From positions 1 through 32,052 of the forward strand of contig JAFGLH010000004.1 in NCBI GenBank assembly GCA_016928165.1: a stretch of 32,052 bases of DNA, read 5' to 3'. Numbering within the stretch: the stretch's first letter is position 1; every line of letters begins with the position of its first letter. This document shows positions 1 through 32,052 of the stretch, in pieces. The notes below the pieces were generated by a model that was given only the letters and a program-made list of their open reading frames with translations, was not told the DNA's origin and did not search any database. A program made the position numbers and the translations under genes. This DNA is from Pirellulales bacterium (GTDB lineage Bacteria; Planctomycetota; Planctomycetia; Pirellulales; Thermoguttaceae).

Positions 1-63
1 CGTGCTTGCACGCACCTTATTTCGCGGCAAAACCAAGCTGGTGCGTGCAAGCACGCACCCTAC
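1..63. repeat. REPIN-like inverted palindromic repeat (copy 1, cut by window start)
   Basis: Bases 1-16 are the end of a GGTGCGTGCTTGCACGCACC unit and bases 40-59 are GGTGCGTGCAAGCACGCACC followed by CTAC. The two palindromic units are separated by 23 nt. The same paired architecture recurs at 12646-12757 and 15970-16039, with 22-nt spacers there. It lies just downstream of the sigma-54 activator gene, so it could help end that transcript, but no T-run follows in that direction. Confidence 0.85.
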
Positions 64-88
64 AGTGGTTTTCCGCAACAGAAACTTT

Positions 89-1528
89 TTAGTCGTCGAT
101 CTCGGAAGTCAGGCTGTACTTGCGCATCATGGCGTGGAGTTGGGTCCGCTGAATGCCCACGTCTTCGGCCGTCTTGGTGACGTTCCATTCGTTGCGTTCC
201 AGGGCGTCGGTCAAGAAGCCGCGTTCCAAATCTTGCACCACGGCGTCTCTTGCTTGCTGCTTGTATTGCTTGAAGGCTTCCCAAGTCCTGGGGATATCCG
301 TGGCCGCGGACCGAGGCACGGCCTCTCGGATTTCGGCGGGCAGATGGTGCAGTTCGATCCGCTCGGCGTCGCAGAGCGTGGCCACCCGCTCCACGATGTT
401 GCGCAGCTCGCGGACGTTTCCAGGCCAACCGTATGCTTCCATTCGGGCCATCGCCTCGGGGCTGAATCCGTCCACGTCGAGGTGGTTTTTTTTGCAGAAG
501 CGGAGGAGGAAGGCCGTGGCCAGCCGGGGCACGTCGCCGGCCCTCTCGCGCAGGGGGGGGACGTGGATCGGCAGGACTTTGAGCCGATAGAAGAGGTCCT
601 CGCGGAAGTCGCCTTCTTCGACCATTTCTTGCAAGTCGCGGTTCGTGGCGGCGATCAGTCGGATGTCTACTTCGTGCTCGGCGGTGTCTCCCACTCGTTT
701 AATCCGTCTGCTTTCCAAGGCCCTCAGCAATTTGCCTTGAGTCTCCATGCTGAGGTTTGCCACCTCGTCCAGGAAAAGAGTACCCAGATGCGCCGCCTCG
801 AACATCCCCTGCTTCGTGGCGATGGCGCCGGAAAACGAGCCTTTGACGTGGCCGAACAGTTCGCTTTCCAGCAGCGTGGGGGCCAGCGCGGTGCAGTCGC
901 AGGCGAGCAGCGGATGTCCCTTGCGCGGCGAAAGGCGATGGATCGCGCCGACGACCATCTCCTTGCCGGTGCCGCTTTCGCCGGTGACCAGCACGGTGCC
1001 GTCGGTCCGGGCCACGCGTTTGATCAGGGCGAAGACTCGTTCCATGGCCGGACTGCCGCCGATCATGCCCTCCAACCCTTGGTTCAGTTCCAGTTCGCTC
1101 CGCAAGGCGGCGTTTTCGCGGATGAGGGCCGTTCTTTCGGCCACCTTTTGGAGGACCATTCTCAGTTGATTGGGCGAGAAGGGCTTGCCGATGTAATCGG
1201 CCGCCCCTTGCTTCATGGCCTCGACGGCCGATTCGACCGTCGAGTGCCCGGTGACGACAACCACCTCCGAACCGGCGCCGGACGCCTTGACTTGCTTGAG
1301 TATTTCCATGCCGTCGATGCCGGGCATGACCATGTCCAACAAGACCACGTCGAAATGTCCCGTCAGGGCCGCTTCCAGCCCCGCCCGGGGGTCTTGGTGG
1401 CATTCCACTTGATGCCCCTCCGTCGCGAGGATCCGCTTGCACGCCAGGCCGATCACGGCTTCGTCGTCGATGACCAGTATCCTTTGCGCGAGATTGCGGA
1501 CGTCGTGGTCGGCTGGGATCGCGTTCAT
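89..1528 (-). CDS. NtrC-family sigma-54-dependent response regulator (bacterial enhancer-binding protein)
   Basis: A 479-aa activator with all three NtrC domains. The N-terminal receiver (about 15-130) has acidic residues D21/D22, phosphoacceptor D65 and the KP pair at K115. The AAA+ domain (about 155-385) has Walker A GESGTGKE (183-190), the sigma-54-contact loop as GSFSGA (230-235, a variant of GAFTGA), Walker B GTLFLDEV and the arginine-rich ATNRDL/FREDLFYRL region. A C-terminal Fis-type helix-turn-helix covers about 435-470. Its ATG overlaps the stop of the upstream sensor kinase gene by 4 bp (ATGA), so the two are translationally coupled and are a cognate pair. By established NtrC biology it would, when phosphorylated, bind an upstream site and drive a sigma-54 promoter. 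The one clear sigma-54 promoter in the window, at 3652-3667, belongs to the divergent hdr operon and is the inferred target. Confidence 0.95.
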   Translation of the reverse strand: MNAIPADHDVRNLAQRILVIDDEAVIGLACKRILATEGHQVECHQDPRAGLEAALTGHFDVVLLDMVMPGIDGMEILKQVKASGAGSEVVVVTGHSTVESAVEAMKQGAADYIGKPFSPNQLRMVLQKVAERTALIRENAALRSELELNQGLEGMIGGSPAMERVFALIKRVARTDGTVLVTGESGTGKEMVVGAIHRLSPRKGHPLLACDCTALAPTLLESELFGHVKGSFSGAIATKQGMFEAAHLGTLFLDEVANLSMETQGKLLRALESRRIKRVGDTAEHEVDIRLIAATNRDLQEMVEEGDFREDLFYRLKVLPIHVPPLRERAGDVPRLATAFLLRFCKKNHLDVDGFSPEAMARMEAYGWPGNVRELRNIVERVATLCDAERIELHHLPAEIREAVPRSAATDIPRTWEAFKQYKQQARDAVVQDLERGFLTDALERNEWNVTKTAEDVGIQRTQLHAMMRKYSLTSEIDD

Positions 1529-3372
1529 TGGTTCACCCGTCGGTTGCCGTCTTGGACCCCCGTCGTCGCGGCGGCGGGCAAGACGATGGAAAACTCAGTT
1601 CCTTTTCCTTCCGCGCTTTCCACTTCCATCGTACCACCGTGTTCCTGGATGATGCCATAGCTGACGCTCAAACCGAGGCCCGTCCCCTTGCCGACGGGTT
1701 TGGTGGTGAAGAAAGGCTCGAAAATTCGGTCCAGATGCTCGTTTTTGATTCCGCATCCGGTATCGGCGACCTTGATGAGAACGGATTCTTCGCCGGCCGA
1801 GGTGGCGATCGTCAGCGCGCCGCCCTTGGGCATGGCCTCGCAGGCGTTTAGACAAAGATTCAAGAGCACTTGCTGAAGTTGGTTCACGTCCCCGTCCACT
1901 TTCGGCAAGTTATCTTGAAGGCGTTCCTCGACGGAGATTTGTCGAAAGGCCTTCTGGTTGCCCAGCAACTGGAGCGTGCGCCCGATGACCGCGTTCACGT
2001 CGAGCGGTTCTTTGACCGCCGCCTTTTCGCGGGCGAAATCGAGCAGACCGTGGACGATTTCGCTGGCCCGCGTCGTCTCGTGGATAATCAACCCCAAGTC
2101 CTGCTTCGCCTGCTCGTCCAAGTCTTGCTTTTCCCTGAGCAGGTGCGCGAATGTGAGCACGCCGGTGAGGGGGTTGTTTATTTCGTGGGCCACGCCGGCG
2201 GCCAGTCGGCCAACCGCGGACAGCTTCTCGGAGACGCTGTGCAGTTGTTCGCTTTTTCTCAGCGTTTCCTCGGCCTTCATTCTTTCGGCGAATTCTTTTC
2301 TTTGCCCCGCCGCCGCCAGATTCAGCCGACGGTTGAGCCGCATTACATAGCCGGACACGGTCACGGCGGCGATCAGCAGCAGCGTCGCGCCCGCCACCGC
2401 GAACCAGTAGCGGCGGACCGCGGCGCTGAGGGTGACTTTGCCGTAATCCTTGTAGGGACCGATGCGCAATTCCTTCAAGCATTCGTGGACGGGCAGATAA
2501 TTCGGCGGGATCGTCCATCCGGCGCAGCGGGCGGCCCTCGCGGCGGGCAAATCGGGCAACATCCGGATCAAGGCAACGGCGACCGACTCGGCCAATTCGA
2601 CGGACGTGTCGTGTGCCTTCGCCAGCGGCCATTGGGGATACAACCGCGTCGAACGCAGAAAGGGGAAGGGGTCTTTTTCTTTGTCGGGTTGGCCGAGCAC
2701 CCTGAAATCATCAAGGCGTATTTTGCCTTCCGCCGCCATCCGCTCCAGCGTGTTGCTGCGGACCGTGCCCGCCTCCGCTCGGCCGTCCAGCACGGCATAA
2801 ACCGCCTCGTCATGCGTTTGGGCGAACTGCAAGTCCGCCAAATGGCGGCGCGGGTCGATGCCGCGCTCGTGCAATTCGCGCCACGCCATTTGCCAACCGC
2901 CGAACGAATCCTCGGCGACGGCCATGAACTTTTTGCCCTCCAGGTCTTCCAGCCGGCGGATGTCCTCGCGGTCACGGCGGCAGAAAATCACTCCCGCGTA
3001 AACCGTGCACACGTTGCCCAGACAGGAATCCTTCAACGTGGCGACCCTGCTCGCCCCGTAAAGCTGTTCCAACTCTATGAAAAGCGAAGGGTTCGCCAGA
3101 ACGAAATCCAACTCGCCGCGGGCAAACGCTGGGGCAACCTCGGTGTAGGCGAGCGGTATGATCTGGAATGTGTAACCGGGAACAATCGAGGTCAGATACT
3201 CGGCGGTGGGGCCCCATTGTTCGAGGCACTGCTCGGCGCCGCGGGGAGCCAGCACACCGATTCGCACCGTTTCGGAGTCGTTCGGGAAGCCGAAAACCAT
3301 TCCGGAAAAAAGAAGCCACATTCCCGCAAGCGCAGCCGCCAAGCGAGTCGAGAATCGTCGTTCATGAATCAT
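1525..3372 (-). CDS. Sensor histidine kinase with PhnD/TtrS-like periplasmic binding domain
   Basis: A 615-aa membrane kinase. The ATG at 3372 is preferred to an ATG at 3417 because it is followed directly by a signal-anchor (positive HERRFSTR, then hydrophobic 11-28). Residues about 35-305 form a PhnD-like (phosphate/phosphonate-binding, TtrS-type) periplasmic domain, recognisable from [10 protein letters not shown], the [12 protein letters not shown] block, [12 protein letters not shown] and the closing [23 protein letters not shown] block. A second membrane helix covers about 322-343, then a coiled linker, a HisKA helix with H396 in [11 protein letters not shown], and an HATPase domain with N, G1 (DTGCGI), F (FEPFFTTK) and G2 (GTGLGLS) boxes. 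The sensor domain is cysteine-rich (C49, C117, C122, C131, C283, C298), suggesting redox or thiol chemistry. It overlaps the NtrC-type regulator by 4 bp. TtrS senses tetrathionate, but the ligand here is unknown. Confidence 0.92.
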
Positions 3373-3403
3373 ATAAAAGTTTATCGTTCCAGTTGACCGC
3401 GAA

Positions 3404-3466
3404 GGGGTCCGTCCCATTTTCGCGTTGCACCGCGAAAATCGGGACAGCCCCCCGTGAACGGTTACG
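3404..3466. repeat. Inverted repeat of the GGGGACNGTCCC...CGCG family
   Basis: Arms 3404-3424 (GGGGTCCGTCCCATTTTCGCG, imperfect) and 3431-3452 pair across a 6-nt loop. The stretch 3431-3466 matches 26139-26174 with only 3 differences in 36 bases, so it is a dispersed element. It sits in the divergent control region between the kinase gene and the hdr operon, upstream of the putative activator site. Confidence 0.8.
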
Positions 3467-3481
3467 GAGGTCGGCGAAAAC

Positions 3482-3506
3482 TGTAATGCCGCATATTACA
3501 CTGTAA
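3482..3506. promoter_or_regulatory. Candidate activator-binding palindrome (UAS) for the sigma-54 hdr promoter
   Basis: TGTAAT (3482-3487) and ATTACA (3495-3500) form an inverted repeat with a 7-nt spacer. A second, overlapping palindrome TTACA-C-TGTAA covers 3496-3506. The site lies about 150-170 bp upstream of the sigma-54 promoter and between divergently transcribed genes, one of which codes for an NtrC-type activator. This spacing is normal for enhancer sites of such activators. The sequence symmetry is seen; binding is inferred. Confidence 0.5.
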
Positions 3507-3651
3507 CGGCCGGCGATACACTTTTCGCGCAATTTCTCTTCGCATTGTACTGTCATTCTAAGCCGTTGCGTAGTCCGCGGACGAAATAAAAACGGTTGAT
3601 TTCCGCGGCAATTTTACATGCCCTCGCCGCATCGTCCGGGAAAAACTCAGA

Positions 3652-3667
3652 TTGGCACGAAGATTGC
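3652..3667 (+). promoter_or_regulatory. Sigma-54 (-24/-12) promoter of the response regulator-hdrCBA operon
   Basis: TTGGCACGAAGATTGC matches the sigma-54 consensus (YTGGCACGRNNNTTGC) at every fixed position, with the GG (3654-3655) and GC (3666-3667) elements correctly 12 bp apart. Transcription would begin near 3678, giving a leader of about 24 nt that contains GGAGGGA at 3688-3694 and the ATG at 3702. The promoter also rules out the longer reading frame starting at 3618. A sigma-54 activator is encoded next door on the opposite strand. Confidence 0.85.
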
Positions 3668-3701
3668 GTCTATCCGTTCAACGAACTGGAGGGACCAGGT
3701 C

Positions 3702-5333
3702 ATGTGCGACGCGCAAAAGACAAAATTGCTGGTGGTCGACGACGAGCCGATCATCTGTCTGGCTTGTCGAAGGGTCTTTTCCCGCCAAGGTTTTGAAGTC
3801 GAGGACAAGACCGACGCCCGGGAAGGTTTGCGTCTGGCGCTGGAGCAAGAATACGCCGGCATCCTCTTGGACATCAAAATGCCGGGGATGGACGGGATTC
3901 AGTTTCTCGAGGAATTGCGGAAGGTGAAGCCAGACGTGCCCGTGCTGATAATGACGGGCTATCCGAGCATTCCGAACGCGGCCGCGGTGGTCCGCTTGGG
4001 TGCCGCGGATTACGTGACCAAGCCTTTCACGCCCGAAGACATTACCCAGTCGGTGCTGAGAATGCTCGGCGCGCACAAGAGCAACGGCGACGGCATCCCG
4101 TCCGGTTCCCTGCCGGCGACGGTCGAGCCGGCGAAAAACCCTGAGCCGAGTCGCTTCGAACAGAGCGAATTGCTTTTCCTGGACGAAGCCTGGGTTCGAC
4201 CGGAAGAGGATGGGTCGGCCGCCGTGGGGGCAGTCCTGGCGAGGCAGCGGTACACGATGGTCGAGGCGGTCCGGCTTCCCCGCATCGGCGAGGTCGTCTA
4301 CCAGGGGTTGCCCTTGGCCGGGGTGGAGATGGCGGACAATTCGTTGTTGCTCATTCCCGCGGCCGTTTCGGGCGTCGTCGTCGGCGTAAACGAAGCCCTC
4401 AACGGCGATCCGTCCGCCATTTTCGACGATCCCTGCGGCGAGGGTTGGATCACCTGCGTTTGCACCACTCGCATGGACGAGGAGTTGGCGAGGTGCCGCC
4501 CGCGGCGGGTCATTCTGGCCACCAAGGACGAGACGTTCGCCAAACGCCGCGGCGAGCAACTCGCCTCGCTCGGCTGCCGGGTGGAAACGGTTGCCGACGG
4601 GGAGGCGGATTGGAGCTCATTCGCCCCAAAGGCGGACGATCCGCGGCGGACGGTGCTTCTGTTCGACGCGGATTCATTTGGAGAAGACGGACCGCAGTCG
4701 GTCGGCCGGGCCTGCCTCGCCTCGCCGTCGATGAGAATCGTGGTCGTCGCTTCCTCGACTTCCGAGTGGGAGGCGGCGTATCGCGAGCAGCGGATATTCT
4801 ATTACGCCGTCGAGCCTTTCGACGACGGAGAGATCGTCGAGATTCTCAACTCGGCGTTTCAGCGGCAGATCGAGCCGGCCCCGCCGCCGCAGCGTCACGC
4901 GGCCGCCCCGGAACCGATCGGCGGCGTCCGCACCACCAATCGGAACGGTCGGAAAGTACATTTGCTGGCCTCGCCGGCGATGTCGTGCGAACGCGGCGGA
5001 CTGGGGTGGCGGATAATGCGAAAGCTTACCGACCGCTCGCTGCCGGTCACCGCCACCAAGAATACGGCCGACGTTTCTCCCACAAACGTAGTCAAGGTGG
5101 CCGGCGGCTGCGATCGGGTGATGGTGCTCACCGTCGAGGACGCCGACCGGCTGCCCGGCGCGCTGATCCGCGACACCAAGGCCGAGTTCGGCTCGACCGC
5201 CGGAGAGAAGACCAGCCGCGTAACCACCCTGCAAGTGCAATCCGATCCGAGGAGCGCCGGTTTTCCGGCCCGGGACGGACGCTACACCGAGGCGCTGGCC
5301 GAACACATCGTCCGCGAAATGTTGTCCTACTAG
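3702..5333 (+). CDS. Multidomain response regulator: receiver, GcvH-like domain lacking lipoyl-lysine, degenerate second receiver
   Basis: A 543-aa protein, first gene of the hdr operon. The start at 3702 is fixed by GGAGGGA at 3688-3694 and by the sigma-54 promoter just upstream. Residues 7-122 are a canonical receiver (DDE 13-15, phosphoacceptor D57, T85, K107). Residues about 158-262 resemble glycine-cleavage H protein: EAWVR corresponds to HEWLR, then VGAVLARQ, IGEVVYQGLPLAG, AVSGVVVGVNEALNGDP and GEGWI. The stretch that normally carries the ESVKA lipoylation lysine is missing about 10 residues near 213-220. Residues about 268-388 look like a second receiver with D322 but EP instead of KP (E371), so probably unphosphorylatable. 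Residues 405-543 match no domain I recognise. There is no DNA-binding domain, so it probably acts by protein contact, perhaps with the Hdr proteins encoded 17 nt downstream. The domain calls are sequence-pattern judgements. Confidence 0.85.
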   Translation: MCDAQKTKLLVVDDEPIICLACRRVFSRQGFEVEDKTDAREGLRLALEQEYAGILLDIKMPGMDGIQFLEELRKVKPDVPVLIMTGYPSIPNAAAVVRLGAADYVTKPFTPEDITQSVLRMLGAHKSNGDGIPSGSLPATVEPAKNPEPSRFEQSELLFLDEAWVRPEEDGSAAVGAVLARQRYTMVEAVRLPRIGEVVYQGLPLAGVEMADNSLLLIPAAVSGVVVGVNEALNGDPSAIFDDPCGEGWITCVCTTRMDEELARCRPRRVILATKDETFAKRRGEQLASLGCRVETVADGEADWSSFAPKADDPRRTVLLFDADSFGEDGPQSVGRACLASPSMRIVVVASSTSEWEAAYREQRIFYYAVEPFDDGEIVEILNSAFQRQIEPAPPPQRHAAAPEPIGGVRTTNRNGRKVHLLASPAMSCERGGLGWRIMRKLTDRSLPVTATKNTADVSPTNVVKVAGGCDRVMVLTVEDADRLPGALIRDTKAEFGSTAGEKTSRVTTLQVQSDPRSAGFPARDGRYTEALAEHIVREMLSY

Positions 5334-5350
5334 CTAGTGAGAGGAGATCC

Positions 5351-5923
5351 ATGATAGCAATGCCGACCGACCAACGGGGCATGGCGTTTCTTGATGAAGT
5401 AATCGAAGAGGTCCCGGGGGGCGAGCGATTGTTGCACTGTCTGCAATGCGGCAGTTGCAGCGGCTCCTGTCCCAACGGGCCGGACATGGATTACACGCCC
5501 CGAAGCATATTCGCGCTGATAGCCGCCGGCCAGCGGGAGAAGGTGCTTTCGTCCAACACCATGTGGTGTTGCGTTTCCTGCTACGCCTGCACCACCCGCT
5601 GCCCTCAGAACATCCCCATCACCGACGTCATGTACGCCTTGAAGCGGATCTCGCTCCGCGAAGGGATGGCCACGGGGACCGACGCGCCGGCGTTGGCCAA
5701 GACCTTCACGGGCTTGCTGGAGCGGTACGGCAGGAGTTTCGAGCTTGGCCTGGCGAGCCGTTATTATTTGTTCAACAAACCCCTGAGCATGTTAAAGATG
5801 GGGCCGCTGGGGTTTTCCATGTTCACCCGGGGGCGGATGTCGCTGACGCCCACGCGGATTAGACAACTGGATCAACTGCACGCGATCATCGAAAAGGCAC
5901 GGCAATTGGGAGGTGCGACGTGA
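5351..5923 (+). CDS. hdrC: HdrC-like iron-sulfur subunit of a heterodisulfide reductase-type complex
   Basis: A 190-aa protein with two [4Fe-4S] ferredoxin motifs, CLQCGSCSGSC (C30, C33, C36, C40) and CVSCYACTTRC (C74, C77, C80, C84), then a helical C-terminus. This is the HdrC layout of a soluble electron-transfer subunit that passes electrons between HdrA and HdrB. The ATG at 5351 is preceded by GAGGAG at 5341-5346. It begins 17 nt after the response regulator and its stop overlaps the hdrB start by 4 bp (GTGA), so it is in the same operon. C73 next to the second motif is an extra cysteine. The physiological disulfide or thiol partner cannot be read from the sequence. Confidence 0.92.
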   Translation: MIAMPTDQRGMAFLDEVIEEVPGGERLLHCLQCGSCSGSCPNGPDMDYTPRSIFALIAAGQREKVLSSNTMWCCVSCYACTTRCPQNIPITDVMYALKRISLREGMATGTDAPALAKTFTGLLERYGRSFELGLASRYYLFNKPLSMLKMGPLGFSMFTRGRMSLTPTRIRQLDQLHAIIEKARQLGGAT

Positions 5924-6810
5924 AATATGCCTATTACCCCGGATGTTCGTTGGAAACGAGCGGCGCCGCCTACGACGTTTCGACTCGAGCGGTGGCGAAC
6001 CTGCTCAACCTGCATCTGGTCGAATTAGACGACTGGAACTGCTGCGGGGCCACCGAGTTTTTTTCCCAGGACGAGCTGACCGCCAGCGCGGTAGTCGCCC
6101 GAAACCTGGCCTTGGTCGGACCGGATTTCGACCAACTGGTCGCCCCGTGCACCGCCTGCTACCTCAACTTGAAGAAGACCGACCACCTGATGCGCGGCGA
6201 CAAAAAAATGAGCGATAAGATCAACGAAGCCTTGGCGGCCGGCGGCCTGAATCATCAGGCCGGCCGGGTCCAAGTGCGGCACCTGCTCGACGTGATACAC
6301 GCGGACGTCGGCGAGGCGGCGATCCGCGACAAGGTCGTCAGGCCGCTTAACGGACTGAAGGTCGCCTGCTATTACGGCTGTCAAATGGTTCGTCCCTTCA
6401 ACGACGTCGACGACTCGGAGCAACCGACTAAACTCGACGACGTGCTCGCCTGGCTCGAGGCCGAGCCGACCCATTTTTCCGCAAAGGCGTACTGTTGCGG
6501 CGGACACATGACGCAGATCAGCGAACCGCAGGCGTTCGAGCTTATCCGCCGTATTCTCCAGAACGCGGCCGACGGAGGGGCCGACATGATCGCTTGCCTT
6601 TGCCCCATGTGCCAGTTGAACCTGGACGCGTATCAAAGTCGGGTAAATCGCCACTTCCACGCCGACTTCCGAATGCCCGTCGTGTATTTCACCCAGTTGA
6701 TGGGATTGGCTTTCGGGGTGGAACGGAAAAAACTGGGATTCGGCAAGGAAATCGTCGCGGCCGGCCCGGTGTTGGAACGAAAACTTAGAACGCTTCAACA
6801 GGTCGGATAG
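5920..6810 (+). CDS. hdrB: HdrB-like CCG-domain subunit
   Basis: A 296-aa protein starting with GTG, overlapping the hdrC stop by 4 bp. It has two complete cysteine-rich CCG domains. The first has C9, C41-C42-G and C77-x2-C80. The second has C154, C192-C193-G and C228-x2-C231. In methanogen HdrB such motifs bind the noncubane [4Fe-4S] clusters that reduce the CoM-CoB heterodisulfide; in bacteria the substrate is usually another thiol/disulfide or unknown. All ligands of both clusters are present, so catalysis is plausible. It acts with the HdrC and HdrA encoded on either side. The 122-nt gap to hdrA is unusually long and holds two hairpins. Confidence 0.93.
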   Translation: MKYAYYPGCSLETSGAAYDVSTRAVANLLNLHLVELDDWNCCGATEFFSQDELTASAVVARNLALVGPDFDQLVAPCTACYLNLKKTDHLMRGDKKMSDKINEALAAGGLNHQAGRVQVRHLLDVIHADVGEAAIRDKVVRPLNGLKVACYYGCQMVRPFNDVDDSEQPTKLDDVLAWLEAEPTHFSAKAYCCGGHMTQISEPQAFELIRRILQNAADGGADMIACLCPMCQLNLDAYQSRVNRHFHADFRMPVVYFTQLMGLAFGVERKKLGFGKEIVAAGPVLERKLRTLQQVG

Positions 6811-6825
6811 AAGACGTAGACGCAG

Positions 6826-6846
6826 GTCGGGCGCCCCGTGCCCGAC
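6826..6846 (+). repeat. Hairpin 1 in the hdrB-hdrA gap
   Basis: GTCGGGC (6826-6832) pairs with GCCCGAC (6840-6846) around GCCCCGT. It is followed by ATG ACTC and not by a T-run, so it is not a classical terminator. It is related to the second hairpin 52 bp downstream: both share the TCGGG...CCCGACAT frame. Confidence 0.7.
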
Positions 6847-6878
6847 ATGACTCAATAACTAATTGTTCGTTTTTTTCA

Positions 6879-6897
6879 TCGGGTACCGGGTACCCGA
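6879..6897 (+). repeat. Hairpin 2 in the hdrB-hdrA gap
   Basis: TCGGGTACC (6879-6887) and GGTACCCGA (6889-6897) are perfect inverted arms around one base. Relative to hairpin 1, the C-G pair has become T-A at the matching stem position, a compensating change that keeps the pairing. It ends 35 nt before the hdrA ATG. Confidence 0.7.
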
Positions 6898-6932
6898 CAT
6901 ATGTAAAAGAATATTCCACGCGGAGAGCAACC

Positions 6933-9005
6933 ATGTCGGAGAAAATCGGAATATACGTTTGTCACTGCGGAAGCAACATCGCTGGAACGGTCGACGTGGA
7001 GGAGGTTGCCCGCTGGGCCGGCGAACGCATCGAAGACGTGGCCGTCGCCCGAGACTACAAGTTCATGTGCTCCTCGCTCGGCCAGCAGATGATCGAGGAA
7101 GACATCAAGAGCAAGGGGTTGACCAGGGTGGTCGTCGCCGCCTGTTCGCCCTCGCTGCACGAGAAGACATTTCGCCGGGCCTGTGAAAAAGCCGGGTTGA
7201 ACCCGTATTTCCTTCAGATGGCCAATCTCCGCGAACACGTTTCCTGGGTCACCAAGGACAAAGCGGAAGCCACCGCGAAGGCCAAGGCGCTGGTCTCCGC
7301 CGCCGCGGAGCGGGTAAAGCGCCATCGACCGCTGGAGCCGACTTTCGTCGACGTCAATCCGGCCACATTGGTCGTCGGCGGCGGCATCGCCGGCATCCAG
7401 GCGACTCTCGAACTGGCCAACGCCGGCTACCACGTCTATCTGTTGGAGCGCGAGCCGAGCATCGGCGGGCACATGGCGCAGTTCGACAAGACCTTTCCCA
7501 CGCTCGACTGCTCGGCCTGCATTCTCACTCCGCGGATGATGGAAGTGGGCCAACACGAAAACGTGACCCTGTTGACTTACTCCGAACTGGAGGAGGTGCA
7601 GGGTTCGGTGGGCAACTTCAAGGTGAAAATCCGCAAGAAGGCCCGATACGTTAACGAGGACTTATGCAACGGCTGCGGCATCTGCTCGGAAAAGTGTCCG
7701 ACGAAGGTCATCGACGACGCCTTCGAGGCCGGATTGGGACAGAGAAAGGCGATCTACACTCCCTTCCCGCAAGCGGTCCCCCGCACGCCGGTCATCGACG
7801 TCGACGCCTGCCGCTGGTTCCAACAGGGCAAGTGCGGCGTGTGCAAGAAAGTGTGCCCCGCCGAGGCCATCGACTTCGAGCAGAAAGACCAATTCGTCGA
7901 GTTGGAAGTAGGCAACATCATACTGGCAACCGGCTGGAAGATGTTCGATTGCAGCCGGCTGCCGCAGTACGGCTACGGCCGACTGCCGAACGTTTATACC
8001 AGCATGGAGTTCGAGCGGCTCTGCAACGCCGCCGGGCCGACCGGCGGGAAAATCGTCCTCCGCGACGGAAAAACCGAGCCGGAAACCGTGGCCATCATCC
8101 ACTGCGTCGGCAGCCGGGACGTGAAATGCAATTCCTACTGCTCCAACGTCTGCTGCATGGCCGCGCTGAAGTTCGGACATCTCGTCCTGGAGAAGACCGA
8201 CGCCGAGGTCTATTCCTTCTATATCGACATTCGCACGCCGCACAAGGACTACGAGGAGTTCTATCAGCGCCTGCTGGGCGAAAGAATGCACTTCATTCGC
8301 GGCAAGGTGGCCGAAGTGACGGACGCCGGCCGGGTCCCTTTCGAGAACGGCAAACTGATCGTACAGTGCGAGGACACGCTGCTGGGCCGCCAACGCCGCG
8401 TGCCGGTGGACATGGTGGTCTTGATGGGCGCGCTGGAGCCGCAGAGCGGCGCGGCCGAGTTGGCCCGCATCTGCGGCATCTCCCGCGGCGAAAGCGGCTG
8501 GTACACCGAGCGACACCCCAAGCTCGATCCGGTGGCGACGATGACCGACGGGGTGTTCGTGGCCGGGGTCTGCCAAGGACCGAAAGATATCCCCGCCTCG
8601 GTGGCCCAGGGCGCTGCGGCGGCCGCCCGCGTCCAGGGTATGATCGCTAAGGGAAAGGTGACCATCGAGCCGATCACCGCGCGGATCGACGAAGAGCGAT
8701 GCTCCGGTTGCCGCACCTGCAACGGACTCTGCCCTTACGGAGCCATCGAATACGACGAAGACAAATCGGTTTGCCGCGTCAACGCGGCATTGTGCAAGGG
8801 CTGCGGCACCTGCGCGTCGGCCTGTCCTGCCGGCGCCATCACCGCCGCCCATTTCACCGACGAGCAAATCTTTGCCGAGATCGAAGGCGCGCTGTGGGAT
8901 GCCGGCGGGGCGCCAGCGGTCGAGGCCGCGAGGCCCCGCGAAGGAAATGCGCCCCTGCAAAAACAGAGCTGGCCGACGGGCGAACCGGAACAGATTTCGA
9001 CGTAA
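6933..9005 (+). CDS. hdrA: HdrA-like FAD/iron-sulfur subunit of a heterodisulfide reductase-type complex
   Basis: A 690-aa flavoprotein. The N-terminal region (1-135) has the CxCG motif at C10/C12 and further cysteines C46 and C71. The FAD-binding Rossmann motif VVGGGIAGIQ starts near 147, with ERE and GGHMAQFDKTFPTLDCSAC (C193, C196) after it. Four ferredoxin-type cysteine sets follow: C245/C248/C251/C255, C293/C301/C304/C308, C590/C593/C596/C600 and C621/C624/C627/C631, plus the CVGSRD...YCSNVCC cluster region (391-408). GGAGAG at 6922-6927 supports the ATG. HdrA normally bifurcates or distributes electrons between ferredoxin and the HdrBC arm. No MvhD, FlxABCD, formate dehydrogenase or hydrogenase subunit is encoded nearby, so the electron donor is unknown. 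The last 45 residues are Ala/Pro/Glu-rich and probably disordered. Confidence 0.94.
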   Translation: MSEKIGIYVCHCGSNIAGTVDVEEVARWAGERIEDVAVARDYKFMCSSLGQQMIEEDIKSKGLTRVVVAACSPSLHEKTFRRACEKAGLNPYFLQMANLREHVSWVTKDKAEATAKAKALVSAAAERVKRHRPLEPTFVDVNPATLVVGGGIAGIQATLELANAGYHVYLLEREPSIGGHMAQFDKTFPTLDCSACILTPRMMEVGQHENVTLLTYSELEEVQGSVGNFKVKIRKKARYVNEDLCNGCGICSEKCPTKVIDDAFEAGLGQRKAIYTPFPQAVPRTPVIDVDACRWFQQGKCGVCKKVCPAEAIDFEQKDQFVELEVGNIILATGWKMFDCSRLPQYGYGRLPNVYTSMEFERLCNAAGPTGGKIVLRDGKTEPETVAIIHCVGSRDVKCNSYCSNVCCMAALKFGHLVLEKTDAEVYSFYIDIRTPHKDYEEFYQRLLGERMHFIRGKVAEVTDAGRVPFENGKLIVQCEDTLLGRQRRVPVDMVVLMGALEPQSGAAELARICGISRGESGWYTERHPKLDPVATMTDGVFVAGVCQGPKDIPASVAQGAAAAARVQGMIAKGKVTIEPITARIDEERCSGCRTCNGLCPYGAIEYDEDKSVCRVNAALCKGCGTCASACPAGAITAAHFTDEQIFAEIEGALWDAGGAPAVEAARPREGNAPLQKQSWPTGEPEQIST

Positions 9006-9190
9006 CCCCTTCTTACACAGTGCCTTACGTCAACGCATTCGCCGTCTGACGGTGCGCGCTTATTTTTCGCTTCCGCCACCGCCAAATATTTGTCGCATTC
9101 GCGGCCTTTTCCCCTAATTAAAATAGAGGGAAGGGCAGCTTCTCAATAAATACAGTTGCGAATCGCTTCTCTGGTGGGGGAAGGTTCATC

Positions 9191-9736
9191 GTGGCTCCAT
9201 CCAATCCATCCGACAACGACCAGCGGACTCTGCAATATCTGACCTTGCTCGGGCGTCACGAGCGGCGATTGCGGGGATATATTCTCGCGCTGGTGCCGAA
9301 CTGGGCCGACGCCGACGACATCGCGCAAGAGGTGAGAATCCGTCTCTGGGAACAGTTCGACGAATACGACCCGGCCAAGGATTTTGGCGCCTGGGCGCGG
9401 ACCATCGCCTACTACCAAGTGCTTACCCATCGCGAAAAGCAGTCTCGCCGCCAAAGCAAGATCAGCAGGCGGTGCGTCGAGCTGGTGGCCGAGGAGGCGG
9501 CCGCGATTTCCGCGGAACTGGACGCCGCCGAGCAAGCGCTGAAGGATTGCTTCGAGAAACTGCCGCAAGTGAAGCGCGATCTGTTGTTGCGCTACTATTC
9601 GGGCCGGTGGACAACCCGGGAAATCGCCGCCGAGTCGGGGCGGTCTTTCGACGCCACACGACAAGCCATCCTGCGCACCCGCTCGACGCTCCGAGATTGC
9701 GTCGAGGACGCCTTGCATAGGGAGGCAAGCCGATGA
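9191..9736 (+). CDS. ECF sigma-70 factor (Rhodopirellula/Verrucomicrobium-type)
   Basis: A 181-aa ECF sigma factor starting at GTG, with GGGGGAAGG about 7 nt upstream. Region 2 (about 15-85) contains DADDIAQEVRIRLWEQFDEYDP and ARTIAYYQVL, which bind core polymerase and the -10 element. Region 4 (about 125-175) contains LPQVKRDLLLRYYSGRWTTREIAAESGRSFDATRQ, which reads the -35. The stop overlaps the ATG of the FecR-type gene by 4 bp, the usual planctomycete arrangement in which the membrane protein encoded downstream controls the sigma factor. It probably transcribes the surface-protein genes that follow, but no repeated promoter motif was recognised to prove this. Confidence 0.9.
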   Translation: MAPSNPSDNDQRTLQYLTLLGRHERRLRGYILALVPNWADADDIAQEVRIRLWEQFDEYDPAKDFGAWARTIAYYQVLTHREKQSRRQSKISRRCVELVAEEAAAISAELDAAEQALKDCFEKLPQVKRDLLLRYYSGRWTTREIAAESGRSFDATRQAILRTRSTLRDCVEDALHREASR

Positions 9737-11565
9737 GCCGCAGACTATCGGACAACGCCGATTCGATCCGCCGCGAGGTTTATCGCCTGGGCGACGCGCT
9801 GCTGAGCGGGGCAATCACGGCGGAAGAAACCGAGCGGCTGAACGAAATGGTGGCCGAGGACACGGAGGCCAGGCGCTATTACGTCCGTTTTATGTACGAT
9901 TCGGCCGCTCTGAGCGAGTGGGGAAGAGACGCCTATGGCGGCGACTTCGTCGAACGCCCGCGCGACTCCGCAACTGAACGACCCTCCGATCCGTCGCCCC
10001 TCCCACCTCTCCCTTCTCCTCTCTCCGCTTCATTCATCGGCGGCCCGGTCTTTTCCTACATGGTCGCCTCGGTGGTCGTGTGTTTGATGCTGCTGGGGGC
10101 CTGGGCATACAAAATCAACTACGACCGCAACATCTTTATTGCCGATAGCCGCAACTTAACGACCTCCGGTCCGTCGGATCAATCGGAGTTGGTCTTCGTC
10201 GGCCGCGTCACCGGCATGAAAGATTGCCGCTGGGCCGATCCGGAATCGCCAACGATCGTCGGCGCCTCGGTCCCGCTGGATCGCAGCTACTCATTATCTT
10301 CGGGCCTAATGGAAATTGCTTACAACAGCGGCGCGAAAGTCATACTCGAAGGTCCCTGCTCGTACAAAGTCGAGTCCTCCGCCGGCGGCTTTTTAATGAA
10401 AGGAAAGCTGACAGCCAATATCAAAACTCAAAGTTCAAAGCCCAAAGCTCAAAGCTTGGACTCCCCTCCGCTCTCTACTCTCTACTCTCCACTATTCTCC
10501 ATCCGCACGCCGACGGCGATCGTCACCGACCTGGGAACCGAGTTCGGCGTCGAGGTGAACGAGAACGGCGATACCACCTCTCATGTATTCCAGGGTTCGG
10601 TGAAAGTCGAAATACTCCCCTCTCCCGCAAGCGGGAGAGGGGCCGGGGGTGAGGGCGGCATGGTGCAACTTGCCGCCGGCGAGTCGGCGCTGGTAAAAAA
10701 AACCGCGGCCGAAACTGTGCGTTTCACGCGCCCCGCAACACCGCCTACGTTCGTCCGCCGAATATACGAGCCGCCCAAGCTGATTGATCTGCTGGACATA
10801 GTCGCCGGCGGCGACGGAACAGGCCGCCGGCGCGAACGAGGCATCGATCCGACCACCGGAAAGCAGGACACCTATTTCCTGCCGACGCAATACCGATTCG
10901 AGAACCGCTATCATCTCGTCCAGTGGAACCGCCTGATCGACGGCGTGTGCATTCCCGACGGGCGGACCGAGCCGGTCGTGCTCGACTCGGCCGGCCACAC
11001 GTTCGCTGAGTTCGGCGAGCTTACCGAAGGATTAACCATCGGGCCGATCTGGGCACGCGAGGCCGACGTCAGCACGATCAATCAAAAAAGAACTCGGCAC
11101 GCATACATCTACACGATGGGCCGCGGCGATGAGTTCATGCCCGAGGATCGCGGATTGCTCGGCTTCCATACGAACAAGGGCATAACTTTCGATCTTCGAG
11201 CGATGCGCGAGGCGCACAAGGGAATACGCCCGTCGATATTCAAAGCGGTAATCGGACTGGCGGACGCATCGGTCGCCTACGCCGATCGTTTCGGCAAGGC
11301 CGACGTATGGATTTTCGTCGACGGTCGCCTTGCGTGGAAACACAGAGTGCACCAAGGCGAAAAGCCGGTCGCCGCCGAAGTCGAGTTAGGTCCCGACGCG
11401 CAATTTCTCACAATTCTGGGCACCAACGCCGGCGACGGCAGCTCCGGCGACTGGCTCGTACTCGGCGATCCCGTGCTGGAACTGGCCGAAACCGAAGCGG
11501 CGGTCTCCACAGACAACGGCAAGCAGGACGCTGAAAAGACGAACCATACGAAAGCGGAACACTAA
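9733..11565 (+). CDS. FecR-domain membrane protein with C-terminal NPCBM-like domain (putative anti-sigma/sigma regulator)
   Basis: A 610-aa protein. The N-terminal 70 residues form a short helical cytoplasmic segment, and a membrane helix covers about 106-127. The FecR-type beta domain follows (about 180-330: AYNSGAKVILEGPCSYKV, then IRTPTAIVTDLGTEFGVEV, then AAGESALV). The C-terminal part (about 440-595) resembles NPCBM carbohydrate-binding modules: RGLLGFHTNKGITFDL, FVDGRLAWKH and LVLGDPVLEL. Three low-complexity stretches interrupt it: Pro/Ser-rich 88-99 before the membrane helix, 232-255 inside the FecR fold, and 295-308, which is a translated copy of a dispersed DNA repeat. It overlaps the ECF sigma gene by 4 bp and is inferred to sequester or activate that sigma factor in response to an outside, possibly glycan, signal. 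Confidence 0.88.
   Translation: MSRRLSDNADSIRREVYRLGDALLSGAITAEETERLNEMVAEDTEARRYYVRFMYDSAALSEWGRDAYGGDFVERPRDSATERPSDPSPLPPLPSPLSASFIGGPVFSYMVASVVVCLMLLGAWAYKINYDRNIFIADSRNLTTSGPSDQSELVFVGRVTGMKDCRWADPESPTIVGASVPLDRSYSLSSGLMEIAYNSGAKVILEGPCSYKVESSAGGFLMKGKLTANIKTQSSKPKAQSLDSPPLSTLYSPLFSIRTPTAIVTDLGTEFGVEVNENGDTTSHVFQGSVKVEILPSPASGRGAGGEGGMVQLAAGESALVKKTAAETVRFTRPATPPTFVRRIYEPPKLIDLLDIVAGGDGTGRRRERGIDPTTGKQDTYFLPTQYRFENRYHLVQWNRLIDGVCIPDGRTEPVVLDSAGHTFAEFGELTEGLTIGPIWAREADVSTINQKRTRHAYIYTMGRGDEFMPEDRGLLGFHTNKGITFDLRAMREAHKGIRPSIFKAVIGLADASVAYADRFGKADVWIFVDGRLAWKHRVHQGEKPVAAEVELGPDAQFLTILGTNAGDGSSGDWLVLGDPVLELAETEAAVSTDNGKQDAEKTNHTKAEH
10427..10500 (+). repeat. YYCAAAG heptamer array plus pyrimidine tract inside the FecR gene
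   Basis: Four tandem 7-mers (CTCAAAG, TTCAAAG, CCCAAAG, CTCAAAG, 10427-10454) are followed by a CT-rich tract to 10500 with repeated CTCTCTACT. They are translated in frame as a Lys/Gln/Ser then Pro/Leu/Ser linker between the GKLTANI and FSIRTPTA strands of the FecR domain. Confidence 0.8.
10615..10656 (+). repeat. CCCCTCTCCCGC...GCGGGAGAGGGG repeat inserted in frame in the FecR gene
   Basis: A 42-bp unit with a CCCCTCTCCCGC/GCGGGAGAGGGG hairpin and a GC-rich tail. It is 41/42 identical to the reverse complement of 32011-32052 at the window end. Its length is a multiple of three, so it adds 14 codons (Leu-Pro-Ser-Pro-Ala-Ser-Gly... Gly-Glu-Gly) without a frameshift. Confidence 0.9.
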
Positions 11566-11639
11566 AAAACGCGATTTATTGCCGCATCGGCAAGAAAGGA
11601 GGAGCTATCAAAACGTTCGGCGGCTTTTCAATCGAATTT

Positions 11640-11653
11640 TTTCCGTACGGAAA
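11640..11653. promoter_or_regulatory. 14-bp palindrome in the leader of the LamG PEP-CTERM gene
   Basis: TTTCCGTACGGAAA is a perfect palindrome 44 bp before the ATG at 11697. It lies between an orphan ribosome-binding-like AAAGGAGG (about 11595-11602) and the real AAGGAG (11683-11688). It could be an operator or a small hairpin; no function is shown. Confidence 0.4.
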
Positions 11654-11696
11654 GAACTCCTTTTACTATTCATGTTTCCATCAAGGAGAACGAACG

Positions 11697-12584
11697 ATGT
11701 ATCTGAAGAAGCAGACTATTTGCACGGCGGGCCTGTGCGTGGCTTTGTTGTTGTCGTTTTGCGCGGCGGCAGTTCAAGCGGAGACGGTGGCCCACTGGCG
11801 GTTCGAGGATTCTCCCGGCTTCCTGGAGGACTCCGGTTCGAACAACATGGACCTGACCATTTACGACGGGGACAGCAATTCCGCCAACGATCCGACCCAG
11901 TATACGCTGCCGGAGACCGGCGCCGGGGCGTATTTTCCCAATCCGATCCCGCAAACCGGGGCGACAAACCTCGAAGGCGTCACCATCATTCACAACCACG
12001 ACGGGCTGACCGGCTTGGACAACGGCGCGCTTTCCTTTACGACCGGCTTCACCATCGAGGCCTTTTTCAATCGCGATACGCTGACCGACCACAGGACGGT
12101 CTACATGCAGGGTTATACCAGCGGCTCGACGGATAGAAACATTAACGTCGAGCTAAGAAAAGAAAAAAGGATCAGGTTGTCTTTGAGCAGCGACGGATCC
12201 GCCCTTACGACGGTCTACAGCGATTACAACGTCTACGACGACGACTACGACTACTTTTTGGCGGTGGCTTGCGACCTGAGCAATCATCAGGTGACCTTCT
12301 ACTTGAAGAATCTCACCGAGGATACCGCGCTATGGTCGCAGACCGTGGATCTCGGCGGCACCACGGCGTTTTCGCTGCACGATTCGTCGGCCAATTTTTA
12401 CATCGGCGCGTTTTTTGGCACGGCGAATTCGACCCTGAACGACGTGTTTGATGAAATTCGCATTTCCGACGTGGTGTTGCCGGAAAGCCAATTTCTGATC
12501 AACGTTCCCGAGCCGTCCACGCTGGCCCTGCTCGGTTGCGGTTTGATCGGACTGCTCGCATACGCTTGGAGGAAACGCAAGTAG
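11697..12584 (+). CDS. Secreted LamG-like PEP-CTERM protein
   Basis: A 295-aa protein. The signal peptide is residues 1-28 (KKQT, then a hydrophobic core ending AVQAE). A LamG/concanavalin-like beta-sandwich follows (about 30-262: VAHWRFEDSPG, TTGFTIEAFFNRDTL, FYLKNLTEDTALWSQ, NFYIGAFFG, FDEIRISDVVL). It ends in a PEP-CTERM sorting tail: VPEPSTLALLGCG, a hydrophobic helix, then WRKRK. AAGGAG at 11683-11688 supports the start. PEP-CTERM proteins are exported and processed by an exosortase, which is not in this window. The gene lies 131 nt after the FecR gene and is the first of three PEP-CTERM genes, so it is a likely member of the ECF/FecR regulon. The LamG domain suggests glycan or matrix binding, with no catalytic residues evident. 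Confidence 0.88.
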   Translation: MYLKKQTICTAGLCVALLLSFCAAAVQAETVAHWRFEDSPGFLEDSGSNNMDLTIYDGDSNSANDPTQYTLPETGAGAYFPNPIPQTGATNLEGVTIIHNHDGLTGLDNGALSFTTGFTIEAFFNRDTLTDHRTVYMQGYTSGSTDRNINVELRKEKRIRLSLSSDGSALTTVYSDYNVYDDDYDYFLAVACDLSNHQVTFYLKNLTEDTALWSQTVDLGGTTAFSLHDSSANFYIGAFFGTANSTLNDVFDEIRISDVVLPESQFLINVPEPSTLALLGCGLIGLLAYAWRKRK

Positions 12585-12593
12585 AACGATAAA

Positions 12594-12624
12594 GTTGGGG
12601 CGGCAGTTCAACTGCCGCCCCAAC
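12594..12624. repeat. 31-bp perfect palindrome (possible terminator) after the LamG gene
   Basis: GTTGGGGCGGCAGTT and its exact reverse complement flank a single C. It lies 10 bp after the LamG gene stop. A diverged 31-bp copy (5 mismatches) occurs at 31924-31954, and a partial copy near 22052-22075. There is no T-run, so it is a repeat that may act as a Rho-independent-like or bidirectional barrier. Confidence 0.8.
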
Positions 12625-12645
12625 CTTAAAAAGATTCGTAGATTC

Positions 12646-12757
12646 GTAGGGTGCGTGCTTGCACGCACCGTGATGTAAAATGCAAACAATCGGTGCGTGC
12701 GAGCACGCACCATGATGGAAACTGAAAACAATCGGTGCGTGCGAGCACGCACCCTAC
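12646..12757. repeat. REPIN-like element with three palindromic units (copy 2)
   Basis: Units at 12650-12669 (GGTGCGTGCTTGCACGCACC), 12692-12711 and 12734-12753 (both GGTGCGTGCGAGCACGCACC) are bounded by GTAG at the left and CTAC at the right. The two 22-nt spacers resemble each other (ATG-rich, ending AAACAATC), so the middle unit looks like a tandem expansion. It ends 20 bp before the ATG at 12778. Confidence 0.9.
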
Positions 12758-12777
12758 ATGGCTCAGAGAAGAATTCA

Positions 12778-13635
12778 ATGAAATACGCCTGCTTTGTATT
12801 AACATCCACGTTGTTGCTGACATTGGCGGCCGCGCCGTCCGCGGCGGCGACCAGGGTCTTCCTGCTGGCCGGGCAATCGAACATGGACGGGCGGGCATCG
12901 GTCGCCAATCTCCCCGCGCCATACGACCAGCCGCAAACGGAAGTGAAAATCTGGGACTATTGGTCCGGCGGCGGCTGGGCAGACCTTGAAGGAGGCTTTT
13001 CCACCTATAACACCGGCAATCTGTTCGGACCGGAAGTGAGCTTCGGATACGCGCTCAACGAATTGTTTCCGGACGACGACGTTTATCTGGTAAAATACTC
13101 GGAGGGGGGCACGAGTCTGGCCGAAGATTGGAATCCGGACGGGACCGGCGGTCATTACAACACCCTGAAGACGGCCGCAAACGCCGCGCTGCAAGACCTC
13201 GTCGGCGATGGCCTCTCGCCGATCGTTTCCGGCATGGTCTGGATGCAGGGCGAGCGCGACGCTCAATACGCCGACATGGCCGCCGCATACGCGACGAATC
13301 TCGCCAATTTAATCGAAACCGTGCGGGATGATTTCTCCACGCCGGACATGCCGTTCGTCGTCGGACGAATCACCACCTACTACGGAGATTACAACGCGCA
13401 AGTCCGGGCGGCGCAAGTCGCGGTCGCCGAACAAATGGACCACGCCGGCTGGGTCGATACCGACGACCTGCCGCTGATCGTCAACAACGGCGGACATTAC
13501 ACCGCCGCGGGATTGATCGAATTGGGCGACCGCTTCGCCGACGGAGTAATGGAAGCCCCGGAACCGTCGTCGATAGCGTTGTTGATCGCCGCACTGGTTG
13601 GAATATCGCTCTATTTCTGGAAAAGGTCGAAATAG
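12778..13635 (+). CDS. SGNH/sialate O-acetylesterase-like (SASA) PEP-CTERM protein
   Basis: A 285-aa secreted esterase-like protein. The ATG at 12778 starts a proper signal peptide (KYACFVLTSTLLLTLAAAPSAAA); the frame continues upstream only by translating the palindromic repeat. The catalytic Ser block is FLLAGQSNMDG (Ser34). SEGGTSLAEDW and WMQGERDAQ match the conserved family blocks. The His block is NNGGHYTAAG (H240), in which the usual DxxH Asp is Asn (N237). The C-terminal PEP-CTERM tail is EAPEPSSIALL, a helix, then WKRSK. Related enzymes remove acetyl groups from sialic acid or xylan. The Asp-to-Asn change may weaken catalysis, though SGNH hydrolases tolerate loss of this Asp in some cases. 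The next gene starts 4 bp after this stop, so the two form an operon. Confidence 0.88.
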   Translation: MKYACFVLTSTLLLTLAAAPSAAATRVFLLAGQSNMDGRASVANLPAPYDQPQTEVKIWDYWSGGGWADLEGGFSTYNTGNLFGPEVSFGYALNELFPDDDVYLVKYSEGGTSLAEDWNPDGTGGHYNTLKTAANAALQDLVGDGLSPIVSGMVWMQGERDAQYADMAAAYATNLANLIETVRDDFSTPDMPFVVGRITTYYGDYNAQVRAAQVAVAEQMDHAGWVDTDDLPLIVNNGGHYTAAGLIELGDRFADGVMEAPEPSSIALLIAALVGISLYFWKRSK

Positions 13636-13639
13636 ACTG

Positions 13640-14899
13640 ATGAAACACTCATTTGGCGAAAAACATCGTTTGCATCGCACGGCCTTGCCGCTTCTGTGTT
13701 GGATTGCGCTGTCATTACTCTCCAGCGAAGCCCGGGCGGGACAGCCCTGGGAAAGCGATCCGATCGGCATTCAAGCCTATAACGCCTACCAAGGGATCGA
13801 CGCCGAATACGATCTCGACCAATACTACGGAGTAACCAACGAAAATGGCCGGATGGGCTGGGGCGAATCTTATGTCATGATGGGATTCGTCTCGATGTAC
13901 GAAGCCACCAAAGAGACCGCCTATCTGGATCGGCTCGTTTATCATTTCGACGCCGTTCTGGCCAACCGCGACGACCAGCGCGGCATAACCGACCAAATCC
14001 GCAACCGGATTATGCCCGCCTGGTCTTCGACGAAGTATACGGCGGGAGTTCAACACGCCTGGCTGGTCCACGCGGGCATGATTACCGACCCGGCGGCCAG
14101 GTTCGTTTACCTGGTCAACTCCACGCCCGAATTGCAATCAACATACGCGGCCAAGGCTTCGGAATACGAGACGGCCGTCAGGGAAACAATCGACGCCTTC
14201 GACGGCGAATGGCAACCGCTGGGCAACGAGGGATATTATAAAAACCCATCCGAAGGCATGGCCGTTGCTCCATACAACATGCAAAACGCGCCGGGACGCA
14301 CTATGTTGAACCTGTGGTTGGCAACCGGAGAAACAAAATATCGGGATAAAGTCGAAAGATTGGCCAACTTCATGAAAAACGATTTGCAGTTGGTCGGCGA
14401 CCGCTACCAGTGGAAATACAGATCCGGTCAAACGAAATGGGAAGACCTGAGTCACGGCGGCATCGACGTCGATTTCGCGTTTGAATGTTATCAGGCGGGC
14501 ATCGTCTTCGACGAAACGGACATGCAAGCGTTCGTTGAAACGCTGAAATACATCTACCAGGAAAACGAAGACCTTTTTACGTATTACGTCGACGGCAGCG
14601 GCGGCACCGACCACGAGCTTTCCAACCGGATCGGCTATTGGGGACACCTGGGATTTTTTGACGAGGACGTGCGACAACTGCTCGCCGATTGGTACGGCCA
14701 ATATGTCTACAACGATCCCGACTCCCGCTGGGCTTCGGCGGACGTACAGTGCGCTTTGGCCGCCGCATATCTAGTGCAAACGAGTCCCGTACCGGAACCC
14801 GGCGCGTTCGTTTTGCTCGCTTCCGCAGGAATAGCGGCGCTTTTCGCGAGAAATCGGAAAGTAATCCGGCTTGTGAGCCGGTCCACACTTAAGGATTGA
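13640..14899 (+). CDS. Secreted PEP-CTERM protein, probable (alpha/alpha)-barrel glycan-active fold
   Basis: A 419-aa protein; the ATG at 13640 lies 4 bp after the esterase stop. The signal peptide is 1-34 (MKHSFGEKHRLHR, hydrophobic core, ARAG). The body is rich in helix-turn patterns with Trp/Tyr/Gly-rich repeats (GWGESYVMMGFVSMYEATKE, YLDRLVYHFDAVL, GRTMLNLWLATGETKYRDK, DLSHGGIDVDFAFECYQAG, NRIGYWGHLGFFD), as in alpha/alpha toroids of polysaccharide lyases, epimerases and glycosidases. I cannot name the family or catalytic residues. The tail VPEPGAFVLLASAGIAALFA-RNRK is a PEP-CTERM motif, but 12 more residues (VIRLVSRSTLKD) follow the basic cluster, which is unusual. Context with the esterase suggests joint action on one polysaccharide. 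Confidence 0.8.
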   Translation: MKHSFGEKHRLHRTALPLLCWIALSLLSSEARAGQPWESDPIGIQAYNAYQGIDAEYDLDQYYGVTNENGRMGWGESYVMMGFVSMYEATKETAYLDRLVYHFDAVLANRDDQRGITDQIRNRIMPAWSSTKYTAGVQHAWLVHAGMITDPAARFVYLVNSTPELQSTYAAKASEYETAVRETIDAFDGEWQPLGNEGYYKNPSEGMAVAPYNMQNAPGRTMLNLWLATGETKYRDKVERLANFMKNDLQLVGDRYQWKYRSGQTKWEDLSHGGIDVDFAFECYQAGIVFDETDMQAFVETLKYIYQENEDLFTYYVDGSGGTDHELSNRIGYWGHLGFFDEDVRQLLADWYGQYVYNDPDSRWASADVQCALAAAYLVQTSPVPEPGAFVLLASAGIAALFARNRKVIRLVSRSTLKD

Positions 14900-14903
14900 T
14901 GAT

Positions 14904-15962
14904 ATGAAAACACACTCTTCACACATCGGCACCGCGAGGACGCGGCGGCTAAACGGCGACGCCTTCACCTTGGTGGAACTGCTGGTGGTGATAACTATCA
15001 TCGGCATTTTAATCGCGTTGCTGCTGCCGGCCGTTCAAGCGGCCCGCGAGGCGGCGCGCCGCGCGCAGTGCGTCAACAATCTCAAACAACTCGGCCTCGC
15101 CTTGCACAACTACCATTCGGTGTTCAACTGTTTTCCAGCGGCCGAGTCGATCTCGATGGACACTCAATGCGGCAACGATTGCCGCGGCACGCCCTTGTAC
15201 ATCTCACTGCTCCCTTACATCGAACAGGCGAGCTTGGACGAAAACGCCGAATATATCCACAACCTGGAAAGAGGTTGGGCCTGGTGGATGCGATTGAATC
15301 CCGTGACTGGTGAAATCCAGGCGGGCGGCAACACCTCATATTGGAACCCCTACGCCTTGATTCCCTTGCCGGTTTACCAGTGTCCCAGCGATCCCCGCCT
15401 CGACTATATCCCGCCCGTTCGAGATTACTTCGGCTGCACCGGCGGGAAAGACGAGCCTGGCAAACAACCCTATGATACACACTGGGGCGACCTCTACACC
15501 AACGGTCTGTTCACCATGACCCAATGGCGGAGAATGGCCGACGTGGCCGACGGCACGTCCAGCTCCTTCGCCTTCGGCGAAAGCATTCATAATTCCCGCT
15601 ACACCACGGCGCCGGACGGAACAAAAGGCGATTGCTACGACAATCCGCAAGGCGGACACGTGCCTTGGTTCTTCGGCAGTTCCTGCCAACCCGATGGGAA
15701 TAATCCCACTATCTGCGGGACGTATTTCGAGCACATTTCCCGATGTTGCCGCTCCACGGAACATCCCATAAATTCTGAAATCACTCCTATCCTTCAAACC
15801 AACGAAAACGAGGCCCCCTTCGGCAGCTATCACGGCGGCGGGGCACACTTCGCCTTCGTCGACGGGCACGTGACTTTCATCAACGACACGATCTACAAGC
15901 ACGTCTACGACGCCCTGGGAACCATCGCCGGGCAGGAAATAATCTCGGGATCGGATTATTGA
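14904..15962 (+). CDS. DUF1559 prepilin-like protein
   Basis: A 352-aa protein of the DUF1559 family, hugely expanded in planctomycetes. The type IV prepilin-like N-terminus is AFTLVELLVVITIIGIL (helix 21-45), followed by the family signature LPAVQAAREAARRAQCVNNLKQLGLALHNYH. The C-terminal H-X-G-DG motif is GGGAHFAFVDGHVTFI. The residue before the conserved Phe is Ala20, not the usual Gly, so prepilin peptidase processing may be slow but possible. It starts 4 bp after the upstream stop (TGATATG), so it is co-transcribed with the PEP-CTERM genes. Such proteins are thought to form pseudopili or surface appendages; the exact role is unknown. Confidence 0.92.
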   Translation: MKTHSSHIGTARTRRLNGDAFTLVELLVVITIIGILIALLLPAVQAAREAARRAQCVNNLKQLGLALHNYHSVFNCFPAAESISMDTQCGNDCRGTPLYISLLPYIEQASLDENAEYIHNLERGWAWWMRLNPVTGEIQAGGNTSYWNPYALIPLPVYQCPSDPRLDYIPPVRDYFGCTGGKDEPGKQPYDTHWGDLYTNGLFTMTQWRRMADVADGTSSSFAFGESIHNSRYTTAPDGTKGDCYDNPQGGHVPWFFGSSCQPDGNNPTICGTYFEHISRCCRSTEHPINSEITPILQTNENEAPFGSYHGGGAHFAFVDGHVTFINDTIYKHVYDALGTIAGQEIISGSDY

Positions 15963-15969
15963 GAGATTC

Positions 15970-16039
15970 GTAGGGTGCGTGCTTGCACGCACCATGACGG
16001 AAAATGAAAACATTCGGTGCGTGCAAGCACGCACCCTAC
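15970..16039. repeat. REPIN-like element (copy 3)
   Basis: GTAG, then GGTGCGTGCTTGCACGCACC (15974-15993), a 22-nt spacer, GGTGCGTGCAAGCACGCACC (16016-16035), then CTAC. The two halves are inverted with respect to each other and each half is itself palindromic. It begins 8 bp after the DUF1559 stop. Confidence 0.9.
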
Positions 16040-16051
16040 ATGGCTACATGG

Positions 16052-16113
16052 CTCTGCCAGTGCTTTGCTTACCGTGCAGCACAAACCCGGCACTGGCAAA
16101 GCCAGTGGCACAC
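16052..16113. repeat. GCACTGGCAAAGCCAGTG element
   Basis: GGCACTGGCAAAGCCAGTGG (16089-16108) contains the CTGGC-AAA-GCCAG hairpin, and a diverged inverted half, CTGCCAGTGCTTTGC, lies at 16053-16067. It fills the space between the REPIN-like element and the DUF4838 gene start. Confidence 0.65.
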
Positions 16114-16131
16114 CCCCCTACGAATTCAGCC

Positions 16132-18390
16132 ATGACAATCTCACGCAATTGTTTCTTCATTCCGGCCGCGTTGTTTATCGCTCTTTTGACGCTCTCCGCA
16201 CGGGCCGACGTTTCGATCGTGGTCAACCTCGGCGCATACCGCTCGGCCGAAGAGGCCGGGAACTCCGAGAACGAAGTCGATTGGCTCGACGGCGAGCCGA
16301 GCGACGATACGGTCTGCACCGAGTCGTTCGCCGCGTTGGAACTGCAAAAATATCTCCGCATGATGACCGGCCGCGACGACGACTTCGCCATAGTCGATGA
16401 TGACCGAACGCCCGAGGGCGAGTTGGTCCTGATCGGCTCTCCGGCAACCAACGCGGCGACCGGACGGTTGGCGTCGAAACTGGGCATAACCGCCGAAGAG
16501 ATCGAAAAACTCGGTCCCGAGGGCTATCGGCTAAAGACCGTCGAGGCCGGCGGGCGCCGAGTGACGCTCGTCGCCGGCGGCGGCCGGGCGGGCACGCTCT
16601 ACGGCGTCTACGATCTGCTCGACCGCATGGGCTGCCGCTGGTTCAGTCCCGCCGAGTTCGACGAGGAAGTGCCCTCGGCCGATTGGAAGCCCGCCTTCGA
16701 CGCGAGCGAAACACCGACGTTCGAGCTGCGCGGGTTTCGCATTCCGAGACTTCGCGGCGGGCCGCCGATTTACCACTGGTGCGCCAGAAACAAACTCAAC
16801 TACTGGCACATCGACAAGAAGAACGAGCCGTTGCAGCGGAAATTATGTCTCAGCAAACTGAGTTGCGGAGGCCATTACGAGCAAGCCAAGTTCCTCAATC
16901 CGCTCTCTGAATATCGCTACAATCATCCTCGTTTTGACGGCGACGAGGCGAAGTCCGCCGATCCTTGGCCGGTGAGCGAATCGTATCGAGGCGACGCCGA
17001 CGGAGACGGCAAGCTCGGTTATTTCGAGGCCCACCCGGAGTGGTTCCCCTTGCTCGACGGGCGAAGGGAATGCAACGACGTGACGCAATACGGCAAGGGC
17101 AATTTTTGCACCTCGAACGAGGAGGCCGTCGCGGAATACACGAAAAACTTCGTCAACGAATTCGCCGAGGGAAAATATCATGGCGCTAGCGTCGTCGAGG
17201 CGTGGACCATCGACGGCGGCCGCTGGTGCGAATGTCCGAAATGCAAGGCGCTCGGCTCGCCCACCGACCGATGTCTTCGGCTGATAAATCAGCTCGACAA
17301 AGCGATTAAGCGAGCGCAAAAAGCCGGAGCGGTCAATTGGCCGATCGACATTCATTTTTTGATCTATTCCGACGTGCTTGCCCCGCCTACTCGCCCGCTG
17401 CCCGACGATTTTGATTACCGAACCTGCATGGGCCAGTTTTTCCCGATCAAGCATTGCTACGTCCACACTTTCGACGATTCGGATTGCCCTCGCAATGCCC
17501 GATATGTGTCGCTTCTGCGAAAATGGATGACCGATTCGGACCGCCGCTATCGGGGGCGGGTGTGCGTCGGAGAGTATTACGATTACGGCCGCTTCGAGAA
17601 CCTGCCCGCCTGTTACATGCACGTAATGGCCGACGACATCCCGTATTTTCATCGGCTCGGGGCGACGCGTTTCCACGTGCATCATTTTCCCACGGGCCGC
17701 TGGGGGAGCAAGTCGCTGACGGCCTGCCAGATGGCCCGGCAAACGTGGAACGTGGAAACCGACTGCCGCGCGTTTTGGGATGATTACTTCGCGCGGCGTT
17801 ACGGTCCGGCGGCGACCGTCATGCGCGGCTATTATAAATCCCTGGAAACAATGCTCGCCAACATCCAACTGCTGAAGGGCTGGAGTCCTTCGCTTTGCAC
17901 GCGGCTCGACCGGGGCCAAAAACCGCTTTTTCCCGATCCGCACATGCGGTATCGCCGCGAGCCGGGCGTAAAGTGCGACGGGCCGACGTTCCTCGAAATG
18001 CTCGACCACTGCCGGCAATGCCGCGAATTAATCGATGAAGCAAGGACGATGGATTTGCCCGAGCGAATCGAAAAACGGCTGGCCGAGGACGAGCGGATTT
18101 TCGCCTACGCCGAGCAGACGTTGCGATATTACGACGCTTGCGTGCGGGCTTATCATGCGGCCTGGGCCGGCGAAAAGAGCGAGGCCCGACGGCATTACGA
18201 AGAAGCGAAGCGCGTCGCGGACTTGCTCCGCCGGGATTCCTGGTCCGTTGCGCCGGGAATTACGCACCACGACATCGAAGAGCGGATGGAACAGAACGCC
18301 TTCACCGCCACCAATGCCGTGCGCGCGTTGACTCATCTGGCGAAACTGTTGGAAAAGCCGCGGAAAGACGCGACCGGCGAGAGGCCGTAA
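16132..18390 (+). CDS. Secreted DUF4838 protein with alpha-glucuronidase-like N-terminal domain
   Basis: A 752-aa protein. The ATG at 16132 opens a signal peptide (TISRNCFFIPAALFIALLTLSARAD); the reading frame extends upstream only through repeats. The N-terminal domain (about 28-215) has the pattern of GH67/GH20-type N-terminal domains: ESFAALELQKYLRMMTG, VLIGSPATN, GPEGYRLKT, GRAGTLYGVYDLLDRMGCRWFSP. The DUF4838 core (about 230-620) includes EAWTIDGGRWCECPKC, HFLIYSD, GEYYDYGRFENLP and FHVHHFPTGRWG. An EF-hand-like calcium loop, DADGDGKLGYFE, lies near 288-299 just before HPEWFPLLDG. Members occur in polysaccharide-degradation loci of Planctomycetota and Bacteroidota, but the reaction is not established. 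The spacing (169 bp of repeats) may separate it from the operon before it. It converges on the RND transporter gene. Confidence 0.87.
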   Translation: MTISRNCFFIPAALFIALLTLSARADVSIVVNLGAYRSAEEAGNSENEVDWLDGEPSDDTVCTESFAALELQKYLRMMTGRDDDFAIVDDDRTPEGELVLIGSPATNAATGRLASKLGITAEEIEKLGPEGYRLKTVEAGGRRVTLVAGGGRAGTLYGVYDLLDRMGCRWFSPAEFDEEVPSADWKPAFDASETPTFELRGFRIPRLRGGPPIYHWCARNKLNYWHIDKKNEPLQRKLCLSKLSCGGHYEQAKFLNPLSEYRYNHPRFDGDEAKSADPWPVSESYRGDADGDGKLGYFEAHPEWFPLLDGRRECNDVTQYGKGNFCTSNEEAVAEYTKNFVNEFAEGKYHGASVVEAWTIDGGRWCECPKCKALGSPTDRCLRLINQLDKAIKRAQKAGAVNWPIDIHFLIYSDVLAPPTRPLPDDFDYRTCMGQFFPIKHCYVHTFDDSDCPRNARYVSLLRKWMTDSDRRYRGRVCVGEYYDYGRFENLPACYMHVMADDIPYFHRLGATRFHVHHFPTGRWGSKSLTACQMARQTWNVETDCRAFWDDYFARRYGPAATVMRGYYKSLETMLANIQLLKGWSPSLCTRLDRGQKPLFPDPHMRYRREPGVKCDGPTFLEMLDHCRQCRELIDEARTMDLPERIEKRLAEDERIFAYAEQTLRYYDACVRAYHAAWAGEKSEARRHYEEAKRVADLLRRDSWSVAPGITHHDIEERMEQNAFTATNAVRALTHLAKLLEKPRKDATGERP

Positions 18391-18442
18391 GCGGGGAGAA
18401 AGCGGCCGCGTCCCAAACGCAAACACCATGCAAGGCAAATAT

Positions 18443-20962
18443 CTACGCCGCCCGCGATACAGCGTCCTCGCTTGTCGATGCGTGGGGATAGACGACGAGA
18501 GCGTCGGAGTCGTCCGCCGCCGGCCCGGCTGAATCGTCGGCGGCGAATTTTCCGATACGCAACAGGTTCGGCAGCAGCAGCGACGTAAGCAGGCAGCACC
18601 CCATCGAGAGTGTCAACACGCGACCGAGGCTCTGAAGTCCGCGATGGTTGGCGATCATCAGCGCGCCGAATCCGACCATCGTGGTCAGCGAATTGACGAC
18701 CACGGCCACGATAACGGCGTTGTCCGCGCCGTCGTAGCCTCGCCCGCGGCGGCGCATGTCGTGGAGCAGGTGGATGCCGTCCTCGATGCCGATCCCGATG
18801 ACCAGCGGCAGGAAGATCATGTTGGCCTGATTCAAGGGTATGTCGAGCAGGCCCATCAGACCGATGGTCATCAACATTCCCACGCCCGTCGGCAGGGCCG
18901 CCAGCAAGGTGTGATCGAGGCGGCGAAAATCCAACAACACCACCGGCAGGATAATCAACAGGGCGTAACAGGCGGCCTCCTCGAAACTCCGCTTCATCTG
19001 CCGCGAGGCCTCGTACACCTGCATGGGATTGCCGGTGGCCTCGGGATCGACGCTGCGCACCTCGGCAACGAACCGACCCATCGGCTCCACGTCCCAGATA
19101 TTCGCCTTGCTGTAGACTTGCAGGAGATGTTTGCCGGATTTTCCGAGGAAGCGAGCGGTAACGCAATCGGGCAAATCGTCCAGCCGCGGCGGCTCCGGCG
19201 AAGACGCCTCCCGCAGTCGCCGCAGCCCCGCCAACATCTTCCCTAAATCGACGGACGGGGCGCCGCGCGTGTGACTCGCCCCCGGCGGCGGCGCATCCGG
19301 CGGGAGATCGGCCAGACGGCGATGAATACGTTCGACGATCGGCCGTTTTTCCGCCGCGTCCGGCGGGACGACCGAGGCGATTTCCACCACCTGTTCGACC
19401 GAGGGAAGCCTCTCGAACGCCTTGCGACGCGCCGCCACCTCATAGGGCGTATCGGCCACCGACAGCGCGAACCATGCGCTGCGGTTGGTCTGCTTGAAAA
19501 GCCGGTGTTCCAACTCCACGCTTTTCAGGCCGGTCGGCTGTAGGTTCAAGAGGTTGTAGTCGAAATGCAGATGGTGGATGCCGACGGCGGTCGCGGCGAC
19601 CAAAAGGACGGCCGCCGCCATGCTCAGCCGAGGATAGGCAAACAAAGGCCGCAACCAGAATCGCAAGTCGAGCGGCTCGGGCAGATCGTCCTTGCGGCCG
19701 TCGGCGTCGACCAATCGGATCAGCGCCGGCAGCACCGTGATCTGCGCCAACCAGCAGAGGATAATTCCTCCGCCGGCCAGCAGCCCGAGCTGCGCCACGC
19801 CGGGAAACTCGGTCAGCCCGGCGGCGAGAAAGGCCACCGCGGCGGTCACCGCGCCGGTCAGTATGCCCGGTCCGGCGCCGACCGCCGTTTGCACGAGGGC
19901 CTCCGAGGTCGATTCGGTCCGCCGGCGGTGCTGCAAGTAGTGGGCGACGTAATAAACGCCGTAGTCGATGCCCAATCCGAAGAGAATCGAACCGAAGGCG
20001 ATGCTCAGTATGTTCAGGTGGCCGATGGTCAAGGCGACGAATCCGCAGGCCCAAACCATTCCCACCACCAGCGCCGCCATGGCGATGATCGAATGTCGAA
20101 AGCCGCCGAAGGCGACAATCATCACCGCCAGCACGCCCAGGAAGGAAAAGATCGTGGCCAGCGTCATCGACTTTTCGCTGGAGCGCATCTCGTCGAATTC
20201 GATGATCGGCAACCCGGTCAGCCCGATTTTCACGCCTTGGCGCCGGGCTTCGATCTCGGCGGTTATTCGCCGCAGAGCGGCGATCGACGCGCTGTTCTGC
20301 GCGAAGCTTTGCGTGTCTCGCTCCCTCAATTTCAGCAGGACGAAACCCATTCGCCCGTCGTCGGAAATGAGTCGCCCCGCCCCGCCGTCGAGAAATGTGC
20401 AATGCGAGTAATCGGCCGGCGAGCGGCCGATGCCCGACAACTCCTCGGACCAGGCGGCCATCGAGGAAAGGTCCACTTGCGCGAGCGCCGCTAAATTGCC
20501 TTCCAGCACGGGGGTGAATTGTTCGAGGAAGCTGTCGATCCGCCGCAGTTTTTCGATGGGGAGATAGTAAAGGCCCTTGGCGCGAAGTTTAGGCGCGTCT
20601 GTTTCGTGCATCACGGCGGCGAACAAGTCGCTTCGCCCCTCCAACGCGCGGCACACTTCGTCCAACACCGGCGCGATCCGCTCGCGGCCGTCCCCCTCGA
20701 CCACGACGACCACGTCTTCCTTCTCGCCGAACTCGCGGGTGTATTCGAGCCAGCGGCGGTTATAGTCGCTCGTGGGGCTGAGCAACTCGGCGCGGCTGGT
20801 GCGGAAACCGAGTTGGGTGACGGTCAGCCAGATCGACGCGACGGCCGCCGCCAACGCCAGAACCAACGTCGCGACGGGGAACCGCGCCACCGCCTTGGCG
20901 ATCCACTCCAAGGGGCGCGAAAAAATGGAAAAATCGGCCCGCGGCGTCCGTTCCCTGGGCAT
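18443..20962 (-). CDS. RND-superfamily (MMPL/HpnN-like) exporter
   Basis: An 839-aa membrane protein. The start at 20962 is chosen because GGAAGG lies 6 nt before it, and the extra 31 residues upstream look untranslated. One membrane helix (about 27-50) precedes a large extracytoplasmic domain, then a set of helices containing the RND signature GLGIDYGVYYV. A second half repeats this, with the ending GIEDGIHLLHDMRRRGRGYDGA and helices near the C-terminus. Twelve helices in two repeats is the usual MMPL/HpnN form. HpnN-type proteins move hopanoids or other lipids to the outer membrane, and the sequence suggests a lipid substrate rather than drugs. There is no adaptor gene next to it. An AAA ATPase gene lies 206 bp upstream on the same strand. 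Confidence 0.87.
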   Translation of the reverse strand: MPRERTPRADFSIFSRPLEWIAKAVARFPVATLVLALAAAVASIWLTVTQLGFRTSRAELLSPTSDYNRRWLEYTREFGEKEDVVVVVEGDGRERIAPVLDEVCRALEGRSDLFAAVMHETDAPKLRAKGLYYLPIEKLRRIDSFLEQFTPVLEGNLAALAQVDLSSMAAWSEELSGIGRSPADYSHCTFLDGGAGRLISDDGRMGFVLLKLRERDTQSFAQNSASIAALRRITAEIEARRQGVKIGLTGLPIIEFDEMRSSEKSMTLATIFSFLGVLAVMIVAFGGFRHSIIAMAALVVGMVWACGFVALTIGHLNILSIAFGSILFGLGIDYGVYYVAHYLQHRRRTESTSEALVQTAVGAGPGILTGAVTAAVAFLAAGLTEFPGVAQLGLLAGGGIILCWLAQITVLPALIRLVDADGRKDDLPEPLDLRFWLRPLFAYPRLSMAAAVLLVAATAVGIHHLHFDYNLLNLQPTGLKSVELEHRLFKQTNRSAWFALSVADTPYEVAARRKAFERLPSVEQVVEIASVVPPDAAEKRPIVERIHRRLADLPPDAPPPGASHTRGAPSVDLGKMLAGLRRLREASSPEPPRLDDLPDCVTARFLGKSGKHLLQVYSKANIWDVEPMGRFVAEVRSVDPEATGNPMQVYEASRQMKRSFEEAACYALLIILPVVLLDFRRLDHTLLAALPTGVGMLMTIGLMGLLDIPLNQANMIFLPLVIGIGIEDGIHLLHDMRRRGRGYDGADNAVIVAVVVNSLTTMVGFGALMIANHRGLQSLGRVLTLSMGCCLLTSLLLPNLLRIGKFAADDSAGPAADDSDALVVYPHASTSEDAVSRAA

Positions 20963-21168
20963 CGTGTCCTTCCAGACAAAAAGGGGCGCCACGCCTCGAC
21001 CGGCGTCCTGCCGGTTGTTTTTTGTTTTGTCGGGCGTGAAGCTCTCGGCCGCCAATTATTGATATAGTGCGGCCAAAAGGGGGTATTCTACCCGCGACGG
21101 CATTGACCGCCAAGACCAATTCGGCCCGATTCGGCGACCGTAAGTCGCACGCTGGGCGGTGGTTGCGA

Positions 21169-21960
21169 TTAAACCAGTTCTTGATAAACGCCGTTCACCA
21201 CGGAGGCGTCTATTTGTTGGAGATTCCGGCCGGCCCCGGCCAACAAGGCCAACTCGGCCAGTTGCGACACGCGACGCGGTATTCCATGTGATATCTCTTG
21301 CAACCTGTCCATCGCCGGGGGCGTAAATATCGGCGCCTGACGACCCGCCCGATTCAACCGCCGATTGACGAACGTCTCGGTCTCGTTCCGCCGCCAGGCC
21401 TCCACCTCGATCCGCAAGTCGGTCAGCTCACTCAGCGACTCGTCCAACCGCGACATCCCCTCGTTGCGGCCGGCCAACACGACGCTCAAACGCGCCTCGG
21501 GCGAGGAGTCGAACCGGGCCAGTCGGGCTATGTGACGCTGCACGGCCCCGTCGGACTGGTCGACGTCGTCGAACAGCACCACGGCTTCCAGTCGTTGGTA
21601 GCGGTATTCCAAGAACCGATCGGTCAACATTCGCCAAATCGCCGACGTGGACCACGACGTCGCGGGATTCAAGCCAAAGCCGACAGCCAACTGCCACAGC
21701 ACCTCTTTTGGCTCGACCTCCAGCAGACTTGCCGTCGCCGTGGGACGGCCGCTCCGCCGCATCTGCTCGGCAAACACCTCCAGCAACAACGACTTGCCGC
21801 TCCCCGGCGGGCCGATCAGCATCCCCAGCCGATAGTGTTGTTCGACGATGAAATGCAATCGGGAAAGGGCCTCCTCGTGGGTGGGGCTCTCGTAAAACAT
21901 GTCCGGGTCGATCTGGCCCCGAAACGGCGATTCCCGCAATCCCCAATGTGTTTGATACAT
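21169..21960 (-). CDS. ExeA/GspA-like AAA ATPase
   Basis: A 263-aa cytoplasmic ATPase. It opens with MYQTHWGLRESPFRGQ, the typical ExeA-type start (YxxxFGLxxxPF). Walker A is GPPGSGKS (50-57), Walker B is VVLFDDVDQ (D131-D132), and the sensor/arginine region includes VVLAGRNE and the C-terminal lid ISHGIPRRVSQLAELALLAGAG. Proteins of this shape drive type II secretion or pilus-like assembly (ExeA) or transposition (TniB/MuB relatives). No transposase or integrase is nearby, so the housekeeping/secretion role is preferred. It has no PG-binding domain, unlike full-length ExeA, and is divergent from rsmE. Confidence 0.85.
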   Translation of the reverse strand: MYQTHWGLRESPFRGQIDPDMFYESPTHEEALSRLHFIVEQHYRLGMLIGPPGSGKSLLLEVFAEQMRRSGRPTATASLLEVEPKEVLWQLAVGFGLNPATSWSTSAIWRMLTDRFLEYRYQRLEAVVLFDDVDQSDGAVQRHIARLARFDSSPEARLSVVLAGRNEGMSRLDESLSELTDLRIEVEAWRRNETETFVNRRLNRAGRQAPIFTPPAMDRLQEISHGIPRRVSQLAELALLAGAGRNLQQIDASVVNGVYQELV

Positions 21961-22120
21961 CGTATTCGTGCTCCCGCAATACTACTTCCCGTATATCAGC
22001 TTTTATCGGTACAATTAACGAGCCGACTTGACCAAAGTGGGTAGTGGACGGCGGTTGAGGCGGCAGTTCAACTACCACCCCTGACTGTTCCGCCCCAAGC
22101 CCCGAAACACTGATCCTTAT

Positions 22121-22843
22121 ATGCCCGACCGCTACTTTATCGACGAACCGATCTCCGGCCCTCGGGCAGTCCTCTCCGGCGCTGAAGCCCACCACTTGAT
22201 CCACGTGATGCGCGCCGAGCCGGGAATGGAAGTGACCTTGTTCGACGGCGGGGGAGACGAGTTTTCCGCCCGCGTCGAGAGCGTCGGGCGCAGTGAAGCG
22301 CATTTGTCGATCCTCTCGCGGCAACGTGTCGTTCGAGAATCATCCATCGACGTGACGCTCGGCGTCGCCCTGCCCAAGGGAGAACGACAGCGTTGGCTGG
22401 TCGAGAAGGCGACCGAGCTGGGCGTCGCGCGGATCGTTCCGCTGCTTACCGACCGGACGGTGGCCCGACCCAACGAGCAGACTCTCACGCGGCTGCGTCG
22501 TTCGGTCGTCGAGGCCTCGAAGCAATGCGGCCGCAACCGCCTGATGCGAATCGACGCTCCTCAATCGTGGCCGGACTTCATCGCGGCCACCGTCGGCGAG
22601 CCGAATCGGCTCTTGGCCCATCCAACCCCGGCGAAGCGGCCCCCACCGACCGTAAAAAACCACTTGAAATACGTCCTTGCCGTCGGACCCGAGGGCGGCT
22701 TCAGCGACGCGGAGGCGGCCGCGGCCGCGGCGGCCGGCTGGCGACTCGTGGATCTCGGCCCGCGCATGCTCCGCGTCGAGACCGCCGCGCTGCTGTTGGC
22801 GGGCATAGCCGCCTCGGGATTGCACCTCGCCGGGGTCCAATAA
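22121..22843 (+). CDS. rsmE: 16S rRNA (uracil-1498-N3)-methyltransferase RsmE
   Basis: A 240-aa SPOUT methyltransferase that methylates U1498 of 16S rRNA using S-adenosylmethionine. The N-terminal PUA-like domain has HHLIHVMRAEPGMEVTLFDGGG. The SPOUT knot has ALPKGERQRWLVEKATELGV, the RSVVEASKQCGR block, the SAM-loop motif VGPEGGFSDAEA and the final LGPRMLRVETAALL. Length matches the family (about 240 aa). The start at 22121 (ATGCCCGACCGC) gives a complete N-terminus; no strong ribosome-binding site was seen. Confidence 0.95.
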   Translation: MPDRYFIDEPISGPRAVLSGAEAHHLIHVMRAEPGMEVTLFDGGGDEFSARVESVGRSEAHLSILSRQRVVRESSIDVTLGVALPKGERQRWLVEKATELGVARIVPLLTDRTVARPNEQTLTRLRRSVVEASKQCGRNRLMRIDAPQSWPDFIAATVGEPNRLLAHPTPAKRPPPTVKNHLKYVLAVGPEGGFSDAEAAAAAAAGWRLVDLGPRMLRVETAALLLAGIAASGLHLAGVQ

Positions 22844-22882
22844 TATAATACGCTCTGCGTAGTCGGAACAGGTCTTCCAAAG

Positions 22883-22956
22883 TGGGCGATGACGGACTCG
22901 AACCGCCGACATCCACGTTGTAAGCGTGGCGCTCTAACCAACTGAGCTAATCGCCC
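22883..22956 (-). tRNA. tRNA-Val (anticodon UAC)
   Basis: Read on the minus strand it folds into a full cloverleaf. The acceptor stem is GGGCGAT/ATCGCCC with discriminator A, the D-arm is GCTC AGTTGGTTA GAGC, the anticodon stem is CCACG/CGTGG with loop CTTACAA (anticodon TAC), and the T-arm is GGCGG TTCGAGT CCGTC (one non-Watson-Crick pair). The 3' CCA is not encoded. It lies 39 bp after rsmE on the opposite strand. Confidence 0.97.
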
Positions 22957-23005
22957 GCGAATATACTCCGTTGTAGTACCATCGACCTCTCCGAATCGCA
23001 CGCCC

Positions 23006-25768
23006 TCACTTCCTGCCCGAGCGGTGCGACGACCCGCTGCCGCGAAAGTATCCGTTCGGCGAAGGGCGCTTGATCGGCGGTTCGGCGAGCAGCGCGGGCA
23101 AGCGGCCGCTCCGGCAGCCCGGCGCCGCCTCCCACCGCTGGTCGAAGGCCGGATAATCCAAAGTATAATCGGCGGGGGCGTGGGCGTGCAACGGCCGGTC
23201 CGAGCCGGGATACATTTTCCACGGCAGCGGAGAGCGACTCGGCTGGTTCTCGCGCGACGGTCCCCAATACGTTTTCCAGGTTTCGAAACTCATCGACTCG
23301 GGCGGGACGTCGGGATCGATGTTTCGCGTCATCCAAAACACGTCCACGTCCTGATAATAGTTGCGGTTTCCGTTCCAGACAAACCGTTGCCGCGATTGTT
23401 CCACGCTGACGACCCCGTCCTGCTCGACCAACGGCGCGCCGGGCGCCGCGGCGAACACGTCGTCCAAACAGACGAACTGCACGGTCAACTGGTAGGGTTT
23501 CGAGGGCGTGCTCGTCAGCCGGCAGAGGCCGCCGAAGACGATGGCCGTCAACCGCCGCAGTTCGATTCGCAAGGTTTCGTCCGGTTTCGGCGCCGCTTGT
23601 CCCCCGCCGGCCGTCAACAGCGATTCGCTGACGACTAGCAATCCGTTGTCCCACAGCAAGTGCACCGGTTGCAGGTCCACAACCCGCAGAAAGGCGGCCT
23701 CGCCGCGAGCGATCGAATCGACCAGTTCGATCGAGGCCAGCGGCGTGGCGGCCGGGGCGCCTTCCATCGACGTGCCCGCGTCGGGCGCCGGCCGGGCACT
23801 AATGAACGCCGCGTCGGGATGGTAAGCGGTCAGTTGGTCCGAGGCGTTGCGAATGGTCAGCGCACAGCGTTCCAGACGCAGCGATTGTCCGCCCCAGGTC
23901 TCGATCAGCGACCAGTTGTCGGCCGGCAGGTCGCGGGGAACGTGCAATTCCATCGCCACGTCGATCAACGTCAAACGGCCCGCGGAAAGGGTCAGCATGT
24001 TGCGCGGGTAGACGACCGGATTGATCTTGTCGGGGCGAAAGACGATCAGCGGCCGGCAGCCTTTGCCGGGGCGGACCGTCACTTGCAGGTTGGAGAGTTT
24101 TATCGGGCGTTCCTCGCGGGGGCCGTTGAACCGCAACTCGATAACGTCGCCGTCGCTTGCGGAGGCCAAAGCGGCGGCGAGGCTCGCGTATTCGTTCCCC
24201 TCCTCCGCCGAGTCGCCCACTATCAACACTTCCGCTTGCTCGGGCGCACCGCCGGACGGCTCGTCGCGGGGCGCGGCCGTTGGAGACGGCTTGTTCGGAG
24301 CGTTCGAACCCGGCCGGAAATCCCCGCGCTCCTCGGCGTGGACAGCCTGCGAGGGGCTTTCCTTCGGCGTCAATCCGGGCGGTGGAGGCGCCGCTGATTC
24401 GGCATCGGCGGCAGCCGGCGACTTCAAGTCCGCCAGGGAGCCGGGAGTGTAATAATTTCCTTCCTCCGGTGCGAAGTAAAACCCAGGGTCGTCAAGCAAC
24501 TCGGCTGGCGACAGATCGACCGGCCGCCCCTTCTCCGAAGCAGTCTTCGGCAAGGGGAGCGAGTTCGGAACGGATGCCCCTTTGGCCCGATCGACCTTCG
24601 CCGTTTCGACCGGCTGTCGAGCGTTATCGTCCTGTCGAGACCAATACCAATTGAGCAACAACACAGCGCAAAACAATGCCGCGACGGGCATCATCCAGGG
24701 AAGGTGCCGACCGAGCAACGAAAGCGGCGGCGGCGGAGGGGGCCTCAGCCAAATCCTGCTCGTCGGACTCATCGGTTGCAAACCTACGCGCTCGGCCAAC
24801 GCCAGAAGATCGCCCACCAACTCGCCCGGTCCTGCGTAACGGCGGTCGGGGTCCTTGGCCATCATCTTTTCCAGCACTCGATTCAACTCCTCGGGCAACT
24901 CGGGCCGAAAACTCCGAATGTCCGGCGGCCGATCGCCTTGGTGTTGGAGCAGCTTCTGCAAAACGGTCCCTTCCGGGAACGGCGGTTGCCCGGCAAGCGC
25001 GAAAAAAAGCGTGCAGCCGAGCGAGTAAATGTCGCTGCGGACGTCGGCGTGGCGCGGATCGCGCGCCTGCTCAGGAGAAATGTAATCGAAAGTCCCCAGC
25101 GTAACCCCGCTGGCCGTCAAGTCGTCGGCGGCCGGGGCGGACTGCCGCACGCGGGCCAAGCCGAGGTCGATCAGCTTCACGCGGCCCTCGGAGGCGATCA
25201 GCACGTTCGACGGCTTGATGTCCCGATGGACGACGCCGCGCGAATCGGCGTGGGCGAGCGCCTCGGCAATCTGCAACGTGTAGCTTATCGCCTCGGCCAA
25301 GGGCAGCGGTCCGGCCCGCTCGACCAAGGCGCGCAAGTTAACCCCTTCGACAAACTCGGTGACGATGTAGGGAAGGCCGCGGTCTTCGCCCACGTAATAT
25401 ACCCGAGCGATATTTTCGTGGTCGAGCCGGGCCGCCGATTGGGCCTCGTTCTGAAACCGCTGAAGGGCGTCCCGCTCCACCGCCTGCTCGGGCGGGAGGA
25501 TTTTCAAGGCGACGGTCCGTCCCAGTTTGACGTCCCTTGCCCGGAAAACGCGCCCCATCCCTCCCCCGCCCACGTATTCGACCAGCTCGAAGTTTCCCAT
25601 CCGATCGCCAGGCATCACGCGGCCTTCCAGAATGCGATCGGCCGAATCGGAGGCCGCCGGGCAAGGAATCGGCGGACTGCCGGTGACTATCGTTTGTTGA
25701 TCGTCCGCGGCTTCCGGCCTTCCGGGCAAGGGCGAGGATGTTTCAGCTTTGGATGCGGTATCGCTCAT
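23006..25768 (-). CDS. Transmembrane Ser/Thr protein kinase (PknB-type) with extracytoplasmic beta-helix-like region
   Basis: A 920-aa Hanks-type kinase. The catalytic domain spans about 60-330: glycine loop GGGGMGRVF, VALK (K89), catalytic loop HRDIKPSNV (D183), DLG (D201) in place of DFG, and activation segment GTFDYISPEQARDPRH. A Pro-rich stretch leads to one membrane helix (357-376). The extracytoplasmic part has a Pro/Ala/Ser-rich linker (380-520), then a repetitive beta-rich region (about 525-800) of short strands and turns (YASLAAALASASDGDVIELRF..., LTLSAGRLTLIDVAMELHV) typical of parallel beta-helix pectin-lyase-like folds. This suggests an outside-facing sensor. The gene stands alone, with no phosphatase or PASTA repeats. 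Ligand and targets are unknown. Confidence 0.93.
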   Translation of the reverse strand: MSDTASKAETSSPLPGRPEAADDQQTIVTGSPPIPCPAASDSADRILEGRVMPGDRMGNFELVEYVGGGGMGRVFRARDVKLGRTVALKILPPEQAVERDALQRFQNEAQSAARLDHENIARVYYVGEDRGLPYIVTEFVEGVNLRALVERAGPLPLAEAISYTLQIAEALAHADSRGVVHRDIKPSNVLIASEGRVKLIDLGLARVRQSAPAADDLTASGVTLGTFDYISPEQARDPRHADVRSDIYSLGCTLFFALAGQPPFPEGTVLQKLLQHQGDRPPDIRSFRPELPEELNRVLEKMMAKDPDRRYAGPGELVGDLLALAERVGLQPMSPTSRIWLRPPPPPPLSLLGRHLPWMMPVAALFCAVLLLNWYWSRQDDNARQPVETAKVDRAKGASVPNSLPLPKTASEKGRPVDLSPAELLDDPGFYFAPEEGNYYTPGSLADLKSPAAADAESAAPPPPGLTPKESPSQAVHAEERGDFRPGSNAPNKPSPTAAPRDEPSGGAPEQAEVLIVGDSAEEGNEYASLAAALASASDGDVIELRFNGPREERPIKLSNLQVTVRPGKGCRPLIVFRPDKINPVVYPRNMLTLSAGRLTLIDVAMELHVPRDLPADNWSLIETWGGQSLRLERCALTIRNASDQLTAYHPDAAFISARPAPDAGTSMEGAPAATPLASIELVDSIARGEAAFLRVVDLQPVHLLWDNGLLVVSESLLTAGGGQAAPKPDETLRIELRRLTAIVFGGLCRLTSTPSKPYQLTVQFVCLDDVFAAAPGAPLVEQDGVVSVEQSRQRFVWNGNRNYYQDVDVFWMTRNIDPDVPPESMSFETWKTYWGPSRENQPSRSPLPWKMYPGSDRPLHAHAPADYTLDYPAFDQRWEAAPGCRSGRLPALLAEPPIKRPSPNGYFRGSGSSHRSGRK

Positions 25769-25991
25769 CTGTTCAGGGCCTCGGCCGAGTTTCTAACGGC
25801 AGCTCCCAAATCACAAACGTCCTTGCTGCCCGAGCCACCAAAGCACCCACAAGACGAAAGTCCAAGGAGAGGAGAGAGAAAATTCAGTTCCGAACCCTCA
25901 TTTTAACCCCCGGCCGAACCAGCGTCAATTATCCACTTCAGCCCGACGCGCAAGCGAGAAATGAAAAATGGCAACCATTCACGGGGCGGCA

Positions 25992-26066
25992 GGGGACTGG
26001 TCCATTTTTCGGCCAATAACGCTATGTTACCGGCGAAACGTTGGCCGAAAACATGGACCTGTCCCC
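25992..26066. repeat. Inverted repeat GGGGACTGGTCC...GGACCTGTCCCC
   Basis: Arm 25992-26016 (GGGGACTGGTCCATTTTTCG plus GCCAA) pairs with arm 26041-26066 (TTGGCCGAAAACATGGACCT plus GTCCCC) across a 24-nt loop, with two or three mismatches. It has a MITE- or REPIN-like size of about 75 bp. Confidence 0.8.
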
Positions 26067-26080
26067 CTCTCGCCACCCAA

Positions 26081-26174
26081 GGGGACAGTCCCATTATCAC
26101 GGCGAAAAGGCCCTTTTTCACGGCGACGCCTTTGCCGCCGCGAAAATCGGGACGGTCCCCCGTGAACGGTTGCG
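26081..26174. repeat. Second inverted repeat of the GGGGACNGTCCC family
   Basis: GGGGACAGTCCCATTATCAC (26081-26100) pairs with the imperfect complement in 26136-26160. Bases 26139-26174 match 3431-3466 at 33 of 36 positions, placing this in the same family as the repeat in the hdr control region. Confidence 0.8.
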
Positions 26175-26322
26175 TCGAACGTACACAATAGATAGTCTGA
26201 ATAACAAGAGTTATCCCGATGGTTCCGCCCCCATGTCCTCGCGTGTATAATGATTCTGGTGCGGCGATGTAGGTTGCCGCTCCATCCCCCCTTCTGAAGT
26301 ACACTTCCCGGGAGAACACGAA

Positions 26323-27231
26323 ATGTTCCACTCCAATCGTCGCGATTTTCTGAAGATGACCGGCGCCGTGGGCGCCGGCGTGGGCCTGACCGTTCTCGGC
26401 GGCGCTCGCCTCGATGCCGATGAATTATCACCCGGCGACTCCGGCGCCGATAAACTCGGCTGGAAACTCGGCGTGCAGGCCTGGACCTTCCACCACGACA
26501 CGCTGTTCGAGTCAATCGACAACACCGCCGCCCTGGGGCTTCATTACATCGAGGCATTCCCCGGGCAAAAGCTCAGCAAGGCCAAGCCGAACGTCTTATT
26601 CGACGAGAACGCTCCGGCCGAGGTGCGGGCGGAGGTCAGGAAAAAGCTGGCCGATTCGGATGTTAAATTGGTGAACTTCGGCTGCTGCACTCTCTCGAAA
26701 GACCCCCATCAATGCCGGAAAATGTTCGAGTTCGCCAAGGACATGGGCATTGAAACCCTCGTTTCCGAACCGGACGAGGAGGCATTCGACGCGCTGGACA
26801 AGCTCTGCGAGGAGTTCAAGATCAACGTCGCCGTGCACAATCACGCCGATCCGTCGCATTATTGGAATCCCGACACGGTGCTGAAGGTCTGCCGCGGCCG
26901 CAGTAAACGGATAGGCGACTGCGCGGACACCGGCCACTGGGCACGCTCCGAACTGAATCCCATCGAATGTCTGAAAAAACTCGAAGGCAGGATCATATCC
27001 TTCCACCTCAAGGACCGCAACAAAATGGGCAAAAACGACTCCCACGACGTGCCTTGGGGAACGGGCGTATGCGACGTGAAAGGGATACTCGCCGAGGTGA
27101 AGCGCCAGGGAATAAAGCCCTTTTTCGCCATCGAGTATGAATACAACTGGGGCAAATCCATGCCGGAGCTTGCCCAGTGCGTCGAGTTTTTCAACGAGAC
27201 GGCCGACGAGTTGGCGAAAAACAAAAGATAG
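26323..27231 (+). CDS. Tat-exported sugar phosphate isomerase/epimerase-like TIM-barrel protein
   Basis: A 302-aa protein. The twin-arginine signal NRRDFLKMTGAVGAG at the N-terminus predicts folded export, with cleavage near residue 30-40. The xylose-isomerase-like (AP endonuclease 2) barrel has WKLGVQAWTF, HYIEAFPG, KLVNFGCC, TLVSEPDEE, NVAVHNHADPSHYW, GDCADTGHWARS, IISFHLKDRN and FFAIEYEYN. These supply the His/Glu/Asp residues that coordinate a divalent metal in the family. GGAGA at 26311-26315 precedes the ATG. The gene stands alone with its own terminator (27285-27310). The sugar substrate is not identifiable; families like this act on keto-sugars or inositols in planctomycete catabolism. 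Confidence 0.9.
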   Translation: MFHSNRRDFLKMTGAVGAGVGLTVLGGARLDADELSPGDSGADKLGWKLGVQAWTFHHDTLFESIDNTAALGLHYIEAFPGQKLSKAKPNVLFDENAPAEVRAEVRKKLADSDVKLVNFGCCTLSKDPHQCRKMFEFAKDMGIETLVSEPDEEAFDALDKLCEEFKINVAVHNHADPSHYWNPDTVLKVCRGRSKRIGDCADTGHWARSELNPIECLKKLEGRIISFHLKDRNKMGKNDSHDVPWGTGVCDVKGILAEVKRQGIKPFFAIEYEYNWGKSMPELAQCVEFFNETADELAKNKR

Positions 27232-27284
27232 TCGAATAACCGTGGGCCACGAATAGAAAGAATCGGATGGCCTCGCTTGAGAAT

Positions 27285-27310
27285 CCCCGTCGTTCGCGGC
27301 GGGGTTTTTT
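27285..27310 (+). terminator. Rho-independent terminator of the isomerase gene
   Basis: CCCCGTCG (27285-27292) and CGGCGGGG (27297-27304) pair fully, with one G-U, around a TTCG loop and are followed at once by TTTTTT. It lies 54 bp after the stop codon. Confidence 0.92.
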
Positions 27311-27568
27311 GTTTCTTGAGATTGCCCAAATTAAACATTATCGGCATTTCGACATGGACACTTTAGAAAACGCGACTTTTTGGGTTGCGTAACATTTAAG
27401 CATTTTTCGCCCGCGCGTAAATTGTGCTTTGTCGCCCATTTATTAGGCACGGTGCTTGCGTTGCTGTAAATGCTTGCATTGCAACCATTTTTGGATGTCG
27501 CTTGACTTGCTGCAATCATTTCATTGTGCCGCAACCACGGAGGTTGACGTTCACAACATATCTTTGAC
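27311..27568 (+). promoter_or_regulatory. AT-richer leader of the RHH gene with repeated TTGC/GCAA palindromes
   Basis: No gene is seen here. The stretch is more AT-rich than its surroundings and contains TTGCATTGCAA (27474-27484), TTGCTGCAA (27507-27515) and the imperfect TTGTGCCGCAA (27524-27534), all upstream of a ribbon-helix-helix protein gene. They could be operator sites for self-repression. The symmetry is seen; the role is inferred. Confidence 0.35.
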
Positions 27569-27589
27569 TTGTCCAAGGAGGAGAACCGG

Positions 27590-27985
27590 ATGATCGAGTG
27601 CAAGGAAAGGCAGGAAGTAAAGCAGGCGGCCGAGGAGTTTTTGGCCCACTGTCCCGATTGGGTCACTTTTTACCGGGAAATACTTGGCTTGAATGGCGTC
27701 ATCCGCCACACTTTTCCCACCCGCGAGGAGTTGGCCGCCTTCAAGCAGACCGAGGAATACCAAGAGATATTACAAATGCTTGCCAGACTCCGGCAGCAGG
27801 GTCCGGCGGCCTTGGACGAAACCGAGCCGACGCGGGTAATCACCGTGCGGCTGCCGAAAAGCCTCCATGAGTCGCTTCGTGCCGAGGCCTTCGACCACCA
27901 TACAAGCATGAACAAGCTCTGCATTTCGAAGCTCATCCATTTTATCGAGGGCGAGAGCGTGCCGAGCGAGATCGAGACGGGCTGA
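27590..27985 (+). CDS. Small ribbon-helix-helix (HicB C-terminal-like) protein
   Basis: A 131-aa protein. The ATG at 27590 is used, with AAGGAGG at about 27575-27581 upstream. The N-terminal half (1-75) is charged and helical (KQAAEEFLAHCPDWVTFYREILG, TREELAAFKQTEEYQEILQML). The C-terminal part has the RHH motif TRVITVRLPKSLHESLRAEAFDHHTSMNKLCISKLI, as in HicB-type antitoxins, Arc/MetJ-like proteins and other small DNA-binding regulators. No HicA-like toxin gene is adjacent, so it is not called an antitoxin. It may be a stand-alone transcription factor conserved in planctomycetes. It converges on the exporter permease gene. Confidence 0.78.
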   Translation: MIECKERQEVKQAAEEFLAHCPDWVTFYREILGLNGVIRHTFPTREELAAFKQTEEYQEILQMLARLRQQGPAALDETEPTRVITVRLPKSLHESLRAEAFDHHTSMNKLCISKLIHFIEGESVPSEIETG

Positions 27986-28002
27986 GAAGCCCGAAAAACC
28001 AA

Positions 28003-28055
28003 CCCGACGCGCAAGCGAGGGCAATTCCTCGTCTATCCCTCGCTTGCGCGTCGGG
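28003..28055. terminator. 19-bp perfect inverted repeat between convergent genes
   Basis: CCCGACGCGCAAGCGAGGG (28003-28021) and its exact complement (28037-28055) flank a 15-nt loop, placed 18 bp after the RHH stop and 20 bp before the permease stop. It is positioned as a bidirectional terminator, though neither side has a T-run. A partial copy of the arm occurs at 25942-25958, so it is also a dispersed repeat. Confidence 0.65.
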
Positions 28056-28074
28056 CTAGCGTGGGTCCAAAACC

Positions 28075-29409
28075 CTATTCGTGCCTCAAGGCCTCGATGG
28101 GATCCATCATCGCGGCCCGGATTGCGGGATATAGTCCGAATATCACGCCGATCGTGACCGAGATGCTAAAGGCCAGCGGGACCGACCAAGGCACGATCAG
28201 CGGCGTCACCTCCTTGATGACCTGGGGCAATTGGTCGAAGACATCCGGCGCGGCCCTGAGGAGGAGGTTTCGCAGCGCGGCGATCAACGGCCGGCAAGTC
28301 AATCCACCCAGGATGCCGGTCAGGCCGCCCATCACCGATAGCGCGATTGTCTCGACGAGGAACTGTCGGATGATGTCGCCGCGTTTTGCCCCCAGCGCGC
28401 GGCGGATGCCGATTTCTCGGGTCCGCTCGGTGACGGTGGCCAGCATGATGTTCATAATGCCGATGCCGCCGACGACCAGCGAAATCGCGGCGATCAGGCC
28501 CATGAAGACGATGAACATCAAGCGGGTGGTCCGGGCCTGTTCGAGCAATTCCAGGGGCACGACGACGGCGTAATCTTGTTTGCGGTGGTGCGGTTTGAGC
28601 GTTTCCTTGACCAGCGCGGCGGTCCGCAGCACGTTTTCCGTCTTGTCGACGCGGAGCGTGACCTGGCTGAGTTCGATCATTTCGCCTTCGAACGATCCGG
28701 TCCGCCGGGTGACGATAATATCGCCGATGCGGCTCCAGAGCGTGTGGATGGGGATATAGACGTCGTCGTTGAACTCCTGCGCGGCCAGCGACCCGCCGAT
28801 GCCCGCCGAGGGGGTCCGTTCCTTCATTACCCCCACGACCAGATAAAACGCCCGCTCGATGCGGACTGCCTTGCCGATTGGGTCCTCGTAGGGAAACAAC
28901 CGTTCCGCCACCTCGGAAGCCAACGCGCAGTGGTTCCATTTTTCGCGGTCGTCGGTGTCGGTAAGGAACCTTCCGCGGTCCACTTCGAGCTTGTTCACGT
29001 CGGCGTACTCGGGCGTGCATCCGACCAGTCGCCCCTCGATGTTTCGCCCAAGATATCCGAAGCGATAGCGGACCTCCCGGATGGGCAAAGCGCGGTCGAT
29101 CGTGGGGATCGTCGCGGCCAGCCGCTCGAAGTCGGCGCGGGTAACGCCGTAGGGAACGATGGAATGAGAGCTGCCCACGTTTTCGATCGATTCCTCCGGC
29201 GGCTTTATCGAGCGGATGATGATGTTGGTGGCCCCCAATTCCTCGATTTGCTGTTGTGCCTTGCGGCTGATGCCCTCGCCGATGGCCAGCAGCCACACCA
29301 CGCTGGCCACGCCGATGAAGATGCCCAACACCGTCAGCAGTGAGCGGAGCGGGTGCAGCAGCAGGCTCTTTACGCCCAAGTGCCAGGTGCGAAACCAGAG
29401 GAATGGCAT
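28075..29409 (-). CDS. MacB-like FtsX-family ABC transporter permease
   Basis: A 444-aa membrane protein. One N-terminal helix (about 22-43, in LRSLLTVLGIFIGVASVVWLLAI) is followed by the GEGISRKAQQQIEELG segment and a periplasmic MacB-PCD-like domain of about 230 residues. Three C-terminal helices include the FtsX block TEIGIRRALGAKRGDIIRQFLVE-type sequence. This is the permease of a MacAB-type exporter; the ATPase is encoded separately, 15 bp upstream, and the adaptor before that. No Shine-Dalgarno is seen before the ATG, because the preceding 36 nt are a C-rich heptamer repeat. Likely cargo is lipoproteins, peptides or siderophores. Confidence 0.92.
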   Translation of the reverse strand: MPFLWFRTWHLGVKSLLLHPLRSLLTVLGIFIGVASVVWLLAIGEGISRKAQQQIEELGATNIIIRSIKPPEESIENVGSSHSIVPYGVTRADFERLAATIPTIDRALPIREVRYRFGYLGRNIEGRLVGCTPEYADVNKLEVDRGRFLTDTDDREKWNHCALASEVAERLFPYEDPIGKAVRIERAFYLVVGVMKERTPSAGIGGSLAAQEFNDDVYIPIHTLWSRIGDIIVTRRTGSFEGEMIELSQVTLRVDKTENVLRTAALVKETLKPHHRKQDYAVVVPLELLEQARTTRLMFIVFMGLIAAISLVVGGIGIMNIMLATVTERTREIGIRRALGAKRGDIIRQFLVETIALSVMGGLTGILGGLTCRPLIAALRNLLLRAAPDVFDQLPQVIKEVTPLIVPWSVPLAFSISVTIGVIFGLYPAIRAAMMDPIEALRHE

Positions 29410-29424
29410 GGAAGGGGCGAGGGG

Positions 29425-30152
<728 letters not shown>

Positions 30153-30156
<4 letters not shown>

Positions 30157-31841
30157 TGTTCGTATCTCTTTTTTCCAGGCGCGCCGCGGGCGGGACGAAG
30201 TTGCTCCGCGGCGGCGAGCCATTCGCTCTTGTCGATCGCGCCGTCGCCGTCCGCGTCGGCCGCTTTCATCGCCTCGCGCAAGCCTTCCGGCAATTCGTCG
30301 AATTGCAGCTTCCCGTCGCCGTCGCCGTCGAGCTGTTTGAACATCCTTTCCGCTCCCGCCGTCCGGTCTCGAGGTTCTTCCCGCTCGGCGGCCGAATCCG
30401 GCCGCGCTTCGGCGGGCGGTCCCGCATCCGGCTCGGGCAAATCCACCTTGTCGCGGAAAGCCCTCGCGTTGAGCACCACTTCCTCGCTCTCGGAAAGACC
30501 GTCTTCGACAACGACCATTTTGTCGTTGGAGGCGGCGAAGGCGATTTTTTTGGCGTAGTAATTATCGCTTTTTCGGGCAACGCAATAATAATTGCCGCCC
30601 TGCTCGAAAACCGCCTGCACCGGGACCATCAGCGCGTCGCTCGCGTGTTCCACGCGGATGCGGACCTCGGCGGTCAGCCCGGGCCGCAGACCCGGCGGAG
30701 ATTCGTCGTCGATCCGCACGATCGTCTCGTATTCCTTCACGCTGGAACCGAAAAACGACGTGGGGACGGGAAACTCGTCGACCTTTTCCACCGTGCCGCG
30801 CAATTCGACGTCCGGAAAGGCGTCCAGGCGGATCGTGGCCGGCATCCCCGCCTTGACCAGGGTCACCTTCGATTCGTTGATCTTCGCCACCACCTGCATC
30901 CGACTCGGATCGGGCAAACGGATCAAGACCTGCCGTTCGCGGACCTGTTCGCCCGGCTCGATTATCACTTCCTTGTTGCCCCGCCAGCCGGTGATGTTCG
31001 CGTAGACCACCTGGCCGGCCTCGGGCGAGCGGATCACGCACTTCTCGATCTGGCTCTTGATCAGATCGAGTTGCTCCATGTCGAGGTCGTAGGCGGCCTT
31101 TTTCGCGTTGACGTTCGCCTCGGCCGTCTTGATGTCGCTTTCCAACTGAACGATCATCTTCTTCTTGGTGAATCGGCTCAGTACGATCAAGCGGGTATCG
31201 GCGATCTCCTTTGCCTTGCGGGCTTGCTCCACCGCGAACCGGTCGGCCTCCAACTGTTGATCGGTTATGTATCCCTTGGCCGCCAGCCGCTCGCTGTATT
31301 TAAGATATTCGACGGCCCGGCTCAAGTTCTCCTGCGCCACGAAGATGTCGTTTTGGATGGTCTTCTCTTCCTGGAGGTAGACCCCCTCGATATATTCCTC
31401 CTTGGCGATAATCGCGGTGTCGAGGACCTTCTGGGCCTGGATCAGGGCGGCCTTGCTATTGTTGAACGCGATTGATTGAGCGGTATCTTCGTTTTCCAGC
31501 GCGGAGCTGTCGAGGCGGACCAGCACGTCGCCCGGCTTGACCATCGTCCCCTCGGGCACGATCTCCAGGATCGTCGTGCCGGCGGCGCCCTTGGCCTTGA
31601 CCTCGCAACGGATTTCCACGTTGTCGGCGCTTTCCACGTTGCCCCGATCGGTGATCTCGTGGACGAATTCGCCGCGCTCGACGCGATACATCATCGGACC
31701 GACGCCCGACTTGGCCCTGGCGAACATAGACCAGGCGTAGTATCCCATGACCGGCAACGAAAAAAATATCGCCAGCGCTATCAGCAGTTTATAGACGGCG
31801 ACCCCTCGACGCGGCGGGAATTTGGAGATGGATCGTGACAT
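30153..31841 (-). CDS. HlyD/MacA-like membrane fusion adaptor with two C-terminal EF-hands
   Basis: A 562-aa adaptor. The N-terminal membrane anchor is about 18-37. A lipoyl/barrel-sandwich half follows (NVESADNVEIRCEVKAKG...), then a long coiled-coil hairpin (about 120-270), the second half with VIRSPEAGQVVYANITGWRG, a beta-barrel domain (GTVEKVDEFPVPTSFFGS...) and a membrane-proximal part. Unlike usual MacA, the tail (about 500-545) has two canonical EF-hand loops, DGDGDGKLQFDE (505-516) and DADGDGAIDKSE (529-540), both with all calcium ligands. It is the first gene of the exporter operon: ATPase and permease follow with a 4-bp overlap and a 15-bp gap. GGGGGGAT precedes the ATG. Calcium may stabilise or regulate the pump from the periplasm. 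Confidence 0.9.
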
Positions 31842-31923
31842 GGCAGGTATCCCCCCAGGCTTCCATTATACCCACCCGGGGGATGATTGTCACGTTTTAG
31901 CTTGAGCGACATTGATTGCCGTC

Positions 31924-31954
31924 GTTGGGGTGTCAGTTGTAATGCCGCCCCAAC
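31924..31954. repeat. Diverged copy of the 31-bp GTTGGGG palindrome
   Basis: It is the same length as the 12594-12624 palindrome, with 26 of 31 positions identical. It lies upstream of the exporter operon, with 83 bp between it and the adaptor start. Confidence 0.7.
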
Positions 31955-32010
31955 ATAGCGGAATACCAAGTCGCCGTTCAAAAACAACTTCGGTTTTTCA
32001 TGCGCCAACC

Positions 32011-32052
32011 GCCCTCACCCCCGACCCCTCTCCCGCTTGCGGGAGAGGGGAG
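32011..32052. repeat. CCCCTCTCCCGC...GCGGGAGAGGGG repeat at window end
   Basis: The reverse complement of this stretch is 41/42 identical to 10615-10656 inside the FecR gene. It may continue past the window. No gene is seen between 31842 and 32052. Confidence 0.9.

Follow-up and report, generated by a model that had tools for sequence, protein, structure and literature searches.

A four-domain response regulator with a lysine-less GcvH-like domain, encoded with Hdr-type genes in Pirellulales, as a candidate docking subunit for redox complexes

Introduction

Hdr and HydABC complexes carry out flavin-based electron bifurcation, on which anaerobic energy metabolism centrally depends. We know of no account of these enzymes being controlled directly by two-component phosphorylation, and the open literature that we searched yielded none either. 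M52 enzymes act in hydrogenase maturation; we know of no requirement for an M52 protease in HdrCBA or in [FeFe] hydrogenases.

The protein described here resembles several known systems, each in part of its length. With GcvH it shares fold, sequence and canonical hairpin length, and differs in that its GcvH-like domain lacks the lipoyl lysine and the ExxK motif, lies between receivers and is encoded with hdr genes. LbpA of the sHdr systems is likewise a GcvH-like protein encoded with Hdr-type genes; in it the lysine is strictly conserved, and two cysteines close to the protein ends are conserved as well (PMC6067878). LbpA is a small, free, lysine-bearing protein, whereas ours is a signalling protein of 543 residues encoded beside an HdrA2-like HdrA of 690 residues. 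PleD (REC-REC), the best multi-domain Foldseek hit, has in common with it a receiver and a degenerate second receiver; in our protein a GcvH-like domain stands between the two, and the last domain is M52-like rather than a cyclase. The M52 proteases HycI and HybD are homologs of that C-terminal domain, which differs from them in having lost the metal ligands and the His-bearing loop and in being fused to a response regulator. All four domains are of known families; their combination, and the use proposed for it, are not described in the open literature searched (subscription papers were mostly outside this search), in which we found no account of this protein.

Results

A four-domain response regulator

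The window, by which we mean the whole stretch of DNA analysed, is 32,052 nucleotides of contig JAFGLH010000004.1 from a Pirellulales bacterium (Thermoguttaceae; assembly GCA_016928165.1). The gene of interest (3702..5333, + strand) encodes a response regulator of 543 aa with the order receiver (REC), GcvH-like domain without a lipoyl lysine, degenerate REC and M52-like domain. Its start at 3702 is backed by a ribosome-binding site (GGAGGG, 3688-3693) and by a sigma-54 promoter ending at 3668; a start codon at 3618 was discarded because it lies upstream of that promoter. The full-length structure was predicted with AlphaFold2 from a 28-row alignment (mean pLDDT 83.7). A sequence-only reading of this DNA had proposed a receiver fused to a GcvH-like domain, and profile matches agree (PF00072 at residues 10-118, followed by PF01597 at residues 162-260). 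It did not include the approximately 270 residues beyond the GcvH-like domain, which form two more domains.

The first receiver (3729..4055, + strand) matches PF00072 with 102.8 bits, and in the model of the full protein it aligns by VIA-align with 3crn at a Z of 22.5 (rmsd 1.1 over 125 residues). The acid pair, phosphoacceptor Asp, Thr/Ser and Lys of response regulators are all found in it, as D13, D14, D57, T85 and K107, and are invariant in 28 homologs. Judged by these residues, this receiver is probably competent for phosphorylation.

The second receiver (residues 268-392; 4503..4877, + strand) is recognizable by comparison with the family's own first REC (hhalign probability 96.1, E 3e-9, the E-value here and for the M52-like domain below being that of a single comparison), and its profile matches PDB receivers with a best E of 2.9e-7. 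It has kept an Asp at the phosphoacceptor position (Asp322) and has lost the acid pair and the lysine.

The C-terminal domain (residues 404-543; 4911..5330, + strand) gave nothing significant in sequence searches of PDB and Pfam. When it was modelled alone (pLDDT 83.6), HycI/HybD-type [NiFe]-hydrogenase maturation proteases took Foldseek ranks 1-7 (best E 3.2e-3, probability 0.98), and hhalign against eight M52 sequences gave a probability of 96.1 (E 3e-9), with unrelated controls at or below 2.2. By VIA-align the domain reached Z 7.1 with amidases against 6.2 with HycI, and structural similarity by itself would not single out M52. Taken with the profile comparison, these matches point to homology with peptidase family M52. 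The metal ligands, which we take to be those of HybD, are not kept: GGLG stands in place of DDGVG and LTVED in place of VDA, and the His loop is missing.

Read at the level of residues, the protein would consist of one active receiver and three retired scaffolds, the GcvH-like domain, the second REC and the M52-like domain. In these three the carrier, phosphoacceptor-site or protease chemistry is lost and the folds remain. Most likely the three folds once bound redox-enzyme partners or the maturation substrates of such enzymes.

A complete GcvH-like hairpin without its lysine

The GcvH-like domain (residues 162-260; 4185..4481, + strand) is identified by PF01597 (GCV_H; 47.3 bits in the 543-aa protein against a Pfam cut-off of 22.2, E 2.3e-12) and by a match of the family profile to PDB GcvH structures at E 2e-14, as had been proposed from the sequence. 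Its pLDDT in the AlphaFold2 model is about 91-95 over most of its length. The proposed absence of the lipoyl lysine also stands: Asn213, whose codon lies at the hairpin tip (4338..4340, + strand), occupies the lysine column of an alignment with 40 canonical GcvHs. The canonical sequences have K in 40/40, by construction, as they were chosen by their ExxK motif; among the 28 homologs the column holds K in ten, G in four, S in three, N, Q, A and E in two each, and R, D and T in one each. The informative part of this comparison is the gap-free alignment and the free variation across the family. None of the 28 homologs has the ExxK motif.

A further claim of the sequence-only reading, that the hairpin is shortened by about ten residues, is contradicted by the residue counts, the alignments and the model. 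The stretch between LP..G and the VN that follows the hairpin is 39 residues long in our protein and 38 in the canonical GcvH of the same genome, and the family profile matches solved GcvH structures over its full length, with a single inserted residue at the hairpin. Structure prediction and superposition on GcvH had been proposed as checks. The prediction shows a complete hairpin, with full strands at 204-210 and 215-220 and a tight turn, ADNS, between them. VIA-align with the full model listed matches that were all led by the receiver, with no GcvH superposition among them. Lipoylation of the 543-aa protein at the usual site therefore seems unlikely because the residue for attachment and the ExxK around it are missing, and not because the hairpin is lost.

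No gcvH model was among the best 25 of the 101 NCBIfam families matched by the protein, and the lysine-less relatives that were scored fall below the TIGR00527 cut-off. The only other GcvH match in the same 3.6-Mb draft genome is canonical and lysine-bearing; there is no second lipoyl GcvH. Many family members have a cysteine in the motif DPCG (4431-4442 in the window), where GcvH has a tyrosine (DPYG); this cysteine, near the C-terminal end of the GcvH-like domain, could serve redox chemistry or bind a metal.

Regulatory sequences and the neighbouring kinase

The putative sigma-54 (-24/-12) promoter, TGGCACGAAGATTGCG (3653..3668, + strand), holds the sole exact TGGCAC-N5-TTGC in the window (3653-3667), where 0.04 are expected, and this site precedes the start codon by 49 bases. 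An element scoring 14-15 of 15 is present in 19/27 upstream regions of the family, compared with 0.4% of shuffled regions (shuffled by mononucleotide; two or three of the 27 come from a genome already represented). About 150 bases upstream of the promoter lie two TGTAW-N9-WTACA dyads, TGTAATGCCGCATATTACA (3482..3500), a candidate enhancer for an NtrC-type regulator, and TGTAACGGCCGGCGATACA (3502..3520). Upstream of family genes there are six such dyads, at 5/29 loci, and 0.13 would be expected from the rest of the same loci; the pattern was picked after inspection of these regions, which makes the p-value of 6e-9 optimistic.

Divergent to the operon are genes for a histidine kinase with a PhnD-type periplasmic sensor (1525..3417, - strand) and for an NtrC-type sigma-54 response regulator (REC-AAA-Fis; 89..1528, - strand). 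An NtrC-type regulator is found near the family gene, often with its kinase, in 18 of the 25 loci that have at least 3 kb of upstream sequence. On the simplest reading of these sequences, the NtrC-type regulator would drive the hdr operon that contains the four-domain gene.

The sensors of these kinases vary. On the conserved kinase core, ten relatives have a single-Cache sensor, in most cases with HAMP, and the kinase of the window has a PhnD-type, TtrS-like one, a case of sensor swap. At three loci (L043, 1436-3478, - strand; L125; L126) a histidine kinase fused to an [FeFe]-hydrogenase-like domain is encoded beside the family gene, a putative H2 or redox sensor.

Association with Hdr-type and related redox enzymes

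Eight bases downstream of the four-domain gene begins hdrC (5342..5923, + strand; TIGR03290, 84 bits, under the cut-off of 160), which overlaps hdrB (5920..6810, + strand; TIGR03288, 193 bits, under the cut-off of 345; PF02754) and is followed by hdrA, encoding a 690-aa HdrA2-like protein (6933..9005, + strand; NF040770, 832 bits, under the cut-off of 1100). The placement beside hdrCBA that had been read from the sequence is thus confirmed. The comparison with LbpA that accompanied it fails, as the protein has no lysine, the genome no second lipoyl GcvH, and the 690-aa HdrA is HdrA2-like. The sHdr context includes a lipoate ligase, whereas the neighbours here are the kinase, the NtrC-type regulator, hdrC, hdrB and the 690-aa hdrA. 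Membership in the LbpA/sHdr group was discarded for want of the lysine and for the different gene context, and we regard the analogy as weak. Directly after hdrA, positions 9191-12584 hold a sigma-factor-like gene, a FecR-like gene and a gene for a secreted protein with a PEP-CTERM-like end, which, read by sequence, look like an unrelated module.

Across the family, hdrC lies directly downstream at 14 loci, 13 with full hdrCBA and one cut by a contig end; they include L050 and four more from the same phylum as L050 (L121-L124). Three other loci have an HdrC/B-EtfB-EtfA-HdrA cluster near the family gene, and at L053 MvhD/FlpD follows hdrA. The [FeFe]-hydrogenase gene for HydA is nearby in four loci (L043, L047, L055, L126). 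Eleven loci with several kb of downstream sequence have neither Hdr nor HydA genes near the family gene.

Two gene fusions connect these signalling domains to redox subunits. At L055 (447-2720), in a third lineage, a single protein of 757 aa joins the four domains to a NuoE-type [2Fe-2S] domain (PF01257, E 2.5e-45), and NuoF-like and HydA genes follow; the locus may encode a HydABC enzyme that has its response regulator built in. At L092 (- strand), from another planctomycete, REC, GcvH-like and HdrC domains share one 455-aa frame (TIGR03290, 118 bits; PRK01202, 93 bits), again lacking the lysine; this fusion carries the short REC-GcvH form and not the four-domain form. The surrounding locus, L110, has the order kinase, NtrC-type regulator, REC-GcvH, REC-GcvH-HdrC (6701-8068, - strand), HdrA-like genes and MvhD. 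The fusions to HdrC and to the NuoE/HydC-type subunit are two independent cases. A glutamate-synthase-like reductase is also encoded at L110.

Within the bacterial family of the source organism, window-type HdrA (about 75-84% identical, genomes being assigned to type by these identities) occurs in 14/15 genomes with the four-domain protein and in 4/22 without it (Fisher p 7e-6, from counts uncorrected for relatedness or for genome completeness). The protein and this HdrA are encoded on different contigs in several genomes. Two high-quality genomes, G013 and G025, have window-type HdrA and lack the four-domain protein, which is therefore not an obligatory Hdr subunit. A specific link to [FeFe] hydrogenase was discarded despite the presence of HydA at some loci, as the corresponding counts are 12/15 and 19/22 (Fisher p 0.67). 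The link to Hdr is supported as real and broader than one window.

Spread of the family and of lysine-less GcvH-like domains

The four-domain family has at least 28 members, with full-length identities of 31-56% to the 543-aa protein. Of 37 genomes from the same bacterial family, 15 have a homolog, the source genome included, and a scan of 84,980 species genomes gave 25 loci. The named relatives are mostly Pirellulales and Thermoguttaceae metagenome assemblies; others come from a phylum that includes a MAG labelled Deltaproteobacteria, and from an Oligoflexia MAG (MAG labels may be wrong). The family is conserved in Pirellulales and at least two other lineages. At L042 an extra receiver and membrane-helix-like sequence are encoded upstream of the family gene and in frame with it (8504-9355); the fused reading may be a gene-calling artefact.

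The four-domain family belongs to a wider class. Of the GcvH-like domains that we collected, 63/102 lack ExxK, and these include the four-domain family, short REC-GcvH proteins and membrane-anchored forms. In a FastTree tree of 101 domains the lysine-less ones cluster, with two exceptions, in a clade separate from the lysine-bearing GcvHs (support 0.84). For so short a domain this is moderate evidence that the lysine may have been lost once, in a common ancestor.

Membrane-anchored lysine-less proteins are encoded at L112, L113, L118 and L119, often two per locus; at L113 they stand behind HmcB/HmcC-like genes, a kinase/NtrC-type pair and an archaemetzincin-like gene. An open frame of 623 residues at L120 (17368-19236) is Cys-rich in its N-terminal part and ends in a lysine-less GcvH-like domain.

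Discussion

The make-up of the intact and degenerate domains, together with the fusions, suggests a phospho-switched docking protein acting on Hdr-type complexes. We consider it an evenly balanced proposition that the four-domain protein is a phosphorylation-controlled docking subunit for such complexes, served by the same kinase that activates the operon. The output of this response regulator would then be a string of docking modules derived from redox-enzyme partners in place of DNA binding. The membrane kinase would sense an extracellular signal and phosphorylate the NtrC-type regulator, which would switch on the sigma-54 promoter of the operon; the same kinase would also phosphorylate the receiver of the four-domain protein. 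Phosphorylation could alter the docking of the modules on HdrCBA, or in relatives on Hdr-Etf or HydABC-type complexes, and the altered docking might gate or redirect electron flow at the protein level. Three steps here are inferred: phosphorylation by the neighbouring kinase, physical contact with Hdr, and the sign of the effect. A broader version, which we offer tentatively, is that the widespread non-lipoylated GcvH-like class serves as an adaptor from signalling to redox enzymes, a kinase gating Hdr, Hdr-Etf, HydABC-type or HmcBC-type electron flow directly, through the attached receiver and by docking, in parallel to its sigma-54 output.

Other roles have to be weighed against this. The protein might act only within the signalling module, as a connector or a sink for phosphate; by tuning the kinase and the NtrC-type regulator it would feed back on operon transcription. 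The regulator accompanies the family gene at 18/25 loci, as regularly as the hdr genes do, and is present where no hdr is near (for example at L037, L038, L042, L054 and L057), and a REC with a degenerate REC is a typical pair of signalling parts. We nevertheless think this rather unlikely, as the fusions to HdrC and to a NuoE/HydC-type subunit and the co-occurrence with HdrA would be unexpected for a pure connector, and a four-domain protein looks overbuilt for a sink. Alternatively, the protein might be a factor for assembly or maturation, its GcvH-like and M52-like modules gripping subunits of Hdr or hydrogenase while cofactors are inserted and letting them go under the control of phosphorylation. 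This role would fit the kinship of the C-terminal domain with enzymes that mature hydrogenases, and the position of the gene as first in its operon. Its prospects are poor in view of the missing M52 metal ligands and His loop, the lack of any M52 requirement known to us in HdrCBA or [FeFe] hydrogenases, and the two genomes that have window-type HdrA and manage without the four-domain protein.

The ten homologs with K at the hairpin tip raise the question of whether some members still bear a cofactor or modification there, which would make the domain another kind of carrier and the window copy a recent loss. We consider this improbable: the other residues in the column are those of an unconstrained turn, ExxK is absent throughout, and neighbouring lysine-less subfamilies are equally varied. 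That three of the four domains are degenerate might even suggest a functionless relic or a chance fusion, but an architecture conserved at 31-56% identity in at least 28 members from at least three lineages, with conserved sigma-54 promoters, makes that scarcely credible.

If the docking reading is true, bacteria may switch electron-splitting redox enzymes on and off directly by phosphorylation. Given the family, its promoter and the fusions, this idea can be tested in vitro with few proteins. The four-domain protein also shows the fold of a lipoate carrier re-used in signalling as a module that carries nothing.

Follow-up and report, generated by a model that had tools for sequence, protein, structure and literature searches.

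In-frame copies of a triplex-motif repeat in protein loops of a planctomycete genus

Results

The window, which is the whole stretch of DNA analysed here (32,052 nucleotides), is the entire contig C6, and position 32052 is the last base of that contig. It contains a gene for a FecR-like regulator, after which comes a PEP-CTERM/LamG gene, and two copies of a short repeat, one inside the FecR gene and one at the end of the window. The features are as follows.

9191–9736, forward strand: ECF-type sigma factor gene directly upstream of the FecR gene (Sigma70_r2, 7.3e-15)
9733–11565, forward strand: FecR-like transmembrane regulator with a C-terminal NPCBM domain (FecR 0.00042, below the Pfam cut-off; NPCBM 2.2e-06)
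10423–10500, forward strand: second loop of the FecR gene, with low-complexity repeat words (KTQSSKPKAQSLDSPPLSTLYSPLFS); other words in paralogues
10615–10658, forward strand: in-gene copy of the intrastrand-triplex repeat (44 bp), translated as LPSPASGRGAGGEGG; 43/44 identical to the contig-end copy
10617–10626, forward strand: C-rich stem CCCCTCTCCC, 10/10 Watson-Crick pairs with 10633–10642
10627–10632, forward strand: first loop GCAAGC; the 6-nt form is that of the window's own species, mostly 3 nt in sister species
10633–10642, forward strand: purine stem GGGAGAGGGG, partner of 10617–10626
10643–10645, forward strand: second loop CCG
10646–10655, forward strand: third strand GGGGTGAGGG, antiparallel triads G-GC, A-AT and T-AT possible at 10/10 positions
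31968–32052, reverse strand: truncated MITE-like element enclosing the copy at 32009–32052, longer than the 42-bp unit
32009–32052, reverse strand: second copy of the triplex repeat, ending at the contig end

A cassette of ECF sigma factor, FecR/NPCBM protein and PEP-CTERM/LamG protein stands at 9191–12584 and likewise at L061–L100.

The first-pass annotation of this DNA had described a 42-bp unit at 10615–10656 (CTCCCCTCTCCCGCAAGCGGGAGAGGGGCCGGGGGTGAGGGC) as identical at 41 of 42 positions, in inverted orientation, to an intergenic copy at 32011–32052. Direct comparison with the reverse complement of the latter bears out this identity, the contig-end copy having a T at the C of the in-gene copy, but the repeat is about 44 bp long instead, with 43/44 positions identical once GG is added. 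The contig-end match is real, although that copy lies within a longer MITE-like element and is incomplete, because contig C6 stops at 32052; intact copies of the element carry imperfect terminal inverted repeats, TAAGCGGCCGTTCAA and TAAGTCGCCGTTCAA. The 21-bp palindromic core of the repeat occurs at two sites in the window, namely these two copies, against none expected from 100 shuffles. Position 10615 is a codon start of the open reading frame 9733–11565, which continues uninterrupted and translates 10615–10656 as LPSPASGRGAGGEG; the proposal that a dispersed repeat is read here as protein, with the frame kept, therefore stands.

The genome to which the window belongs (G000) contains approximately 193 copies, counted with a 24-bp pattern, and its congeners G001 and G002 contain 34 and 55, counted with a gapped pattern differing from that of G000; all three genomes are fragmented drafts with breaks at the repeat. 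As many contigs of G000 break in or beside the repeat, its copy number and the number of in-gene copies given below are probably underestimates. Such breaks were seen at contigs C60, C70, C175, C204, C229 and C265 and at the window end. Allowing up to two mismatches, the palindromic core gave 186 forward and 188 reverse matches in G000, against none in the control. Of 392 genomes sampled from the phylum, 46 have at least one copy by the gapped pattern, and a 28-bp exact core was present in 65 stretches from named genomes of several phyla, 14 of them from a single Thermoguttaceae MAG (A05DMB26) and others from Cupriavidus, Crenobacter, Noviherbaspirillum, Thermomicrobiaceae and more. Copies in G000 form short head-to-tail rows. 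Of the 18 pairs of neighbours less than 200 bp apart, 16 have a spacing divisible by three. Long, regular head-to-tail arrays of the triplex motif, with steps of about 84, 155, 174 or 237 bp, were observed on contigs C1, C2, C8 and C9 of another genome, G143. Among 97 distinct copies of G000 taken for in-gene analysis, approximately 26, including the window-end copy, are surrounded by the MITE-like element with its imperfect terminal inverted repeats. MITE membership of the in-gene copies was considered and rejected, since these consist of the core only and the MITE ends are absent.

Within its 44 bp the unit has the order CCCCTCTCCC, GCAAGC, GGGAGAGGGG, CCG, GGGGTGAGGG, which would permit a class II intrastrand triplex with ten of ten triads possible in the window copy. 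Stems of 10 nt with loops of 6 and 3 and at most one mismatch are found in 83/97 own copies, and six of the 97 have no such fold at the settings used. The repeat falls within the broad definition of class II (purine motif) intrastrand triplexes, given in the sections of PMC4666352 drawn on here as a stem of 6–15 nt and loops of 1–6 nt with one mismatch allowed. The literal TM_ECO pattern (CCCTCNCCCN3-6GGGNGAGGGN3GGGNGAGGG, with 9-nt stems and a 3-nt second loop) matched none of the 97 own copies; it fits six sites elsewhere in the retrieved G000 DNA. Because its stems are 10 nt long and the literal pattern fits 0/97 copies, the unit is set apart from TM_ECO and, judged on its sequence, is a longer-stem relative of TM_ECO/PIT within the broad triplex class. 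The computed RNA hairpin energy of the unit is -27.8 kcal/mol (z -1.75).

The FecR family is unusually large in the genus, with at least 21–22 matches per genome: at least 22 in G000 and at least 21 in each of the two congeners, these being lower bounds as no more than 21 candidates were scored per genome. We aligned 21 own FecR sequences with 20 from the two congeners, which are sister species. The repeat is present at full length, in the same loop, frame and junction, in 8 of the 21 own paralogues and in shortened form in the same loop of L061, and the congener version fills this loop in 5 of the 20 sister sequences (L084, L086, L089, L093 and L095). Paralogues without the repeat have unrelated filler there, either GGGGATTC repeats (GIRGFGDSGIR) or a palindrome around GGCTTAGCCAGTG (GLASGT), or a short loop. 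As the same loop and frame are filled in own and sister paralogues, the insertion is not the recent event private to this gene that had been suggested. Nor does this gene show a clean insertion of 42 bp: between VKV and GES the loop has 22 residues in the window gene, compared with 11 in L071, the own paralogue with the shortest loop, and the paralogues and congener sequences compared gave no base-exact empty site for the window gene. The near identity to 32011–32052, which had been read as implying a recent or gene-converted insertion, is uninformative on that pair because dozens of copies are equally similar.

Across 28 pairs of own FecR copies, mean identity is 92% in the 42-bp unit (91% at third codon positions), and 81% and 67% in the aligned left 90 bp and in the right flank, respectively. 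As 92% is moderately above the 81% of the left flank, homogenisation of the copies is weakly supported. Paralogues that share the residues of the unit also share its DNA, as these pairs show, and the same residues written in unrelated codons were not encountered. A structure model of the FecR protein, of low confidence (mean pLDDT 64.2), places the insert between strands 289–294 and 310–314, with residues 297–308 below pLDDT 50, in agreement with the first-pass view that it extends a loop.

Changing repeat words are likewise carried by two further FecR loops in the own and congener alignment. These hypervariable stretches, at 10423–10500 and approximately 9976–10035, have the words KTQSSKPKAQ... 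and PLPPLPSPLS... in the window gene and others (IRNQKSPSSFILHPSSLFS, GMAGSPAIDGEEGFGIRDSG) in paralogues and congeners. A palindrome, GGTGCGTGCTGGCACGCACC, read as RVRAGTHH, occupies a fourth, downstream loop in L061, L063, L073, L075, L076 and L080, and in the retrieved G000 DNA this type of palindrome was met in 19 distinct contexts.

The remark that the repeat family can move into genes holds on a large scale. When codon usage was scored on both sides of the 97 copies, 31 were found in frame in 24 open frames, an assignment based on a home-made codon score together with homology for part of the cases; 16 copies were unclassed as the flank was too short, some of which were then placed by one flank. 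The 24 open frames correspond to 22 genes when the contig-broken truA and purL are counted once each, and seven of them are FecR. Frames +1, +2, -0, -1 and -2 of the unit are used 17, 9, 2, 2 and 1 times, and the sixth contains TGA. Hosts include pheT, aroB, folC, purL, truA, epmA, a FabH-like gene, addA and kdtA. Family cut-offs (NCBIfam, Pfam) were passed by folC, pheT, epmA, aroB, the FabH-like gene and an asparagine synthase-like gene; addA, kdtA, purL and a methyltransferase gave clear matches below full-length cut-offs, and truA was identified by Pfam. Bacterial genomes are mostly coding, and with about one third of the copies in genes the repeat is rarer there than chance would give, which is what loss of most such insertions would produce. 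Elsewhere, coding frames contained 15 of 30 examined copies in G001 and G002 (one clear host in G001 being a pyruvate dehydrogenase E1-like gene), 4 of 9 in G019 and G032, 4 of 10 in G203 and 0 of 8 in G143.

The aroB gene gives a view of such a loop in a core enzyme. Among 30 AroB loci from other genera, the loop has 11 residues in all 28 that were parsed (L328 and L331 were left out), and in G000, G001 and G002 it has 45, 34 and 45 residues, filled by three different, unrelated repeats. The AroB family model matches in one piece outside the genus and is split at positions 245–249 in the three congeners, G024 entering this comparison as a fragment only. In the structure model (mean pLDDT 86.8), residues 273–306 lie below 50 between the confident helices 260–269 and 311–328, and known dehydroquinate synthase structures align on each side of the insert, which is predicted to be probably disordered.

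Orthologues of 13 loops were sought in G001 and G002, the FabH-like gene of G002 (not alignable) and pheT of G001 (not recovered) being left out. The kdtA loop is empty in both congeners, where the gene is 114 bp shorter; for addA (93 bp shorter) and A2M, G001 has an empty site and G002 a filled loop; in G002 pheT is shorter by 54 bp, and the PQQ-like gene of G001 has hardly any filler. The loops of folC, purL and asnB are filled in both. At 6 of the 13 loops (truA, methyltransferase, epmA, aroB, FabH-like and PQQ-like) at least one congener has unrelated filler. Where both G000 and a congener carry the repeat (eight loops), the first loop of the unit is 6 nt long in 8/8 own copies and 3 nt in 10/11 congener copies, a 3-bp difference that is neutral to the frame. 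No target-site duplication or fixed end was visible by eye at the compared loops. A second palindromic element in G001, CGTTTAGC...GCCGCTAAACG, fills the epmA and methyltransferase loops (L194, L209, L201), both in frame.

Discussion

Many copies of the repeat stand in frame in protein genes, the filled state is derived against the empty sites, and the same loops are reused. We consider it probable that these are selfish triplex repeats, similar in behaviour to the RPE of Rickettsia, which survive in tolerant, reused protein loops. The unit would be a short non-autonomous repeat, foldable as a hairpin or an intrastrand triplex, which spreads through the genome and may have landed in protein genes many times. 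Insertion could occur anywhere, followed by loss of harmful cases, and the survivors would be in-frame copies in surface loops, translated into a Gly/Pro/Ser-rich segment that is probably disordered; such survival is likely because the unit can be read through in five of its six frames. Tolerant loops would then be reused, so that in sister species a loop may be empty or may hold either an unrelated repeat or that species' own version. Occupation of the FecR loop may predate the separation of the paralogues and of the three sampled species, or the loop may have been entered repeatedly, its content since then having been kept similar or replaced, and the effect on the host protein would be neutral or mildly costly. 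The copying step could be replication-linked template switching or illegitimate recombination at a stalled structure; with low certainty, we favour template switching at the hairpin or triplex over cut-and-paste transposition.

A single recent insertion into this one FecR gene, or gene conversion from 32011–32052, would account for the identity of the two window copies at 41 of 42 positions. However, the occupation of the same loop, frame and junction in 8/21 own and 5/20 sister paralogues refutes a unique event, and conversion from the contig end is opposed by the T/C difference and by the many other copies that match equally well or better, no linked markers of a conversion tract having been seen; we therefore regard this explanation as very improbable. 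It is hardly credible that the LPSPASGRGAGGEG loop is a conserved functional segment under selection: several paralogues do have these residues in common, but other paralogues and orthologues carry unrelated residues from other repeats instead, at other sites four further frames of this DNA are used, and third codon positions are as conserved as the rest.

An artefact of assembly or binning, in which repeat-driven misjoins would have put the unit inside genes, has to be weighed as the genomes are drafts with contigs ending inside the repeat, the window end included, yet the frames are unbroken, many genes have homology on both sides, three species were assembled separately and the same loop has different fillers, which makes this very unlikely too. 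Mobilisation of a REP-type element by a RAYT (Y1 tyrosine) transposase is unlikely as well, although the repeat is palindromic and G000 has two Y1_Tnp matches, given that the unit has a third purine strand that fits the triplex class and that no GTAG/CGTC tag (tags as described in the part of PMC3733652 used here) was seen by eye at its ends. The fetched surroundings of both Y1_Tnp genes (L179, L180) contain no repeat copy, and RAYT-associated REP membership was rejected on this ground.

Certain loops of core enzymes may be standing exchange sites in the genus, at which unrelated repeats are swapped or homogenised to the species' own version during divergence, a possibility that we put forward tentatively. 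If true, turnover of non-coding repeats would drive protein evolution at fixed places. The in-gene copies, and one enzyme loop with three different repeats in three congeners, make two questions tractable: the way in which such repeats are copied and the frequency with which non-coding repeats turn into protein. In genome annotation, LPSPASGRGAGGEG, SPLPLGEGPGVRA and similar peptides should be taken as footprints of a repeat and not as domains.

Both in-frame palindromic elements (RPE, intragenic REPs) and the triplex motif class are already known. In the open-access literature searched we found nothing on triplex-motif repeats in frame in planctomycete genes, nor on unrelated repeats alternating in one protein loop; the main text of PMC4666352 contains neither 'in-frame' nor 'planctomyc', and the sections of PMC3733652 drawn on here hold no description of one loop being reused by unrelated repeats for the GTAG/CGTC REPs. 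In the portions of the cited papers used for comparison, these REPs resemble the present repeat in that coding genes are hit, DNA repair genes included, for example in Opitutus terrae, and they differ in belonging to other families, which bear terminal tags and are associated with RAYTs (PMC3733652). Bacterial MITEs offer a further likeness, as a longer element bounded by imperfect terminal inverted repeats encloses approximately 26/97 copies, whereas the in-gene copies are the core alone.

The RPE are a parallel in behaviour, being short palindromic selfish repeats in frame within conserved protein genes, as described in the parts of PMC2229807 and PMC3733652 considered here; the present repeat, too, keeps the frame of the conserved genes in which it lies, and relatives have empty sites. 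An RPE-bearing Gmk is reported in the same part of PMC2229807 to be translated and active. RPE are 105–146 bp long (PMC2229807) compared with 44 bp here, a comparison made by description, and their hosts are intracellular, whereas here the repeat is a triplex motif and several unrelated repeat families share one loop in sister species. The best-known setting of in-frame palindromic insertions is the reduced genome of intracellular bacteria, and the host planctomycete group is probably free-living.

In its structure the repeat resembles TM_ECO/PIT (Holder et al. 2015, PMC4666352), which, in the text of that paper drawn on here, is known from 262 proteobacterial genomes and also has a C-rich arm, a purine arm and a third purine strand at high copy number. 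The second loop CCG of TM_ECO/PIT type B is found here, the mismatch variant CCCTCGCCC is common to both, and closely spaced inverted pairs occur in TM_ECO/PIT and here at the A2M locus. The stems differ in length (10 nt here, 9 nt in TM_ECO), and so does the location: TM_ECO/PIT is described there as always intergenic in E. coli MG1655, whereas genes hold about one third of the copies examined here. A kind of triplex repeat that is described as always intergenic in E. coli MG1655 is here part of the reading frame of many conserved genes in a planctomycete group.
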